64,000 nucleotides of DNA, taken from the NCBI GenBank assembly GCA_020073375.1, contig JAIQFG010000011.1, positions 1 through 64,000 of the forward strand, in the 5' to 3' direction. The first letter of the stretch is position 1, and each line of letters starts with the position of its first letter. This document shows, piece by piece, positions 1-64,000 of the stretch. Source of the stretch: Terriglobia bacterium (GTDB taxonomy: Bacteria > Acidobacteriota > Terriglobia > Acidiferrales > UBA7541). A program made the position numbers and the translations under genes. A model generated the notes under the pieces. That model had not been told where the DNA came from and made no database searches. It saw only the letters and a list, made by a program, of their open reading frames with translations.

Positions 1-102
1 AAGCCGACCGCCACGGGCACGCGCACCGGCGGCATCGTAATCAAGGACAACGCCGGAAGCGGCTCTCAGACCGTGACACTGACGGGGACTGCTTTGCCTT
101 AG
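1..102 (+). CDS. C-terminal end of a secreted Ig-like / choice-of-anchor D type protein (partial)
   Basis: The frame is open from base 1 and stops at 102, leaving 33 residues. The last residues read IVIKDNAGSGSQTVTLTGTALP. This ending, a beta strand followed by SxQTVxLTGT, is typical of ASPM-SPD-2-Hydin / choice-of-anchor D domains, which are abundant in large extracellular proteins of acidobacteria. The rest of the gene lies outside the window, so the overall architecture is unknown. The next gene is on the opposite strand and is unrelated. Confidence 0.6.
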   Translation, partial: KPTATGTRTGGIVIKDNAGSGSQTVTLTGTALP

Positions 103-330
103 AGTTCCTAAAGAACTTCAAGAATAAGCTGCGAGTGCGCAGCATGAAAATAACATCGCCGATTCTCGTACGCATGACATGCGGTCAGGGGGTGAGTAAA
201 ATGCCGCGGGGTGCAGGCCCGATCCAATAGGGATCCAATCTCCGGCACTTGGTGCCTCATCCTTGCGGTTTGTGCAAGTGTGGGGTTCTTTTCCATATTG
301 TCCTGATCTCGAAATAGCGAATCAAACCAA

Positions 331-362
331 GCCCCGCCCTTGAAAAACGGCAAGGACGGGGC
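331..362 (-). terminator. Hairpin downstream of zwf; rest of the 103-461 gap empty
   Basis: GCCCCGCCCTTG at 331-342 pairs with CAAGGACGGGGC at 351-362, giving 12-bp arms with one mismatch and an 8-nt loop. It sits about 100 nt beyond the zwf stop on the minus strand and is followed by only a weakly T-rich stretch. It may be a transcription end or one of the palindromic repeats. No convincing gene is seen in the rest of 103-461. Confidence 0.35.
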
Positions 363-461
363 ACCACCACCCGAAGTTCAAAGTCAAAGGCCGGGCAACC
401 CGTCCAGTTCGAGATGCGGCATTGATTTTGATCCACCTGCCGATTCCGCAACTCATCGCGG

Positions 462-1850
462 TTACTTCTTGATGCTCGGATTATGCCAGCCGCCGAAGGC
501 CGCAATCATTGCGTCCGCCTGTTTCGGCCCCCAAGTCTTTCGTTTGTAGGGAATCGCCCGGTGGTGTTTCTTCAAGACGGTATCGACGACGGCCCAGGCG
601 GCTTCCACGGCGTCTTCGCGGGTGAACAGGGCGCCGTCGCCGGCCATGGCGTCGCCCAGCAGGCGCTGGTAGGGGGTTTCCTCGCCGATGAGTTCCTCGC
701 ACAGCAGCAATTCGCGCTGGGAGCCGATGAAATCCTTTCCGGCGCGCTTGACGCGGGCGGCTAGGGCCACGTCGCATCCCGGGGAGAGCTGAAAACGGAC
801 GTAGTTGGCGCGGCCGTTGACAGGGGAGGAATCGGCAAAAAGTTTTTGTGGCGGGGCTTTCAGCTCCACCAGGACTTCGGTGAAATTTTCCGGCAGGAAT
901 TTTCCGGAGCGCAGGAACCACGGCACGCCCTGCCAGCGCCAGGAATCGATGAACAGGCGCAGGGCGCAATAGGTTTCGACGTCGGAATGTTTGGCTACGT
1001 CGGGCTCCCGGCGGTAGCCGTCGTACTGGCCGCGGACCACGTCGTCCCGCTTCAGCGGGCGCATGGCCTGGAATACCTTGGCTTTCTCGGTGTGCACGGC
1101 GCCGAAATCGCGGCCGGCGGGCGGTTCCATGGCCAGCAGTGCGACGATCTGGAAGAGGTGATTTTCGATCACGTCGCGCAGGCATCCGGCGGTTTCGTAA
1201 AATGCGCCGCGGCCCTTCACGCCAAAATTTTCGGCCAGGGTAATTTGCACGCTGGCCACGTAATTGCGATTCCAGATGGGCTCGAGGAAGGAATTGGCGA
1301 ACCGGAAATAAAGAATGTTCATGATCGCCTCCTTGCCCAGGAAGTGATCGATGCGGAAAATCGAATCCTCGGGAAACACCGCGCGCGCCACTTTGTTGAG
1401 CTCTCTGGCGGAGGCCAGGTCGCGGCCAAACGGTTTTTCGACGATCACGCGTGCGTTTTCGGCCAGGCCCGCGGCGCCCAGCCTTTCGATCACGGTTCCA
1501 AACAGCGAGGGGGGGATGGCCAGGTAATGCGCCGGGCGGCGGGATTTTCCCAGCGCTTTTTTCAGGGAGGCGAACGTGGCCGGATCCTTGTAGTCGCCGC
1601 TCACGTAACTGAGCCGTGAAAGCAGATCGCGGAGGGCGCGCTTGTCGTTGATGCCGCCCGCGCGCTTGATGCTGTCGGTGACGCGGCGGTGCACGCGTTC
1701 GAGGCTCCAGTTCGGAAAGGCCACGCCAATCACCGGCACCTTGAGTTCACCGCGCTTCACCATGGCGTAGAGCGCCGGGAAAATCATTTTGTGGGCGAGA
1801 TCGCCCGTCGCGCCGAATACCACCAGCGCGTCCGAAGGGGTTTGTTTCAT
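462..1850 (-). CDS. zwf: Glucose-6-phosphate 1-dehydrogenase
   Basis: Oxidises glucose-6-phosphate to 6-phosphogluconolactone with NAD(P)+, the first step of the oxidative pentose phosphate pathway, in the cytosol. The 462-residue protein has the N-terminal Rossmann motif GATGDLAHK (13-21), the EKPFG segment (138-142) and the substrate-binding/catalytic motif RIDHFLGKE (166-174; many relatives have RIDHYLGKE). Length matches the family, if slightly short. No 6-phosphogluconolactonase or gnd lies next to it, so it appears to be transcribed alone. The ATG at 1850 lies directly before the first strand of the Rossmann fold. Confidence 0.95.
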
Positions 1851-1919
1851 CGGGCGACTCCTTTTGGGGCTGCGGTCGATTTCGCGCGCCGCGGGCGATG
1901 TAACGCTTCGCCTGGCAAC

Positions 1920-2417
1920 TTATTTCCCGACTTCAAGCAATTCCACGTCAAAAATCAGAGTCGCTTTGGGAGGAATCACGCCGCCCGCGCCGCTATCTCC
2001 GTAGCCCAGCGCCGGCGGGATTCGCAACTGGCGTTTGCCGCCCGCCTTCATTCCCGCGACGCCTTCGTCCCAGCCCGGAATCACCTGGCCCGCGCCCAGC
2101 GTAAATACAAAGGGCTTGCCGTGATCGAGCGAGCTGTCGAACTTTTCGCCCGTGGTCAGCCATCCGGTGTAGTGAACGCTGACGGGCTTTCCGGGGACGG
2201 CTGTATCGCCGCTGCCGACAACCAGGTCCCAATATTGCAGGCCGGAAGCGGTGGTCGTCGGCGCGCCGGTCACTTTTGCGGGGCTGGAGGGGCTTGCGGC
2301 GCCGGCCTGGCTGGGCGCGCCCGATTTTTCAGAATTGCCGCATCCGTACGCAAGCCCGAATGCCGCGAACATACCCAACAGTCGGAGTAATTTTTGTCCG
2401 GTCATTTTTCTCTTCAT
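1920..2417 (-). CDS. FKBP-type peptidyl-prolyl cis-trans isomerase, probable lipoprotein
   Basis: Catalyses proline isomerisation during protein folding, probably on the periplasmic side of a membrane. From the ATG at 2417 the protein is 165 aa: basic start, hydrophobic segment, then Cys in LAYGC (an imperfect lipobox), a Ser/Ala/Pro-rich linker, and a C-terminal FKBP domain starting near [12 protein letters not shown]. The domain contains [18 protein letters not shown] and the [17 protein letters not shown] segment. The frame is open up to 2471, but the 2417 ATG has a GGAAAG element upstream and gives a sensible signal peptide. Small and self-contained, transcribed like zwf. Confidence 0.88.
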
Positions 2418-2608
2418 ACTTTCCGTCGTTTTTCTGGTCAAGGGGCCCTCGCGAGCCAAATCATATCGCAACGGCGGCTGTCGAAGAAAACAGTTATGGC
2501 CGGCAAGGGGCCCGCATTTGAATCCTGGCCGAAATCACACTGGAAAGTGATGCGGATCACGGTGTTTCCCATCGATTTTCCGGATAATGTGATGAGTAGG
2601 GGTGTTCG

Positions 2609-3268
2609 ATGATTTTCCAAGATCGAGCGGAAGCGGGTCGTGCCCTGGCCCATCGACTTCAGGGATACGAACGTGAGCCCAACGTGATCGTTCTGGGCAT
2701 CCCGCGCGGGGGCGTGCCAGTCGCCTTTGAAGTGGCGGCAAAACTCCATGCTCCTCTCGATGTGTTCGTGGTGCGCAAGCTGGGGGTGCCGGGGCATGTG
2801 GAATTGGGATTCGGGGCGATTGCCAGCGGGGGAATGCGTTTTCTCGATTCAGAAATTGTGGAAGCCGTGGGGATAACGAACGAAGCGATTGAAGAAGTCA
2901 CGGCAAGGGAGAAGCGCGAATTGGAGCGCCGCGAGCGCGCCTATCGCGGCGGGCGCAGCCCGCTGAGCGTCGAAGGCAAGACAGTCATCCTGGTGGACGA
3001 CGGGATCGCCACCGGATCCAGCATGCAGGTAGCGATCAACGCGTTGCGCGCCATGCAACCGTCGCGGCTTGCGGTTGCCGTGCCGGTGGCGCCGGTCTCC
3101 ACCTGCCGGCGGCTCAGACCTCAGCTGGACGATCTGGTGTGCGTGCAGATGCCCACGTTGTTCCGGGCCATTGGCGAATTTTACGAGGATTTTTCTGAAG
3201 TGCCGGACGAAGAGGTGACGGATCTGCTTCACCGGAACACACAAAAGCCGGCGGGATTTTCCTCCTGA
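2609..3268 (+). CDS. Phosphoribosyltransferase-family protein (COG1926-like)
   Basis: This is a type I PRTase fold protein of 219 aa. The PRPP-binding signature VILVDDGIATGS is at residues 126-137, preceded by the N-terminal GIPRGGVPVA loop (30-39). The substrate base cannot be read from the sequence; relatives are annotated simply as predicted phosphoribosyltransferases. It is followed 34 nt later by an alpha/beta hydrolase gene. The same two domains are, to my knowledge, often neighbours or fused in bacteria, which suggests a shared but undefined role. No purine or pyrimidine salvage genes surround it. Confidence 0.8.
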   Translation: MIFQDRAEAGRALAHRLQGYEREPNVIVLGIPRGGVPVAFEVAAKLHAPLDVFVVRKLGVPGHVELGFGAIASGGMRFLDSEIVEAVGITNEAIEEVTAREKRELERRERAYRGGRSPLSVEGKTVILVDDGIATGSSMQVAINALRAMQPSRLAVAVPVAPVSTCRRLRPQLDDLVCVQMPTLFRAIGEFYEDFSEVPDEEVTDLLHRNTQKPAGFSS

Positions 3269-3302
3269 TTAAGGTACTGCCGGCTGAGGCGGGAGTGGCC
3301 GC

Positions 3303-4022
3303 ATGGTTGCATATCCAGGGAAAAAACGAACGGGCGCCGAGCACGACGTTTCCATTTGCCTGAGCAAGGTTACTTTGCGCGGGGCGTTGTGCGTTCCCAG
3401 GGGCGCCGCGGGCATCGCTATCTTCGCGCACGGAAGCGGCAGCAGCCGGCTGAGCCCGCGCAATCAATACGTCGCGGCGGAACTGCAATCGCAGGGCGTG
3501 GGAACGCTGCTGTTTGATTTGCTCACCCCGGAGGAAGAAGCCTTCGACCAGAGAACGGGGCAGCTGCGATTCGACATTCGCCTGCTGGCCAAGCGCCTGG
3601 TGAACGTGACCCACTGGGTCGAGGGCAATTCCGGGACGCTCGGCCTGCGGCTCGGCTATTTCGGCGCAAGCACGGGCGCAGCCGCCGCGCTGACCGCGGT
3701 TGCCCAGCTTCCCGGGAAAATTTCGGCCGTCGTTTCCCGCGGAGGCAGGCCCGACCTTGCGGGAGAGGCGCTGGGCTTGGTGGATGCGGCCACTCTGCTG
3801 ATCGTGGGCGGCGACGACGAGCCGGTGCTATCCTGGAACCGTATCGCGTTTACCGATCTTGGCTGCCGCGACAAGCGGATCGAGATCGTGCCCGGCGCGA
3901 CGCATTTGTTCGAGGAGGAAGGAGCGCTCGCGAAGGTGGCGGAATTGGCTGGCATGTGGTTTGCGAGCCACTTCTCGGCGGCTGAAGAAGCCCCGGCTCG
4001 GAAAATGGCTCAAGAAAATTAA
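3303..4022 (+). CDS. Dienelactone hydrolase / alpha-beta hydrolase family protein
   Basis: A 239-aa cytosolic alpha/beta hydrolase. The oxyanion-side motif HGSGSSR is near residue 43, the nucleophile elbow GASTG is at 121-125 (Ser123), an acid candidate lies in VGGDDEPV, and the catalytic His is in GATHLF near the C-terminus. All three triad elements are therefore present. The start at 3303 has GGCGGGAG upstream. It is likely co-transcribed with the phosphoribosyltransferase before it and the 44-aa gene after it. The substrate is unknown; dienelactone hydrolase is a family name only. Confidence 0.8.
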   Translation: MVAYPGKKRTGAEHDVSICLSKVTLRGALCVPRGAAGIAIFAHGSGSSRLSPRNQYVAAELQSQGVGTLLFDLLTPEEEAFDQRTGQLRFDIRLLAKRLVNVTHWVEGNSGTLGLRLGYFGASTGAAAALTAVAQLPGKISAVVSRGGRPDLAGEALGLVDAATLLIVGGDDEPVLSWNRIAFTDLGCRDKRIEIVPGATHLFEEEGALAKVAELAGMWFASHFSAAEEAPARKMAQEN

Positions 4023-4044
4023 GAGGTTTCCATGGGAGGTCGTC

Positions 4045-4179
4045 ATGATCGTCAAGAAGAGAGGCGGCTACCAGGTGGTTTCCAGCAAGGGCAGGAATCT
4101 GGGCGGTCCGTACAAGACTCTGGAGGAGGCGAAAAAGCGTCTCCGGCAAGTGGAGTTTTTTAAGCACCGAAAAGGCTAG
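4045..4179 (+). CDS. Small basic protein, 44 aa, hypothetical
   Basis: Reads MIVKKRGGYQVV, then SSKGRNLGG, PYKTLEEAKKRLRQVEF and a short basic end. It is a Lys/Arg-rich peptide with a predicted beta start and a helix. The ATG at 4045 has a good GGGAGGT ribosome-binding site 4-5 nt upstream, and the gene follows the hydrolase by 22 nt. The KGRNLGGPYKT...RLRQVEFFKH pattern resembles small conserved bacterial and phage proteins, but I assign no function. Codon use is that of its neighbours. It was chosen over the longer frame starting at 3859, which overlaps the hydrolase gene. Confidence 0.6.
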   Translation: MIVKKRGGYQVVSSKGRNLGGPYKTLEEAKKRLRQVEFFKHRKG

Positions 4180-4414
4180 GCGGGAAGCCCCGGATTCCAG
4201 TTCATGACAATATCCGTGTGGATAGAATCTGCAAACTTTCATTCCATTTATGCGCGGGAGCTTCGCTATTTCGTGTATAATAGCAAAGTTGTATTCAGCG
4301 CCTCCGATAGTGACGCGGGTCATGCTTGGTCATGGGAGACTGTGGTATCCGGCGCTGTGGCGGGAAGAATTTTTCCCGCACGAGACCTTGATAGCACTTG
4401 ATAGCAGGTGATCC

Positions 4415-4966
4415 GTGACGCTGAAAAAGATCGTGCTGCGCTCGCTTGTTGCTTCTGCTTTGACCCTCGGGTTCTGTTCCACGACTTTCCAGACCGCCAA
4501 GGCCGGGATCGGTCCGCAACCGGTCTATCGCCTCCGGCTTTTCGAGACGCACACCCTTGAGCGGATCGATATTGTGTACCGGATCGGCGACGCCTATTTG
4601 CCTGATGCCGTCCAGCGCCTGGACCAATTCCTGCGCGATCACCGCACCGGAGACGAGAAAGATCTCGATCCTCGCCTGTTCGATTTGCTTCACGATTTAA
4701 GCGCGTCGGTCGGAAAGAGCGGGGCGGAAATCAACATCGTGTGCGGCTACCGCACGCCGTGGAGCAACGAATTTCTGCGCCGCACCACTTCCGGTGTCGC
4801 TTCCCACAGCCAGCACATGGAAGGCAAAGCCATCGACATCCGTATCCCGGGAGTTCCCACGTTGCAACTGCGCAACGCAGCGCTCGCGCTGCATCGCGGC
4901 GGAGTCGGATTTTATCCCAAGTCCGCGTTTGTCCACGTGGACGTCGGCCGCATTCGCTGGTGGTAG
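4415..4966 (+). CDS. YcbK/MepK-like M15 zinc peptidase (DUF882), probable murein endopeptidase
   Basis: The family cleaves peptide crosslinks of peptidoglycan in the periplasm. The 183-aa protein starts at GTG (AGCAGGTG upstream), has a signal peptide ending around AKA at residue 30, and carries the metal-binding pattern SQHMEGKAID (His134, Asp141) with a third ligand in HVDVG (His174). GYRTP and the terminal RIRWW are characteristic of the family. It converges on a YcbB-type L,D-transpeptidase gene only about 30 nt away. In E. coli, ycbK and ycbB are also neighbours, which supports a joint role in 3-3 crosslink turnover. Confidence 0.85.
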   Translation: MTLKKIVLRSLVASALTLGFCSTTFQTAKAGIGPQPVYRLRLFETHTLERIDIVYRIGDAYLPDAVQRLDQFLRDHRTGDEKDLDPRLFDLLHDLSASVGKSGAEINIVCGYRTPWSNEFLRRTTSGVASHSQHMEGKAIDIRIPGVPTLQLRNAALALHRGGVGFYPKSAFVHVDVGRIRWW

Positions 4967-4997
4967 CCCGGCTTGCGGAGGTCAGGTTCCTGAAGGT

Positions 4998-6809
4998 CTA
5001 GTTGCGGTGAAGATCGTCCTGCGTTAGAGCGCGTTCCAGTTCCCCGTCATATCCATAGATATCGCGGTAAAAATCCACCTCGCCATTTTCCTGCGCAACG
5101 GCTGTGCCGTACAGAATCAACACCGGAATGGGATTTTTTAGTTTTACTTCCTTCGTCTCCTCGCCGTTCATGGCCACGCGGATTTCTTCCGGCGTCCATT
5201 CCGGATCATCCCTGAGAACCCACGCCGCAAGCTTCACTGCGTCTTCCACGCGGATGCACCCGTGACTGAAGTCGCGCCGGGACCTGGAGAACAAGGACTT
5301 GGCCGGCGTGTCATGCATATAAACGTCATAGCGATTCGGGAATTCAAATTTAATGAGGCCGAGGGCATCGTCCGGGCCCGGTTTTTGGCGGATGGCGAGC
5401 TTTCCCGATCGCAGCTTCTCCAGGAGATCGTCATCCACCGCGCCATCGCTGACCACATTTCCGCGATGGTCCACGATTTCGTAATTATTTCGAACGAGGT
5501 ACGCGGAATCCTTCTCGACGTCCGGCACAAGCTCATGTTGCTGAATCCCCAGCGGCACGTTCCAATACGGCCTGAAAATGACCGACAGCATCCGGCTCGC
5601 AAACACGGGAGTCTTGTGCTCAAACGTGCGGCCGACGACGACTTTCATGGAAAAGGCCGCCTCATACTTATCGTTCACGGCGTAGACCCGAAACGCGGGA
5701 ATATTCACGACAATCGGAGGCCGCTCGAACGCATGGGGCAGCCAGCGCCACCGCTCCAGCGTGAGCTTGAGTTGTCTTACGCGCGTCTGTAGCGGCGTAT
5801 TGAGCTGTTTCACCGTGGGCGCATCGATTTGACCGCTGGGATCGAGGCCATGGCGCCGTTGAAACTGTTTCACCGCGCCGGCAAGCTCGCTCCCATAAAT
5901 CGTCTCCGGGGATGGAGCTTGCTCCTGCGCGCGAAGATCCCCCAGGAGGCGCAGCAGTTTCGCGAGGCGCGGCACACCGGCGTAAGTATCGCCGGGCCGC
6001 ACGGGCTTGGCGGGCACCGGCAAGCTTTCGCCGTCATCCTGGCGCGCAAGCTCCAGATAGGCCTTGAGCGCAGCCCTGGTCCGGCGATAAGCCGGAAATG
6101 GCGGCTCGATGGTTTCCACAACCGCGGGGACGTCGCTGGCCTCCACTATTTCCAGGCGCAGAAGTTCGGAGAGGTCGACATCATGCCCGCCAATATCGAG
6201 TCCGAAGTGATACTGGCGGGGATTGAGCCGGCCGATGTGCAGGTCCGCGACGTATCTCATCGTCGCTACCGTCAGATCGAAATCGAAGCGCACAAGATCC
6301 GGCTCTCGCGGCGGCACCGGTTGTTCCAGCACGGATGTGCGCGCGTTCCATGAAGGGCCGCCGTAATCTTCCGGATTGAGTCCCTTGGTTTCCGCGCTCT
6401 CCAATAGTTGAATGATCGCGCGCGCCTGCGGAGTCGGCTTGGCCTCTTGTACCCAGGGCAAGGCGCCCGGGAACGCGGCGTAGAATTCCTTCAGCTCGGT
6501 GCGGAATTTTTCGGACCCGGGCGGGCGGAAGTCGGGAAGCACGGTCGCATCCAGAAGATCCTGCAGATACGCCGCGCCTTCATGGCTAAGCGGTTGGTGG
6601 CTGGAATCGGCGTCGGCTCTGGCGATGCCGAAGACTGGGACTGAGCCGGAATCCTTGCCCGTGCTCGTCTTGCACCCGGCGCACCAAGAAACCAGTAGCG
6701 CAAAAAAACAGAGACGGCGAAGGGTGAAGTGCTTGGCCCTGAATTGTCTCTGAACCACATTTGACCGGTTTCTCGTGATGGGGCTCTTTCCCAGGCCTTG
6801 TCCCGCCAA
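4998..6809 (-). CDS. L,D-transpeptidase, YcbB/LdtD type
   Basis: Forms 3-3 crosslinks between DAP residues of peptidoglycan stem peptides. The 603-aa protein has an N-terminal hydrophobic segment (about 29-45, ending SWCAGC, possibly a lipoprotein signal), a scaffold region, a peptidoglycan-binding segment near 305-340, and a C-terminal YkuD domain with the catalytic SHGCIR motif (Cys518). Domain order and size match the large YcbB class. The start is uncertain: the frame is open from 6809, but the first 20 residues look unlike a signal peptide, and a GTG start nearer residue 18 is possible. Convergent with the MepK-like gene. Confidence 0.9.
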   Translation of the reverse strand: MAGQGLGKSPITRNRSNVVQRQFRAKHFTLRRLCFFALLVSWCAGCKTSTGKDSGSVPVFGIARADADSSHQPLSHEGAAYLQDLLDATVLPDFRPPGSEKFRTELKEFYAAFPGALPWVQEAKPTPQARAIIQLLESAETKGLNPEDYGGPSWNARTSVLEQPVPPREPDLVRFDFDLTVATMRYVADLHIGRLNPRQYHFGLDIGGHDVDLSELLRLEIVEASDVPAVVETIEPPFPAYRRTRAALKAYLELARQDDGESLPVPAKPVRPGDTYAGVPRLAKLLRLLGDLRAQEQAPSPETIYGSELAGAVKQFQRRHGLDPSGQIDAPTVKQLNTPLQTRVRQLKLTLERWRWLPHAFERPPIVVNIPAFRVYAVNDKYEAAFSMKVVVGRTFEHKTPVFASRMLSVIFRPYWNVPLGIQQHELVPDVEKDSAYLVRNNYEIVDHRGNVVSDGAVDDDLLEKLRSGKLAIRQKPGPDDALGLIKFEFPNRYDVYMHDTPAKSLFSRSRRDFSHGCIRVEDAVKLAAWVLRDDPEWTPEEIRVAMNGEETKEVKLKNPIPVLILYGTAVAQENGEVDFYRDIYGYDGELERALTQDDLHRN

Positions 6810-7108
6810 GCTGTCAATTATTCTCCATGATTCCAGGTAATTTAACAGTGAGCCGTGTCACACAAGGGCTTTGGGCCGCATGAGGCGGAGGCAAACTCCC
6901 TGCATGAACCATGCACCACCATCTGCCATGAACACCGTCCATTTGTTGTGATGCCAGACACATACGCGGGATGCCCCGCAGGGTAAACATCTAAAGCGTG
7001 GGCGGATGGGAAGGCGAATTCCTGGAATGGCACTGATCTTGGCCCGAGAGTAATATGAAAGGGCAGATTGGCTCCCGCTCTTCTTACTCAAGAACGAAGG
7101 GGGACATT

Positions 7109-8053
7109 ATGAGAACGCGAAACGTCAGGTGGGTAGTTCTCTTCGGCATGCTTTTTGCCTTCGGATTCTGCGCTGCGTCCTGGGCCTCTCCTCAGGGCCC
7201 TTCGGCGGGCACCGTGCCGGTGACAACCGTTGTCTCGGTCGAGGCGAAATACGGCAAGCAGGCTCCCGAAATTCAGCGCCAGGACGTGCGCGCATTTCTG
7301 AACGGCAAACGCGTCTCGGTCACCGATTGGGTTCCGCTGCGTGGCGACAAAGCGGGACTCGAATTGTTCATTCTGATCGACGAGTCCATCAATCAGAATG
7401 TCGCGTTGCAATTCGACGATCTGCGCCGCTTCATAAACGCGCAGCCTGCGACGACCTCTTTAGGCGTCGGTTACATGCGAAACGGGACCGTGGAAATTGC
7501 CCAGAATCTGACGCCGGATCACGCACTGGCCGGAAAAGCGCTGCGCCTGATTCCAGGCGCCGAAATGGGCGTGGGGAGTCCATATCTTTCTCTTTCAGAC
7601 CTGGCCAAGCGCTGGCCGGAAAGCCCGAATCGCCATGCCGTGCTCATGATCTCCGATGGGATCGACCAATGGCAATCCGGCTTTAGCCCTCCGTATCTGG
7701 ACGCGGCCGTGGAACGCTCGCAGCGCGCCGGGATCCAGGTGTACGCCATTTACTCGCCCGGAATGGGTCACTATGCGCACAGCATGTCCCGCATCAACTG
7801 GGGACAAAACAATCTGGCGCAACTTTCCGAAGAAACCGGAGGCGAATCCTACGTGCAGGGCCTGCTGCCCGCGGTTTCTTTCGGACCGTATCTGGACCAG
7901 TTTGCGGAGCGCTTAACCCACCAGTACAGACTCACGCTTAATGCTAATCCCACTAAGAATGCGAGCTATCAGGCCGTCCGGCTGCAAACCGAAGTCCCGG
8001 ATGCGGAACTGATTACCACGGACCGCGTCTACGTCCCGGGCGCGAAGAAGTGA
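7109..8053 (+). CDS. Secreted VWFA-domain protein (acidobacterial VWFA-related type)
   Basis: A 314-aa protein from the ATG at 7109, which has AAGGGGGAC as ribosome-binding site. A signal peptide ends near WAS, followed by a short strand-rich region and a von Willebrand A fold. The MIDAS motif is altered (ILIDESIN, DxSxN rather than DxSxS), while MISDGID supplies a later metal-side acidic loop. Proteins of this type (VWFA-related, often found in large numbers in acidobacteria) are exported and of unknown function; adhesion or protein-protein contacts are the usual guess. It stands alone, convergent with the following oxidoreductase gene. Confidence 0.8.
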   Translation: MRTRNVRWVVLFGMLFAFGFCAASWASPQGPSAGTVPVTTVVSVEAKYGKQAPEIQRQDVRAFLNGKRVSVTDWVPLRGDKAGLELFILIDESINQNVALQFDDLRRFINAQPATTSLGVGYMRNGTVEIAQNLTPDHALAGKALRLIPGAEMGVGSPYLSLSDLAKRWPESPNRHAVLMISDGIDQWQSGFSPPYLDAAVERSQRAGIQVYAIYSPGMGHYAHSMSRINWGQNNLAQLSEETGGESYVQGLLPAVSFGPYLDQFAERLTHQYRLTLNANPTKNASYQAVRLQTEVPDAELITTDRVYVPGAKK

Positions 8054-8068
8054 GGCATAAAGTCGAGT

Positions 8069-9031
8069 CTAGGCCGAGGCTTTCACCGCGGAGTTAAGCA
8101 ATTTTTCGATCCGGTCCAGGACCTGCATCGCCGGGAGGCACTGCGCGACGCTCGCATTGGGCTCGCGCTTTTCTTTGATCGCGGCAATAAATTCGCGATC
8201 CTGCAACTCAATGCCGTTCATGGACACGTCCACCTGGGACAGGTCGATCTTGTTTCCATCTCCGTCCTCCAGGTCGTCGTAACGCGCCACGTACGTGCCG
8301 TTGTCGCCGATGTAGCGAAAAAAAGTGCCCAGAGGGCCTTTGTTGTTGAAGGAAAGCGACAGCGTCAGGATTTTTCCCGCCGGAGTTTTCAGCACGATCC
8401 CCATGTCCATGGCGATTTTTAATTCCGGATGTATCGGGCCCTGTACGGAATAGCATTCGGAAACCGGTTCGCCGGCCTGATACTGGAATAAATCCACCGT
8501 GTGGCAGGCGTGGTGCCACAACAGGTGATCGGTCCAGCTCCGAGGTTTTCCCGCTGCGTTCATGTTCGTGCGTCGGAAGAAATACGTTTGCACATTCATC
8601 TGCTGGATTTTTAACTCACCGGCCTTGATTTTTTTGCGGACATACTGGTGGCTGGGATTGAACCGCCGCGTGTGGCCCCCCATGCAGATGACGCCAGTCT
8701 CTTTTTGAATTTTTACGAGGCGCTCGGAGTCGGCGAGGGTATCCGCAATGGGAATTTCGATCTCCACATGCTTGCCGGCCCTCATGCACTGCACGCCCTG
8801 GTCCGCGTGCATTCCCGTAGGCGTCGCCAGGATCATGGCTTCCAGGCCGGGCTGCTTCAGGCTCTCGGCCAGGTCGCCGGTCCAGTGCGGGATTTTATAT
8901 TTCCGCGCCACTTCCTCGGTGGCGGCCTGGTTGCCGCCGGTCAGGGTGATAACTTCGATTCCGGGAATTTTTGCCAGCGCGTCCAAATGTTTCTGGCCGA
9001 ACGCGCCCTGGCCTGCGACTCCTACTTTCAT
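8069..9031 (-). CDS. Gfo/Idh/MocA-family oxidoreductase, LigC-like
   Basis: A 320-aa NAD(P)-dependent dehydrogenase. The Rossmann start is VGVAGQGAFGQKH. The usual EKP motif is replaced by EIP (in HVEIEIPIADT). The segments GHTRRFNPSHQYV, FFRRTNMNA and SWTDHLLWHHACHTVDLFQY agree, from memory, with 4-carboxy-2-hydroxymuconate-6-semialdehyde dehydrogenases (LigC/PmdC, protocatechuate 4,5-cleavage). No other ring-cleavage gene is nearby, so the substrate is unproved. The ATG at 9031 is preferred over a TTG at 9046 because it lies immediately before the first beta strand. Confidence 0.8.
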   Translation of the reverse strand: MKVGVAGQGAFGQKHLDALAKIPGIEVITLTGGNQAATEEVARKYKIPHWTGDLAESLKQPGLEAMILATPTGMHADQGVQCMRAGKHVEIEIPIADTLADSERLVKIQKETGVICMGGHTRRFNPSHQYVRKKIKAGELKIQQMNVQTYFFRRTNMNAAGKPRSWTDHLLWHHACHTVDLFQYQAGEPVSECYSVQGPIHPELKIAMDMGIVLKTPAGKILTLSLSFNNKGPLGTFFRYIGDNGTYVARYDDLEDGDGNKIDLSQVDVSMNGIELQDREFIAAIKEKREPNASVAQCLPAMQVLDRIEKLLNSAVKASA

Positions 9032-9119
9032 GGTTTTTCCCCGCAAAATAGAATTTTCGATTCCCTACGGTATCACAGCGGCGGGGAAGGGAGCGAGGAC
9101 AGGCGCTGCAAATGCGGGA

Positions 9120-9142
9120 GCACGGCAATGCCGTGCCCCTAC
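9120..9142 (-). repeat. GTAG-type palindromic repeat (REP-like), single copy
   Basis: On the minus strand it reads GTAGGGGCACGG followed by CATTGCCGTGC. The arms GCACGGCA and TGCCGTGC pair. It matches the 28-bp perfect palindrome between murE and murF. It lies between the oxidoreductase promoter side and the vapC end. Confidence 0.7.
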
Positions 9143-9150
9143 CAATCCCG

Positions 9151-9576
9151 CTATATTTCCCTTAGGGGATTTACCACCCGAATCGATCCATAACTCTGCC
9201 CATCGGCCAGATCCTCGGAATAGAGAATCGCAGCGCCGGAACTTTCCGCCGCCTGTACGATCAACGCATCCCAAAACGAAATCTTATAGCGCAACTCGAT
9301 CGCCAGGGCTTCCACAACGGATTCCGCCGTATTCACGACGATATCCCACATCATGTAATCCTCGATTAGCCGTCGCAATTCCTCAGTCGATAAGAGGCGC
9401 GGCGGCTTGCGGCGCAGGCTGACGCAAAGTTCCTGCAGAACCTGCGTGCTAATTACGCCGCCTTCCGATCTCCAAAGTCCATCGATCAGCGCGCGTGCCC
9501 GTTCGTGCTTCGTCCCCGCGGTGCGGTCATGCGCGTACACCAGAATGTTGGTGTCGACGAAGGCTTTATCGCTCAT
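9151..9576 (-). CDS. PIN-domain ribonuclease toxin (VapC-like)
   Basis: Predicted Mg-dependent endoribonuclease toxin, 141 aa from the ATG at 9576. The PIN acidic residues are visible: Asp in FVDTNILVYAHD, Glu in TQVLQELCVS, Asp in SFWDALIVQAA and Asp in ILYSEDL. The frame remains open to 9618, but that start would overlap the antitoxin further and add residues with no PIN similarity. It overlaps the antitoxin gene by 11 nt (toxin second), the usual order of VapBC pairs. Cellular RNA target unknown. Confidence 0.87.
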   Translation of the reverse strand: MSDKAFVDTNILVYAHDRTAGTKHERARALIDGLWRSEGGVISTQVLQELCVSLRRKPPRLLSTEELRRLIEDYMMWDIVVNTAESVVEALAIELRYKISFWDALIVQAAESSGAAILYSEDLADGQSYGSIRVVNPLREI

Positions 9577-9799
9577 GAAGTTCGTCCCGCGAGGCAGGGG
9601 GCGTCCAGCCCAGGTCAAAGCCCTTGTTCAGGCGGGCCAGCGCGCGCCTTCGCGCGCGGTCGTAGCGCTTCCTGTCGCGCACGACCTCTTCGAGTTTTTC
9701 CGAGAGCAAGCCGCTGATGGATTTGTCTTGCTCGGCAGCCAGGATGCGGATTTCGCGCAGGATTTTGGAGTCGAGCTTCAGGGTGATGTTGGTTTTCAT
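9566..9799 (-). CDS. Ribbon-helix-helix antitoxin of the PIN toxin (VapB-like)
   Basis: A 77-aa protein starting MKTNITLKLDSKILREIRILAAEQDKS: a beta strand plus two helices as in RHH/Arc-MetJ DNA-binding antitoxins, then a charged C-terminal region that would wrap the toxin. The ATG at 9799 was chosen because it begins the RHH strand; an in-frame start at 9826 lies inside the palindromic operator. It is upstream of and overlaps vapC. It is probably autoregulated through the palindrome at 9804-9840. Confidence 0.82.
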   Translation of the reverse strand: MKTNITLKLDSKILREIRILAAEQDKSISGLLSEKLEEVVRDRKRYDRARRRALARLNKGFDLGWTPPASRDELHER

Positions 9800-9803
9800 G
9801 GCT

Positions 9804-9840
9804 GAGCACATAAATACGTGCTGCACGATTATGCGTGCTC
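9804..9840 (-). promoter_or_regulatory. Palindromic operator upstream of vapBC-like genes
   Basis: A 37-bp imperfect palindrome runs from GAGCACAT to GCGTGCTC, with a central CGTGC/TGCACG. It ends 4 nt before the antitoxin ATG on the minus strand. Position and symmetry fit the binding site of an RHH antitoxin-toxin complex. This is an inference from position and symmetry. Confidence 0.5.
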
Positions 9841-9958
9841 TTAAGATGGCATGTCAAGCACTCCGGGTTGCCCCGACCCACAACGCCGCCCGGCGAGCTA
9901 TAATCATTCATGCTGCTGCAACGTGCTGATTCTGTACGTGGTTAAACCACGTTAAGAA

Positions 9959-10066
9959 TCACCCGTTTGCGCCGCACCACGGCCTTGTTGACGAGAGCTT
10001 GCCGCCCGGGGCCAGCAGCGCGGCTCCCCCGGTCAACACAAACTTCGAAAAATCTCGTCGATTCAT
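9959..10066 (-). pseudogene. Orphan Tat signal peptide, truncated gene remnant
   Basis: A 35-codon frame begins MNRRDFSKF and continues VLTGGAALLAPGG, then stops. The twin-arginine motif (RRDFSKF), hydrophobic core and Ala-containing end are those of a Tat signal peptide, and GAAGAGAAGG precedes the ATG on the minus strand. No mature domain follows: after the stop there are only about 160 bases before the vapBC-like genes. It is most simply the surviving 5' end of a deleted Tat-exported enzyme, possibly a partner of the cytochrome genes that start 260 bp away in the other direction. Confidence 0.5.
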
Positions 10067-10327
10067 GATCTGGCTACCTTCTCTTCTGGATTGGGTTGAT
10101 TGTCGCGGCTCGCCCGTCGCCTGCGCCAACGGCCCTAGCGTAATCTACCGGGTTTCACGGATCAATCTCAGATGCCAAGGAAACATACCTCACCAAGTTC
10201 GCAAGAAATGGAATATCTGCCAGTGATTCCGTGAAACATTGGGATTGAATTGGGTATATAGGTGTGCGACGATTTGACCCAGTTGGTGTATCAATTCCGC
10301 ATGGATCGACTTCTTCGAGGGGCAGCA

Positions 10328-10738
10328 ATGAGAATCGGGGCGCTGGTCTTGATCTGCTCGCTTGCCGCGTTTCCGCTGCAGGTTCGCGCTCAACAGGCCA
10401 AGACCGAATCACCCGCCGCAGCCGCAACGTCTCCCGCACCGCTAAATGATGCGCAGGTACTCGGCCGCCGTTTGTTTCAGCAACGGTGCGCGATCTGCCA
10501 CACCGAATCGACTCCCGGGGCGAACCGGTACGGCCCGGTTCTATATAAGGAACTGATCGCGGGTAACGAAGACACCATGCGCGAATTCATTTCCAACGGA
10601 TCCAAGGGGAAAATGCCCGGTTTCAAATATGGGCTGGAAACCCGGGAAATCGACGCCATTGTTGAATATTTGAAGACATTATCGCGCCCCGCAAAGCGCA
10701 ACCAGGGGGCCCCGGGCGATGTCAACGTGATGGATTAG
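10328..10738 (+). CDS. Small periplasmic monohaem c-type cytochrome
   Basis: A 136-aa exported electron-transfer protein. A signal peptide is followed by an Ala/Pro-rich linker (about 24-40) and a class I cytochrome c domain with the haem motif CAICH (Cys54, Cys57, His58) and a probable axial Met in GKMPGFKY (Met96). The ATG at 10328 has CGAGGGG upstream; the frame extends further back without a signal-like start. It is followed 38 nt later by a large protein that also has a CxxCH motif, so the two probably form one electron-transfer unit. Confidence 0.87.
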   Translation: MRIGALVLICSLAAFPLQVRAQQAKTESPAAAATSPAPLNDAQVLGRRLFQQRCAICHTESTPGANRYGPVLYKELIAGNEDTMREFISNGSKGKMPGFKYGLETREIDAIVEYLKTLSRPAKRNQGAPGDVNVMD

Positions 10739-10776
10739 ATCTTCAACGGATGGAATCGGAACGAGCAGGAGGAGCC

Positions 10777-12675
10777 ATGAAATTCTCGCGTGCGATATCG
10801 TGCCTGGCGGCGACGGCAGTTGGTCTGGCGGCACTGGCCATTGCGCCATTTGCCGCGCACGGGATTCACGCGGCTCCCGGCGGCGCACTGCTTGCCGGCA
10901 CGATCCAAACCGCGTCCGGCGAGAACCTGGGCGGCGTGACGGTCTCGGCCAAGATGGCCGGGCGGAATATCACCACCACGGTTTTTACCGACGAACAGGG
11001 GAATTACTATTTTCCCGCCATGGATACGGGCATATACCAGGTCTGGGCCCAGGCCGACACGTTTCAAACCTCTCGCGCCGATGTCGATCTTACCGGCGCG
11101 CGGCGCCAGAATTTCACACTGAAGCCGCTGCAGGATTTCGAGCGCCAGTTGACTGGAGACCAGATCCTGGCGTCCTTGCCCGAGGCCACGCCCGAAGACC
11201 GCCGCATGAAGCGGCTGTTTCGCAACACCTGCACCAGTTGCCACCAGCCCAATTACATATTGCAGAACCGCTTCGACGCCGACGGCTGGATCGCGATCAT
11301 GAACGCCATGCGCGATTTCACTGTCACCGGGAACTATAACGGCGAGGACTCACCGCCGCAGCCGATCATCGAATATTTCAAGCCGGAACTGGCCGCGTAT
11401 CTGGCCAAAGTCCGCGGCCCGGGCCCCAGCACAATGAATTTCAAGGTGCGCCCGCGCCCCTCGGGCGAAGCCGCGCGCGTGGTGTTCACCGAATATGACG
11501 TTCCGCTGGACCAGACCATCGGCTACGACACCCAATATCCCACCAACAATGGAAGCGACTGGTCGCTCGGCACGCCCTCGGCGCTCAATGGCGCCCACGG
11601 CGTGCACGATGCGCAGGCCGATTTCAACGGAAATATCTGGTACTCGAATAACGTATCCAGCCGCGCGATTTCCGTCGGCAGAATCGATGCCAAAACCGGC
11701 GAAGTCCGCTACGTCAAAGTTCCCGACGCGCGCGGCAGCGCCGCCGTGGGGCACGGAATTGTCCGCGACGCTCAGGGAATTCTCTGGTTCAACATCAACA
11801 TGAACGGCACGGCGCCAAATGCGCTCGGCCGGCTCGACCCGGTCACCGAAAAAGTGGAAGTGTTCACCACGCCCAAGGGCATGACTCCCCCGACGCAGGT
11901 CGCCACCAGCCTCGATGTCGACGGCAAGGGAAAAGTCTGGGTGACGTCCGGAATCGGGGCGCTGCGTTTCGATCCCGAGACGCGCCAGTTCACCGAATTC
12001 AAGTCCAAGTCCTACACGACTCCCGATGGCGACGGCATGACCTACGGACTCACCGGCGATAGCCAGGGCAACGGCTGGTGGGGCGAGATGAACGTGGACA
12101 TCGTGGGCCACAGCGACATCGAAACCGGCAAGTCCATGGAGGTCAGGCTACCTCCGGTGCCGGGACAAAAAGAAATGTACACGCCCGAACAGCAAAAAGT
12201 TTTTTCCATGAGCGGCTCCACGTTTGACGCCGGAGTTCCCTGGAGCGAAGGCCCTCGCCGCATGGGCGCGGATAAGGCCGGCGACACCGTGTGGGTTTGC
12301 GACTGGTGGGGCGGCAACCTTGCCAGGATCGACATTCGCACGGAAAAAGCCACGATCGTGCCTTTGCCGCACCCAGAATCGCAACAGCCCTATCAGGCCC
12401 AGGTCGACAGCCATCACAACGTCTGGACCAATTTGATGAACGCCGATGAAGTGATGCGCTTCGATCCCGCGACGTCGAAATGGACCGAATTCCAGTTTCC
12501 GACGCTCGGCGCGGAGGCGCGTTATTTCTCGATCCTGGAGCGTAACGGATCGATGCAGGTGATCGTGCCGTATTCCCGGACGCGCAAAGTCGCGCGCATG
12601 ACGTTCCGCTCCCCGGCAGAATTGCAGTCACTGAAAAAGCAGGCCGAGGAGCGGCAACAGGCCCGCGCCCAATAA
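10777..12675 (+). CDS. Secreted haem-binding protein with carboxypeptidase-regulatory-like and Vgb-like propeller domains
   Basis: A 632-aa exported protein. After the signal peptide (about 1-33) there is a carboxypeptidase-regulatory-like beta sandwich (38-115; GTIQTASGENLGGVTVSA). A cytochrome-like segment follows with the haem motif CTSCH (152-156). The remainder is a repeated beta-propeller resembling streptogramin/virginiamycin B lyases (blades such as NIWYSNN, ILWFNIN, GKVWVTS, HNVWTNL). A strong CAGGAGGA site precedes the ATG at 10777. It follows a c-type cytochrome in the same direction. Oxidation of an organic substrate with electron transfer to the cytochrome is a reasonable guess, but substrate and activity are unknown. 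Confidence 0.75.
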   Translation: MKFSRAISCLAATAVGLAALAIAPFAAHGIHAAPGGALLAGTIQTASGENLGGVTVSAKMAGRNITTTVFTDEQGNYYFPAMDTGIYQVWAQADTFQTSRADVDLTGARRQNFTLKPLQDFERQLTGDQILASLPEATPEDRRMKRLFRNTCTSCHQPNYILQNRFDADGWIAIMNAMRDFTVTGNYNGEDSPPQPIIEYFKPELAAYLAKVRGPGPSTMNFKVRPRPSGEAARVVFTEYDVPLDQTIGYDTQYPTNNGSDWSLGTPSALNGAHGVHDAQADFNGNIWYSNNVSSRAISVGRIDAKTGEVRYVKVPDARGSAAVGHGIVRDAQGILWFNINMNGTAPNALGRLDPVTEKVEVFTTPKGMTPPTQVATSLDVDGKGKVWVTSGIGALRFDPETRQFTEFKSKSYTTPDGDGMTYGLTGDSQGNGWWGEMNVDIVGHSDIETGKSMEVRLPPVPGQKEMYTPEQQKVFSMSGSTFDAGVPWSEGPRRMGADKAGDTVWVCDWWGGNLARIDIRTEKATIVPLPHPESQQPYQAQVDSHHNVWTNLMNADEVMRFDPATSKWTEFQFPTLGAEARYFSILERNGSMQVIVPYSRTRKVARMTFRSPAELQSLKKQAEERQQARAQ

Positions 12676-12784
12676 CGCGGCGCCAACCCCCATCGGCACT
12701 GCTCCCACGAATCCAAAATAACCTGCCGCCAGTGCGTCGCACGTTGAGGCGGAGCGCGAGCGGCTATGTTACGATTCCAAATCT

Positions 12785-13861
12785 ATGCAAACTGGGATCA
12801 TCGGACTTCCGCAGGTAGGGAAAACAACTCTGTTCAAAATCTTGACGCGCGCGAAACTGGATGAAAAGTCGGCGCGCGCGGCGACGCACGTCGGCGTGGC
12901 GCGCGTGCCGGAACCGCGCCTGGAACAACTGGCCAAGCTCTACAATCCGAAAAAAATCACCTACGCCACGGTGGAATACGTGGACGTGGGCGGCATGATA
13001 AAGGACCGCTCGAAGGATTCGGCCGTTCTGGCCCCGCTGCGCGAGGTCGATGCGCTGGCGCACGTCCTGCGCGTGTTTGACGATCCCGCGGTGCCGCATT
13101 CCGCCGGATCGATTGACCCGCTGCGCGATGCCGAGGTCCTCGATCTCGAATTGATGCTTTCCGATCTCGACCAGATCACGCGGCGCATCGAACGCGTGGA
13201 AAAGGACCTGAAGAAAAAGAAAGAACCAATTCTTGAACAGGAACTCGTGCTGTTGAACCGATGTAAGACGGCCATCGAATCGGAAAAGCCCCTGCGTGAG
13301 CTGGAATTTAATCCCGACGAACGCAAAACGATATTCGGCTACAAATTTCTGTCGCAGCGGCCGATGCTGTACGTTTTGAATCTGGGCGACAACGAAGTCG
13401 CCGAGCTGGATACTGCCGTGCAGCGCCACAATCTGGCGAAGCTCGAAGGGCGTCCGAACACCGCGATCGTTTCCATCTGCGGGCGCATCGAAGCCGAGCT
13501 TGCTGAACTCGAGCCGGCCGAAGCCGCCGAAATGCTCGCGGCCTACGGCCTGAAATCTTCCGGCCTCGACCGCCTGATTCAAGCCACCTATCAACTGATG
13601 GGCTTGACTTCCTTTTTCACCGCGGGCGAGCCCGAAGTGCGCGCCTGGACCATCAAGCGCGGCATGAACGCGCAAAAAGCAGCCGGAGCCATCCACTCGG
13701 ATATCGAGCGCGGATTCATCCGCGCCGAAGTGGTGCGCTGCGAAGACCTGCTCGCGGCGGGCAGCCTTCCGGCCGCGCGCGAAAAGGCGCAGGTGCGCCT
13801 GGAAGGCAAGGAATACATCGTCCAGGAAGGCGACGTCATTTTGTTTCGCCACAGCGGATAA
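12785..13861 (+). CDS. ychF: Redox-responsive ATPase/GTPase YchF
   Basis: An Obg-family P-loop NTPase that binds ribosomes and responds to oxidative stress; the family prefers ATP. The 358-aa protein has the Walker A motif GLPQVGKTT (7-15), switch region YVDVGGM, a coiled-coil insertion rich in KKKK near 140, and a C-terminal TGS domain ending with HSDIERGFIRAEV and a final acidic-aromatic region. Full length for the family. The short 5' region lacks a clear ribosome-binding site, but the ATG starts the conserved N-terminal strand. Confidence 0.95.
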   Translation: MQTGIIGLPQVGKTTLFKILTRAKLDEKSARAATHVGVARVPEPRLEQLAKLYNPKKITYATVEYVDVGGMIKDRSKDSAVLAPLREVDALAHVLRVFDDPAVPHSAGSIDPLRDAEVLDLELMLSDLDQITRRIERVEKDLKKKKEPILEQELVLLNRCKTAIESEKPLRELEFNPDERKTIFGYKFLSQRPMLYVLNLGDNEVAELDTAVQRHNLAKLEGRPNTAIVSICGRIEAELAELEPAEAAEMLAAYGLKSSGLDRLIQATYQLMGLTSFFTAGEPEVRAWTIKRGMNAQKAAGAIHSDIERGFIRAEVVRCEDLLAAGSLPAAREKAQVRLEGKEYIVQEGDVILFRHSG

Positions 13862-13940
13862 CGGCCACGCATTTCTTCACGACCGATCGCTTTGGGGAGA
13901 AGCGCAAACTCTGAATTTGACCGCGGAACAAGCGCTTTTC

Positions 13941-14014
13941 GTAACGCCGGCGTCTCGCCGGCTTTTTTCGGTGCCCGCTCCCGTGCGAAACTGCCGGCGA
14001 GACGCCGGCGCTAC
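13941..14014. repeat. Inverted pair of GTAG/GTAA palindromes (REPIN-like)
   Basis: GCCGGCGTCTCGCCGGC at 13946-13962 is repeated as its exact reverse complement at 13993-14009, 30 bp apart. The outer ends are GTAAC and GCTAC, so the pair has the head-out symmetry expected of two REP units facing each other. It lies between ychF and the ZIP transporter gene. Confidence 0.8.
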
Positions 14015-14087
14015 AAATCACGAACACGCGGCCTCATTTCGTGGAGTCGATTTTCGGAGCCGATCCTGACATGTGGAACGCAGCCTC

Positions 14088-14846
14088 ATGACTCTCGCCA
14101 ATTCCATCCCCGTGCCTGCTTCGCGCATGCTGCTGGCCCTGGTTCTGGGGCTGACGGCCGCGGCGGCGAACATTCTCGGCGGGCTCTTCATCCTGCACCG
14201 CGAATGGTCGCGCCAATATCTGAAATATTTTCTCGCGCTGGGCGCGGGCTTCATGCTGGCAGCGTCCATCCTGGAAATTCTTCCAGAATCGGTGGACCTT
14301 TCCGGCCAGCGCGCTTACATCCTTGCGCTGATCGGTTATTTCATCGTTCATTTTTTCGAGCACACGCTCGCGCCTCATTTTCATTTTGGCGAGGAAACGC
14401 ACCACGAGCATTTCATCGCGGATCACGCTGGAATGTCCGCGCTGCTGGGCCTTTCGATTCACACGTTTTTTGACGGCGTGGCCATCGCCTCGGGCTTTTT
14501 GGTTTCCGGATGGCTCGGCGGGATCATTTTTCTGGCCATCGCGCTGCACAAAATTCCCGAGGGTTTTACCGTGGCCTCCCTGATGCTCGCCAGCGGGCAG
14601 AGCCGCCGCACGGCGCTGCTGGCGTCCATCTGGCTTGGGGCCGCAACCGTCGCCGGCATCCTCTTGATGGGCCTATTGCATTCGCAAGTCGCTTACGCGC
14701 TGCCCATCTCGGCGGGCGTGACTTTATATGTGGCCGCCACGGACCTGGTCCCCGAGATTAACCGCGAGCCCGACGCCCGCATGGCTCTGCTGGTATTTTC
14801 GGGTGTCGCGCTGATGCTCGTGCTGGAAAAGATGTTCCATGGATGA
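14088..14846 (+). CDS. ZIP-family divalent metal transporter
   Basis: An inner-membrane permease of about 252 aa with eight predicted membrane segments, likely importing zinc or a related metal into the cytosol. The metal-path motifs are HTFFDGVAIASG in the fourth segment and ALHKIPEG in the fifth. The loop between segments three and four is His-rich (HFHFGEETHHEH), as usual for the family. The frame is open from a GTG at 14073; the ATG at 14088 was chosen, and neither has a clear ribosome-binding site. Metal specificity cannot be read directly. Confidence 0.88.
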   Translation: MTLANSIPVPASRMLLALVLGLTAAAANILGGLFILHREWSRQYLKYFLALGAGFMLAASILEILPESVDLSGQRAYILALIGYFIVHFFEHTLAPHFHFGEETHHEHFIADHAGMSALLGLSIHTFFDGVAIASGFLVSGWLGGIIFLAIALHKIPEGFTVASLMLASGQSRRTALLASIWLGAATVAGILLMGLLHSQVAYALPISAGVTLYVAATDLVPEINREPDARMALLVFSGVALMLVLEKMFHG

Positions 14847-15018
14847 CGCCCCGAAGGCCGGATCGAAACGGCTTATCTCCTTTATATTCAGTTAATCCGC
14901 AGGGCACGGCGCCTTTTGATCCCTCTTGGCTTTTAGCCGGATTCATATACAATCCGCCTGAGTAATCCTTCGCAACTTGGTTCGGGCCGGCAATCACTTA
15001 TTTCCGCAACTTTTATAT

Positions 15019-15639
15019 ATGAAACGGGTTAGACAAGATGTGGAGGCTATGGCCAGGACCGACGTCCAACTGATGCTGGACGTGAAAGCCGGGGACGATC
15101 AGTCCTTTGAGCTTTTGCTCCGCAGGTACAGGACTCCCCTGGTCAATTTCCTTTACCGCATGGTCCGCGATCCCGGAGTCGCGGAAGAGCTGGCCCAGGA
15201 AGTGTTTCTCCGCGTTTACCGCGCCCGCAAGGAGTACGCTCCCAGCGCGAAGTTCACCACCTGGATGTTCCGCATCGCCACCAACCTGGCGCTGAATTCG
15301 GTGCGCGACAATCGCCACCGCCAGATGGAAATTTCCATGGACCATTCCGTGAATCCGGGCGACGACGATCCTCCGGCGATGCAGGTGGCCGACGGCGCGC
15401 CCACCATCGAGCAGGAAATGGTGGCGCGCACGCGGGCGGAAATGATTCTGAAAGCCGTGCACGCGCTGCCGGAAAAGCAGCGCGCCGCGGTCTTGCTGCA
15501 CAAATATCAGGAACTGGATTACGATGAGATTGCGCGGATTCTGGAGTGCTCGGAGAGCGCGCTGAAATCGCTCTTGTTCCGCGCCTATGAAACGCTTCGC
15601 GCGGAGCTGGCTCCGCTGGTGAATTCGGTTAGAGCTTAA
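15019..15639 (+). CDS. ECF-type RNA polymerase sigma factor
   Basis: A 206-aa sigma-70 family factor. Region 2 includes FELLLRRYRTPLVNFLYRM and EELAQEVFLRVYRAR with the FTTWMFRIATNLALN core-binding helix. Region 4 includes LPEKQRAAVLLHKYQELDYDEIARILECSE with the helix-turn-helix and SALKSLLFRA. Candidate starts are 14977, 15019 and 15049; 15019 is a compromise, since the GGAGG before 15049 is only 2 nt from that ATG. It is followed by a gene for a zinc-finger anti-sigma factor and a DUF3106 gene, a typical cell-envelope stress operon. Confidence 0.9.
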   Translation: MKRVRQDVEAMARTDVQLMLDVKAGDDQSFELLLRRYRTPLVNFLYRMVRDPGVAEELAQEVFLRVYRARKEYAPSAKFTTWMFRIATNLALNSVRDNRHRQMEISMDHSVNPGDDDPPAMQVADGAPTIEQEMVARTRAEMILKAVHALPEKQRAAVLLHKYQELDYDEIARILECSESALKSLLFRAYETLRAELAPLVNSVRA

Positions 15640-15640
15640 C

Positions 15641-15666
15641 GGGTGTGGGCTGTACTTACAGTCCGC
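15641..15666 (+). repeat. Copy of the 26-bp GGGCTC palindrome (family B), diverged
   Basis: Begins GGGTGTGGGCTG, has the TACTT centre and ends CAGTCCGC. It is located immediately after the sigma factor stop. Compared with the copy at 49141-49166, one arm carries two changes, which leave only part of the stem pairing intact. Confidence 0.6.
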
Positions 15667-15696
15667 GTGGAAATTGGTTATGGAAGTGAGGACCCT

Positions 15697-16227
15697 ATGA
15701 GCAGCACGCAAACATGCTCGGGAATGGAAAATAAATTAATCGCCTATCTGGACGGACGCGCCAAGCCCGCCGAACGCCGCGCCGTTGAAGAACATCTCGC
15801 GGCCTGCGCCGATTGCCGCCTGCGCGCCGAGGATTTTCGCGCGCTCTGGAGCGTGATGGAAGACCTTCCGGTGCTTTCACCATCCCCCGCGTTCGATGCG
15901 GCGCTGCGCACGAAGATTGCCAAGGAACCGGCGCTCCGCGGATTCTGGCAATGGCTGCCTTCGCCCCGGCTGGCGTTTGCCGTTACCGCGCTGGTGGTCA
16001 TGTCGGTGTGGCTCTCCTCCATGCCGCGCATCGCCGGCGGCCGAAACAAGATGGAGGCCAGGATAGAGGCCAAGGCAACCCAGGTGACGGCCGAAGCCGA
16101 TTACCGCATGATCCGCGACTTACCGGTGCTGGAAAATTACGACGTGCTTTCCAAGTTTGACGCGCTTTCCGAGCTCTCGGATTCTCCGGTTGGCGTGACG
16201 AAAGTAGGGGCCGGGCAAGCTCAGTAA
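15697..16227 (+). CDS. Anti-sigma factor, zinc-finger (zf-HC2) membrane protein
   Basis: Holds the preceding ECF sigma factor inactive at the membrane until a signal is sensed. The 176-aa protein has the zinc motif HLAACADC (His33, Cys37, Cys40) in a small helical N-terminal domain, a single membrane segment around 91-108 and a short periplasmic C-terminal part. The ATG at 15697 has GTGAGG upstream. Its stop overlaps the start of the next gene (TAATG). The signal sensed is unknown. Confidence 0.87.
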   Translation: MSSTQTCSGMENKLIAYLDGRAKPAERRAVEEHLAACADCRLRAEDFRALWSVMEDLPVLSPSPAFDAALRTKIAKEPALRGFWQWLPSPRLAFAVTALVVMSVWLSSMPRIAGGRNKMEARIEAKATQVTAEADYRMIRDLPVLENYDVLSKFDALSELSDSPVGVTKVGAGQAQ

Positions 16228-16850
16228 TGACGAAGCGATTCCAATTCGGCGCCGTGCTCGCCGCCTGGCTTGCGGTCGGTTTGGCTTGCGGTTCTGCTTC
16301 CGCACAGACGCCGCTGCAGCGGCGCCGCGCCGCGCGCCAGCAACGCCGCCAGGAGGTGTTGCCGCCGAATGGCCCGAACGGCCTTCGACCCGCTCCCAAC
16401 GTGGACAATCTTCCGCCCAAAGCCATCGAGCGCCTGCAGGACCTGCCACCGAACCGGCAGGAACAATTTCTGCGCAATAACCAGCGGTTCCAGAATCTCC
16501 CGCCCGAACAACAGGCGCAGATCCGGGATCGCCTGCAGGCCTGGAACCGCCTGACTCCCCAGCAGCAGCAGGACCTGCGTGAGCGCCAGCACGTCTGGGA
16601 GCAGATGACTCCCAACCAGCGCCAATACGTTCGCCAGACGCTTCTGCCGCGCTGGCAGCAACTGCCGCCGGTGCGCCGCCAGGCGATCATGCAGCGCCTG
16701 CACTCGCTGCGCGACATGAGCGAAACCGACCGCCAGGCGAAATTAAACGATCCCGCGTTTCTCGAGGGCCTCAATGCCGAGGACCGCGAGACGCTCACTC
16801 AACTCGCGCACCTGCATGTTGGAATGGCTTCGGATTCGCCAGGGATGTAA
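16227..16850 (+). CDS. DUF3106 exported protein, Gln/Arg/Pro-rich
   Basis: A 207-aa protein with a signal peptide ending near ASA (about residue 26), followed by repeated helix units built on LPP-x-x-x-x-x-Q (for example LPPKAIERLQDLPPNRQEQF, LPPEQQAQI, LTPQQQQDL, MTPNQRQYV). This periodic pattern is the DUF3106 signature. It is probably periplasmic. The start overlaps the anti-sigma stop, so it belongs to the same operon. Acting as a periplasmic sensor or regulator of the anti-sigma factor, by loose analogy with RseB/CpxP-like partners, is speculation. Confidence 0.8.
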   Translation: MTKRFQFGAVLAAWLAVGLACGSASAQTPLQRRRAARQQRRQEVLPPNGPNGLRPAPNVDNLPPKAIERLQDLPPNRQEQFLRNNQRFQNLPPEQQAQIRDRLQAWNRLTPQQQQDLRERQHVWEQMTPNQRQYVRQTLLPRWQQLPPVRRQAIMQRLHSLRDMSETDRQAKLNDPAFLEGLNAEDRETLTQLAHLHVGMASDSPGM

Positions 16851-16926
16851 GTTCTTTCACGCCTCTCGCCGCGTCATCGGCCACTGAAGAATTAAGATCC
16901 CACGGCAATATTCAGGCAATTCCATT

Positions 16927-17262
16927 TCAAACCGCGGCGTGGTTCCATGCTCCCGAGCGGATGCTCACCACCTCTTCGACCGGAGTAACGAAAATCTTGC
17001 CGTCGCCCGCCTTTCCGGTGCGCGCTCCCGCGATGATGGCGTCGATGATTTCCGGTGCGCGCTTGTCCTCCGCAAGAATCATCAACGAAATCCTCGGCAG
17101 AAATTCCACCACATATTCCGCGCCGCGATAAAATTCGCGGGCTTTCTCGCGGCCCATCCCGGAGAGTTCGGCGACAGTCATGCCCTCGACTCCGATTTCG
17201 GCCAGGCGGCCCTTTACTTTTTCCAGGCAATTCGGCTTGATGATTGCCTCGATCCGTTTCAT
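16927..17262 (-). CDS. PII-like nitrogen regulatory protein (GlnB/GlnK family)
   Basis: A small trimeric signal protein of 111 aa, with AGGAGGACGCAG before the ATG at 17262. It keeps the N-terminal MKRIEAIIKP, the T-loop end FYRGAEYVVEFLP (with the Tyr uridylylated in GlnB), and the B-loop TGKAGDGKIFV that binds nucleotide. Compared with E. coli GlnB the ATP/2-oxoglutarate site is altered: Gln39 is Glu (GREK), Lys58 is Arg (FLPR), and the T-loop is one residue shorter. No amtB or glnA adjoins it. It is transcribed away from the dcw cluster. Confidence 0.87.
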   Translation of the reverse strand: MKRIEAIIKPNCLEKVKGRLAEIGVEGMTVAELSGMGREKAREFYRGAEYVVEFLPRISLMILAEDKRAPEIIDAIIAGARTGKAGDGKIFVTPVEEVVSIRSGAWNHAAV

Positions 17263-17659
17263 CTGCGTCCTCCTTGTGCGGACACCCTGATGCGGCCAGA
17301 ATAAGATTTCGGCCGTTAAACAGGCGTCGTGGTTTCGTAAGGATTTCGCGGGCGCAAAAACAAACACGCAAACGCTTCACGTGGTGCGTTGCGGTGCAAT
17401 TCTGTTGGAGAAACCCGGCGCACTTTCCGAAAACACGCGAATTGCAAGGCGATAGCCAGGCGAAAGAGCCCGAAATCCGGCTGGCCCCGCGGTCCATTCA
17501 CAAGATTTTTGTCCTTGCGCCACAAATACCGCGAACCTAATCCTAGACAAGTATTGTGCCCTCCACACTAGATGTAGTGGTTCCGCGCAAACCCAGGAAA
17601 ATTTCCGCTCGCCGCGCCCGGTTATCCACAATTAATTTTTCAATACATCGCATTTTAAC

Positions 17660-17687
17660 TTGACAAGTTTTCGAACCTGTCTAGAAT
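17660..17687 (+). promoter_or_regulatory. Sigma-70 promoter of the dcw cluster
   Basis: TTGACA at 17660-17665 and TAGAAT at 17682-17687 are separated by 16 bp. The -35 is a perfect consensus and the -10 differs at two positions. It is the strongest promoter-like pair before mraZ, placing the transcript start near 17694, inside the MraZ box array. The remainder of 17263-17659 shows no gene. Confidence 0.7.
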
Positions 17688-17688
17688 C

Positions 17689-17732
17689 GTGGGCAAATGT
17701 GGAGCAAAGTGGTAGCAAGTGAAGTGCAGTGG
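17689..17732 (+). promoter_or_regulatory. MraZ operator: five GTGG-type boxes at 10-bp spacing
   Basis: GTGG occurs at 17689, 17699, 17709 and 17729, with GTGA at 17719, so five boxes start exactly 10 bp apart. MraZ is known to bind TGGG/GTGG-type direct repeats with this helical phasing in front of its own operon. The array starts directly behind the -10 element and overlaps the predicted transcript start, which fits repression of the whole cluster. Confidence 0.75.
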
Positions 17733-17831
17733 TGGACTTGATCGAGATCTTGATCGGCAAGTCGGTCGTGAAGTGAAGGGGTTCCACAATGAGAGGAAAG
17801 CAGCCTTCGTACTCTTTGGGCAGACGAATCC

Positions 17832-18269
17832 ATGCTTCGGGGAAACAATCCGGCAAAAGTGGACGAGAAGGGTCGTCTCAAGATTCCCGCAGCCTTTCTG
17901 GAAGAGCTCAAGGGATATGGCGATCAGTTCTACGTTACGAGCGAAACCGGTGAGTACGCCCGGATCTTCCCGATGAAGGTTTGGGAAGAAATCGAGAGCA
18001 AGCTCGCAAGGCTCTCGTCGCACAACCGGACCAAGCAGAAGTTCCTGACCTGGACCAACTATTACGGCCAAGCGGTGGAAATCGACGGGCAGGGAAGAAT
18101 CCTGATTCCGCCGGTGCTTCGGGAAGCGGCCCTGATGAAGGGCGACGTGGACGTGATGGGCCACCTGACGTACCTGGATGTCTGGAACCACGGCCGGCAG
18201 CTGGATAACCTGAAGAAGAGCCCGATTAACGACGAAGATCTGAAGATTCTGGACGAACTGGGCATCTAG
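17832..18269 (+). CDS. mraZ: Transcriptional regulator MraZ
   Basis: A DNA-binding repressor of the dcw operon that forms a ring of two-domain subunits. The 145-aa protein has two SpoVT/AbrB-like halves, with the signatures VDEKGRLKIPAAF near the N-terminus and IDGQGRILIPPVL in the second half. Length is typical. The ATG at 17832 begins the conserved MLRGNNPAKVD; the ribosome-binding site is weak (GGGCAG), perhaps limiting its expression. It is the first gene of the cluster, 100 bp downstream of the box array, and separated from rsmH by one base. Confidence 0.95.
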   Translation: MLRGNNPAKVDEKGRLKIPAAFLEELKGYGDQFYVTSETGEYARIFPMKVWEEIESKLARLSSHNRTKQKFLTWTNYYGQAVEIDGQGRILIPPVLREAALMKGDVDVMGHLTYLDVWNHGRQLDNLKKSPINDEDLKILDELGI

Positions 18270-18270
18270 T

Positions 18271-19299
18271 TTGGACGCGCAACATACGCCGGTGCTGGTC
18301 GAAGAGGTGATCGACTGGCTGGCCATCAAGCCCGGCGGGCTGTATGTGGACGCGACGCTGGGGCTCGGGGGACACGCAATAGAAATTGTCCGGCGGCTGG
18401 GGGTCGGGGGCAGGTTCGTGGGCCTGGATCGCGACGCGGCGGCACTGGAAATCGCGCGTGGCAGGCTGGCGGAATTTGGGGATAAGGTGACTTTGGTGCA
18501 CGCCAACTTTTCACAAATCGGCGAGGTGTTCGCGGAGCGCAGGCTCCCACCCGCCGACGGCGTGCTGGCGGACCTGGGCGTATCGAGCATGCAGCTGGAT
18601 CTGGCCGAGCGCGGCTTTTCGTTCCGCGCGCGCGGCCCGCTCGACATGCGCATGGACCGCGAGATGGAAGAGACGGCATCAGACATTGTGAACACGGTCG
18701 AGGAGAAAGAACTCGCCGACCTGCTCTATCAGTTGGCTGAAGAGCGGGATTCACGCAGAATCGCCAGGAGCATCGTTCGTGCGCGGCCCATCCGCGACAC
18801 CGAACACCTGGCAACGGTTGTGGCAGGGGCTCGAAAAGTAAGGGGAAGGCAGAAGCTGCATCCCGCGACAAAAACGTTTCTGGCGCTGCGGATTGCGGTG
18901 AATCGAGAGATGGAGGAACTCGGGCAGTTTCTTTCTAGAGTTCCTGCCACACTATCTCCCGGCGGGCGGTGGGTGGTGCTCAGCTACCACTCGCTTGAAG
19001 ACCGGCCCGTCAAGCAAGCGTTTCAGCGTCTGGCGCAGGAAGGCACGCTGAAAATTCTGACCAAAAAAGTCATTCAAGCCTCGGACGCGGAAATCGCGGC
19101 GAATCCGCGCGCGCGCAGCGTGAAGATGCGCGTTGCCGAGAAAACGGGTCTGGGCTCCGCTTGGAGCCCGGCGGAAGAAGAGGGTCTGGGCTCCGCTTGG
19201 AGCCCGGCGGAAGAAGAGGGTCTGGGCTCCGCTTGGAGCCCGGCTGAAAAAAGTCCCGACCAGCACGGGATGCCGCATGAGAAAGAGTGGCTGCAATGA
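18271..19299 (+). CDS. rsmH: 16S rRNA (cytosine-1402-N4)-methyltransferase RsmH with a repeat-derived tail
   Basis: Methylates N4 of C1402 in the ribosomal decoding site using S-adenosylmethionine. The 342-aa protein starts at TTG just after the mraZ stop. The SAM-binding loop is DATLGLGGHA, followed by ADLGVSSMQLD, the FRARGPLDMRM segment and SYHSLEDRPVKQ, all canonical. The family normally ends near KMRVAEK (about 291). Here the frame continues with three tandem 12-residue units (GLGSAWSPAEEE, twice exact, then GLGSAWSPAEKS) encoded by 36-bp repeats. Its stop overlaps the ftsL ATG (ATGA). Confidence 0.94.
   Translation: MDAQHTPVLVEEVIDWLAIKPGGLYVDATLGLGGHAIEIVRRLGVGGRFVGLDRDAAALEIARGRLAEFGDKVTLVHANFSQIGEVFAERRLPPADGVLADLGVSSMQLDLAERGFSFRARGPLDMRMDREMEETASDIVNTVEEKELADLLYQLAEERDSRRIARSIVRARPIRDTEHLATVVAGARKVRGRQKLHPATKTFLALRIAVNREMEELGQFLSRVPATLSPGGRWVVLSYHSLEDRPVKQAFQRLAQEGTLKILTKKVIQASDAEIAANPRARSVKMRVAEKTGLGSAWSPAEEEGLGSAWSPAEEEGLGSAWSPAEKSPDQHGMPHEKEWLQ
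19146..19254 (+). repeat. Three tandem 36-bp units inside rsmH, each carrying the family B palindrome
   Basis: Units are at 19147-19182, 19183-19218 and 19219-19254. The first two are identical and the third differs in its last bases. Each contains GGGCTCCGCTTGGAGCCC. Thirty-six bases equal twelve codons, so copy number can change without breaking the reading frame. Confidence 0.92.
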
Positions 19300-19688
19300 C
19301 CGAATTCTACACCGTGAAGCAGATCGATAATTCGCACCTGCGGCGGCCGATGGCGCCCAATCGGGTGCGCGAATGCGTGCGCCTGGTTTCACTCGGAGCC
19401 ATGCTGGCCCTGTGCGCGCTGCTCTATGCCTGGCAGCATTTTGAAACCATTCAGCTGCGCTATGACCTGGAATCGCTGCGCAACGAGCGCGCCCAGGCCG
19501 CCGAGTTCAATCAGCAGCTCAAGCTGGAAGTGGCGGGTTTGCGCTCGCCCGGGCGCATTGACGTGATTGCGCGCCGCCAGCTCGGGCTCACCGCTCCGGT
19601 GCCCGCGCAGATTGCGCCGATGGATTTGCCGCCCAACGCGGTGATGGCGGATGCGCGCGCATCCGGTGCGCAAGCGGCGCAGCGATAG
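19296..19688 (+). CDS. ftsL: Cell division protein FtsL
   Basis: A bitopic inner-membrane protein of the FtsQBL complex. The 130-aa sequence has a basic cytoplasmic start, one membrane segment (about 31-47, LVSLGAMLALCALLYAW) and a periplasmic coiled coil (IQLRYDLESLRNERAQAAEFNQQLKLEVAGL), ending in an LGL segment and a Pro/Ala-rich tail. The sequence is poorly conserved, so assignment rests on architecture plus position between rsmH and ftsI. The ATG at 19296 overlaps the rsmH stop and was preferred to the in-frame start at 19287. Confidence 0.87.
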   Translation: MTEFYTVKQIDNSHLRRPMAPNRVRECVRLVSLGAMLALCALLYAWQHFETIQLRYDLESLRNERAQAAEFNQQLKLEVAGLRSPGRIDVIARRQLGLTAPVPAQIAPMDLPPNAVMADARASGAQAAQR

Positions 19689-19815
19689 ACTTCTCAATGC
19701 GGCAATGCATGTTGCCGTGCCCAGTGGAAATCATTTGAAAGGCAAGTGAAACCGCCTGGCGCGGTGTACATCCTGAGCCGGAAAATTTTTTGGCCGCGGG
19801 GCACCGGTAGGAAAC

Positions 19816-19841
19816 GGGTGCGGACTTCGCTTGGGGCCCGC
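19816..19841 (+). repeat. Copy of the family B palindrome before ftsI, diverged
   Basis: Starts GGGTGCGGACTT, has CGCTT in the centre and ends GGGGCCCGC. It lies 8 nt upstream of the ftsI start codon. A further weak palindrome (GGCAATGCATGTTGCC) lies at about 19699-19714 in the same spacer. Confidence 0.5.
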
Positions 19842-19848
19842 TCAACAT

Positions 19849-21906
19849 ATGGATCTGCGCAGTCCTCGGACACGATTGGTGATTGTGGCGGCCCTGGCGG
19901 CGCTCTGGACCGGGGCGGCCATGGGACGCCTGGCCTACCTGCAACTTTTCCGATATAGCGAATATTACGGGCGCGCGCAGCACCAGCAGCGCCTGATCGT
20001 GGACGTGGGCGCGAGCCGCGCGGAAATCTTCGACCGCAACCTGAACCCGCTGGCCATGAGCGTGCCGGTGGATTCCGCGTTCGCTGTGCCCTCGGAAATT
20101 GCCGATCCCTCGATGGTCGCGCGGCTGCTCGGAAAAATTCTGGACGTTCCCTCCGACGATATCGCCACGCGCCTGGCGGCTTCCCATTCCTTCGTGTGGA
20201 TTGCGCGCAAGCTTCCCCCCGAAAAAGCGCAGCGCATCGCCGCCCTGAATTTGCGCGGAATTTATTTTCAGCGCGAGGGCGGGCGGTTTTATCCCAAGCG
20301 CGAGCTGGCCTCGCACGTTCTTGGTTACGTGGACATCGACGAGAAGGGCCTGGGCGGGATCGAATACGCGCTCGATAACGATATCCGCACCAAGCCCGGC
20401 AAGATGCTGATCCTGGCCGACGCCCACCGCCGCTGGTACGACTCCGCCGACAAGGCTCCGGACACCGGCACCAGCGTCGTGCTCACGCTGGACGAAAATA
20501 TTCAGTACATCGCGGAGAAGGAACTGGCGCAGGCCATTCACGAGACTCATGCGATTTCCGGAACGGTCATCGTCGAAAATCCGAACTCCGGCGAATTGCT
20601 GGCCGTGGCCAATTCGCCCACGTTTAATCCGAACGCCGCCAAGGACAGCCCGCCCGATGCGCGCACTGACCGCGCCGTAAGCTCGCTGTATGAGCCCGGA
20701 TCGGTTTTCAAAATCGTCACACTTTCGGCGGCCATCGACCAGGGCATTACGCGCCCCGAGGAAATGATCGATTGCCAGAACGGCGCGATCTACATTGCCG
20801 GACACCGCATCCGCGACCACAAGGCCTACGGGATGCTCAGCGTTGCGCAAGTCCTCGCGAATTCCAGTGACGTGGGCGCAATCAAAGTCGGACTGCGGCT
20901 GGGCGCGCCCAAATTTTACGACTACATTCGCGCGTTCGGTTTCGGCCAGCCCACCGGCGTAGATCTGCCGGGAGAGAGCAAGGGAAAACTTCGCCGCCTG
21001 GAAAATTGGACGCCTGTTTCGGTCGGATCCATTTCCATGGGCCAGGAAGTCGGCGTGACTCCCTTGCAGATGATCAATGCCGTGTCGGCCATCGCCAATG
21101 GCGGAACGATCGTCCAGCCGCACGCCGTACGCGCGATGCGGCGCGGCACGCAACTGGTGGAAACGCAGCAGCCCGAACCCCGCCGCGTGATTCAAGCCAC
21201 CACGGCAGCCACTATGCGCCGGATGATGGAAGGCGTGGTGCTGAACGGCACCGGGAAACTGGCGCGCCTGGATGGGTACACCTCCGCGGGGAAGACCGGC
21301 ACGGCGCAGAAATTCGACGTGAACACGGGGCATTACTCCGCGCACAATCTGATTGCGTCGTTCGTCGGCTTCTCGCCGATCAACACGCCCGCCATTACAA
21401 TTCTGGTGCAGCTGGATTCGCCGGCCGGAGCGCATGAGGGCGGATCGGTGGCCGCGCCCGTATTTCAGCGCATCGCCCAGCAGGTGTTGCCCTATTTGAA
21501 TGTGCCGCGGGATATTCCCCTTTCGGACCAGACGCAGCGGGCCGCGCGGTCCTCCGCCGCAAATCAAGACCTCGCGGAGGTAAGCGATTTCGATCCCGCG
21601 CAGGTGGATCCCAACACGGCTACGGAAGATCCCGTCCCGCCGGCAGCACCCGGCGCGGCTCCGGCCACCGTGGAATTGGCTGAAGGCGAGGGCATCCCCG
21701 CGCCGCAGCTTCACGGCAAGACCGTGCGAGAGGTTTCCGAGCTGTGTATCCGCCTGGGGCTGAATCCGGTCTTGCTTGGCACGGGAATTGCTTCGGATCA
21801 GTCGCCGGAAGCGGGCGCAATGATCCGGCGCGGGAGCAAAATCACCGTGCAGTTTGCGCGGGATCCTTCCTTGATGCTTGCGGACGCCAGGAGGAAGATC
21901 AGGTGA
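19849..21906 (+). CDS. ftsI: Peptidoglycan D,D-transpeptidase FtsI (PBP3 type) with PASTA domain
   Basis: Septal transpeptidase, a class B penicillin-binding protein anchored by an N-terminal membrane segment (about 8-26). The 685-aa protein has a dimerisation domain, then a transpeptidase domain with catalytic SVFK (Ser285), a second motif SSD (339-341, where FtsI proteins more often have SSN) and KTG (482-484). A Pro/Ala-rich linker leads to one C-terminal PASTA domain (about 619-670), which is more like Gram-positive or SpoVD-type proteins than E. coli FtsI. The ATG at 19849 starts MDLRSPRT. The stop overlaps the murE start. Confidence 0.93.
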   Translation: MDLRSPRTRLVIVAALAALWTGAAMGRLAYLQLFRYSEYYGRAQHQQRLIVDVGASRAEIFDRNLNPLAMSVPVDSAFAVPSEIADPSMVARLLGKILDVPSDDIATRLAASHSFVWIARKLPPEKAQRIAALNLRGIYFQREGGRFYPKRELASHVLGYVDIDEKGLGGIEYALDNDIRTKPGKMLILADAHRRWYDSADKAPDTGTSVVLTLDENIQYIAEKELAQAIHETHAISGTVIVENPNSGELLAVANSPTFNPNAAKDSPPDARTDRAVSSLYEPGSVFKIVTLSAAIDQGITRPEEMIDCQNGAIYIAGHRIRDHKAYGMLSVAQVLANSSDVGAIKVGLRLGAPKFYDYIRAFGFGQPTGVDLPGESKGKLRRLENWTPVSVGSISMGQEVGVTPLQMINAVSAIANGGTIVQPHAVRAMRRGTQLVETQQPEPRRVIQATTAATMRRMMEGVVLNGTGKLARLDGYTSAGKTGTAQKFDVNTGHYSAHNLIASFVGFSPINTPAITILVQLDSPAGAHEGGSVAAPVFQRIAQQVLPYLNVPRDIPLSDQTQRAARSSAANQDLAEVSDFDPAQVDPNTATEDPVPPAAPGAAPATVELAEGEGIPAPQLHGKTVREVSELCIRLGLNPVLLGTGIASDQSPEAGAMIRRGSKITVQFARDPSLMLADARRKIR

Positions 21907-23474
21907 CTGTGAAGGTGGAACCGTTTGTGGACCACAGCGAAGAGTTGACGATAGGGAAGAAGACGTCGGCGGCACGGGTGCCGCTGCGCCTGGCGAAATT
22001 GCTGCGGGGCGTCGATCTGAAGATGGACGCCAAAAAAGCGGCGGCGCTCGGCGACCTGGAAATTCTGGAAATCGCCTATGACAGTCGCCGGGTGAAGCCC
22101 GGAACGCTGTTCGTCGCCATACGGGGAGAAAAAAACGACGGCAACCAGTTTGTGCCCGATGCCATTTCGCGCGGGGCGATCGCCATCGCCAGTGAGCAGC
22201 CCTCGCCCAGGAATCTCCCCAAGGGATTTGCCTGGATTCAGGTTCCGGAAGCGCGCAAGGCCCTCGCCATCCTGGGCGCGAATTACTTCGGCCGCCCGGC
22301 TGAAGTCCTGAAGCTGATCGGCGTGACCGGGACGAACGGCAAGACCACCACCGCACACCTGGTCGATTCCATTCTGCGCGCTGCGGGCTGCAAAGCCGCT
22401 TTGCTCGGCACCATCGGACACCGGCTCATCTCCGAGACCCGCCCGGCGTCCAACACCACGCCCGAATCGCTCGATCTGCAGGAATTTCTCGACGACGTGG
22501 TCCTGGCCGGAGGCACGCACGCGGTCCTTGAAGCCAGTTCCCACGCGCTGGCCATGGACCGCCTCTGGGGATGCCCGTTTGCCGTGACCATCTTTACGAA
22601 CCTCACGCGCGACCACCTCGATTATCACAAGACCCTGGAGGAATATTTCGCCGCCAAGCGCCGCCTGTTCCAGGGCACGGGCTCGGCCGCGCCCACCACC
22701 AGCGTCATCAATCGCGACGATGAATACGGCAGGCAACTGGCGGGTCTGGCGGCGCGCACGCTGACCTACGGCCTGGAGCCCGGCGCGGACATCACCACGC
22801 GCAAGCCTTCGCTATCGTTTACGGGGATCGAATGCGCGGTGGAAACACCCATCGGAAAAATCGAAATTCGCTCGAAGCTTGTGGGGCGAACCAACGTTTA
22901 CAATATTCTGGCCGCGATTGGTGCGGGCGTGGCGCTGGGCTTGCCTCGCGAAGTGATTGCCGCGGGAATTGCGCAGCTTACGGCCGTGCCGGGGCGATTC
23001 GAGCGCATCGATATGGGCCAGCCTTTTCTGGTGGTGGTGGACTACGCGCACACCGATGACGCGCTGCGCAACCTGCTGGCAACGGCAAAGGAATTGAATC
23101 CCGCGGGCCGCATCATCACGCTGTTCGGGTGCGGCGGCGACCGTGACCGCACCAAACGCCCGTTGATGGGCGAGGCCGCGGGGCGCGCGAGCGACGTCGT
23201 CGTGCTGACTTCGGATAATCCCCGCAGCGAGGATCCTCTTCTCATTATTAACGACGTGATTGTGGGATTGCAGCGCACGCCGGCGAAGTGCCTGATCGAG
23301 CCGGATCGCGAGCGCGCCATAGCCATCGCCCTGGACCAGGCGCGGCCCGGCGACATCGTCTTGCTCGCAGGAAAAGGGCATGAAACGCAGCAAGTCATGC
23401 GTGACCGCACCATTGCGTTGGACGACCGCGAAGTGGCGCGGCGGATTCTACGCAAGGGTGGTTACGGGGATTAG
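21903..23474 (+). CDS. murE: UDP-MurNAc-L-Ala-D-Glu: meso-diaminopimelate ligase MurE
   Basis: Adds the third stem-peptide amino acid to the cytoplasmic peptidoglycan precursor. The start is taken as the GTG at 21903, which overlaps the ftsI stop (GTGA); upstream codons in the same frame lie inside ftsI. The 523-aa protein has the ATP loop TGTNGKTTT (142-150), the carbamoylated-Lys region around VINRDDEYGR, and DNPR (438-441), the motif of DAP-adding enzymes; lysine-adding enzymes lack this Arg. The organism therefore most likely has DAP-type murein, consistent with the YcbB-like L,D-transpeptidase at 5-6.8 kb. Confidence 0.95.
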   Translation: MTVKVEPFVDHSEELTIGKKTSAARVPLRLAKLLRGVDLKMDAKKAAALGDLEILEIAYDSRRVKPGTLFVAIRGEKNDGNQFVPDAISRGAIAIASEQPSPRNLPKGFAWIQVPEARKALAILGANYFGRPAEVLKLIGVTGTNGKTTTAHLVDSILRAAGCKAALLGTIGHRLISETRPASNTTPESLDLQEFLDDVVLAGGTHAVLEASSHALAMDRLWGCPFAVTIFTNLTRDHLDYHKTLEEYFAAKRRLFQGTGSAAPTTSVINRDDEYGRQLAGLAARTLTYGLEPGADITTRKPSLSFTGIECAVETPIGKIEIRSKLVGRTNVYNILAAIGAGVALGLPREVIAAGIAQLTAVPGRFERIDMGQPFLVVVDYAHTDDALRNLLATAKELNPAGRIITLFGCGGDRDRTKRPLMGEAAGRASDVVVLTSDNPRSEDPLLIINDVIVGLQRTPAKCLIEPDRERAIAIALDQARPGDIVLLAGKGHETQQVMRDRTIALDDREVARRILRKGGYGD

Positions 23475-23487
23475 CGGGTGGGCAAGC

Positions 23488-23515
23488 GTAGGGGCACGGC
23501 ATGCCGTGCCCCTAC
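23488..23515. repeat. Perfect 28-bp GTAG palindrome between murE and murF
   Basis: The left half is GTAGGGGCACGGCA and the right half is its exact reverse complement, ending CTAC. It is the most perfect REP-like unit in the window and sits 14 bp after the murE stop, within the dcw operon. Confidence 0.85.
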
Positions 23516-23621
23516 GGTGCAAGAACAGTGCAGCGGCATGGAACGTGCTTTTGATAAGAATGCAGGGACGCTGATTCGAGGGTAAACCCAGACCGGTGAA
23601 ACCCAGCCCCTTGAGGACGCT

Positions 23622-25076
23622 ATGCGGTGGACGGTTGAAGAAGTGGCTCGCGCTCTGGGGGTTACGCGGCCCGGAGGGCTCGACGCCGTGGCCCGGTTGG
23701 CCGGTGTCTCGATTGATTCTCGCACCGTGGCTCGCGGCGAGCTCTTCGTGGCCATACACGGACCGCGTCACGACGGACACAATTTTGTCGTGGCCGCGCT
23801 GGACGCCGGCGCCCTTGCCTGCGTCGTCGCCCAGGACCGCCTGGCCGAATTCAGCGAGCCAGTACGGTCCCGGCTCTTCCCGGTTGGGGATACGCTGGCA
23901 GCGCTGCAAGGCGTGGCGCAAGCGGTGCGGACCAAATGGGGAAAGCGCCTGGCGGCTGTCACCGGCTCGGCCGGAAAAACCACTACAAAAGAAATTCTGG
24001 CGGCGCTGCTCGCCGCGCGGTTCCGCGTATTGAAATCCGAGGGCAATCTGAACAACGAGTACGGTCTGCCGCTGCAACTGTCGCGCCTGGACGATGCGGA
24101 CGAGGCTGCCGTGGTGGAACTGGGAATGTCGCACGCGGGCGAACTGAAGCGCCTGGCGGAGATTTCGCGTCCGGACGTGGGCGTGGTGACGCGCGTTGCG
24201 CCCGTGCACCTGGAATTCTTTGCTTCGGTGGAGGAAATTGCCCTGGCCAAGCGCGAACTGATCGAAGGGCTCGCGGGGCAGCAGAGCGTGGCCGTATTGA
24301 ACGCGGACGATGAGCGCGTGGCGCGTTTCGCGGAAGTTGCGCCGGGGCGCGTGCTCACTTACGGAATTGAATCGCGCGCGAATTTTCGCGCGGAAAATAT
24401 CGTCGATCGCGGGATGGACGGCAGTGAATTTAATTTTGTGGGCACCGGGGGCGGCGCGCGGCTTTCGTTGCCGCTGGCCGGGCGGCACAACATTTCCAAT
24501 GCGCTGGCGGCGCTGGCCGCGGCCAGCGTGTGGGGCGTGGGCGCAGCCGAGGCGAAGGAAATTTTCCCCGGCTTGCAAGCCACGGGGATGCGCGGCCGCG
24601 TGTTGCGCTATGACGCCGGCTTTACCGTGATCAACGATTGCTACAACTCGAATCCCGTGGCCCTGGCGGCCATGGCCGACCTGCTCGCGAACACGTCCGC
24701 ATCGGGGCGGCGCATTCTTGCCGCCGGAGAGATGCTGGAACTCGGCCCCACTTCTCCTGAGCTGCATGGGGAAGCAGGGCGCGCGGCCGCCTCGTTTAAA
24801 AATATCGATTGGATCGTTGGCGTGCAGGGCGACGCGGAAAGTTTCGTTCGCGGCGCTGTGGAAGCGGGGCACGCGGCGGCGCACACGCAATTTTTTTCTT
24901 CATCGAGCGACGCGGCCGGATTCATTGCCGATTTGCTGCAGCCCGGAGACCTCCTGCTGGTGAAGGGTTCGCGCGGTGTAAAGATGGAGCGCATCGTCGA
25001 GGCGCTGGACGCGCGTTTCGCGCGGCCCAAGCCCGAACCCGCCGCCTCGCGCGGCCCGGTGAAGGAGCGCGGCTGA
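23622..25076 (+). CDS. murF: UDP-MurNAc-tripeptide: D-Ala-D-Ala ligase MurF
   Basis: Adds the D-alanyl-D-alanine dipeptide, completing the UDP-MurNAc-pentapeptide in the cytosol. The 484-aa protein contains the N-terminal MurF domain ([14 protein letters not shown]), the ATP loop TGSAGKTTT (114-122), LNNEYGLP, and C-terminal motifs INDCYNSNP and [13 protein letters not shown] that are diagnostic for MurF. Separated from murE by 147 bp containing a REP-like palindrome. No D-Ala-D-Ala ligase (ddl) occurs in the window. Confidence 0.95.
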
Positions 25077-25077
25077 G

Positions 25078-26211
25078 ATGCTCCTCTACCTCTTCTATCA
25101 CGTGCTGCTGCGCTATTTTCACGCGCTCAACGTGTTCCGCTACATCACCGTGCGCACCGCGCTCGCCAGCATTACGGCGTTGCTCATTACTCTGGTGCTC
25201 GGGCCGTGGGTGATCCGGCGGCTGCGCGAAATGCAAATCGGACAGTTCATCCGCGAGGAGGGCCCGAAGAGCCATCAGTCCAAGGCCGGAACGCCGACCA
25301 TGGGCGGCGTTCTGATCGTGTCCTCGACCGTGGTGCCGACGCTGCTGTGGGGCGATCTGGAAAACGAATACGTGTGGCTCGCCGTCTTCACCATGCTGGT
25401 GTTCGGCATTGTCGGATTCATCGATGACTACGCCAAGGTTTCCAAAAAACGGAACCTGGGCCTGACCAGCAAGCGCAAATTCGCAATGCAGATCCTGGCA
25501 AGCACGGGCGTCGCCGTCGCCCTGCTGACGCTGACGGCGACGGGAAAATATTCGACGCAGCTGAGCGTGCCGTTCTTCAAGAATTTTCATCCGGACCTCG
25601 TGATTCATTCGATGCTTACGGCCCCTTATATATGGTGGATGAGCTATCTCCCGTTTTTGATTTTTATCGCCCTGGTCATTGTAGGCTCGTCCAACGCCGT
25701 GAATCTTACCGACGGCCTCGATGGCCTCGCCATCGGCTGCGTGGTGGTCGCCGCCGGAGCGCTCACCGTACTCACCTACGTGACCAGCCATGCCGGTTTT
25801 TCCGCCTACCTGGACCTGCCGCACATTCCGCAGGTGGGCGAACTCACCGTGTTTTGCGGCGCGCTGACGGGCTCGGCGCTGGGATTTCTCTGGTACAACG
25901 CGCATCCGGCCGAAGTGTTCATGGGAGACGTCGGATCGCTCGCGCTGGGCGGCTCGATCGGAATGATCGCGGTGGCCATCAAGCAGGAAATCCTGCTGTT
26001 TTTTGTGGGCGGGGTTTTCGTGATCGAGGCCGTATCCGTGATTTTGCAAGTGGCGTCTTTCCGCCTGACGGGCAAGCGCATCTTCCGGATGTCGCCGCTG
26101 CATCATCATTTCGAGCTGGCTGGATGGAGCGAATCGAAAATCATCGTGCGGTTCTGGATCGCCGCGCTGGTGTTCGCGCTGTTTTCGCTGACCACGCTGA
26201 AACTGCGGTAA
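25078..26211 (+). CDS. mraY: Phospho-MurNAc-pentapeptide translocase MraY
   Basis: Transfers phospho-MurNAc-pentapeptide to undecaprenyl phosphate, making lipid I at the inner membrane. The 377-aa protein has about ten membrane segments and the family motifs [45 protein letters not shown] and PLHHHFEL, which include the catalytic Asp residues and the HHH loop. It starts 1 nt after the murF stop, indicating tight coupling. Full length. Confidence 0.97.
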
Positions 26212-26255
26212 GTCGTTGCCTTAAAAAAGTCGCGGAAGGGAATCGAGGGAAAAGG

Positions 26256-27650
26256 TTGAAGCCGGGAATCGAACTCGCGGGCAAGCAGGTGCTGGTCGTG
26301 GGACTGGCGCGCACGGGCATTGCCACGGCGCTGTTTTGCGCGGCGCGCGGCGCGCGCGTCACCGCCACCGAGGAGCGCACCGAACCCGAGATCGCCGAGA
26401 CTGTGGCGAAGCTGCGCGCCGCCGGCGTCACGCTGGAACTGGGCGGGCACGGCGCGCAGACATTCGTGGATCAGGACTTGATTATCCCAAGCCCCGGCGT
26501 GCCGCCGACCATGCCGGCGCTGGCCGCCGCGCGCGCAATCGGCATTCCGGTGTGGAGCGAAATTGAATTGGCCTGGAGATTCCTGCGCGGCCGCATGATC
26601 TGCATCACCGGCTCCAACGGCAAGACCACCACGACGGCGCTCACCGGGCACATTCTGGAAACCGCGGGGCTGCCCGTGCAGGTCGCGGGAAATATCGGCA
26701 CGCCTCTGATCTCGCGCGTGGATGTGTCGAGCGACATGGGGTTCACTGTGGTCGAGGCCAGCAGCTTTCAGCTGGAATCGATTGCCGCGTTCCGCCCGGA
26801 CATCTCCGTGCTGCTCAATCTCACGCCGGACCATCTCGACCGCCACGGATCTTTTGAAGCGTACGCACGTGCGAAAACGCGCCTGTTTGAAAATCAGACT
26901 GATGAGGACGCCGCCGTGGTCAACGCGGACGATGCCATGGCGCCGCAGTACGCGCCCACGAACACGCGCGTGTTCTGGTTCAGCCGGCAAAGGCACGTCG
27001 CGCAGGGATGCTTCGTGCGCGCGGATGAAATTTTATTTCGCACAGACGGCACGGAGACGGTTCTGCTGCGCCGCAGGGATATCGGCCTGCGCGGCAATCA
27101 CAACGTTGAAAATGTTCTGGCCGCCGCGGCCGCCGCAACGCTTGCGGGCGTCGAGCCGCGCGCCATCGCCGAGGGAGTGAAAAGTTTCGCGGGCGTCGAG
27201 CACCGCATCGAGTACGTCGCCACCATTTCCGGCGTGGAATATTTCAACGACTCGAAAGCCACCAACGTCGACGCCACGCTCAAGGCGCTGGACGCTTTTC
27301 CCGGCAACCTGCTGGTGATTCTGGGAGGCCGCGACAAGGGCAGCGACTACACCCTACTTCAGGCCGCCCTTGCGCGCCATGCGCGCCTGGTTCTGCTGAT
27401 CGGCGACGCCGCCGAAAAAATCGAAACGCAGCTTGCCGGAGCGGTTCCCGCCGAGCGCGCCGGCACCCTGGCGCGCGCCGTGGAAATCGTCTCCGAACGC
27501 GCCCGGCCCGGCGACACCGTGCTGCTCGCCCCGGCCTGCGCCAGCTTCGACCAGTTTGAGAATTACGAGCAACGCGGCCGCGTCTTCAAGCAGCTCGTCC
27601 GCGATCTCGCACAAAAACACGCGGCCACTGCGGCCGCTCGAAAGGCCTGA
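26256..27650 (+). CDS. murD: UDP-MurNAc-L-alanine: D-glutamate ligase MurD
   Basis: Adds D-glutamate to UDP-MurNAc-L-Ala. The reading frame is open far upstream into mraY, but the real start is most likely the TTG at 26256, with GAGGGA 5 nt upstream; it gives the normal N-terminus (LKPGIELAGKQVLVVGLARTG). From there the protein is 464 aa. It has the ATP loop TGSNGKTTTT, the LNLTPDHLDRHGS segment, FNDSKATNVDATLKAL and LLAPACASFDQFENYEQRG near the C-terminus. Confidence 0.93.
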   Translation: MKPGIELAGKQVLVVGLARTGIATALFCAARGARVTATEERTEPEIAETVAKLRAAGVTLELGGHGAQTFVDQDLIIPSPGVPPTMPALAAARAIGIPVWSEIELAWRFLRGRMICITGSNGKTTTTALTGHILETAGLPVQVAGNIGTPLISRVDVSSDMGFTVVEASSFQLESIAAFRPDISVLLNLTPDHLDRHGSFEAYARAKTRLFENQTDEDAAVVNADDAMAPQYAPTNTRVFWFSRQRHVAQGCFVRADEILFRTDGTETVLLRRRDIGLRGNHNVENVLAAAAAATLAGVEPRAIAEGVKSFAGVEHRIEYVATISGVEYFNDSKATNVDATLKALDAFPGNLLVILGGRDKGSDYTLLQAALARHARLVLLIGDAAEKIETQLAGAVPAERAGTLARAVEIVSERARPGDTVLLAPACASFDQFENYEQRGRVFKQLVRDLAQKHAATAAARKA

Positions 27651-27652
27651 TC

Positions 27653-28756
27653 ATGCCCCGGCATTTGCAAACCGACCGCTGGATGTTCGGCTCGACCGTG
27701 GCGTTGTGCCTGGTCGGCGCCATTATGGTGTTCAGTGCGTCGGCCGTCACCGCGCGAGACCAGTACGGCAACGGCTCGCACTTCCTGCTTCGCCAATTGT
27801 TGTGGCTGGCCGTCGGCATCGGCGGAATGATGGCCGTGATGAACATGGACTACCGGAAACTGCGCCGCCCGGAAGTAATTTTCACCGCGCTGTTCGGCGT
27901 GCTGGTGATGCTCGTCGGCGCTTTCTTTCTGGACAAGTCGCACGCCACGCACCGCTGGATCCGCCTGGGCCCGGCCAGCCTGCAGCCCTCCGAATTCGCC
28001 AAGCTCGCCGTGATTTTTTATCTGGCGTGGTTTCTCGAGCGGCGGCGCAGGCCGGAAAGTTTCGGCATCAATAATTGGAAACACACGATACTCCCCGCGC
28101 TGGGACCGGTGCTGGCCCTGGCTGGGTTGATTGTGATCGAGCCGGACCTGGGCACGGCGGTGGAAATATTCATCATCGCGCTGGCCATGCTGTACGTCGC
28201 GGGGCTGAACGGAAAATACATTGTTTGGGCGGGCCTGGCAGCGATGCCCATCGTTTATTTGCTGATTGTACGCGTGTCCTACCGTTACGAGCGCGTGATG
28301 GCCTTTCTGAATCCCGCTGCGGACCCGCAGGGGCACGGCTTCCAGCTCCTGCAATCGCTCATCGCCGTGGGCTCGGGCGGATTTACCGGCGTGGGCCTGA
28401 TGGAGAGCAAACAGAAACTGTTTTATTTGCCGGAGGCGCACACGGATTTTATTTTTTCCGTTCTGTGCGAGGAACTGGGATTCATCGGCGGCGCGCTGGT
28501 CCTGGGATTGTTCGCAGTCTACGGCTGGCGGGGGATGCGCTCGGCGTTCAATATCAAGGACGACTTTGGGCGGCTTGCCGCGCTGGGCATCACGGTCATG
28601 GTCCTGAGTCAGGCGCTCATCAATCTGGGCGTGGTCCTGGGAATGATGCCGACCAAGGGAATCCCCCTGCCGTTCATCAGCTACGGCGGATCGAGCCTGC
28701 TGGTGATGCTGCTGGCCACCGGCGTGCTCCTGAATATCAGCCAGCAGGCGGATTGA
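27653..28756 (+). CDS. ftsW: Septal peptidoglycan polymerase FtsW (SEDS family)
   Basis: A SEDS-family glycosyltransferase that polymerises lipid II at the division site with FtsI. The 367-aa protein has about ten membrane segments. Recognisable elements are FSASAV near the N-terminus, LQPSEFAKLAVIFYLAWFL, IVIEPDLGTA (with the catalytic Asp region), LPEAHTDFIFSVLCEELG, and GIPLPFISYGGSSL at the end. It starts 2 nt after murD. A pair of inverted REP-like palindromes follows before murG. Confidence 0.95.
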   Translation: MPRHLQTDRWMFGSTVALCLVGAIMVFSASAVTARDQYGNGSHFLLRQLLWLAVGIGGMMAVMNMDYRKLRRPEVIFTALFGVLVMLVGAFFLDKSHATHRWIRLGPASLQPSEFAKLAVIFYLAWFLERRRRPESFGINNWKHTILPALGPVLALAGLIVIEPDLGTAVEIFIIALAMLYVAGLNGKYIVWAGLAAMPIVYLLIVRVSYRYERVMAFLNPAADPQGHGFQLLQSLIAVGSGGFTGVGLMESKQKLFYLPEAHTDFIFSVLCEELGFIGGALVLGLFAVYGWRGMRSAFNIKDDFGRLAALGITVMVLSQALINLGVVLGMMPTKGIPLPFISYGGSSLLVMLLATGVLLNISQQAD

Positions 28757-28761
28757 TTTTA

Positions 28762-28853
28762 GTAGGACAGGCTTCAGCCTGTCGGGTTGGTCCGAGGGCG
28801 ATCGATCTTGCCGTAAACAAAACCGACAGTCCGCCGCGGCGGACTGTCCTACT
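28762..28853. repeat. Inverted pair of GTAG palindromes (REPIN-like) between ftsW and murG
   Basis: First unit at 28762-28783: GTAG then GACAGGCTTCAGCCTGTC. Second unit at 28825-28853: GACAGTCCGCCGCGGCGGACTGTC followed by CTAC. Outer arms GTAGGACAG and CTGTCCTAC are complementary, while the inner palindromes differ in their core words. The pair leaves a 110-bp gap in an otherwise tightly packed operon. Confidence 0.85.
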
Positions 28854-28866
28854 GGGAAAGCGCTGA

Positions 28867-29997
28867 GTGACGCAAGCTGGAAAAAAAAGCTGGAAGCTGT
28901 TGATCGCTGGCGGCGGCACGGGCGGGCACGTATTTCCCGCGCTGGCCATCGCCCGGGAATGGATGTCGCGAGGGACGGAAAGGGAAGTCTTGTTCGTAGG
29001 AACGCAACGCGGACTGGAATCGCGCCTGGTGCCCGAGGCCGGGTTTCCGCTGGAGACGATTCGCTCGGCGGGCCTGAAAGGCATCGGCGGGATGCGCCTG
29101 GCGCGCAACGTTGCAAAGCTTGCCCCGGCGATGTGGGACTCCTTCGCGATTCTTCGCAAACACAAATTTTGCGCGGCACTCGGAGTCGGCGGATACGCCG
29201 CCGGGCCGATGATGCTGGCCGCTGTGCTGCGCGGCCTGCCCACCGTGGTCTTTGAGCCGAATGCCGAGCCCGGATTCACCAACCGCATTCTGGCGCGCAT
29301 GGCCACGCGCATCGCAACCGCCTATGAGGCACCGACAAAATTGTGGGGCGCCAAGGCCACGCTCACCGGCATTCCCGTGCGGCCGGAATTTTTCGCCATC
29401 GCCGAACGCGCCCCGTCCGCGCCGTTTCACATCCTGATCACCGGCGGCAGCCAGGGTGCGCTGGTCATTAACCGCACGCTGGTCGATGCCGCCGACCTGT
29501 TGGCGGCGAAGAAACATCTGCTTTCCATCGTGCACCAGACCGGTGAGCGCGACTATAATGCTGTGCGTGTGGCATATGCGCGGCGTGAAATCAACGCGGA
29601 GGTACTGCCCTTCATCGGAAACATGGCGGAACGTTTTGCCCAGGCCGATCTGATTGTCTGCCGCGCGGGCGCGATCACGGCCGCGGAAGTTGCCGCAGCC
29701 GGGCGCGCCGCCATCTTCATCCCCTTCGGCGCTTCCACCGACAGCCACCAGTTGCGCAACGCCCAGGAAATGGAGCGGCAGGGCGCAGCGCGATTGATTC
29801 CGGAGCCCCAGCTCACCGCGGAACGTCTGACGCAGGAAATTTTCAGTTTGCTCGATGCGCCCGCAGATTTACAGGCGATGGCCGCGAACGCGCGCCGCCT
29901 GTCCAGGCCCCGCGCCGTGCAGGAAATTGTGGACATGGTCGAAGGGATTCGGGCTCCGCTTGGAGCCGGCCAGGGAAAGGCCGCGCAGGAAATTTGA
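28867..29997 (+). CDS. murG: UDP-GlcNAc: undecaprenyl-PP-MurNAc-pentapeptide GlcNAc transferase MurG
   Basis: Makes lipid II from lipid I on the cytoplasmic face of the inner membrane. The 376-aa GT28 protein starts at GTG (GGAAAG upstream) and has the GGGTGGHVFPALAIA loop near the N-terminus, GVGGYAAGP, the second loop ITGGSQGA and the donor-site segment LIVCRAGAITAAEVAAAGRAAIFIPF. The last 20 residues, after the conserved end, are encoded by a copy of the family B palindrome (EGIRAPLGAGQ). A 76-bp gap with another palindrome precedes murC. Confidence 0.95.
   Translation: MTQAGKKSWKLLIAGGGTGGHVFPALAIAREWMSRGTEREVLFVGTQRGLESRLVPEAGFPLETIRSAGLKGIGGMRLARNVAKLAPAMWDSFAILRKHKFCAALGVGGYAAGPMMLAAVLRGLPTVVFEPNAEPGFTNRILARMATRIATAYEAPTKLWGAKATLTGIPVRPEFFAIAERAPSAPFHILITGGSQGALVINRTLVDAADLLAAKKHLLSIVHQTGERDYNAVRVAYARREINAEVLPFIGNMAERFAQADLIVCRAGAITAAEVAAAGRAAIFIPFGASTDSHQLRNAQEMERQGAARLIPEPQLTAERLTQEIFSLLDAPADLQAMAANARRLSRPRAVQEIVDMVEGIRAPLGAGQGKAAQEI
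29944..29970 (+). repeat. Family B palindrome inside the 3' end of murG
   Basis: GGGCTCCGCTTGGAGCC is read here in the frame CGG-GCT-CCG-CTT-GGA-GCC (RAPLGA). The same bases in rsmH are read GGC-TCC-GCT-TGG-AGC-CCG (GSAWSP). The use of different frames shows that similarity is at DNA level and does not reflect a shared protein motif. Confidence 0.8.
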
Positions 29998-29998
29998 G

Positions 29999-30026
29999 GT
30001 AGCGCCCGCCTGAAGGCGGGCGCTAC
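29999..30026. repeat. GTAG palindrome between murG and murC
   Basis: GTAGCGCCCGCC, a TGAA loop, and GGCGGGCGCTAC: 12-bp perfect arms. It starts 2 nt after the murG stop. A transcript hairpin here could affect stability or coupling of murG and murC, but that is inference. Confidence 0.85.
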
Positions 30027-30073
30027 AGAAAGAAGCCGATTGTGCTAGTGGTTGAAAAAGGGGCCTTACTTTC

Positions 30074-31480
30074 ATGATGGTGACGTTCCGGAATTTCAAG
30101 CGCATTCATCTGGTGGGCATCGGCGGGATCGGCATGAGCGGGATCGCCGAAGTCCTGCTGACGCTGGGCTACGCCGTCTCGGGCTCGGACACGAAAACTT
30201 CGGCCATCACCGAGCGGCTGCAAAACATGGGCGCGGAAATTTTTGAGGGCCACAAGGCTGAACAGATTCACGGCGCGCACGTCCTGGTCGTGTCGTCCGC
30301 CGTGCGCGGCGATAATCCCGAAGTGGCCGAGGCGCACCGCCAGAAAATTCCGGTGATCCCGCGCGCGGAAATGCTCGGGGAGTTGATGCGCCTGAAATAC
30401 GGCATCGCCATCGCCGGAGCGCACGGGAAAACCACGACCACGTCCATGACCGCGAGCGTGCTGGCCGCCGCGGGCCTCGATCCCACGTTCGTCGTGGGCG
30501 GCCGCGTGAACCATCTCGGTTCGACCGCGCGCCTGGGCCGCGGCGAGTACATGGTCGTCGAAGCCGACGAAAGCGACCGCACATTCCTTCTGCTCGCCCC
30601 AGTGGTCGCCGTGGTCACCACCATAGACCGCGAGCACTTGGATACGTACAAATCGCTCTTGGAAATTCAGGAAATTTTCACGCAATTCGTCAATCGCGTG
30701 CCGTTCTACGGCGCCGCCGTGCTGTGCCTGGACGAGCCGAACGTGCAGGCCATCATTCCCAACGTGAAGCGCCCGGTCATCACCTACGGCACCTCCAGCC
30801 AGGCAGACCTGGTGATCGGCGACATCGAACTCATCGGCATCGAAAGCACGTTCCGGCTGACCTACCGCGGAGACGACCTGGGAATTTTTCATCTGAACGG
30901 CCCTCCGGGAATTCACAACGTGCGCAACGCCGCAGCCGCGGCCGCCGTGGCCTTGTATTTGAATGTGCCGGCGGACTTGATCCGCGTCGGCCTCGAGGAA
31001 TTTGCCGGCGTCGGCCGCCGTTTTGACGTCAAGGGCGTCATCAACCACATCACGCTGATCGACGACTACGGCCATCATCCCGTCGAGATACGCGCCACGC
31101 TCGAAGCAGCGCGCGGCTGCAATTTTGAGCGCGTCCTGGTCCTCTTCCAGCCGCATCGCTACTCGCGCACCAAGCACCTGTGGGACGATTTCTGCCGCGC
31201 CTTCAATCAAGCCGACATGGTCGTGCTGATGGATATTTACGCCGCGGGCGAGGCGCCCATCCCCGGGGTTTCGGGTCTGGCGCTGGCCGAGGCCATTCGC
31301 GCGGCGGGGCACAAGAACGTCGTCTACCGCAGTTCCATGCAAGAAGGAATCGAGGAATTGCTCAAAGCCGCGCGCCCGGGCGACGCAATCCTGACCATCG
31401 GCGCGGGCAACGTGAGCCGCGCGCCGGGCGAACTGGCCGTGCTGTTGGGCGCAAGGGTTTCGATGGATCATGCGCATTAA
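30074..31480 (+). CDS. murC: UDP-N-acetylmuramate: L-alanine ligase MurC
   Basis: Adds the first stem-peptide residue to UDP-MurNAc. The 468-aa protein has the GIGGIGMSGIAEVL dinucleotide-like loop, the ATP loop GAHGKTTTT, the EADESDRTF motif, DDYGHHPVEI and FQPHRYSRTK, all standard for MurC. The first of two adjacent ATG codons (30074, 30077) is used. It overlaps murB by 11 nt. Confidence 0.96.
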   Translation: MMVTFRNFKRIHLVGIGGIGMSGIAEVLLTLGYAVSGSDTKTSAITERLQNMGAEIFEGHKAEQIHGAHVLVVSSAVRGDNPEVAEAHRQKIPVIPRAEMLGELMRLKYGIAIAGAHGKTTTTSMTASVLAAAGLDPTFVVGGRVNHLGSTARLGRGEYMVVEADESDRTFLLLAPVVAVVTTIDREHLDTYKSLLEIQEIFTQFVNRVPFYGAAVLCLDEPNVQAIIPNVKRPVITYGTSSQADLVIGDIELIGIESTFRLTYRGDDLGIFHLNGPPGIHNVRNAAAAAAVALYLNVPADLIRVGLEEFAGVGRRFDVKGVINHITLIDDYGHHPVEIRATLEAARGCNFERVLVLFQPHRYSRTKHLWDDFCRAFNQADMVVLMDIYAAGEAPIPGVSGLALAEAIRAAGHKNVVYRSSMQEGIEELLKAARPGDAILTIGAGNVSRAPGELAVLLGARVSMDHAH

Positions 31481-32381
31481 TGATTCCAAACTGATCGCGG
31501 CAATCGGCGCGCTGGGCGTCGAGTACAAGCCTGGCGTGTCGCTCGCGGAAAAAACTTCGCTCGGAATCGGCGGCACTTCCGACATGCTCGTGATTCAGAA
31601 TCACGATTCGCTCCCGGAACTGGTTCGCCTGCTGCGCGAATCGAAAGCGCCGTACCGGTTCCTCGGCGGCGGCAGCAACGTCCTGCTGCCCGACGGAGAA
31701 TTGCCCTGGGTCATCCTGCAACTGGCGCGCCGCGATCCGGACATTACCTTTGAGGGAAATTCGGTGCTGGTGGATTGCGCCGCCGACCTGGGCCGCACGG
31801 TGACGACCTGCGCCAAGCACGACCTGGGCGGAATGGAAGGCCTCATCGGCGTTCCCGGAACCGTCGGCGGCGCCCTGCGCATGAATGCCGGAGCCTACGG
31901 CACGCAAATCGGAACGCACGTCCGCGAAGTGCGCGTGTTTCGCGGCTCGACCGGGCGGATAGAAATCCTCAGAGGCCCTGAAATAAATTTCGAATACCGG
32001 CATACATCTTTTGCGAGCGATGATATTATGCTTTCGGTGCGACTGGAACTTCCCTCCAAACCGTACAGCGAAATTCTCCAAGGAATACGTATCTGCAATG
32101 AGAAGCGGCGAGCCAGCCAGCCGCTCAATCAAAAAAGCGCGGGCTGTATTTTCAAGAATCCGCCGGGCGGGTCCGCCGGGCGCATGATCGACGAGCTGGG
32201 CCTGAAGGGCCACCACGTCGGAGACGCCCGCGTGAGCGACCGTCACGCCAATTTTTTTGTGAACGCAGGACACGCCACCGCCGCCGACATGCTCGCGCTG
32301 ATCGCCGACGTGCGCAAGCGCGTGCGCGAACGCTACGGTGTGGAACTGGAAGAGGAAGTCATCGTGTGGAAGGACGCATGA
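31470..32381 (+). CDS. murB: UDP-N-acetylenolpyruvoylglucosamine reductase MurB
   Basis: An FAD- and NADPH-dependent enzyme that reduces UDP-GlcNAc-enolpyruvate to UDP-MurNAc. The 303-aa protein has the FAD-binding GGGSNVLL, GLIGVPGTVGGALRMNAGAYG, FEYRHTSF and the later SAGCIFKNPPGGSAGRMIDELGLKG, with the final VELEEEVIVW. The layout (single Tyr loop, no large insert) resembles type II MurB. The start overlaps murC, and the stop overlaps ftsQ (ATGA). Confidence 0.95.
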   Translation: MRINDSKLIAAIGALGVEYKPGVSLAEKTSLGIGGTSDMLVIQNHDSLPELVRLLRESKAPYRFLGGGSNVLLPDGELPWVILQLARRDPDITFEGNSVLVDCAADLGRTVTTCAKHDLGGMEGLIGVPGTVGGALRMNAGAYGTQIGTHVREVRVFRGSTGRIEILRGPEINFEYRHTSFASDDIMLSVRLELPSKPYSEILQGIRICNEKRRASQPLNQKSAGCIFKNPPGGSAGRMIDELGLKGHHVGDARVSDRHANFFVNAGHATAADMLALIADVRKRVRERYGVELEEEVIVWKDA

Positions 32382-33340
32382 GCGCAGAACCCGATTACCT
32401 GCCCGCGGACGCACTGGCCGAAGACGAGCCGAAGTATCTGCGCCGTCAGAAGCCGGTGGAGATACGCAAGCGCAAGTTCAGCCGCAAGACGTGGCCGCTG
32501 TACCGCCGCGTGCTCGCCGCTATCGCTGCCGTGCTGACCATCGGCCTGGCCGCATACCAGGCGGGGCACTACTTCCTTTTTTCTCCGGGCGTGATGCTGG
32601 AAAGCCCCGAGCAGATTGAGATCCAGGGCAGCCGGTACGTTTCGCGCGACGCCATCGCCGAAAAATTTTCCGCCGACCTGGGCCGCAGCGTGGTGCGTGT
32701 TCCGCTCGAGGACCGCCGCAAGGCCATCGAATCGCTTCCCTGGGTGGAGCAGGCCGGGGTGCAGCGCGTGCTGCCCAACCGCATTCGCGTTGAGATCACC
32801 GAGCGCTTGCCGGTGGCATTTCTGCGCACGGCAGGCGATGTGTCGCTGGTTGACTCGCACGGTATGATCCTCGAGCGCCCCTCCGACGGCGAATTCCGAT
32901 TTCCGGTGGTTTCCGGCATCGGCGAATCGATGCAGCGCGAATTGCGCGAGCAGCGCATGACTTCGTACGTCCAGTTCATGAAGGATATCGAGCTGGCGGC
33001 GCCCGGCGCGGACGATCACGTCAGCGAAGTCGATCTTTCCGACGCCGCCGATCTGCGCGCGACGCTCACCGGACTTGGCCCGGCCTCTGGCGGCGCGGCG
33101 CCCGTGCTTGTACACTTTGGCGATTCAAATTTTGGCGACCGGTATCGCATGTTGTCCGAAAACATTGCGCAGTGGCGCTCCAGCGCCGGCAGCGTCGATT
33201 CGGTGGATTTGCGGTTTGCGCGGCAGGTGGTGGTGAATCCGGAAACTCGTGTGGTGACTCCCGCCGTGGCGCATAGCCCGGCACACAGCGTCCCGCGCCC
33301 CGCGCCCGCAAGTCCCAAGGCCGCGCATAAGCGGCCGTAG
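32378..33340 (+). CDS. ftsQ: Cell division protein FtsQ (POTRA domain)
   Basis: A bitopic membrane protein of the divisome core. The 320-aa protein has a basic cytoplasmic part (about 1-45), one membrane segment (VLAAIAAVLTIGLAAYQAG), then a POTRA domain beginning near PEQIEIQGSRYVSRDAI and the FtsQ domain with LPWVEQAGVQRVLPNRIRVEITERLPVAF. The tail is Ala/Pro-rich. The ATG at 32378 overlaps the murB stop and is favoured over the start at 32366. In many bacteria ddl precedes this gene; here it does not. Confidence 0.92.
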   Translation: MSAEPDYLPADALAEDEPKYLRRQKPVEIRKRKFSRKTWPLYRRVLAAIAAVLTIGLAAYQAGHYFLFSPGVMLESPEQIEIQGSRYVSRDAIAEKFSADLGRSVVRVPLEDRRKAIESLPWVEQAGVQRVLPNRIRVEITERLPVAFLRTAGDVSLVDSHGMILERPSDGEFRFPVVSGIGESMQRELREQRMTSYVQFMKDIELAAPGADDHVSEVDLSDAADLRATLTGLGPASGGAAPVLVHFGDSNFGDRYRMLSENIAQWRSSAGSVDSVDLRFARQVVVNPETRVVTPAVAHSPAHSVPRPAPASPKAAHKRP

Positions 33341-33415
33341 AGAAAAGTTTTTTTGCAAAACTGCTCGCCGGATGCGTCCCCATTCGGGCGGCAGGGAACC
33401 ACAAGGAGCGGCGGA

Positions 33416-34627
33416 TTGACCAAGAAGGATAAGTATCTGGTGGCGCTGGACGTCGGCAGCGCCAAGACCTGCGCGCTGATCGGGGAGATGGACGAGACCG
33501 GCGTGAAATTCGTTTCTATGGGCGGCGCCGAATCCAAGGGGCTGCGCAAGGGATTGATTGCCAACATCGGCGCCACGGCCACTTCGGTGCGCCGGGCCAT
33601 CGAGGAAGCGGAAGGCGTTGCCGGCGTGCCGGTGGAGCGCGTCCTGGTCGGCGTCGCCGGAGGACACGTACGCGGCGTCAACAGCCGCGGCGGAATCACG
33701 CTGGGCCACCGCCCGCGGGATATTAACCGCGAGGACGTGCGCCACGCCGTCGATGCCGCGCGCAACATCACTCTCCCCGAGGACCGCGTCGTGCTCCATG
33801 TGCTCCCCCAGGAATTTCTGCTGGACTCGCAGGACAACATCCGCGATCCGCTGGGAATGGTTGGACAGCGCCTCGAAGTCAACGTCCATCTGGTGACCTC
33901 CTCGGCCTCGGCCATGCAGAATCTGGTGATTGCCGTGAACCAGGCCGGCGTGGAAGTCGCCGACACGGTTCTGGAACCGCTGGCGTCTGCCGAAGCGTGC
34001 CTCACGCAGGATGAACGCGAACTGGGCTGCTGCCTGCTCGATATCGGCGGAGGCACCACCGAACTCGTCGTCTTCGGCAACGGCATGTTGCGCCACGCGG
34101 CGGCCATCCCGGTGGGCGGCGACCATTTCACAAACGATCTGGCCGTGGGCTTGCGCACGCCGATTCCCGAGGCGGAAAAAATCAAGCGCGAGTACGGATG
34201 CGTTTGCGCGGACATGATCACCGAGGACAAGGGCATCGAAATCGCCAGTGTCGGCGACCGTCCGCCGCGCACGGTGTTCACGCGGATGCTGAACGAAATT
34301 GTCGAGCCGCGGGCGCATGAATTGCTCTCGATGGTTCGCGACGAATTGCAGCGCGGCGGTTTCAGCGCGCTGATCCCCGCCGGTCTGGTGCTGTCCGGCG
34401 GCGGGGCGCACCTGAAAGGCCTTGTCGAAATGGCCGAGCGGATGTTTAATCTGCCGGTCCGTTTGGCGAAACCCAGAGGCCTGGAGGGAATGCCGCAGGA
34501 ACTTTCCCAGCCCGAGTACGCCACTGTTGTCGGCCTGCTGCTGTATGGCGCGCGAGCCCGGCGCCAGGCGCCGCAGAAGCCGGCCACCTTCGTGGCGAAA
34601 ATCAAAAGCATGTTCGCTGGTGCGTAA
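33416..34627 (+). CDS. ftsA: Cell division protein FtsA
   Basis: An actin-like ATPase that tethers FtsZ to the membrane. A TTG at 33416 with AAGGAG upstream is chosen because it gives the usual start ([23 protein letters not shown]); the frame extends further back with unrelated residues. The 403-aa protein contains the phosphate-binding [26 protein letters not shown] (1C domain), [12 protein letters not shown] and [11 protein letters not shown]. The C-terminal [16 protein letters not shown] would form the amphipathic membrane-targeting helix. Confidence 0.93.
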
Positions 34628-34677
34628 TGAAAAAAACTCCGGCGGGGCAGGGCCACTTTTTTGGCGGAGGAATGAAT

Positions 34678-35862
34678 ATGGCGAAAGACGCGGGAATCCG
34701 AATTTCATTTAGCGAGGAAAACCAGCAGGGCGCGAAGATCAAGGTCATCGGCGTGGGCGGCGGTGGATGCAACGCCGTCAACCGCATGATCCGCGCCAAG
34801 GTCGAAGGCGTCGAATTCATCGCCGCCAACACCGACCTGCAGGCCTTGAAGCTGTCACAGGCGCCCACCAAGCTGCAACTAGGCGCCAAGCTCACCAAGG
34901 GACTCGGTGCCGGCGCCAATCCCGAGACTGGCCGCAAAGCGGCGCTCGAAGATACCGACAAGATCATCGAAGCGCTCGAAGGCTCGGACATGATTTTCCT
35001 GACCACCGGCCTGGGCGGAGGCACCGGCAGCGGCGCCGCTCCCGTCGTGGCTTCGCTCGCGAGCGAACTTGGCGCGCTCACCGTCGCCGTGGTCACTAAA
35101 CCCTTCGCCTTTGAAGGCAAGCGCCGCCAGCAGCAGGCCGAGCAGGCCCTCTCTGAGCTGGTCGGCTGCGTTGATACCGTGATCGTCATCCCCAACGAGC
35201 GCCTGATGGAAACGGTCGAAGCCGGGACCAGCTTCTTCGAGGCCTTCCGCATTGCCGATGATATTCTGCGCCAGGCCGTGCAGGGCATCAGCGACATCAT
35301 CACCATTCCCGGCATCATCAACCGCGACTTTGCCGACGTGCGCACCATCATGCAGGGCCAGGGCTACGCCGTGATGGGCACCGCGGTCGCCTCCGGCGCC
35401 AATCGCGCCATCGACGCCGCCAATCGCGCCATCAATAGCCCGTTGCTTGAAGACAACTCCATTCAAGGCGCGCAGGGCATCCTCATCAATATTTCCGGAT
35501 CGTCCAGCCTCACGCTCAATGAAGTCCATGAAGCCTCCACCGTCATCCAGAGCGCCGCGCACGAAAACGCCAACATCATTTTCGGCGCGGTGATGGACGA
35601 AAACATGAAGGAGCAGGTGAAGATCACCGTGATCGCCGCGGGATTCCGCGAAGCGGCTCGCCGCCAGCCCCATCAAAAGCCGGCCTACCTGCCCAAATCC
35701 TGGAAGGCGGGCCGCGAGGAACCTGTCGAGGTCGTTCCGCAGGAAACTCCGCAAGAAGCGCCGCGCCCAGTGGTGAATGAAGTCATCCACCAGGAAAATA
35801 CGACGGCGGCGGACGACCTGGACGTCCCGACATTTCTTCGCCGCGCCGCGCAAAAGGCGTAA
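34678..35862 (+). CDS. ftsZ: Cell division protein FtsZ
   Basis: A tubulin-like GTPase that forms the cytokinetic ring. The ATG at 34678 follows GGAGG (34666-34670) by 7 nt and gives a 394-aa protein; the frame also contains ATGs at 34672 and at 34627, the latter overlapping the ftsA stop. Motifs: [24 protein letters not shown], the GTP loop [18 protein letters not shown], and the T7 loop [11 protein letters not shown]. The C-terminal [11 protein letters not shown] is the conserved FtsA-binding peptide. Last gene of the cluster. Confidence 0.97.
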
Positions 35863-35887
35863 TACTTTTTCCTGATTTTGCTGCTCG

Positions 35888-35907
35888 CGATCCCAAATCA
35901 GGGATCG
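35888..35907 (+). terminator. Hairpin after ftsZ
   Basis: CGATCCC and GGGATCG form a perfect 7-bp stem with the loop AAATCA, 26 nt after the ftsZ stop. No T-run follows, so it is not a classic intrinsic terminator. The rest of 35863-36327 has no supportable gene; short frames there lack ribosome-binding sites and recognisable sequence. Confidence 0.3.
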
Positions 35908-36189
35908 TGTGTCCATTCGCTTCGTGGCCGTGCATGCATTTCGCGGCGCCGGCGCCAAAACGGCCGCCATCCATCCTCGCGCACGAATGTAAGATCACTC
36001 CATTCTCGCCGCCAACCCAAGAAATACGTGTGACCCGAAATGGCGCAGCGGCAAAATTTGCCGAAAACCTGTCGCTCCGCGTTGCAACCGTTGCCCAGTG
36101 GATTTCACTTCGATCCCTGCAGCGCCCCGATCCTGCGATTAAGTCCGTCAATTTCTGGAACATCCCGGGGTCGCGCGCAATTACGCCTT

Positions 36190-36205
36190 TGGCAAGTCGT
36201 TTGCA
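36190..36205 (+). promoter_or_regulatory. Possible sigma-54 promoter
   Basis: TGGCAAGTCGTTTGCA matches the -24/-12 pattern TGGCAC-N5-TTGCA with one mismatch (A for C). It lies about 120 bp upstream of the repeat-protein gene at 36328. Chance occurrence is possible in a 64-kb window. Confidence 0.35.
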
Positions 36206-36327
36206 CAATGAGAAGCCGTGATTCGCGCCCCGCTGGACGGCTCGCGCTGTTCACGGGACCGCAGATCCAGCATCAAGCTTGTGCGAATTATGCGTGCGCA
36301 ATTGTCTCATTGAATTCGAGGTGAAAT

Positions 36328-36996
36328 ATGTCGGTTTTAGGCATCGCAAGCGGAATTCTTTCGGTGTTGAACAGCTCTCGGCCGCAGCCGGGCCAAAACA
36401 GGTTTCAACAGATTCGCGGTGAATTTCAGCAGCTCGGCCAGGACCTGCAATCCGGCAATCTGAGCGGCGCGCAGCAGGATTTTACGGCCCTCTCCCACAA
36501 TCTTCCGGGCTTGAGCCAGTCCGGCAGCAGCGCGAATAATTTCTCGAACCTGTTAAACAGCCTCGCGGGGAGCAGCTCGACCGGAACGAATCCATTGACC
36601 CAAGCCTTCCAGCAATTGGGCCAGGACCTGCAGTCGGGAAACTTGCAGGCCGCTCAGAAGGATTACACCAACATCCAGCAAACCGCGCAGCAGGAAGTCC
36701 AGCAAGGCGCGCAGCCCTCCGCCGGACACCGCCATCGTCATCACCGCGTAGATAGCGACCAGGATTCCTCGTCGTCCTCGCCTTCCTCGTCTTCGCAGCA
36801 GGCCAATCCGGTCGCTCAGGCGTTCAGCACCCTTGCGCAGGATTTGCACGTGGGAAATCTGCAGGGCGCGCAGCAGGCGTTCGCCACACTCCAGAACGAT
36901 CTTCAGCAGATCGGCGGATTTGTAACGTCGGGAGCGAATGGCGCAGCAGGCGCCGCGATTCCTTCGGGCGCAGGCAGCCTGAACGTGACGGTCTAA
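36328..36996 (+). CDS. Repeat protein with three FQQLGQDLQSGN units, hypothetical
   Basis: A 222-aa Gln/Ser-rich protein. Three copies of a helical unit are visible: FQQLGQDLQSGNLSGAQQDF near 30, FQQLGQDLQSGNLQAAQKDY near 93, and FSTLAQDLHVGNLQGAQQAF near 170. Between the second and third is a His/Arg cluster (GHRHRHHR) followed by a long Ser run. There is no classic signal peptide. A GAGGTG site precedes the ATG. I do not recognise a function; similar repeat proteins occur widely and are annotated as hypothetical. Confidence 0.75.
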   Translation: MSVLGIASGILSVLNSSRPQPGQNRFQQIRGEFQQLGQDLQSGNLSGAQQDFTALSHNLPGLSQSGSSANNFSNLLNSLAGSSSTGTNPLTQAFQQLGQDLQSGNLQAAQKDYTNIQQTAQQEVQQGAQPSAGHRHRHHRVDSDQDSSSSSPSSSSQQANPVAQAFSTLAQDLHVGNLQGAQQAFATLQNDLQQIGGFVTSGANGAAGAAIPSGAGSLNVTV

Positions 36997-37066
36997 CCGG
37001 CCAGATTCGCCGGCGTCAAGCGCGCCCGGATTTTCCAGGCCATTCCGCATGGGGTAAACTGGCCGC

Positions 37067-37486
37067 ATGGCCCGTGAGATCCGCATTCGCGCGGTAATTC
37101 TGGAGGAAGTGCTCCGCCACGCGCGGCGCGACCCGCACATCGAGTGCTGCGGACTGCTCGCGGGCCGCGACGGCGTAATCACCGAGATCTTTCCCGCAAC
37201 AAATTCCCTTGCCAGCGCCACCTGTTATGAAATTGCGCCAAAGGAATTGTTCCAGCTATTCCGGACACTGCGCGCACAAAACCTCACGCACCTGGGCCAG
37301 TATCATTCGCACCTCGCCACCGAAAACTTTCCTTCTCCCTCGGACATCGAACAGGCCGGCTATCCCGACCAGCCGTACTTCATCGTGTCCACGCAGCCGG
37401 ACGCTCCAAATCCGGCGCGCGCGTTTTATATCCGTGACGGCAGCGTGGAAGAAATCAAAATCAGCGTGACGCATTCCGGGAAGTAA
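37067..37486 (+). CDS. M67-family JAMM/MPN+ metallopeptidase
   Basis: A 139-aa zinc isopeptidase-like protein. The JAMM residues are present: a Glu in HIECCGLLAG (about residue 26) and the His-x-His-x7-Ser-x2-Asp pattern in YHSHLATENFPSPSDIEQAG. Bacterial members act in sulfur-carrier or ubiquitin-like protein processing or cysteine metabolism, but no ThiS/MoaD/CysO partner lies nearby, so the substrate is open. It is a single gene between the repeat protein and the convergent glycosyltransferase. Confidence 0.85.
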   Translation: MAREIRIRAVILEEVLRHARRDPHIECCGLLAGRDGVITEIFPATNSLASATCYEIAPKELFQLFRTLRAQNLTHLGQYHSHLATENFPSPSDIEQAGYPDQPYFIVSTQPDAPNPARAFYIRDGSVEEIKISVTHSGK

Positions 37487-37520
37487 GATGTGCTTGGAAG
37501 CTTGCGAAGAGTCCTCTTGC

Positions 37521-37554
37521 TTTTCTCTGTGCCCTCTATGTCCTCTGTGTTGAA
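37521..37554 (+). repeat. CACAGAG-rich dispersed repeat (family C), single copy
   Basis: Reads TTTTCTCTGTG, CCCTCTATG, then TCCTCTGTGTTGAA, matching the right arm of the inverted pair at 56726-56877. It is in the short gap between two convergent genes. Confidence 0.65.
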
Positions 37555-37568
37555 ATCGTTGCCGTAAG

Positions 37569-38717
37569 CTACGCTGAGGCCTTTACCGGCTCTCCCGCAA
37601 CCACCGACCGGTACACCTCGCGCACCTGTTCCGCCGAGCGTTCCCACGAATATTTCCGCACCAGTTCGTAGCCGCGCCGCTGGAGCGTCTCGCGCAGCAC
37701 GTTTTCGGTGAGAATCTGGCGGATCCCACGCGCGATGTCAAACACGTTTTCCGGATTCACCAGCAGCGCGGCTTGCGAAAAAACTTCCGGCAGGGATGAG
37801 ACGCTCGAAGTCAGCACCGGCGCTCCGTGCGCCATGGCTTCCAGCGGCGGCAATCCGAACCCTTCATAGAGGGACGGAAACAGAAACGCCCGCGCCCGGG
37901 AATAAAACACGCGCAGCACGGAGTGCGGCACGAAACCCAGAAAACGAACGTCGCCCTGCAGACGCGAACGCAGCACGGCGCGCCGCAAATCCGAATGCTC
38001 CTCGGCCGAATCGCCGATCAGCAGCAATTTCAGGTTGGCGTATTCCGGATGATCGCGCAGCTCGCCCTTGGCCACGGCAAAGGCTTCGATCAGCCGCGGC
38101 AGATTTTTCTGCGGCTTGATGTTTCCGGCGTAGAGCACGAACGGATCGGTGACGGCGTGCCGCTCCAGCACGCGGTCGGCGTCCGTGGGCATGGGTTCGC
38201 GCACGAATCGCTCGTCGAGCGCGTTGTACACCACATCAATTTTTTCTTCCGGGACGTCGAACACGCGGGAGAGTTCGCGCTTGGAGGAGTGCGACACCGC
38301 GATGATGCGGTCCGCCCGCGCCAGCGCGCGCCGCGCGAAAAACAGACGCCCCGCCTGCATCATTTCCGGCACCCCGTGCGGCGGCATCAGCACGTCGGTC
38401 AAGTCGTGCACGGTGATCACCATCCGCGTGGGCACCACCGCCGGCGCATAAAACCACGGCATATGCAGCAGGTCCACGCCCTGCTTGTGCAGCAGGTACG
38501 GAAGGTGGAAGTGCGTGTGAAACGAACCGGGCGGCGCCGTGTACTCAAGCAGCTGAAAATTTTCCGGGAGGGGATCGAACTGCGCGATGTGCGACCGCTG
38601 GCCGATCAGCAGGTACTCGGTCTCGTGGTCGCTGCGCGCGAACTGGTTGACGATATTGCGGATGTAAGTGCCGAACCCGAAGTCGCCGGCGCGCCGGATA
38701 TCGATGGCCACACGCAT
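37569..38717 (-). CDS. Glycosyltransferase family 4 (GT-B) protein
   Basis: A 382-aa retaining glycosyltransferase from the ATG at 38717 (MRVAIDIRR). The N-terminal donor-independent half has GTYIRNIV and a WFYAPAVVP segment; the C-terminal half carries FVLYAGNIKPQKNLPRLIEAF, VRFLGFVPHSVLRVFYSRARAFLFPSLYEGFGLPPLEAMAHG with the E-x7-E type donor motif, and VLTSSVSSLPEV. It is probably used in surface polysaccharide or glycolipid synthesis; the acceptor is unknown. It follows glyA by 20 nt, but no other polysaccharide genes adjoin. Confidence 0.88.
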   Translation of the reverse strand: MRVAIDIRRAGDFGFGTYIRNIVNQFARSDHETEYLLIGQRSHIAQFDPLPENFQLLEYTAPPGSFHTHFHLPYLLHKQGVDLLHMPWFYAPAVVPTRMVITVHDLTDVLMPPHGVPEMMQAGRLFFARRALARADRIIAVSHSSKRELSRVFDVPEEKIDVVYNALDERFVREPMPTDADRVLERHAVTDPFVLYAGNIKPQKNLPRLIEAFAVAKGELRDHPEYANLKLLLIGDSAEEHSDLRRAVLRSRLQGDVRFLGFVPHSVLRVFYSRARAFLFPSLYEGFGLPPLEAMAHGAPVLTSSVSSLPEVFSQAALLVNPENVFDIARGIRQILTENVLRETLQRRGYELVRKYSWERSAEQVREVYRSVVAGEPVKASA

Positions 38718-38736
38718 CGGCGTCGGCGGGGCGCGC

Positions 38737-40050
38737 TCAGCGCGCGGCGCTGCCGCTCCCGGCCAGCGACGGCGAAATGTCCCAGCGCCGCGTGTAGAGA
38801 GGGAACCGTCCGGCAAACTCGGCGACCTCGCCGCGAATCCGCAGTTCGATCGCTGGGTCGCCCAGATGCAGGAGCACTTCGGAAATCCATCCGGCGATGC
38901 GCCCCATCTCGGATTCGCGCATGCCGCGCGTGGTAATTGCGGGCGTGCCCAGGCGGATTCCGCCGCCGGTCATGGGCGGCGTGGGATCGAACGGAATTGA
39001 GTTTTTATTGACGGTGATTCCGGCGCGATCCAGCGCGGGCTGCGCGTCCTTGCCGGTGATGCCGCGGGAATAGAGGTCAATCAGGAAAAGATGATTGTCC
39101 GTGCCGCCGCTGACGATGCGGAATCCGGCCGCGGCGATTTCGGCGGCGAGCTTCTGCGCATTGGCAACAATTTGCTTCGCGTACTCGCGGAATCCCGGAT
39201 CGGCCGCTTCCTTCAGGCACACGGCCTTAGCCGCGATGATGTGCATCAGCGGCCCTCCCTGCGTGCCGGGAAACGTGATGCGATCGAGTTCCTTGGCGAA
39301 TTGCTGCTTGCACAGCACCAGCCCGCCGCGCGGCCCGCGAAGCGTCTTGTGCGTGGTCGTCGAGACAAAATCCGCGTGCGGCACCGGGCTCGGATGCACG
39401 CCTCCGGCAACCAGTCCCGCGATGTGCGCCATGTCCACGAAGAACAGCGCACCAACCGAACGCGCGATTTCCGCCATGCGCGGGAAATCGATGATGCGCG
39501 AATACGCGCTCGCCCCGGCCACGATCATTTTCGGTTTGTGTTCCGCGGCCAGGCGCGCCAGTTCCTCGTAATCGATTCTCTCGGTTTCCTTATTCACGCC
39601 GTAAGGAACGAACTTGTACATCTTGCCGGAAAAATTCAGCGGATGCCCGTGCGTCAGGTGCCCGCCGTGCGCCAGGTTCATGCCCAGCACCGTGTCTCCC
39701 GGCTGCAGCGCCGCCATGTAGACGGAAACGTTGGCCTGCGTGCCGGAATGCGTTTGTACGTTGGCGTGTTCGGCGCCGAACAGGGCCTTGGCGCGATCGA
39801 TCGCGAGTTGCTCGGCGACGTCCACGAATTCGCAGCCGCCGTAATAGCGCTTGCCCGGATATCCTTCCGCGTATTTGTTGGTGAGCACCGAGCCCATGGC
39901 TTCGAGCACGGCTTCGGAAACAAAATTTTCCGATGGGATCAATTCCAGGCCGGTCCCTTGGCGGCGCCCTTCTTCGCGGAGCACGTCCGCGATGGCGGGA
40001 TCGACTTCGGCCAGCGGCCGGTTCATGAATTGCGATATTTTGGTGTCCAT
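38737..40050 (-). CDS. glyA: Serine hydroxymethyltransferase
   Basis: A PLP enzyme that interconverts serine and glycine with tetrahydrofolate, a main source of one-carbon units. The 437-aa protein has [18 protein letters not shown], the YYGGCEFVD segment, [10 protein letters not shown], the PLP lysine in [14 protein letters not shown], and [10 protein letters not shown]. The C-terminal 20 residues beyond the usual end are Ser/Ala-rich. It lies between rpiB and a glycosyltransferase, all on the minus strand with short gaps, and probably forms one transcript. Confidence 0.96.
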
Positions 40051-40081
40051 ATTTTACTGTCTCCGAGCGAGACAATCCCGA

Positions 40082-40558
40082 TCAAGATTGATGTTCGCGC
40101 GCGCGATCCATTTCGCTGATTTTGTCCACGCGCCGCTGGTGCCTGCCGCCCGCGAATTGCGCGGCCAGAAATTCCTGCACGATGGCCAGGGCCTCGTCCT
40201 CGCCCACTACCTTGCCCCCCAGGGCGATCACGTTGGCGTCGTTGTGCTCGCGCGCGCGCCGCGCCGTAAGCGAATCGTGCGCCAGCGCCGCGCGGATTCC
40301 TTCCACTTTATTCGCCGCGATCGACATGCCGATGCCCGTGCCGCAAACCAGCACGCCGAGCGCATCCGATCCGGCCGCGACGCGCTCGCCGACCGCCCGC
40401 GCGAAATCCGGATAATCCACCGACTCCTCCGAATGCGTGCCGGCGTCCTCGACCCGGTATCCCGCGTTCTGCAAAAAAGTTTTGATCGTTTCTTTCGTGC
40501 GGAACCCGGCGTGGTCTGCGCCCACCACAATCCGCGGTTTGGAGTCGGAATCTGGCAA
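40082..40558 (-). CDS. rpiB: Ribose-5-phosphate isomerase B
   Basis: Interconverts ribose-5-phosphate and ribulose-5-phosphate. A TTG at 40558, with ACAGGA upstream, is taken as start because it leads directly into IVVGADHAGF; the frame is open to 40615. The 158-aa protein has the active-site Cys in LVCGTGIGMSIAANKVEGIRAAL and the phosphate-binding HDSLTARRAREHNDANVIALGG. Family length is about 150. It likely heads the rpiB-glyA-glycosyltransferase unit. Confidence 0.92.
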   Translation of the reverse strand: MPDSDSKPRIVVGADHAGFRTKETIKTFLQNAGYRVEDAGTHSEESVDYPDFARAVGERVAAGSDALGVLVCGTGIGMSIAANKVEGIRAALAHDSLTARRAREHNDANVIALGGKVVGEDEALAIVQEFLAAQFAGGRHQRRVDKISEMDRAREHQS

Positions 40559-40694
40559 TGTAAATCCTGTTGCGATTCTAGCGGAATCCGGCCGCGAATT
40601 CCAATCTCCGGGCAAGCGCTGGTGTTTTCAGATGAGCGCCCCCGATAGGTCCTTGCCGCCGCAAAGCACTCGTGCTAGAGTTTTCCTGTTTCGG

Positions 40695-40768
40695 GCGGCC
40701 GTAGTATAGGGGTAGTACGGGACCTTGCCAAGGTCCAGGCGTGGGTTCGAGTCCCATCGGCCGCTCCA
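40695..40768 (+). tRNA. tRNA-Gly (anticodon GCC)
   Basis: Acceptor arm GCGGCCG pairs with CGGCCGC. The anticodon stem-loop GGACC-TTGCCAA-GGTCC places GCC at 40727-40729. The T arm is TGGGTTCGAGTCCCA. Discriminator T and an encoded CCA end are present (74 nt). All cloverleaf elements are visible. Confidence 0.96.
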
Positions 40769-40797
40769 TTCCTTCACGTACTGGTCCATAATCTTTC

Positions 40798-40823
40798 GCG
40801 GGCTTCAAGTAAAGCCCGCACCC
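40798..40823 (-). repeat. Family B palindrome with perfect 8-bp arms
   Basis: GCGGGCTT at 40798-40805 pairs with AAGCCCGC at 40812-40819. On the minus strand it reads GGGTGCGGGCTT, TACTTG, AAGCCCGC and matches the copy at 49141. It lies 6 nt before the next gene's start codon. Confidence 0.7.
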
Positions 40824-40829
40824 GATTCC

Positions 40830-41327
40830 ATGCTTGCATATCTGTGTGGTCCGATTGAATTTGCGGCCGACGGCGGCAAAATGTGGCGCCGGAAGCTTAC
40901 CCCGTTCCTGCACAATGAGCTCGGACACCGCGTCTACGATCCCGCCGAGGATGAAAAGAAAAGCCTCACCGACGAGGAAGCCGCGCATTTCCGCGAGTGG
41001 AAGCAGACCGACGTCGAGCGATTCCGCCGCGTATTGCGCAAGATCATCCAGTTCGATCTGGACATCATCGAAAACAAGGCCGACTACGTCATCTGCTTTC
41101 TGAGCGGCGACGGCGCGGCCGCGACCAGCGGCGGCACGTCCTCCGAACTGACGTTCGCGTACCGCAAGGGAATTTCCGTCTACCTGGTCACGGACCTAGG
41201 CCTGGACGAAATCAGCGGCTGGATGCTGGCCTGCGCCGACCGCGTATTCTCGAACGTCGACGAATTGAAAAAATTCCTCCTGGAACGTTATGGGAGGGAA
41301 AAGCAGGCCCCCTTGTGGCGGGTGTGA
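40830..41327 (+). CDS. Nucleoside 2-deoxyribosyltransferase-like protein
   Basis: A 165-aa cytosolic protein starting MLAYLCGPIEFAADGG. The YLCGPI start, the WRRKLTPFL helix and the later EADY/ENKADYVICFL plus SGGTSSELTFAYRKGI segments match the Rossmann-like fold of nucleoside 2-deoxyribosyltransferase-type proteins, in which a Glu of the SSELT region would be catalytic. The ATG at 40830 is favoured over an upstream start lying in tRNA-Gly. Substrate not known; the nearby thymidine kinase gene makes nucleotide salvage plausible. Confidence 0.7.
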   Translation: MLAYLCGPIEFAADGGKMWRRKLTPFLHNELGHRVYDPAEDEKKSLTDEEAAHFREWKQTDVERFRRVLRKIIQFDLDIIENKADYVICFLSGDGAAATSGGTSSELTFAYRKGISVYLVTDLGLDEISGWMLACADRVFSNVDELKKFLLERYGREKQAPLWRV

Positions 41328-41334
41328 GCTTCCA

Positions 41335-41436
41335 GTAGCACAGCCACTCCTGGCTGTGTGATTTTTTGCAAATGTAGCTAAATCGAGGTCGTATCTGCGG
41401 TCTCCAAATTCACACAGCCAAGAGTGGCTGTGCTAC
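41335..41436. repeat. Inverted pair of GTAG palindromes (REPIN-like)
   Basis: First unit at 41335-41358: GTAG then CACAGCCACTCCTGGCTGTG. Second unit at 41413-41436: CACAGCCAAGAGTGGCTGTG then CTAC. The flanks TCCA and TGGA extend the symmetry. The pair covers much of the gap before tdk. Confidence 0.85.
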
Positions 41437-41496
41437 TGGAAATCTCGCGCCGCCCTTGCGGCCCGGCCGCCTGCGAATTGCCGAAGGACGATAACC

Positions 41497-41519
41497 GTAC
41501 AGGCTGAAGCCTGTGCCAC
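41497..41519. repeat. Further REP-like palindrome before tdk
   Basis: ACAGGCTGAAGCCTGT flanked by GT and GCCAC. The core equals the ACAGGCTTCAGCCTGT word found at 28762, 51597 and 55227; here the conserved outer tetranucleotide is GTGG instead of GTAG. Confidence 0.65.
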
Positions 41520-41578
41520 CAGTCCATCCTGCATTGTGCTAGTCTGAATCGAAAACCCATCCGGGAGGCGCGCCGCCA

Positions 41579-42214
41579 GTGGACATCGTAAAGGGAAATA
41601 TGGGCTGGATCGAAGTGATCGTCGGCCCCATGTTTTCGGGCAAGAGCGAAGAATTGATTCGCCGCTTGAAGCGCGCAGAAATCGCCAAGCAGCGCGTGCA
41701 GATCTTCAAGCCCCTGATCGATCATCGCTATTCGCACACCGACATCGTCTCTCACTCCGGCTTTGAATATCCTTCCGAAGTGGTCAAGAACGCCGCCGAA
41801 GTCCTGGAAAAAGTGCAGGCGCGCACCGAGGTCGTGGGCATCGACGAGGGCCAGTTCCTGGGCGAAGGCCTCGTGGACGTTTGCATGAGCATGGCCGACG
41901 CCGGAAAGCGCGTCATCGTCACCGGACTCGACACCGATTATCTGGGCCGCCCGTTCGACCCCATGCCGCGCCTGCTGGCCGTGGCCGAAGAAATCACCAA
42001 GCTGCTTGCGATTTGCGTGCAATGCGGCAATCCCGCCAAGCACACCCAGCGCCTGGTGGCTTCCGAAGACCTGATCGTGGTGGGCGCCGCCGGAATGTAC
42101 GAACCGCGCTGCCGGCGATGTTTCGAGCCGCAACTGGCCCACGAGAGAATCGAAGCCGAAAAGAAAACCGCCCCCGCGGAAGCCGCCGGAGTAAACCGCA
42201 AGCAAAACAGTTAG
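41579..42214 (+). CDS. tdk: Thymidine kinase
   Basis: Phosphorylates thymidine to dTMP in salvage. The 211-aa type II enzyme has the Walker A motif [12 protein letters not shown] near residue 16, the [10 protein letters not shown] Walker B-like segment, the lasso-side [12 protein letters not shown], and a zinc site formed by CVQC and CRRC. A Lys/Ala-rich tail follows. It starts at GTG with a GGGAGG element about 11 nt upstream. Beyond the stop the same frame stays open for about 40 codons. Confidence 0.94.
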
Positions 42215-42361
42215 TCGGTCGGGATTGGGCCAGTTATCGAGAAGACCGTATATGAGGCGCTGGACTCGCTGAAGCCATCCGTTGAGGCATATTTTCCCAA
42301 TGAGACGCCTCGCGTTGGCTGGTTTAGCGCCTAGGACGAGTTTGTTCCCGCAATAAGCGAG

Positions 42362-42412
42362 GTAGGCCCGCCGCCCATTCCCGTGCCTTAATGCTCGGAA
42401 GGCCGGCGGGCC
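42362..42412. repeat. GTAG-headed inverted repeat after tdk
   Basis: GTAGGCCCGCCG begins at 42362 and CGGCGGGCC is at 42404-42412, giving 9-bp arms with a 30-nt loop. It may be a degenerate REP or a transcript-end structure for tdk. Confidence 0.45.
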
Positions 42413-42468
42413 GTGCTCACATATCCGTCGTCATCTTCCAGGGACGTTCGCTGAGCTGCTTTTGCCCG

Positions 42469-42666
42469 CTAGTTGCCGGCCAGGGCAGTCCCTGAGTGCT
42501 GCGGAGCATTGTTTTCTGCGTGGGTCGCTCCGGTGTCTGTTGGCATGATCACCTTTGTGCCCTTTACAGACCCGGATGCGTGAGCAGAACAGCCCGTGAT
42601 TGCCACTGGAACAGCAATCGCCATTGCCAAAAGAAGTAATGCACCGTAACCAGGTATTCGTCGCAT
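42469..42666 (-). CDS. Small lipoprotein, 65 aa, hypothetical
   Basis: Starts MRRIPGYGALLLLAMAIA with a lipobox ITGC (Cys at about 26), so the mature peptide would be about 40 residues (SAHASGSVKG...). An excellent AAAAGGAGG site lies before the ATG at 42666. The mature part is Ser/Thr/Ala-rich and has no recognisable domain. It lies alone in a gene-poor stretch near the minor-pilin cluster. No function is assigned. Confidence 0.72.
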   Translation of the reverse strand: MRRIPGYGALLLLAMAIAVPVAITGCSAHASGSVKGTKVIMPTDTGATHAENNAPQHSGTALAGN

Positions 42667-42817
42667 CTTGTCCTCCTTTTAATCGTCATTCGCTGATCGA
42701 ACAACGTTCGCGGGCTGAATTAGCGGCTTGATAATTTGAATCCTATTCCTCGCGATTTCCTCGCGACTTCCTTGCGACTACGCCGCACCGAGTCGGGGAA
42801 ATATGGGCAGGGCTTGG

Positions 42818-43024
42818 TCATGGTTGTACCGCAAGTTCGCGAACCATTCTGCGCGAATGCTTGCCTTCAGCCTTGAGAAAATCATTCCAATCGCGGGAAG
42901 CGTGCATATCCTCATGGGCCTTGGAGTGGTAATAAAAGGTCCCTTCCTGATAGGCTTCGGGATCGTACGGGGCGATAATTTCATTGCATCCGCTACAGAT
43001 GTGCACTTTTGCGTCCCCCACCAT
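42818..43024 (-). CDS. Small CxxC protein, 68 aa, hypothetical
   Basis: Reads MVGDAKVHICSGCNEIIAP and continues with an acidic/aromatic section containing FYYHSKAHEDMHAS and a basic end. One CxxC pair (CSGC) plus two or three His residues could bind a metal, in the manner of a one-sided zinc ribbon. ACAGGAGGAAATT before the ATG is a strong ribosome-binding site, which argues that it is real. It is on the same strand as the small lipoprotein, 150 bp upstream of it. Confidence 0.65.
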   Translation of the reverse strand: MVGDAKVHICSGCNEIIAPYDPEAYQEGTFYYHSKAHEDMHASRDWNDFLKAEGKHSRRMVRELAVQP

Positions 43025-43071
43025 AATTTCCTCCTGTTAAATCCCCCTGGTTCTTTCCAACGTGCGCATTA

Positions 43072-43494
43072 TTAACGCGCGCTGCAAATAGTTGAATCCG
43101 TCGGAAAATGTATTTCCCTGATGAAATGCCTGTAAGGGAGCTTCTCGGGCCTGCGATTTTGAGGAATAGTCGAATACTCCGAATGGACTTGGTTGCGAAG
43201 TCCCGATGAATCGTCCTCGAGGAACGTGCGAATAGCCCGATTCCCAATTGACGATAATCCCGTTATCAGGACTTGGCCCTGCCAACCCCTCGCATCTGTC
43301 CGCTCTGCTTTCCTTCTGCTAAGCAGATAACCGTAATATAGGCTGTTGCAGTACATGCAGGAGTAAGGACGCACAAGGACCAATCGTAGGACCAAGCGCT
43401 TGAATGAGCCGCCCCCTCTATGACGGTGTACATCGAAGCTGCCATACCGCGGGCAGTGGCGAACGCGAGACCAAGGTTTCCACATCATCGACAT
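43072..43494 (-). CDS. Doubtful gene: degenerate zinc-ribbon membrane protein
   Basis: The first half reads RHCPRYGSFDVHR, then GGGSFKRLVLRLVLVRPYSCMYC and YYGYLLSRRK. This resembles a family of short acidobacterial/proteobacterial proteins with two CxxC knuckles around a hydrophobic stretch, but the first knuckle is CPRY here. After about residue 66 the sequence becomes unrecognisable. There is no good ribosome-binding site. It may be a diverged or frameshifted remnant. The rest of 43025-44023 has no convincing gene apart from the fragment described at 43642. Confidence 0.3.
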   Translation of the reverse strand: MSMMWKPWSRVRHCPRYGSFDVHRHRGGGSFKRLVLRLVLVRPYSCMYCNSLYYGYLLSRRKAERTDARGWQGQVLITGLSSIGNRAIRTFLEDDSSGLRNQVHSEYSTIPQNRRPEKLPYRHFIREIHFPTDSTICSAR

Positions 43495-43641
43495 ATTTGC
43501 TCAGGATGAATCACACATCAACTCATAGGGGTGTGTCCCCTTATCGGTAAGCGTCCGGCCTATGACGTGTGGACGTAGTGTGAGTAGTTGAGGAAGATGG
43601 CCCTTGGTGGGCACATCTGGGAGTGTCCACTTGGAGAATAA

Positions 43642-43842
43642 GTGGACACTTCGGAACGAGCCACCGTTAAGCGGGAACCGCAAAGAAGGAGGCGTTCGCT
43701 TGAGGAAAGGCGAGGGATCGTCGAAGACCTTATCGGAATATGGGAAACTCTGATTTCCAAATTACGATATCCTGTCAATCAGGAGCGATCTCGCAAACCT
43801 AGAGACCTGATTAGTAGGAAATCATCATTGGCGATGAAATAG
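43642..43842 (+). mobile_element. Possible transposase N-terminal fragment with inverted repeat at its edge
   Basis: A 66-codon frame starting at GTG reads MDTSERATVKREPQRRRRSLEERRGIVEDL and on. The R-R-R-S-x-E-E-R-R-x-I-V-E-D pattern resembles the start of small IS-encoded helix-turn-helix proteins (IS3/IS66-type TnpA). At its 5' edge a perfect inverted repeat occurs: GTGTCCACTT (43623-43632) and AAGTGGACAC (43640-43649). No further transposase sequence follows. If it is mobile DNA it is only a fragment. Confidence 0.3.
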
Positions 43843-44023
43843 CGATAACTGGTATTCCTCAAAGGCCTTAGTTGGGTCCCCAACTGTCACGGATGGAACG
43901 TTTCGTAACAATGTTTTTAATTTCTTCAAGTCTTTTGGTGAGAAAACATCACATGTCTTTATTTATCAGTGCCCTACGGCAGCCCATTAATGGTGCTAAA
44001 AGTGCGTGCCGATATGGTTGAAT

Positions 44024-44722
44024 ATGACCGCAACCTTCCAAGTGCAAGTCGACAATACTCAATCCACGCGTATATATCCATGCCTAGGCCGACAGAATGG
44101 CTTCTCGTTGGTGGAACTCTTAGTTGTGGTCATTCTCATAACGATCGTTTCTGCGATGGCGATCCCAGGCATCGTCAGTTCAGTACGCATGGCTCACTTG
44201 CGCGGGGCAGCTAGCGATGTGTCGGGTATGTACCAACTAGCAAGAACCTATGCGATTCGGGACAACCGCTACTATTCCTCTTATATTCTCGCGGCCTCAG
44301 GAACTGTCCCGCAACTAGCCTATGTGGACATGTTGCCAAAGAGCCTGACGGGGGCGTCGGGAAACGGGGGAAGTTCGGTTGCGACAGGTGATCCGGTCGT
44401 GACCATGTCTTCAGAAGTTGCCCAACTCCCGGTGGCGAGCGCACCTAACACAAACAATCTTAAGACCCAACTGCTTCCCTCAACCACTCCTGTCACGCCA
44501 ACGGACACCAGCGCAACGGCAGCGACGTTTGGTCCGCGCGGACTTCCTTGCACTCCCCTTTCTTTGACTGGCGGGTCAGTTTGCGATAGCGCTGGCGGCC
44601 CAACTGCCTATTGGACTTTTCTGCAGAACACCAAGTCGGGCACTTGGCAGGCAGTAACCATCACTCCCGCTGGCCGAATCCAGAAGTGGTATTACACCGG
44701 GTCAGCCTGGAGCAAACTATGA
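44024..44722 (+). CDS. GspH/FimT-type minor pilin (prepilin)
   Basis: A component of a type IV pilus or type II secretion-like pseudopilus. The 232-aa protein has a leader ending QNG followed by FSLVELLVVVILITIVSAMAIP, the type III signal sequence cut by prepilin peptidase with the conserved Glu at +5. The globular part is Ser/Thr/Ala-rich. The ATG at 44024 has no clear ribosome-binding site; a GTG at 44006 is an alternative. First of four prepilin-type genes whose stops and starts overlap or lie close; the stop here overlaps the next ATG (ATGA). Confidence 0.85.
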   Translation: MTATFQVQVDNTQSTRIYPCLGRQNGFSLVELLVVVILITIVSAMAIPGIVSSVRMAHLRGAASDVSGMYQLARTYAIRDNRYYSSYILAASGTVPQLAYVDMLPKSLTGASGNGGSSVATGDPVVTMSSEVAQLPVASAPNTNNLKTQLLPSTTPVTPTDTSATAATFGPRGLPCTPLSLTGGSVCDSAGGPTAYWTFLQNTKSGTWQAVTITPAGRIQKWYYTGSAWSKL

Positions 44723-45327
44723 GTCGGATTCGGGTAGAACTGACTTGCAGTGCAAAGGCAATGCCCCGCCGCAAAACCCAAAGTGGAATGACCCTGGTTG
44801 AGTTAATGATCGCCATGTTCATTCTGGCGGTCGGCCTGGGGGGCATCGCCAACGTGTTAGTCGTCGCCATGGCCTCGAACAACAAGAACAGTAAAGATAC
44901 TTCCGCAACTTTGCTCGCCCAAATGGTGATTGAGCAAATTAGCGCGCAGCACCCAAATTCCACTGCGGCAATTACCGTTACCGATTGCCAAGGGAATGCC
45001 TGGACGATTGCCACCGCAGGCGGAGCGTCCCCCAACGGGGCCGGCGCGACCCTAGTGACAAGTTCCTATTCCTCTGGATATGGAGGCATAAATCAAACCC
45101 AGGCGTATTCCGCCATTACGGCCAACTACGCGATGAAGTACGTGGATTGCGGGGGGGCAGGCAATACGGGAATTCCAACCACTTACGACGTTCGCTGGAA
45201 CGTGATGACGATTAATACGAACTACACAAGGATGGTCACAGCGTCCGCTCGCCCATTAAACGCAAACCGGCTCGGCGGCCTGAACTTCGCCATGCCAGTG
45301 ACGCTCCGGGCCGTTACCGGGCCGTAG
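44719..45327 (+). CDS. PilV-like minor pilin
   Basis: A 202-aa prepilin. The cleavage site is QSG followed by MTLVELMIAMFILAVGLGGIANVL, with Glu at +5; +1 is Met instead of Phe, as in many PilV/GspI proteins. The globular domain has two or three Cys and many Thr/Asn residues. Its ATG overlaps the previous stop. It is expected to sit at the pilus tip or prime assembly with its neighbours. Confidence 0.85.
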   Translation: MSRIRVELTCSAKAMPRRKTQSGMTLVELMIAMFILAVGLGGIANVLVVAMASNNKNSKDTSATLLAQMVIEQISAQHPNSTAAITVTDCQGNAWTIATAGGASPNGAGATLVTSSYSSGYGGINQTQAYSAITANYAMKYVDCGGAGNTGIPTTYDVRWNVMTINTNYTRMVTASARPLNANRLGGLNFAMPVTLRAVTGP

Positions 45328-45403
45328 CCCTAACGTATTCTCACTTCGCTTTTGCGCGGAACGATTTGAATAACCAATGGTGCCCTGAGAATGAGGACAA
45401 CGC

Positions 45404-46081
45404 ATGCGAGCGCTTGATAAGAGAAAATGCGGACGGAAGGCGCAACGGGGATTCTCGCTACTGGAGTTGCTAGTGGCTGTTGCGATCCTGACGACCGTAA
45501 TCGGAGTCGTGACCAGCGGCATATCGCAAATCGAAAAGAGAAGCGCGAGTGACGTAAACAAAGTGGGCCTCGCCCAGGAATCACGCCAATTTATGGACCA
45601 GATTTTGCGGGACTTGCGTCAAAGTGGCTTCCCTAGCACGGTCATGTTCGATCCCTCGACTCTTGCTTCGACCACAAATTGCAGCCTAAACAACAATGTG
45701 GCATGCGGTATCAAAACCTTTTCGGCATCTGCAATTCAATTTGAAGGAGATATTGACGGGAGTGGCGTAAGCGAGGTGTATATCCAGGTGGTGGTGCCCG
45801 CCGGCGGTAGTTGTCCCTGCGTTGTGCAGCGCGGGACAGTTCTTAAGTCGGTCGGCGGCACCCCGGACTATTACACAGAACTCGACAATGTAATGAGTCA
45901 GAATATTTTTACAGCGTACAACTATGACGGTACGGCTTGGGATTCCACCACCGAGACTGTTGACCTAATCAAGAATGTCGGCGTCACGTTGTATGTCCAA
46001 AGTCCGACTCCCGACGTGAACCAGTCCACACCTACCTATCCGACAACAACGATGGTGTCGGAAGTGAGGATCAACAATTAG
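45404..46081 (+). CDS. PilW-like minor pilin
   Basis: A 225-aa prepilin starting MRALDKRKCGRKAQRG, cut before FSLLELLVAVAILTTVIGVV (Glu at +5). The following helix contains ESRQFMDQILRDLRQSGF, the pattern typical of PilW/GspJ proteins. The globular part has Cys-rich stretches (NCSLNNNVACG; GSCPCV). It lies 76 bp after the pilV-like gene and 46 bp before the PilX-like gene. Confidence 0.85.
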   Translation: MRALDKRKCGRKAQRGFSLLELLVAVAILTTVIGVVTSGISQIEKRSASDVNKVGLAQESRQFMDQILRDLRQSGFPSTVMFDPSTLASTTNCSLNNNVACGIKTFSASAIQFEGDIDGSGVSEVYIQVVVPAGGSCPCVVQRGTVLKSVGGTPDYYTELDNVMSQNIFTAYNYDGTAWDSTTETVDLIKNVGVTLYVQSPTPDVNQSTPTYPTTTMVSEVRINN

Positions 46082-46127
46082 CGCGGCCTGTATGACGGGC
46101 AAATATATTTCACTCAGGAAACCTCTT

Positions 46128-47852
46128 ATGACGAGCCAATCAAAATCTAGGGAACGCGGCGTAGCCCTACTGTTCTGTTTGTTCGCACTACTAATCTTGA
46201 CCGCAATCACCACCTCTCTGATCCTTTTGTCGGGTACGGAGACTTCCGTTAATGCCAACTACAGAACGGAAGAAATAGCATTTTTTGCGGCCAAATCGGG
46301 CATCTACGAGGCCCTGGACCGGATGCAACAGTCCAATGCCAACAGCATCGCGGCTCAGGTTCCCACGTTCACGCCTTCCGCGATTGGAGGCGTGCTCTAC
46401 ATCATCAATTCCGGGAGTTCACTGACCGTCAGGCCCTGGGACCCAACCAACGCCTATTTCGATGACGAGTTTTGCCACGAGGGGTACGCAATTGCCGGTA
46501 TGACGGCCACCTCACCAGGAGTTCCTTGCACGACAGTGCCCTCCGGCACTTCCTGGTATACCACGGTGAATAGCAATTATCCCTGGAGCGGTACATCGAC
46601 CGCCATTCCCTATGAGTGGGTTAGGATCAATTGGAAAGAGAATGCTTCGCAGTCCTATCTAAGTGGCGGACCATCTTCTCCAGCTACAAGCACTTATTCC
46701 GTAAACTCAACGGGTGCTGCTTCCACACCCACCTGCTGGAATGGCTCGTCGGAAGTGCTGCTGAGCACACCAACCGGCGTCTCCCCTGCTTACACCAGGT
46801 GCGAGAATTATCAATCATGCGGAACAATAACCCCCAGCCTCTCCACTCCGGTCCTAATGATTACAGCCCTTTCAGTCACGTCCAATGGCTCGCGGCAAAT
46901 GGTCCAGACGGAGGCAGCCCTCAATCCGCCTGTTGTCGCAATCTCTCCATGCGGAATAAGCGATCCCTACGGATTTTTCGCTTACGGCACCTCCTGCAGT
47001 CCGCCTTCCTTCGATATAGGAGGAAATGCCTTCGTGGATGGGTATAACAGCACCAGCGGAGGAACATACGTAGCCACCCACAGCCCTGCCCAGGGCAGTA
47101 TCGGCTCGAACGGTGGCGTCTATGCTCATGGGACTTCGACGAATGTCGGAGGAAAAGTCTACGTTGAAAATGTCGGACCTCCGCCTACCTATACGGGGGC
47201 ATGCCCAAGTTTTGATTTTTCAGTCAGTGGCAATCCACTAATTGGATCTGTGGCTGTTTCAACGCCGTTATCTAAACCTACTGTAACTGTTCCTGTTTCG
47301 GGGTCCACGGACGAATCCTCAGGCCATGGCAGCAATGTCGTTCTTGTTCCGGGCTCTTACCGCAACCTCTCGGTAAGCGCGGGGGGCACACTGACCCTAA
47401 CTGCTCCGGGAACGTACAACGTCGCATGTATCACCGCCAGTAGCGCCGGGTCGAATATCACCATTAGCCCGTCTAACAAAGCCGTTACGATCAATGTTTC
47501 AGGTACCGGATGCGCGAGCGCACCGATTAATTTCGGTTCTAACACGCTCATCAACAATACGTCGGGGATCGCATCCAATTTGCAGATCAACTACGCCGGG
47601 ACAGGCACCTTGACTTTCACTGGTGGCACCAACGACTACGCAATTGTGAACGCTCCCAACGCAGCAGTCGTCCTGCATGGCGGCGCCGATTATTACGGCT
47701 CCATTTTGGCGAATACAATTGACGACTCTGGTGGAACAAATCTTCATTTTGACCAGGCGGATACCACGATTAATGGCCAAGCTGCGACCACAGCCACGGC
47801 TACTGCCACCGGTTCCTATAACTCGCTTGCCTTTAGGGCATTGTCTTATTAG
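46128..47852 (+). CDS. PilX-like pilus assembly protein with a large beta-rich domain
   Basis: A 574-aa protein from the ATG at 46128 (AGGAAA upstream). After SRERG comes VALLFCLFALLILTAITTSLILL and then the NYRTEEIAFFAAKSGIYEALDRM helix, the N-terminal layout of PilX proteins; the +5 Glu of true prepilins is missing. The remaining 500 residues are Ser/Thr/Gly/Asn-rich and look like repeated beta-strand polymer or adhesin sequence (VPGSYRNLSVSAGGTLTLTAPGTYN). This is far larger than classical PilX (about 200 aa). Last gene of the pilin operon; no PilY1 gene follows. Confidence 0.75.
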   Translation: MTSQSKSRERGVALLFCLFALLILTAITTSLILLSGTETSVNANYRTEEIAFFAAKSGIYEALDRMQQSNANSIAAQVPTFTPSAIGGVLYIINSGSSLTVRPWDPTNAYFDDEFCHEGYAIAGMTATSPGVPCTTVPSGTSWYTTVNSNYPWSGTSTAIPYEWVRINWKENASQSYLSGGPSSPATSTYSVNSTGAASTPTCWNGSSEVLLSTPTGVSPAYTRCENYQSCGTITPSLSTPVLMITALSVTSNGSRQMVQTEAALNPPVVAISPCGISDPYGFFAYGTSCSPPSFDIGGNAFVDGYNSTSGGTYVATHSPAQGSIGSNGGVYAHGTSTNVGGKVYVENVGPPPTYTGACPSFDFSVSGNPLIGSVAVSTPLSKPTVTVPVSGSTDESSGHGSNVVLVPGSYRNLSVSAGGTLTLTAPGTYNVACITASSAGSNITISPSNKAVTINVSGTGCASAPINFGSNTLINNTSGIASNLQINYAGTGTLTFTGGTNDYAIVNAPNAAVVLHGGADYYGSILANTIDDSGGTNLHFDQADTTINGQAATTATATATGSYNSLAFRALSY

Positions 47853-48054
47853 TTTAGCGAAAATACTTTGCGCATTTGGCAACCAGGAATTAGATCGCTG
47901 GTCAGCTTGGGTCGCCAAGCCCCGTGAAGTCGTCTTCTTGGAATGTGGCTTTTTCGCCAGGGGGCAATTCCCACATTCCTCTAAATCCGTGCCGGCTTAT
48001 CGGCAGGCGGCCCGACGCCATCTAGTGGAATAACCTAATCCGCATCCTGCCATT

Positions 48055-49140
48055 TCAGATCAACATCGTCGCAACTTTCTTCGCGAGGCCACGATGTTCC
48101 TCACACCCGATGATCTCCACCGGAGGCTGAGGTTCGGACAATTCCGTCTGAGCGCACACGTGCTCGATCCGCTCCAGCGACTCATCCCACTCGGCGGCGT
48201 CGAATAAATTTTCCTGGCGCGCTTTTTCCACGGCCGCGATAGCCGGCGCGACAACGGACCAGTCATGGCACAGCATGGCGATATCCGTCCCGGCGCGCAG
48301 CGTCCGCACAGCCGCCTCGCCCGGCGCATATCGTTTGGCGATGGCGCCCATGCCCAGATCGTCCGCCAGAATCACGCCGTGAAATCCCATGTGCCGCCTC
48401 AGGAACCCATGAAGCAATACGCGCGAGAGCGACGCCGGATTTTCCGGATCGATTTGCGGCAGCAAGATGTGTGCGGTCATGATCGTCGGTGCACCGGCCG
48501 AGACTGCGGCGGCGAAGGGAACCAGTTCCGTTGATTCCAGCCGCTCCATCGTCCCGCGGAACACCGGCAAATCCTGGTGAGGGTCCACCGAAGCATCTCC
48601 ATGCCCGGGAAAATGTTTCGCGCAGGAAAGCACGCCGCCGGCCCGCAATCCTTTATCGAACGCCACGCCCATCCGCGCGACACCGTGCGGATCGGAGCCG
48701 AAGCTGCGGTCCCTGGTAACCGGGCTCTCCGCGTTGACATGCAAATCCAGCATGGGCGCAAAATTCAGATTGCATCCCGCGGCGCGAAGCTCCACGGCCA
48801 TGGCCCTCGCGATTTCTTCCGCCAGTTGCAAATCGCCCGCGAGGCCCAGGTCTGCCGCCGAAGGCCAGATCGTGAACGGCTCGCGCAGGGCAAACCGCGT
48901 GCCGCCCTCCTGATCGATCCCGATCAGCACCGGCCGTCCCGCGGCGCGGCGAATTTCAGCCGTGAGTTTCCGCAGCCCCTCCACGGATGAATAATTGCGC
49001 TGGTAAATCGCCACGCCCGCAAGACCGCGCGACAGATATCCCGCAAGCTCGCCGGGCAGGGAATCGCCCTGGAAGCCCAGCAGAAAGCGTGCAAGTACGG
49101 AATCACGCGCTTTGCTTTCGGGTTTGGCTAGTGTATTCAC
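48055..49140 (-). CDS. nagZ: Beta-N-acetylhexosaminidase NagZ (GH3)
   Basis: Removes GlcNAc from anhydro-muropeptides during cell-wall recycling or related hydrolysis. The 361-aa GH3 protein has VLIGIDQEGGTRFAL, the LNFAPMLDLHVN segment, KHFPGHGDASVDPHQDLP with the catalytic His region, and the nucleophile in VILADDLGMGAI. No signal peptide is seen, consistent with a cytosolic enzyme. The GTG start at 49140 abuts a family B palindrome and has no clear ribosome-binding site. Divergent from the GHMP kinase gene. Confidence 0.9.
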   Translation of the reverse strand: MNTLAKPESKARDSVLARFLLGFQGDSLPGELAGYLSRGLAGVAIYQRNYSSVEGLRKLTAEIRRAAGRPVLIGIDQEGGTRFALREPFTIWPSAADLGLAGDLQLAEEIARAMAVELRAAGCNLNFAPMLDLHVNAESPVTRDRSFGSDPHGVARMGVAFDKGLRAGGVLSCAKHFPGHGDASVDPHQDLPVFRGTMERLESTELVPFAAAVSAGAPTIMTAHILLPQIDPENPASLSRVLLHGFLRRHMGFHGVILADDLGMGAIAKRYAPGEAAVRTLRAGTDIAMLCHDWSVVAPAIAAVEKARQENLFDAAEWDESLERIEHVCAQTELSEPQPPVEIIGCEEHRGLAKKVATMLI

Positions 49141-49166
49141 GGGTGTGGGCTCTACTTGGAGCCCGC
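49141..49166 (+). repeat. Family B palindrome, reference copy
   Basis: GGGTGT then GGGCTC-TACTTG-GAGCCC-GC. It sits in the divergent gap between nagZ and the GHMP kinase gene, touching the nagZ start codon, and may separate or influence both promoters. Confidence 0.75.
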
Positions 49167-49245
49167 CTCAAATCTGATATGATTCGCGCAGCGCGAAAAA
49201 TCCACGGCAAGCGAAAGGCTAACGGGAGATGGGGAGCAAGTCAAA

Positions 49246-50271
49246 GTGAGAATCGAATCCAGGGCGCCGACGCGCATCGATCTGGCCGGAGGAACGCTCG
49301 ATATCTGGCCGCTGTACCTGTTTCACGAAGGCTCGCTGACGGTGAATTGTGCCATCACGCGGTACGCGTCCTGCACCATCGAGACCGCGCCGGAAAATTC
49401 GCGGCGCATCGTTTTGGTTTCGCGTGACACTCGCCGCCAGGAATCGTTTGCGTCCTTCGACGCCCTGTGCCGCGCGCGCCGCTACAAGCTTCCGCTCCTC
49501 GCGCACCTGGTCAAATTTTTCCGCCCTAAGAACGGATTCACACTCACTACCGATTCCGAAGCCCCCGCCGGAGCCGGCATCGGCGGCTCGTCCGCCATGG
49601 CCGTAGCCATCTGCGCGGCGCTGGACCGCCTCACTGGAGCCGGCCTCACGCGCGAAGACTGGATTCACATTAGTCGAGACGTGGAAGCCGTTGTCATCCG
49701 CGTTCCCACAGGCACCCAGGACCACTATCCGCCTGCCTTCGGAGGCGCCGCGGCGATTATCCTCGCGCCAGGAGGCGAACGCCGCGAAGCACTCGCCTGC
49801 GATCTCGGCGACCTCGAACGGCGGCTGGTCCTCTGTTACACCGGCAGGCCGCGCCAGCACGGCATCAATAACTGGGAAGTTTTCAAACGCCACATCGACG
49901 GCGACCGGCGCGTCGCGGCGAACCTGGAAAAAATTTCAATCATTGCGCGCCAGGTGCGCGCCGCGATCGAGGCCGGCCAGTGGAGCGAACTCGGCCGCCT
50001 GGTTCGCGGCGAGTGGGAATTCCGCCGCCGCAATCTGAAAACCATTTCGACCCCGCTGGTCGACCGCATTATTTCGTCAGCGCGGCGCAAAGGCGCGCTC
50101 GCTGGAAAAATTTGCGGCGCCGGTGGAGGAGGCTGCCTCACCCTGGTGATCGATCCGGAATCCCGCGCGAGCGTCGAGAACGCCGTCACCGCTGCCGGCG
50201 CCACATTGTTGCCCTTGCAAATTGACCGGGAAGGTGTTTTTCTTAAAGTCTCTGAGGAGGGAAACCCATGA
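49246..50271 (+). CDS. GHMP-family sugar kinase
   Basis: An ATP-dependent small-molecule kinase of 341 aa starting at GTG with GGGGAG upstream. GHMP motif I is APTRIDLAGGTLDIWPLY, motif II is EAPAGAGIGGSSAMAVAI (ATP loop), and motif III is KICGAGGGGCLTLVI. The N-terminus resembles heptose-phosphate and galactose-type kinases. The substrate sugar is unknown. Its stop overlaps the start of the next, secreted, protein gene (ATGA), an unexpected coupling of cytosolic and exported products. Confidence 0.87.
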   Translation: MRIESRAPTRIDLAGGTLDIWPLYLFHEGSLTVNCAITRYASCTIETAPENSRRIVLVSRDTRRQESFASFDALCRARRYKLPLLAHLVKFFRPKNGFTLTTDSEAPAGAGIGGSSAMAVAICAALDRLTGAGLTREDWIHISRDVEAVVIRVPTGTQDHYPPAFGGAAAIILAPGGERREALACDLGDLERRLVLCYTGRPRQHGINNWEVFKRHIDGDRRVAANLEKISIIARQVRAAIEAGQWSELGRLVRGEWEFRRRNLKTISTPLVDRIISSARRKGALAGKICGAGGGGCLTLVIDPESRASVENAVTAAGATLLPLQIDREGVFLKVSEEGNP

Positions 50272-50906
50272 CAAAGCGTATTTCCACGGCCCTGTTCGTT
50301 CTCGCGGCGCTGGCCGCCGCGACGGCGGTATTCGCCCAATCTCCCAAAGGGTGGATGGTGCGATCCGATCACAGCATGGAAGCTTCGGATCCCGACGCCG
50401 CCGGCGCCGTCAAATTCGTAACCATGGGCGCAGGCTTCCACGCCACCAACCCCATGGCGGCAATCTTCTGGAACCCCGCGAACACGGCCAGCGGCGACTA
50501 CACGCTCAAGGGCAAATTCTCGCTGATTAAGGCCGGCGGCTACAACGAATACTACGGCCTGATCTTCGCCGGCAGCGACCTGAACGCCGCCGGGCAAAAC
50601 TACGTGTATTTCATGGTGACCGACGACGGCACCTACCTGATCAAGCGCCGCGCCGGCGCCTCCGCTCAGGGTGTCTCACAAAAGTCGCCGAGCGACGCGG
50701 TGAAGAAGCCCGACTCGACCGGCAAGTGCACCAACGAACTTGAAGTCCGCGTGAAAGGCGACAAAGTCGATTTCGTCATCAATGGGACGGTGGTCACCTC
50801 CATGCCGAAATCCGGCGCGCTGGCAAAGACCGACGGCATTTACGGCATCCGCGTCAACCATCAACTCGAGGTGCAGATCGACAATTTCGGCGTATCAAAA
50901 ATGTAG
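50268..50906 (+). CDS. Exported lectin-fold (concanavalin A-like) protein, hypothetical
   Basis: A 212-aa protein with a signal peptide (cut near VFAQ). The mature part is beta-rich, with SGDYTLKGKFSLIKAGGYNEYYGLIFAGSDLNAAGQNYVYFMVTDDGTYLIKRR and a terminal LEVRVKGDKVDFVINGTVV...IYGIRVNHQLEVQIDNFGV, the pattern of concanavalin A-like/DUF1080-type jelly rolls. It is translationally coupled to the GHMP kinase and followed by a second protein of similar fold. Carbohydrate binding is likely; catalysis is uncertain. Confidence 0.7.
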   Translation: MTKRISTALFVLAALAAATAVFAQSPKGWMVRSDHSMEASDPDAAGAVKFVTMGAGFHATNPMAAIFWNPANTASGDYTLKGKFSLIKAGGYNEYYGLIFAGSDLNAAGQNYVYFMVTDDGTYLIKRRAGASAQGVSQKSPSDAVKKPDSTGKCTNELEVRVKGDKVDFVINGTVVTSMPKSGALAKTDGIYGIRVNHQLEVQIDNFGVSKM

Positions 50907-50995
50907 CTTCGCCGAACACTACCAATGTGGCCTGGGCAATGAAATCCGTTCATGCGCAAGCGTTCGTCGTTGGGAAAAAAAATCGGAGGGATAGG

Positions 50996-51589
50996 ATGAA
51001 ACGTCTGATTTCGGTTGCTGCTTTGTCCCTGTTTGTCGTGCTCGCAGGCTTTCTGCTCGCTTCCACTACCTTCTCGCAGGCCAAGGGCAAGTGGACCACG
51101 CTGTTCAACGGCTCGAGCCTGGACGGCTGGAACATGATCGGGGACGCCAACTGGCGCCTGGAAAACAAGCTCGCCGTGGCCGATAAGGGCACCGGGTTTC
51201 TTGTCTCCAAGGACTCCTATGGCGATTTCGAGGTACGCGCGGAGTTCTGGGTCGATTCCAAGGCCAATAGCGGCGTCTTCCTGCGCTGCTCGGATACGCA
51301 AAAAGTGACCGCGGTCAACGCCTACGAAGTGAACATCTTCGATGAGCGTCCCGATCCGACCTATGCAACCGGAGCAATCGTGGACGTCGGCAAGCCCGCA
51401 ACGGTGCTCAAGGCGGGCGGCAAATGGAACACCTACGACATCGTCGCGAAAGGATCGCATTTTACAGTCACTCTCAACGGCACGCGCACCGTCGATGCCA
51501 TGGACAGTAAGCATGATCGCGGACCCATCGCGCTGCAATACGCCGCGGGCATTGTGAAATTCCGCAAAGTGCAAATCAAGCCGCTGTGA
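50996..51589 (+). CDS. DUF1080 (3-keto-disaccharide hydrolase-like) secreted protein
   Basis: A 197-aa exported protein from the ATG at 50996 (CGGAGGGATAGG upstream). After the signal peptide come WTTLFNGSSLDGWNMIG, the DYEVRAEFWVDSKANSGVFLR-type core and YDIVAKGSHFTVTLNGTRTVDAMDSKHDRGPIALQYA, the standard DUF1080 signature. Some members act on 3-keto-glycosides in Bacteroidota and Planctomycetes-like pathways. It pairs with the preceding lectin-fold gene, and both may be part of a small extracellular glycan-handling set. Confidence 0.87.
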   Translation: MKRLISVAALSLFVVLAGFLLASTTFSQAKGKWTTLFNGSSLDGWNMIGDANWRLENKLAVADKGTGFLVSKDSYGDFEVRAEFWVDSKANSGVFLRCSDTQKVTAVNAYEVNIFDERPDPTYATGAIVDVGKPATVLKAGGKWNTYDIVAKGSHFTVTLNGTRTVDAMDSKHDRGPIALQYAAGIVKFRKVQIKPL

Positions 51590-51596
51590 GGCACCA

Positions 51597-51671
51597 GTAG
51601 GACAGGCTTCAGCCTGTCGCTTTTGTCCCCGGCAAACGAGCACAAACCCGACAGGCTGAAGCCTGTCCTAC
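51597..51671. repeat. Inverted pair of GTAG palindromes (REPIN-like)
   Basis: GTAG-GACAGGCTTCAGCCTGTC at 51597-51618 and its exact reverse complement at 51650-51671, ending CTAC. This is the cleanest inverted pair in the window, with identical core words in both units. Confidence 0.88.
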
Positions 51672-51746
51672 AAAAGCCTTTCCGCCCCCGCAATGCTGGC
51701 ACACGCGTGGCGGTCGGTGTTAGAATGGGCGCCTAGAAGGTGCCGA

Positions 51747-52694
51747 ATGCTCCGCCTCGCTTCCATGATGGCCACCGCAGCGCTGCTGTTGAGCGCTGAT
51801 GTGCCTGGAGTGATGCGTATGCGCCCCGCGAGCCAGCCCGTTGTTTTTCCGTCCGATGCGAGCTTGCCCGTTCTCCCGGACATGTCCCCGGCAAAGGACG
51901 GTACCCAGCCTGCGCAGAAGAATTCACAAAATAAATCCCAGAACAATTCACAAAATGCCACGCCGAATAGCGGCAGCGCGCCCGCCAAGGGCAGGGACTC
52001 GCGCTTGCAGCCCGAGTCGCGCCTGGCGCTGGTCCGGTTTGTCGACGGGGAATTTGCCCGAGTTCTCCAGCCCATTCCCGCGGGGAAAAAAGGCCTGCAT
52101 GTGAAAGCCGGCGCTTCCGTCGATGACCACGTCTTGCACGCGACCCTGGGAACCGCCGGGTCCGCCATCAATCCGGGAGACAGCGCCCAGATCACCAGCC
52201 TGGAATTCAAGGATCGCCAGATCGTGGTGGACATCAACGGCGGCGGCCGCGGAAAGACGAAGCTGCGCGACCGCATTCACATGGAAGTGGGCGGCATGCC
52301 GACCATGACCACCAGCCAGGGCCCCGTGAACACCAACGCGGGCGCGACCGTCTATCTGGATTTTGACGGGCCTCTTCCGGACATGACCCCCGAGGACCTG
52401 AAACAATATCTTTCCAGCGTCCTCGATTTTTCCAGGCAGCATTCCGCCGCCGTGCAATGGATCGACACTCTCCCCCCTGAAATCCAGAGCGCGATTGCCG
52501 ATAAGCGTCCCACGGTCGGAATGGATCACGAAATGGTTCTGGCGGCCCTGGGGCGGCCGGACCGCAAGGTCCGTGAAAAGCAGCCCGACGGCACGGAAAG
52601 CGAGGATTGGATTTACGGCAAGCCTCCGGCCAAGACCGTTTTCGTAAAATTCGAGGGCGACAAAGTAACGCAAGTCGAGCAGTTCCCCCAGTAA
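51747..52694 (+). CDS. Exported hypothetical protein with BamE/SmpA-like C-terminus
   Basis: A 315-aa protein from the ATG at 51747 (AGAAGG upstream). There is a hydrophobic N-terminus, a low-complexity Gln/Asn/Ser/Lys linker (NSQNKSQNNSQN), a central beta domain, and a C-terminal section GMDHEMVLAALGRPDRKVREK...EDWIYGKPPAKTVFVKFEGDKVTQVEQF. The last part follows the pattern G-M-x5-LG-x-P...W-Y-x-F-x-G-x-V of BamE-like domains. No overall function can be given. It is followed 12 nt later by a phosphodiesterase gene. Confidence 0.65.
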   Translation: MLRLASMMATAALLLSADVPGVMRMRPASQPVVFPSDASLPVLPDMSPAKDGTQPAQKNSQNKSQNNSQNATPNSGSAPAKGRDSRLQPESRLALVRFVDGEFARVLQPIPAGKKGLHVKAGASVDDHVLHATLGTAGSAINPGDSAQITSLEFKDRQIVVDINGGGRGKTKLRDRIHMEVGGMPTMTTSQGPVNTNAGATVYLDFDGPLPDMTPEDLKQYLSSVLDFSRQHSAAVQWIDTLPPEIQSAIADKRPTVGMDHEMVLAALGRPDRKVREKQPDGTESEDWIYGKPPAKTVFVKFEGDKVTQVEQFPQ

Positions 52695-52706
52695 TCCCGG
52701 TCACGA

Positions 52707-54029
52707 ATGAAGATTCGTCGAACATCAAAATTATTTCGCGCCTGCGTTTTGCGCGCGCTTTCCCTGTTGCCGGTGGCGCTCCTGGCGGCCTCGGTCTGCT
52801 TTGCGCAGACGGTCGATCCGGTCATCGAAGTCCCCAACCCGCCGAACACTCCGGCGCAGCAGGCGAAACCCTACGTGATTCTGGTTTCGCTCGACGGTTT
52901 CCGCTTCGACTACGCCGCCAAATACGGCGCGAAGAATCTGCTGGCGATGGCCGCGCGCGGCGCCAGCGCTCCCGAAGGCATGATTCCATCGTATCCTTCG
53001 GTGACTTTTTCCAATCACTACACGCTCGTCACCGGCCTGTACCCGGAGCATACCGGGATCGTCGCCAATAATTTTTGCGACCCCATCCGAAAAGAGCGAT
53101 ACGGCTATCTGGATCCCAAAGTTTCGCTGGACGGGAGCTGGTACGGCGGTACGCCGCTCTGGTCGCTTGCCGAGGATCAGGGCATGCGCTCCGCTTCGTT
53201 CTTTTGGGTCGGATCCGAGGCGGAAATTCAGCACAAGCGGCCCAGCTATTATCTCCATTACGATCCCCGCTATCCCGACGAGAAGCGCGTCGATCAGGTC
53301 CTGGACTGGTTGCGGCTTCCCCCCGGCGAGCGGCCCCATTTTATTACCCTTTATTATTCCAACGTGGATTACGCCGGCCACAAGCACAGTCCCGATAGCC
53401 CCGAAGTGGCCGAAGCCGTAAAGCATCTCGACGACATGATCGGGAGGCTGGCCGACGGGTTGGCGTCGTTGCAGTTGCCCGTGGACCTGATCGTGGTCTC
53501 CGACCACGGCGAGGCGGCCGCGGCAAGGGACTGGACGTATCTGGACCAATACACCGATCTTTCCCATTTTCAGGTTGCCGGCGATGTCATCACCACGCTT
53601 CTATACGCCGATTCCGAGGCGGCCGCGGAAAAGGCCTATGAGGACTTGCGCGGCGCCAGCCAGAAATTCAAAGTCTACCGTCGCGCGCACGTGCCGCGGC
53701 ATCTGCACTTCGAAGCCAATCCGCGCGCGGGCGACCCCATCGTTGTGGCCACCGACCGGTCCTACATCCGGGCGCACAATGCGCTGTCATTCGGCGATCC
53801 GCCGAACACCGACCCCGGCCAGCACGGCTACGACCCCCAGATCGTTCCCGAAATGAAGGCCATTTTCTACGCCGCCGGTCCCAATATCCGCGCTGGCGTC
53901 AAGGTGAAGCCGTTTGAAAATGTGGATGTCTATCCCCTGATCGCGCGAATTCTGGGGCTGAAAACGGGCGCGATCGATGGCCGTCTTCGCACCCTGCAGC
54001 CCATTTTGGCAAAGCATTCCAACAACTGA
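52707..54029 (+). CDS. Secreted nucleotide pyrophosphatase/phosphodiesterase (alkaline phosphatase superfamily)
   Basis: A 440-aa protein with a signal peptide (end near CFAQ). NPP-type motifs: VILVSLDGFRFDY (metal-binding Asp), the nucleophile Thr in PSVTFSNHYTLVTGLYPEHTGI, YYSNVDYAGHKHSP (Asp/His metal ligands), LIVVSDHGEA (Asp/His) and DPGQHGYD (His) near the C-terminus. All expected two-metal residues are visible. It would hydrolyse extracellular nucleotides, phosphodiesters or related esters. Probably co-transcribed with the preceding gene. Confidence 0.9.
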   Translation: MKIRRTSKLFRACVLRALSLLPVALLAASVCFAQTVDPVIEVPNPPNTPAQQAKPYVILVSLDGFRFDYAAKYGAKNLLAMAARGASAPEGMIPSYPSVTFSNHYTLVTGLYPEHTGIVANNFCDPIRKERYGYLDPKVSLDGSWYGGTPLWSLAEDQGMRSASFFWVGSEAEIQHKRPSYYLHYDPRYPDEKRVDQVLDWLRLPPGERPHFITLYYSNVDYAGHKHSPDSPEVAEAVKHLDDMIGRLADGLASLQLPVDLIVVSDHGEAAAARDWTYLDQYTDLSHFQVAGDVITTLLYADSEAAAEKAYEDLRGASQKFKVYRRAHVPRHLHFEANPRAGDPIVVATDRSYIRAHNALSFGDPPNTDPGQHGYDPQIVPEMKAIFYAAGPNIRAGVKVKPFENVDVYPLIARILGLKTGAIDGRLRTLQPILAKHSNN

Positions 54030-54160
54030 CAGTTCGACACATTTGGATGCGAAATCCGGCGAATCCTTTTGACTTTTCCGCGGGTCCCCCCTAGCATTTC
54101 AAATTCGAGCGCGTTGGCAAGCTTGCTTACAACTTTGCGATCCAGTCCTCCGGAGGATTC

Positions 54161-55165
54161 ATGCCGATCAAAGTGGGAATCAACGGCTTCGGCCGAATAG
54201 GACGAAACATCGTGCGCGCGTCGCTGGGAAATTCGGCGATCGAGTTTGTCGCCGTGAATGACGTTACCGACTCGCATACGCTCGCGCACCTGCTGAAGTA
54301 CGATTCCGTCCTGGGCAATCTGCACCAGAAGGTGACGCACACGGACGATTCCATCGCCGTCGACGGCAAGAGTTTCCGCGTGTTCAAGACCAAGGATCCC
54401 GCCGAAATCGACTGGACGTCGGTGGGCGCGGAAATCGTTATCGAGTCGACCGGCTTGTTCACCAAGGCCGCTGACGCGGCCAAGCACAAGCGCGGCAGCG
54501 TGAAGAAAGTCATCATTTCCGCCCCGGCCACGGGCGAAGACATCACCCTGGTCCTCGGCGTCAACGACAAGATGTACGATCCTGCCAAGCACCACATTAT
54601 TTCCAACGCGTCGTGCACCACCAATTGTCTCGCTCCGGTCGCCAAGGTGCTTCAGGACACGTTCGGGATCAACTGCGGCACGATGACCACGATCCACTCG
54701 TACACGAACGATCAAAAGCTTCTCGATCTGCCTCACAAGGATCTGCGGCGCGCCCGAGCGGCCGCCCTCTCCATGATTCCGACTTCGACTGGCGCGGCCA
54801 AGGCCTTGAACCTGGTCATCCCGGAACTGAAAGGGAAGATGGACGGCTACTCGATCCGCGTCCCAACGCCCAACGTCAGCGTGGTGGACGTCACCGTGTT
54901 CACCGACAAGCCGGTGACGGTTGAATCCATCAATGCCTCGCTGAAACGCGCCGCGGACGGCCCCATGAAGAACGTCCTCGAATATACCGAGGAGGAACTG
55001 GTCTCCGCCGATTTCAAGGGCAATCCGCACTCCTCGATCGTCGATTCCGGCTACACGCGCGTGGTGGGCACGAATTGCGCCAAGGTCCTCGCCTGGTACG
55101 ACAACGAGTGGGGCTACTCGAGCCGCTGCCGCGACCTGATCCAGCTGTTGGCGTCGAAGCTGTAG
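54161..55165 (+). CDS. gap: Glyceraldehyde-3-phosphate dehydrogenase (type I)
   Basis: Oxidises and phosphorylates glyceraldehyde-3-phosphate with NAD+ in glycolysis. The 334-aa protein has GINGFGRIGRNI, the catalytic Cys in SNASCTTNCLAP, the His in the following HSYTNDQ segment, and YDNEWGYSSRC near the end. CCGGAGGATTC precedes the ATG. It starts the run gap-pgk-tpiA-secG, all on the plus strand. Confidence 0.97.
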   Translation: MPIKVGINGFGRIGRNIVRASLGNSAIEFVAVNDVTDSHTLAHLLKYDSVLGNLHQKVTHTDDSIAVDGKSFRVFKTKDPAEIDWTSVGAEIVIESTGLFTKAADAAKHKRGSVKKVIISAPATGEDITLVLGVNDKMYDPAKHHIISNASCTTNCLAPVAKVLQDTFGINCGTMTTIHSYTNDQKLLDLPHKDLRRARAAALSMIPTSTGAAKALNLVIPELKGKMDGYSIRVPTPNVSVVDVTVFTDKPVTVESINASLKRAADGPMKNVLEYTEEELVSADFKGNPHSSIVDSGYTRVVGTNCAKVLAWYDNEWGYSSRCRDLIQLLASKL

Positions 55166-55226
55166 GAAAATGTGATTCGTAAATCGTGATTTGTGATTCG
55201 TGACGTACCGCCTGGCGTGGGTTCGA

Positions 55227-55428
55227 GTAGGACAGGCTTCAGCCTGTCGGGTTTAGTGACAGGTACAACCGATCCCACTCGCACCACCACAGGCCGAAAT
55301 CTGTGCTGCCAAGCCCGAGCCGGAAATTGCAACATGCGCCACGCAGCGTGCGTTGTGCGCGATATGTTTTGTGGGTCGCGGCTTCAGCCGTGACATCCCG
55401 AACGCCGCGAAAAGGGGTTTTAGCCCCT
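55227..55428. repeat. Cluster of REP-like palindromes between gap and pgk
   Basis: The 333-bp gap 55166-55498 holds no gene. Palindromes: GTAG-GACAGGCTTCAGCCTGTC at 55227-55248, a weak CACAGGCCGAAATCTGTG at about 55290-55307, GTCGCGGCTTCAGCCGTGAC at 55375-55394, and AGGGGTTTTAGCCCCT at 55413-55428. They share CTTCAGCC/TTAGCC centres but differ in stem sequence. Confidence 0.75.
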
Positions 55429-55498
55429 GGCGCTTTTCCCGGCATTCCTGGCGGGCGGTCAAAGATTCCAATTCACTCGCTGCCTATCGCATAAACCC

Positions 55499-56698
55499 AT
55501 GACCAAACTATCCATTCGCGACCTGGAACTTTCCGGCAAGCGCGTTTTCATCCGCGTGGATTTCAATGTGCCCCTGGAGGGCGGACGCGTGACCGACGAC
55601 ACGCGCATCCGGGAAACCCTGCCCACGCTCGCCTTCGCGCGGACGCACGGGGCGCGCCTCGTCCTTGCCTCCCATTTGGGCCGGCCCAAGGGCAAACCCG
55701 ATCCGAAATACACGCTCAAGCCCGTCGCGGCCAAGCTTGCCGAACTTCTCGGCGCGCCAGTGGACTTCGCTCCCGACTGCGTTGGCGCCGACGCCGAAGC
55801 AAAAAGCCGCGCGCTCGCCAATGGCGGCGTGCTCCTTCTGGAAAACGTTCGCTATCACCCTGAAGAAGAAGCCAACGACGAGAATTTCTCCCGCCATCTG
55901 GCGGCGATGTGCGACGGCATTTTCGTGTGCGACGCTTTCGGATCGGCGCACCGCGCGCACGCTTCGGTCGTGGGCATCACGCGATTCGTGAAGCAGGCTG
56001 CTGCTGGATTGCTGATGGAGCGCGAACTTGCCTACCTCGGCAAGGCGCTCTCGAGCCCCGAGCGGCCATTCGTGGCCGTGCTCGGCGGCGCGAAAGTTTC
56101 CGACAAAATCGAAGTGGTCGAGAACCTGATGCGCGTGGCCGACTCCATGCTGATCGGCGGCGGCATGGCCTACACGTTCCTGAAATCGCAGGGCCTGCCC
56201 ATCGGCAAATCGCTGGTGGAGGCCGACAAACTGGACCTTGCGCGGAATTTATTGGCCGAAGCAAAGCAGCGGAATTTCCGGCTGCTGCTGCCGAGCGATC
56301 ACGTCCTGGGCGAGGAATTCAAGGCGGATACGAAGACGCAGACTACCAGCGTCAGCGCGACGCCCGACGGCTGGATGGGCCTGGATATCGGGCCCGAGAC
56401 GGTCGCCAAGTTCAGCGATGAATTATCGCGCGCCAAAACCATCGTGTGGAACGGCCCGATGGGCGTGTTTGAGATGCCCGCCTTTGCCAAGGGCACGCTG
56501 GAAATCGCGCGCGCGGTGGCCGCGGCCACGGCTAGGGGCGCAACGTCCATCGTGGGCGGAGGAGATTCGGTGGCTGCGATCCACGCCGCCGGCCTCGCCG
56601 ACAAGGTCTCGCACATTTCCACCGGCGGCGGCGCTTCACTCGAATTCCTTGGCGGACGGAAACTGCCGGGCGTGGAAGCTTTGACGGACAAGGGTTAG
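55499..56698 (+). CDS. pgk: Phosphoglycerate kinase
   Basis: Transfers the phosphate of 1,3-bisphosphoglycerate to ADP. The 399-aa protein has [39 protein letters not shown], the nucleotide-side [12 protein letters not shown] and the terminal [17 protein letters not shown] and [14 protein letters not shown]. Complete and typical in length. It lies between gap and tpiA. Confidence 0.97.
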
Positions 56699-56725
56699 GT
56701 CAAAGCAAAAGCAAAAGCAAAAGCT

Positions 56726-56877
56726 TTAACACAGAGAACACAGAGGGGCACAGAGAAGTGCAGAGAAGGCAAGTTCGAACGACTGAAATGGATTGTGCGC
56801 TGAACCTCAAGGATCAGTTGAATAGCGGTCCCGAAGTCTCTGTTTTTCTCTGTGCACCTCTGCGCCCTCTGTGTTAA
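56726..56877. repeat. CACAGAG-rich inverted repeat (family C)
   Basis: TTAACACAGAGAACACAGAG followed by GGGCACAGAGAA at 56726-56757 is mirrored by TTCTCTGTGCACCTCTGCG followed by CCCTCTGTGTTAA at 56846-56877. The arms are 32 bp with a few mismatches and lie about 90 bp apart. A short tandem AAAGCA array precedes the left arm. Confidence 0.75.
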
Positions 56878-56937
56878 ACCCTTTAAGGTTTGGTGCTTAG
56901 GGGCAAGCATTTCTCCCCAGCAATGGAAAGAGGCGCG

Positions 56938-57687
56938 ATGCGACGACCCGTAATCGCAGGTAACTGGAAGATGTTCAAGACCCAGGCGGAAACGCGCGAG
57001 TTCTTCGCGGCGCTGGCCCCGCTGGTGGCTGCCTCGACGCATTGCGACATCATCGTCGCGCCGCCCTTCACGGCGCTGGCCGCCGCGGTCGAAGCCGCCA
57101 AAGGCACCGCGATTTCAATTTCCGCGCAAAACATGTACTGGGAATCCGAAGGCGCATTCACCGGCGAAGTTTCCCCGGGCATGCTGGTCGAGGCAGGCTG
57201 CCGCGCAGTGATCATCGCGCACTCCGAACGCCGCCAATTCTTCGGCGAAACCGACGAGCGCGCCAATAAAAAAGTAAAAGCGGCGCTGGCGGCGGGGCTC
57301 ACCCCCATTTTGTGCGTGGGCGAAACTCTGGCCGAGCGCGAAGCGGGCAAGACCGAGCAAGTTCTCGATCGCCAATTCAAGGGCGGTACCGCTGCGTTGA
57401 CCGGTGCCGAGTTCTCGCGTATCATCCTTGCTTACGAACCGGTCTGGGCGATTGGCACGGGACGCACGGCCACGCCGGAAATGGCGGCCGATGCACACCG
57501 GTTCTTGCGGCAGCAGGCTGCGGCGGGTTTTTCCCCCGAGCGTGCGGCCGGGCTCAGAATCCTCTACGGCGGCAGCGTCAAACCCGACAATTGCAAGGGA
57601 TTGATGGCGCAGATCGAAATAGACGGAGCGCTGGTCGGCGGCGCCAGCCTGAATCCTGAGGCCTTTGCCTCGATTGTGAATTTCTGA
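56938..57687 (+). CDS. tpiA: Triosephosphate isomerase
   Basis: Interconverts dihydroxyacetone phosphate and glyceraldehyde-3-phosphate. The ATG at 56938 gives the standard N-terminus (MRRPVIAGNWKMFKT); the frame is open further back into repeat DNA. In the 249-aa protein the catalytic His is in IIAHSERR, the Glu in LAYEPVWAIGTG, and the phosphate loop is YGGSVKPDN. Follows pgk after a gap filled by the family C repeat. Confidence 0.97.
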   Translation: MRRPVIAGNWKMFKTQAETREFFAALAPLVAASTHCDIIVAPPFTALAAAVEAAKGTAISISAQNMYWESEGAFTGEVSPGMLVEAGCRAVIIAHSERRQFFGETDERANKKVKAALAAGLTPILCVGETLAEREAGKTEQVLDRQFKGGTAALTGAEFSRIILAYEPVWAIGTGRTATPEMAADAHRFLRQQAAAGFSPERAAGLRILYGGSVKPDNCKGLMAQIEIDGALVGGASLNPEAFASIVNF

Positions 57688-57748
57688 AGGGCCGGAGCTT
57701 GAAATTTTGAAGTGTCCGATTTTGAATTCTTGAAGGGTAGGAACGGCA

Positions 57749-58234
57749 ATGCCAAAAGAAGTGAAATGGGCGATATCGCTGGCGGTCGGCGGATTTCTGC
57801 TCTTTTTGGGCTGGAAGGTGTATTTCCTGCTGGTCACACTGCACGTGCTGATTTGCGGCCTGTTGATCATCGTCATCATGCTGCAGAGCGGCGAAGCGGC
57901 TGACCTGGCGGGAGCGTTCGGCGGAGCGGGCAGTCAGACGGCGTTCGGCCCGCGCGGAGCGGCCACGTTTTTGTCCAAGGCTACCACGTGGTGCGCCATT
58001 ATGTTCATGCTGACGTCCATGGCGCTGACCATGCACCAGAATACGGTCGTGGCGTCCGCCGGCAGCTCCGTGCTGCAGCAATTCTCGAAGACGTCGAAGA
58101 CTCCAGCGCCCGCGGCTCCGGCTGCGCCCTCTGGTCAAGTTCCCGCCGCTCCGACCGCTCCGGCTTCGGCACCGGCGGCACCGGCCTCGGCTCCAGAGGC
58201 GCCTGCATCGCCGGCTCCGGCGCCGTCGAAGTAA
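57749..58234 (+). CDS. secG: Preprotein translocase subunit SecG
   Basis: A small inner-membrane partner of SecYE. The 161-aa protein has two membrane segments (about 8-46 and 75-95), the conserved loop IIVIMLQSGEAADLAGAFGGAGSQTAFGPRGAATFLSKAT split between them, and an unusually long Pro/Ala-rich tail (about 55 residues of APAAP repeats). GAAGGGTAGGAACGGCA precedes the ATG. Linkage of tpiA and secG is common in bacteria. Confidence 0.93.
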   Translation: MPKEVKWAISLAVGGFLLFLGWKVYFLLVTLHVLICGLLIIVIMLQSGEAADLAGAFGGAGSQTAFGPRGAATFLSKATTWCAIMFMLTSMALTMHQNTVVASAGSSVLQQFSKTSKTPAPAAPAAPSGQVPAAPTAPASAPAAPASAPEAPASPAPAPSK

Positions 58235-58299
58235 GTTCTTTGCGTATGTCGCGGCCCATGCATTCCGGCCGCGGGCAAATCGTTTCTTCATCACCTCTT

Positions 58300-58384
58300 G
58301 CGGAAGTGGCGGAACTGGCAGACGCACCATCTTGAGGGGGTGGCGCCGTAAGGCGTGGGGGTTCGAATCCCCCCTTCCGCACCA
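58300..58384 (+). tRNA. tRNA-Leu (anticodon GAG)
   Basis: Acceptor GCGGAAG pairs with CTTCCGC. The anticodon stem-loop CCATC-TTGAGGG-GGTGG places GAG at 58334-58336. A variable arm (GCGCCGTAAGGCGT) marks a class II tRNA, the T arm is GGGGGTTCGAATCCCCC, and the CCA is encoded (85 nt). Confidence 0.95.
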
Positions 58385-58439
58385 TCTCATCCCCTGCTTT
58401 AATTTTTGGTTATCCTGCGCTTGGAAATCAGTGGCGTTA

Positions 58440-59039
58440 TTAACTGCGGGCGAATTCAAGCAATCCTTGAATATTTTCATTGTCCGCGTCGGCTGCCTTC
58501 AAACACCGGATGTATTCCTCGCGGACTATCCCTATGTCAGTCAAATTTTTGGATCCCCAGGTAAACGATTCGCGGCCGTTTTTCACGGCGATAGCATCGG
58601 CGAGTAACCGGGCGTGCCTCCCGTTTCCATTGGGGAAGGGATGGATCCATACCAGGCGATGATGAAGGCGAATCGCGATTTCATCGCTATCGAAAATCCG
58701 GTGCTCGGTCCAGTAGTGGACGTCCCCGAGTAGCCCCGCGATTCGGTTCAATATTTCGTGGAATGGGACGCCGAGGTTCTTGTTGGATTTCCGGTATCTT
58801 CCCGCCCATCTCCAGGTTTGATCGAACATCCGCCGATGGAGTTCCCGAAGATAGCGCTCCACCAGCGGATCCTGCCGCTTTAGCACGCGGCGGTTCATCG
58901 CCCACTCCGTTGCCTCAAGGATGTTCTTGCGTTCCCATTCGTTTAGTTCGCCCTTTGTGGAAAGGCTTGGAATCAATTGTTCCAACTCGTCGGGATCGAG
59001 CGACGTGTTGCCTGGAATTTGATTCAAATTTGGAAGCAT
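58440..59039 (-). CDS. Fic-domain protein, mobile mystery protein B
   Basis: A 199-aa Fic/DOC-fold protein, expected to transfer AMP (or another nucleotide part) to a target. The Fic active-site motif HPFPNGNGRHAR is intact, with the upstream RRMFDQTWRWAGRYR segment. It follows a small XRE-type gene by 4 nt on the minus strand. This combination is the named mobile mystery A/B pair (TIGR02612/TIGR02613), often in mobile or accessory regions and probably toxin-antitoxin-like. Targets unknown. Confidence 0.88.
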   Translation of the reverse strand: MLPNLNQIPGNTSLDPDELEQLIPSLSTKGELNEWERKNILEATEWAMNRRVLKRQDPLVERYLRELHRRMFDQTWRWAGRYRKSNKNLGVPFHEILNRIAGLLGDVHYWTEHRIFDSDEIAIRLHHRLVWIHPFPNGNGRHARLLADAIAVKNGRESFTWGSKNLTDIGIVREEYIRCLKAADADNENIQGLLEFARS

Positions 59040-59043
59040 GACA

Positions 59044-59484
59044 CTACGGCTTCTTCCGGATTCGTTTCGTTTCTTCTTCGATCAGCTCGTTCACGCCGCC
59101 GGGCGACTGATTTTCCAGCGCCATGGTGTGCTCGACGGCCAACACGCGCCCGGCCGCTTCTCTCTGCGCGCGCTGGCCTGCAAGGTCCCCGATCATGCCG
59201 GACTTGGGGACGATGGCATACACCAGTTCACAATCCATGGCTTCGGCGATGCGCCGAAGGCTTCGGAGCGTGATGCGATCGTTGGCCTCGGATTTCTCAA
59301 ATTGCTGGATCCGCTGCTTCGTTGTCCGCGTGGTCTGGCCGACCTCCGCCAGCGTTATCCCCAAAGCTTCCCGCACAGCCCGTAGCCAACCGCGTATTGG
59401 GCGCGAGACTGTTTTCGCCCGGTCAAACGGGGCCAAGCTTTGAGATAATTGTTTGAGTCGTATAGCTCTGTATTCGGCTTTCAT
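59044..59484 (-). CDS. XRE-family regulator, mobile mystery protein A
   Basis: A 146-aa DNA-binding protein. The helix-turn-helix spans WLRAVREALGITLAEVGQTTRTTKQRIQQFEKSEA, followed by RITLRSLRRIAEAMDCELVYAIVPK, the usual mobile mystery A ending of the HTH. The C-terminal part is helical and charged. It likely regulates its own promoter and controls the Fic partner 4 nt downstream. The AT-rich region before it contrasts with the GC-rich chromosome. Confidence 0.88.
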   Translation of the reverse strand: MKAEYRAIRLKQLSQSLAPFDRAKTVSRPIRGWLRAVREALGITLAEVGQTTRTTKQRIQQFEKSEANDRITLRSLRRIAEAMDCELVYAIVPKSGMIGDLAGQRAQREAAGRVLAVEHTMALENQSPGGVNELIEEETKRIRKKP

Positions 59485-59495
59485 AGGACCCTCTG

Positions 59496-59547
59496 AGTAC
59501 CAATATAAAGAGACTTTAACAGTAAAAAGTATCGTTATATTAGTACT
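59496..59547 (-). promoter_or_regulatory. Operator/promoter region of the mobile mystery pair
   Basis: AGTACCAATAT (59496-59506) and ATATTAGTACT (59537-59547) form an 11-bp inverted repeat with one mismatch, centred in an AT-rich stretch upstream of the XRE gene. This suits binding by the XRE protein. The gap 59485-59748 contains no gene. Confidence 0.5.
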
Positions 59548-59748
59548 TTATCTACAAGAGGTCAACATAAAAGAAGACTTATTGGAGGCCAATGCCACCC
59601 GCAAATCTACTGATAGACACCGGCCCGCCTAAATTACGCGTGGTCACATTGAGGGCAAAAGCGCAATAAGGATGGCCCGAGTTTGCAAAAGGCGCTGTCC
59701 CCCCTGGTTTGCAGGGCGGAGATCTCCGCGGTATTTCCGTCGAAACGC

Positions 59749-60786
59749 TTACTTCTTCATAAACCCATCGAAGTAGGCGATGGAATCCTTCACCACCTGC
59801 AACTGGATCGGATCGGGCGCGTAAACGCCATCCTTATTGCGCCGCACGAAAATAAATCCGTGTTCATCGTGGTCGTAGGATTTCCACTCGACTTGCTTGC
59901 CTGCCCGGCGCAGCAGTTCGTAGTTGGCGCGGAAGATGGCCTGATTGTGGTCGCGGTCGCGGCCCTGCACGCGGATGGGCGTCTGGATCGAAGCGATCCG
60001 CGCCATTGCCGCACTCATGTCGACCTGCGAGAGGGCTTCGTCAGTGGCTTTTTTTTGCATTTCCTCCGTGTTTACGGGAAACGTTTCCGGGGGCGCCGGC
60101 TCGCCGGGCTTGCGCGGAGGAGATTTCCGCGCCAGAAATTCGCCGGAGGCGGGCTCGCTGGCGATGCCGGCACGCAGGCCGTCGTATTCGCTGGTGATTT
60201 TCATCAGCATTTCGCCACCGTGGCTCAGTCCCACGTAGCCCACCCGATCGGGATCGACGAACGGCAGCGTCTTCACGTACTTGATGATGGCAATCGCGTC
60301 TTCATACTCGAGCGGGCCGCGGTTAAAAAGTTGCCGGCCTTCGCGCTGTTTTTCAACCAGGCGCGTGCCGTAGCTGTTGTTCACTTCGGCGCGGTAGCGC
60401 ATCCAGGCCACGGCGTACCCCGCCTTCAGGAATTGTTCCTGCGTCCAGCTTCCGTTCTGTGTCCATTCGCGGATCCACCGCACGCCCATGCCGCCATTCA
60501 TGTGCGCGAACAGAACGATGGGGAACGGGCCGTTGCCCGGCGGTTTTCGCAGGCCGATGGGCGCGTACAATCCGTCCGGGGTTTCGACGTAAACGATTTG
60601 CACCGGAATGTTGGAACCCTTGACCGGCTCCATGACCGAGGTCACCGGGTTCTTGACCGGTTCGGTGAAGAAAATATGTTCCGGGTCGATGCTGGCGTTG
60701 CCGCCCTGGCCGGAGGACTGCTGGGCGAACGTCGCGGGCGCGGCGAGCAGCGCCGCGAATGCCGCAAAAAGAAATATCCTGCGCAT
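59749..60786 (-). CDS. Exported alpha/beta hydrolase (prolyl oligopeptidase/dienelactone hydrolase-like)
   Basis: A 345-aa secreted protein from the ATG at 60786 (GAGGAGG upstream), with signal peptide cut near TFAQ. The nucleophile elbow is GYVGLSHGGEML; an earlier FAHMNGG segment supplies the oxyanion side, and DHDEHGFIF near the C-terminus gives the catalytic His. Esters or peptides are possible substrates. A second, unrelated secreted hydrolase gene lies divergently at 61159. Confidence 0.82.
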   Translation of the reverse strand: MRRIFLFAAFAALLAAPATFAQQSSGQGGNASIDPEHIFFTEPVKNPVTSVMEPVKGSNIPVQIVYVETPDGLYAPIGLRKPPGNGPFPIVLFAHMNGGMGVRWIREWTQNGSWTQEQFLKAGYAVAWMRYRAEVNNSYGTRLVEKQREGRQLFNRGPLEYEDAIAIIKYVKTLPFVDPDRVGYVGLSHGGEMLMKITSEYDGLRAGIASEPASGEFLARKSPPRKPGEPAPPETFPVNTEEMQKKATDEALSQVDMSAAMARIASIQTPIRVQGRDRDHNQAIFRANYELLRRAGKQVEWKSYDHDEHGFIFVRRNKDGVYAPDPIQLQVVKDSIAYFDGFMKK

Positions 60787-60932
60787 GGAGCCTCCTCGAA
60801 TCGTTTGCAAAATCCGGATGGGGAAAGGAACGCAGGAAGTCTACACCAGAGGAACAATTTCAAAACCTGAAATTTCCCGATTCATCGGCGCGCATCTCCG
60901 CCCTTGCACCGCGGCGCCGCCGTACAAACGCC

Positions 60933-61072
60933 TTGCCATTTGCGGGGACCCCTTATAGTCTCGTTTCCGCGAGCTTTCCCCAGACACGCTGGCGGCGCGG
61001 CAAATCGGTGGGGAATTCCACGGCCCAAACGCGCCGGGCAAGCCGGCGGTTCCGCGGCTTACCCGGTTTTTT
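60933..61072 (+). promoter_or_regulatory. Promoter-like pair and intrinsic terminator in the leader of the next gene
   Basis: TTGCCA (60933-60938) and TATAGT (60954-60959) are 15 bp apart. Downstream, GGGCAAGCC (61036-61044) and GGCTTACCC (61056-61064) form a hairpin followed by GG and six T residues (61067-61072). This is the best intrinsic terminator in the window, yet no plus-strand gene precedes it; it lies 87 nt before the hydrolase start. The gap 60787-61158 holds no gene; a degenerate GTAG-type palindrome lies at 61083-61105. Confidence 0.4.
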
Positions 61073-61158
61073 ATTGGGTGAAGGGGCATGTCATGCCGTG
61101 CCCCCGCGCGATGCAGCAAGAATGAATTTCGCATTTTGCAAATCCGAGGGCTGATTCC

Positions 61159-62349
61159 ATGAAATCGATGATTGACAAAATTAAGTTGGTGACGCTGGCG
61201 GCCGTTGTTTTGGGAGTCTCGTTCGCGACGAGCGCGCAAACGAATTCCAAGGGCCTGCCGCCCTCGTCTATCCCGACGTTTTCCACCGAGGATATCGCCC
61301 GCACGGGATTCTTCTACGCGGGCGGAAAATACGTGGGTGCGCCGGGCAAGGAAGTCATGGACGGGGCGGAATACGTGGAAGTGATGGTGCCGAAGAAAAT
61401 TCGACATCCCTATCCGATCGTGATTTTCCACGGCGCGGGGCAGACCGGCACGGACTGGCTGCAGACTCCGGACGGCCGCGCGGGCTGGGCGTATTTGTTT
61501 CTGAAAGCGGGCTACACGATTTACATGGTGGATTATCCGGCGCGCGGGCGCTCGGCGTACGTGCCGGAGGTGGACGGGCCCCTGACGATCCGCACGGCTC
61601 CCAATCTGGAGCAAGTATTCACCGACATCGGCGCGCAAGGGGACTGGCCGAATGCCAAGAAATTCACCCAGTGGCCCGGCGACGGCCCGAACAAAGGGAA
61701 GATGGGCGATCCGGTGTTCGATAATTTCGCCAAGACGCAGGTGCAATTCCTGGCGGGCGGAAAACAGGCGCAATTGAATCTGGATGCGCACGTCGCGCTA
61801 CTGGACATGATCGGCACTCCCGTAATTCTGCTGACGCACTCGCAGGGCGGGGAATTCGGCTGGCAGGTCGCGGACGCGCGTCCGAAACTCGTAAAAGCCA
61901 TCATCACCGCCGAGCCCGCTGGCCCTCCGATCCACGGCGTCAACATCGCGAAGCTGGCCTACAACCAGAACCCGAATCTCAGCTGGGGCGTGACTTCGCT
62001 TCCGATGCATTACGACCCACCGGTGAACGACCCCGCCGAATTGCAGCCCGTGCTGGAGGAAAAATCCGAAGGGCCCGATGTGGTTCCGTGCTATCTGCAG
62101 AAAGAACCCGCGCACAAACTGGCCAACCTCAAGGACATTCCCGTTCTGGACGTTTCCGGCGAAGCCAGCTATCACCGCGTGTTCGATTCGTGCATCGCCA
62201 AGTGGCTCAATCAGGCGGGAGTGAAGACCGAGTTCGTGAAAATGGAAGGCGCCGGGCTGACCGGCAACGATCACCAGATGATGATGGACAAGAACAGCGA
62301 CGCCATCGCCCGGTATTTTCTGAGCTGGATTGATAAGCACGTGCGCTAG
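61159..62349 (+). CDS. Exported alpha/beta hydrolase
   Basis: A 396-aa protein with a signal peptide (end near TSAQ). The oxyanion side is IVIFHGAGQTGTDW, the nucleophile elbow is LLTHSQGGEFGW, an acid candidate lies in VLDVSGEAS, and the catalytic His is in GNDHQMMMD. Homologues are often annotated as esterases in acidobacteria. The ATG at 61159 lies directly before the signal peptide; the ribosome-binding site is weak. Transcription may be controlled by the terminator-like leader upstream. Confidence 0.82.
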   Translation: MKSMIDKIKLVTLAAVVLGVSFATSAQTNSKGLPPSSIPTFSTEDIARTGFFYAGGKYVGAPGKEVMDGAEYVEVMVPKKIRHPYPIVIFHGAGQTGTDWLQTPDGRAGWAYLFLKAGYTIYMVDYPARGRSAYVPEVDGPLTIRTAPNLEQVFTDIGAQGDWPNAKKFTQWPGDGPNKGKMGDPVFDNFAKTQVQFLAGGKQAQLNLDAHVALLDMIGTPVILLTHSQGGEFGWQVADARPKLVKAIITAEPAGPPIHGVNIAKLAYNQNPNLSWGVTSLPMHYDPPVNDPAELQPVLEEKSEGPDVVPCYLQKEPAHKLANLKDIPVLDVSGEASYHRVFDSCIAKWLNQAGVKTEFVKMEGAGLTGNDHQMMMDKNSDAIARYFLSWIDKHVR

Positions 62350-62534
62350 CCACCCCAGACGTGGCCGGCGCTCGCGAGCTTGGTCCAGTACGTCCATACC
62401 TCAGCCGCACCCATAAGGACCTCCCCCAGTATTTCATGTAGTTGCCCGCGCGGCGTTTCTCATGTACATTTCCTTGGCCCCTGCCTAGCACTTGGCGATT
62501 CGGAGTCCCCTATCGCCGTTGGAGGTACATGGAA

Positions 62535-64000
62535 ATGCGGCCTCGACGTCTTCATCATGTTTTTTTCCTGCCCTGCTTGTTGTTTGCCTCGGGGTTGTTC
62601 CAGCTTGGTGCACAGAGCACCCCTCCTGCTTCCGATTCGCAAACCAAGGTTGAGGAATCCACCGCCGTGCCGCGCGATTCCGTTGTCGGCGATTCCGATA
62701 CGCAGGAAGTCGCGGCCATACCCGGGCCGCTGCGTTCGTTCATGAGGATGGCGGCGATCAGCCAGAAAGCTTCTCCCGGGGAAGTGCTGCCGCTGCTGGC
62801 CCGCAATGTGATTGCGAACGGATACCAGGATAAGAGGCCTACGGAATATCTGATCCTGGTGAATTGGTATCTGGATCAGGCGCGGGAACTGCAGGCGCTG
62901 GCCGGTACAGGCGGAGAAATTCGCGTCTCGAATTGCGAGGAAGCCAAACCGCTGCTGGCGATCCTGGGGTACCGGCTGCGCCAACCGTGCGGGCCGGACG
63001 CCGCGGTGGAAACGGCGAATGCCAACCGCGCGTTTCTTACGATCGATTCCGGTTTTCCGCTGGCGGACCTGGAAGAAACCCTGCGTGGGGGCAAGCCGTT
63101 CGTCCTGCCGTATTTTTCCACAAAAGTTCCGGTGCTGTTCAAGCCCGGCGAATGGCTGATGACCGAGAAAAACACAAACCGCGGCGTGCTGGATTCCTTG
63201 CTGCGCGATCCGGCATTGGCCCGGCTGTATTGGGCGCTCTCCAATATGGATTCGGAGACCTCGCACCTGTTGTGGCAATCAATCGGCCCGAAAAAGCTGA
63301 TCGTTTCCGCGCCGGTGCTGGATTTCTTCGGTAGCCAGGTCAGCGTTCGCGGCGGACGCGTCTTGGTGCCGGGCGGAGCGGCCGCGGAACCGGCCTGGCG
63401 GGACCTGGTTGGCGCCAATCCAAAGTCGCCCGCGGAATTTGTGGGCAAGATGCTGCTCAGGGACGACGGGTGGCTTACCGCCTACTTCGACGCATTGTCA
63501 CGCGCCGATGACACGCAGCAAGCCTATTTCACCGAATCCGGGCGACTGAAACGGTTCTATGAAGCGTTTCGAGGTCCAGACATTTCCCCCACCCCCACCA
63601 GACATTCTTTCAGACCGGATCAGGGCCTCTTCTTTTTGGTGTCGCGCTTGCAGCTTGATCCGAGCGGCCAGCCGCATCTTCCCGGCAATTTGGCTCTGTG
63701 GAAAGACGTGATGCGGCACAAGTCCGATCTCAAACTGCTGCACGAATGGGGCAGGAAAGCGGGCGGGTGGAACAACCCGGAGCAGGTCGTCGAGGGAATG
63801 TTCGGAATTTCCAGATTGTCTTTGTCGGGCGGACCGCTGCAGGCGTTCCTTTCGCTGACCGAAATCGACCGCGGACGCGCTCCCGAACAGCTCTTGAGCG
63901 CCCAGACCGAGCGTCTGCTGGCCGACAAGTTCGAGCGGTTCGGCGACCAGTATCCGATTTTCGCCGAATTTCACGAGTTGAATGATCTTTCCGTGACGCG
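62535..64000 (+). CDS. Large exported hypothetical protein, cut by the window end
   Basis: The frame is open from an ATG at 62535 to base 64000 without a stop (488 codons seen). GGAGG at 62521-62525 precedes it by 9 nt; an ATG at 62529 is also in frame but too close to that site. The product begins MRPRRLHHVFFLPCLLF with a signal peptide and then a Thr/Ser-rich link, followed by a helical region (LRSFMRMAAISQKASPGEVL). I do not recognise a domain. The length and exported nature resemble large acidobacterial secreted proteins of unknown function. Confidence 0.75.
   Translation, partial: MRPRRLHHVFFLPCLLFASGLFQLGAQSTPPASDSQTKVEESTAVPRDSVVGDSDTQEVAAIPGPLRSFMRMAAISQKASPGEVLPLLARNVIANGYQDKRPTEYLILVNWYLDQARELQALAGTGGEIRVSNCEEAKPLLAILGYRLRQPCGPDAAVETANANRAFLTIDSGFPLADLEETLRGGKPFVLPYFSTKVPVLFKPGEWLMTEKNTNRGVLDSLLRDPALARLYWALSNMDSETSHLLWQSIGPKKLIVSAPVLDFFGSQVSVRGGRVLVPGGAAAEPAWRDLVGANPKSPAEFVGKMLLRDDGWLTAYFDALSRADDTQQAYFTESGRLKRFYEAFRGPDISPTPTRHSFRPDQGLFFLVSRLQLDPSGQPHLPGNLALWKDVMRHKSDLKLLHEWGRKAGGWNNPEQVVEGMFGISRLSLSGGPLQAFLSLTEIDRGRAPEQLLSAQTERLLADKFERFGDQYPIFAEFHELNDLSVT

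Follow-up and report, generated by a model that had tools for sequence, protein, structure and literature searches.

A dispersed intergenic palindrome very probably supplied the tandem C-terminal tail of RsmH in a Terriglobia bacterium

Palindromic DNA elements that are read as parts of proteins are best known from intracellular parasites, for example Rickettsia and Wolbachia. A stretch of 64,000 nucleotides from a Terriglobia bacterium (hereafter the window) raises the question of how such a palindrome came to form the end of a conserved enzyme. The open reading frame at 18271–19299 of the forward strand encodes a protein of 342 residues identified as RsmH (NCBIfam TIGR00006, E = 1.1e-90). 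The profile match spans residues 3–291, and solved RsmH structures align to residues 4–292 and stop there or shortly after. The initial annotation had described what follows as the tandem tail of an essential methyltransferase; RsmH is dispensable in E. coli, so the word essential is doubtful and finds no support here.

The tail itself was confirmed. Past the conserved end of RsmH lie three head-to-tail units of 36 bp (19146–19253), all in frame on the forward strand, of which the first (19146–19181) and the second (19182–19217) encode GLGSAWSPAEEE and the third (19218–19253) encodes GLGSAWSPAEKS. Units 1 and 2 are identical across 36 bp and unit 3 differs from them only in its last, 3' third; Tandem Repeats Finder reported the array at 19146–19248 with a period of 36, 2.9 copies, 98% matches and a score of 199. 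The palindrome core lies at 19152–19169 (forward strand) in unit 1 and again at 19188–19205 and 19224–19241. Downstream of the units the protein ends in PDQHGMPHEKEWLQ (19254–19299, forward strand), which the congener peptide and the gene overlap mark as the ancestral C-terminus: the TGA stop of rsmH overlaps the ATG of the next, ftsL-like gene as ATGA, an overlap also present in congeners. Judging by the open frame, the tail would be translated. An AlphaFold2 model of RsmH has a confident core, and residues 296–342 have a pLDDT below 50; the tail is most likely a disordered, flexible appendage, and its peptide, of the type GLGSAWSPAEEEGLGSAWSPAEEE, is probably neutral as well as disordered.

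A search of 61 genomes recovered RsmH in 58. In all five of the other species of the genus that were searched (G001–G005, named Terriglobia/Candidatus Acidiferrum and Acidobacteria metagenome genomes), whose RsmH is 86–96% identical to the present one in alignment, the site is empty. Their proteins end in RVAEK-xx-PDQHGxPHEKEWLQ or a close variant without the repeat, the downstream C-terminus being the same or nearly so; the between-species comparison thus gives zero units in the congeners versus three here. The repeat tail is also absent from the more distant RsmH C-termini listed. The initial annotation had reasoned that a recent origin from a DNA element would be unlikely if close relatives all carried the tail, and the result is the opposite. 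In a blastn alignment with the nearest relative, G005, positions 19142 and 19254 correspond to 22929 and 22936 of that genome, and a segment of 111 bp (19143–19253, forward strand) takes the place of 6 bp, a net gain of 105 bp. Deletion of two 36-bp units from the insert leaves exactly +33 bp, which is the length inserted at several sites elsewhere, and the history of the locus is therefore best read as 33 + 36 + 36.

We consider it highly probable that the tail arose by one transposition-like insertion of a 33-bp dispersed palindrome followed by two tandem duplications of 36 bp, and that the same family has entered other genes. One copy (approximately CGGGTCTGGGCTCCGCTTGGAGCCCGGCTGAA) would have entered rsmH at its non-conserved 3' end, and the empty sites in the five congeners show that this happened after the split from the nearest sequenced relative. 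With a length divisible by three and no stop in the frame used, the insert would have left intact both the reading frame and the overlap of rsmH with the gene that follows. Two later duplications, for which slippage at the hairpin or unequal recombination there is the likely route, would have brought the number of units to three, in agreement with the net length and the identity of the units; the order of insertion and duplications is the most parsimonious one. The earlier proposal that a mobile or spreading palindrome entered the 3' end of rsmH and then expanded in steps that keep the frame is thus borne out, the mobility being deduced from filled and empty sites.

The family is well defined. 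The consensus of 115 sampled copies reads CGGGTGC-GGGCTC-TACTTG-GAGCCC-GC and then an A-rich stretch, with GGGCTCTACTTGGAGCCC as its core and an unpaired, conserved 5' tag, CGGGT. The stem covaries at three pairs (-2/19, -1/18 and 5/12), where both sides vary and pairing is kept; at pair 5/12, C-G occurs 86 times, G-C 16 times, and T-A and A-T twice each. With up to three mismatches, the palindrome GGGCTCCGCTTGGAGCCC has six matches in the window versus 0.12 expected, and no shuffle reached six. In the whole genome, 66 matches were found with up to two mismatches (none for the reversed control), and the element consensus gave 138 matches with three mismatches (control, 6). Strict copies number 75 in this genome (G000), 75 in G005 and 74 in G004, whose genome is 71% complete, and two to six in the remaining congeners (6, 4 and 2 across G001, G002 and G003, with six in G001). 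The other 55 genomes, from the family, order and class, gave three single matches and the reversed control zero. From these counts, the family is restricted to the genus and numerous in three species only. A literature search found no published paper with the core sequence.

That the same palindrome occurs in non-coding DNA, as first annotated, is right. In the window a consensus copy (GGGCTCTACTTGGAGCCC) is intergenic at 49147–49164 on the forward strand, and a copy with a compensated stem (GGGCTTTACTTGAAGCCC) is intergenic at 40800–40817 on the reverse strand; both sites are empty in G005. The first is 33 bp longer than the empty site with no target duplication visible between them, a second intergenic filled site is 31 bp longer than its empty counterpart, and no clear target-site duplication was seen at the filled and empty sites compared. 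A degenerate copy (GGGCTGTACTTACAGTCC) lies between two genes at 15647–15664 (forward strand), and another copy (19822–19839, forward strand) lies directly upstream of the ftsI start, where G005 has it and G003, G001 and G004 do not.

Placement was counted over 81 sites sampled in the genome, together carrying 115 copies. Genes were called by a home-made codon-usage score that set a few starts wrongly (C129, C149 and C84 are examples in which the element copy lies upstream of the true start). Seventy sites are outside predicted genes and 11 inside, versus 77% coding in the sampled DNA (p ~ 2e-33), an excess that would fit either selective loss of harmful insertions or a bias towards spacers. 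The element has the orientation of the flanking genes in 31 cases and the opposite one in 11 (p = 0.003), and 19 sites are between divergent genes and only three between convergent ones; this bias and scarcity may reflect an RNA function or a bias of insertion. A copy in the leader of a 16S rRNA operon (L048:2360-2400, L137) is common to two species. Placement, orientation, the compensatory changes in the hairpin and the shared rRNA leader copy could all be accommodated by a functional RNA or regulatory hairpin, acting in mRNA processing, translation or attenuation and selected near gene starts, with the coding copies as by-products or as regulators of the downstream gene. We think this unlikely, however, as sister species differ at several compared sites, three congeners are nearly without copies, and a regulator would not be expected inside many unrelated open reading frames. 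A search of the window with Rfam matched two tRNAs only and gave no RNA family for the palindrome.

The arrays likewise support an expansion that keeps the frame. They occur at 25 of the 81 sites, with same-strand spacings mainly of 32–35. Spacings divisible by three make up five of five in coding DNA (two arrays) versus eight of 26 in non-coding DNA (Fisher p = 0.008), and both coding arrays, in rsmH and on contig C83, grew by 33 or 36 only.

By comparison with relatives, in-frame insertions of the element were found in nine further genes of this genome. With the same family in frame in at least nine other genes, rsmH would be one case of a general process. In murG the element is at the C-terminus (29951–29968, forward strand), present in G005 and absent in G003; this insertion was checked against two relatives only, and the other in-gene cases relied on were likewise checked against relatives. 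Insertions of exactly 33 bp, or 11 residues, are found in der (common to G005), in a sulfite-oxidase-like gene and a DoxX/MauE-like gene (each shared with a relative), and in hscA/dnaK and argD (this genome only). An 11-residue insertion in glnD is also confined to this genome, a weak second glnD match (C16:47940) having been left out of the count, and in ispE the insert measures 33 bp in G005 and 42 bp here. An unnamed gene (G000:C83:106811-106930, L170) carries an in-frame array in which GLYLEPTGKKS is repeated with spacings of 36, 33 and 33, at a site that is empty in G003 and G005. The typical insert is thus 33 bp at several sites and is divisible by three by itself. The peptides derived from the element vary (GLGSAWSP, GLYLEP, RALLGAR-like, GLQVEP) because the element lies in either orientation and is read in several frames, as expected for insertion at the level of DNA. 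We propose that the dispersed palindrome is tolerated where a short peptide is joined to a terminus or a loop.

These insertions bear on two other explanations of the tail. If it were a functional extension of RsmH, selected and evolved as protein, one would understand why the frame is open through three units and why both duplications are in frame. Such an origin is nevertheless very improbable, given that the tail is missing in five of five congeners, that the same DNA is found between genes and, read in different frames, within other genes, that units 1 and 2 are identical in DNA, and that the tail is predicted to be disordered. The metagenome bin is a draft of 176 contigs in which repeats with a 36-bp period can be miscounted, and the number of rsmH units could be an estimate made in assembly. 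An assembly artefact behind the array or the insertion is nonetheless hardly credible: no break in the reading frame occurs across the insert, typical reads are longer than the 108-bp array, and the insertions in murG, der and ispE and two more recur in an independently assembled species.

Two further loci were noted in relatives. In G001, with its six strict copies, an oligopeptide-type ABC ATPase (G001:C38, L100) carries the element twice in frame, near 15772 and near 15821 (minus strand), both times between LSGGxRQR and Walker B. In G005, a second rsmH-like fragment of about 61 residues (HPATKTFLALRIAVNR; G005:C8:30836-31088, L095) lies among several element copies and is possibly a captured or decayed piece.

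Insertion of a dispersed palindrome raises the question of what moves it, and we assume that an enzyme acting in trans copies the 33-bp unit to new places. A mobiliser was sought by searching the six congeners with PF01797 (Y1_Tnp). This genome has five such genes, and no Y1_Tnp gene in the six congeners has the element at its flanks, apart from a chance neighbour at the rRNA leader. That gene, a RAYT/IS200-type candidate (L048/L137), was rejected; it has its own, different hairpins, and the nearby copy belongs to the 16S rRNA leader. Classical GTAG-like REP hairpins of other families are present in the window at 30000–30028, 28760–28850 and 23490–23516, and those in the spacers at 30000 and 28760 are absent in G005 and G003. 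A classical REP family moved by its own RAYT transposase would have the size of the present element, its hairpin and conserved terminal tag, and its dispersed copies between and within genes, and the five Y1_Tnp genes would suit it. We find it quite unlikely all the same, since the tag CGGGT is neither GTAG nor CGTC, the Y1_Tnp genes lack flanking copies, G002 and G001 have Y1_Tnp genes yet few copies, and the arrays are head-to-tail and not inverted dimers. Our view is evenly divided on whether the element is an active, non-autonomous palindrome of 33 bp, frame-neutral at each insertion by virtue of its length and moved by some enzyme, that continues to supply housekeeping proteins with in-frame peptides and tandem peptide repeats and forms a class apart from both the GTAG/CGTC REPs and the Rickettsia palindromic elements (RPEs).

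What is described here is a new coding-palindrome family in a soil acidobacterium, from a genus known from environmental metagenomes. Because close relatives have filled and empty sites, the insertion of 33 bp, the retention of frame and the tandem growth are directly readable, and the family shows a clear path by which selfish intergenic DNA can become new segments of proteins, together with a natural series on the cost of a tail.

Among the closest known systems, the palindromic elements of Rickettsia and Wolbachia (work of Ogata, Claverie and colleagues, with reviews in PMC2229807 and PMC10969869) are similar in that dispersed palindromes are found both between genes and in frame within unrelated conserved genes, where the host protein tolerates them, and empty sites accompany the in-frame insertions here. 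RPEs are, however, about 105–150 bp long and belong to obligate intracellular bacteria (PMC2229807), whereas the unit here is 33 bp, comes from an environmental-metagenome genus and expands in tandem within a gene. REPs comprise GTAG and CGTC classes and include intragenic REPs and clusters that code for tens of residues (PMC3733652). The present element, a palindrome of 33–36 bp in many, mostly extragenic copies, some of them in open reading frames, shares with them the 20–40 bp hairpin, the dispersal in many copies and the conserved tag at one end, but the tag is CGGGT, the clusters are head-to-tail, and the PF01797 search found no link to a transposase of the RAYT kind that goes with the GTAG class. 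REPs also favour unidirectional and convergent spacers (PMC3733652), whereas the element here avoids convergent pairs. As in PARCELs, tandem palindromic DNA units are read as tandem peptide repeats; those are amphipathic repeats of 25 residues (75 nt) in membrane-associated proteins (PMC2996958), whereas these are probably disordered units of 12 residues in housekeeping enzymes and have their origin in a family of intergenic repeats. Coding minisatellites and VNTRs likewise have in-frame tandem units with a period divisible by three, but the unit here can be traced to a dispersed palindrome resembling a mobile element, and the sites of relatives are empty. At 33 bp the element is also unlike a MITE (70–300 bp, with terminal inverted repeats and a target-site duplication). 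Since both the length of RPEs and the tag of REPs differ from what is found here, we regard the element as a new family of the RPE and intragenic-REP kind.
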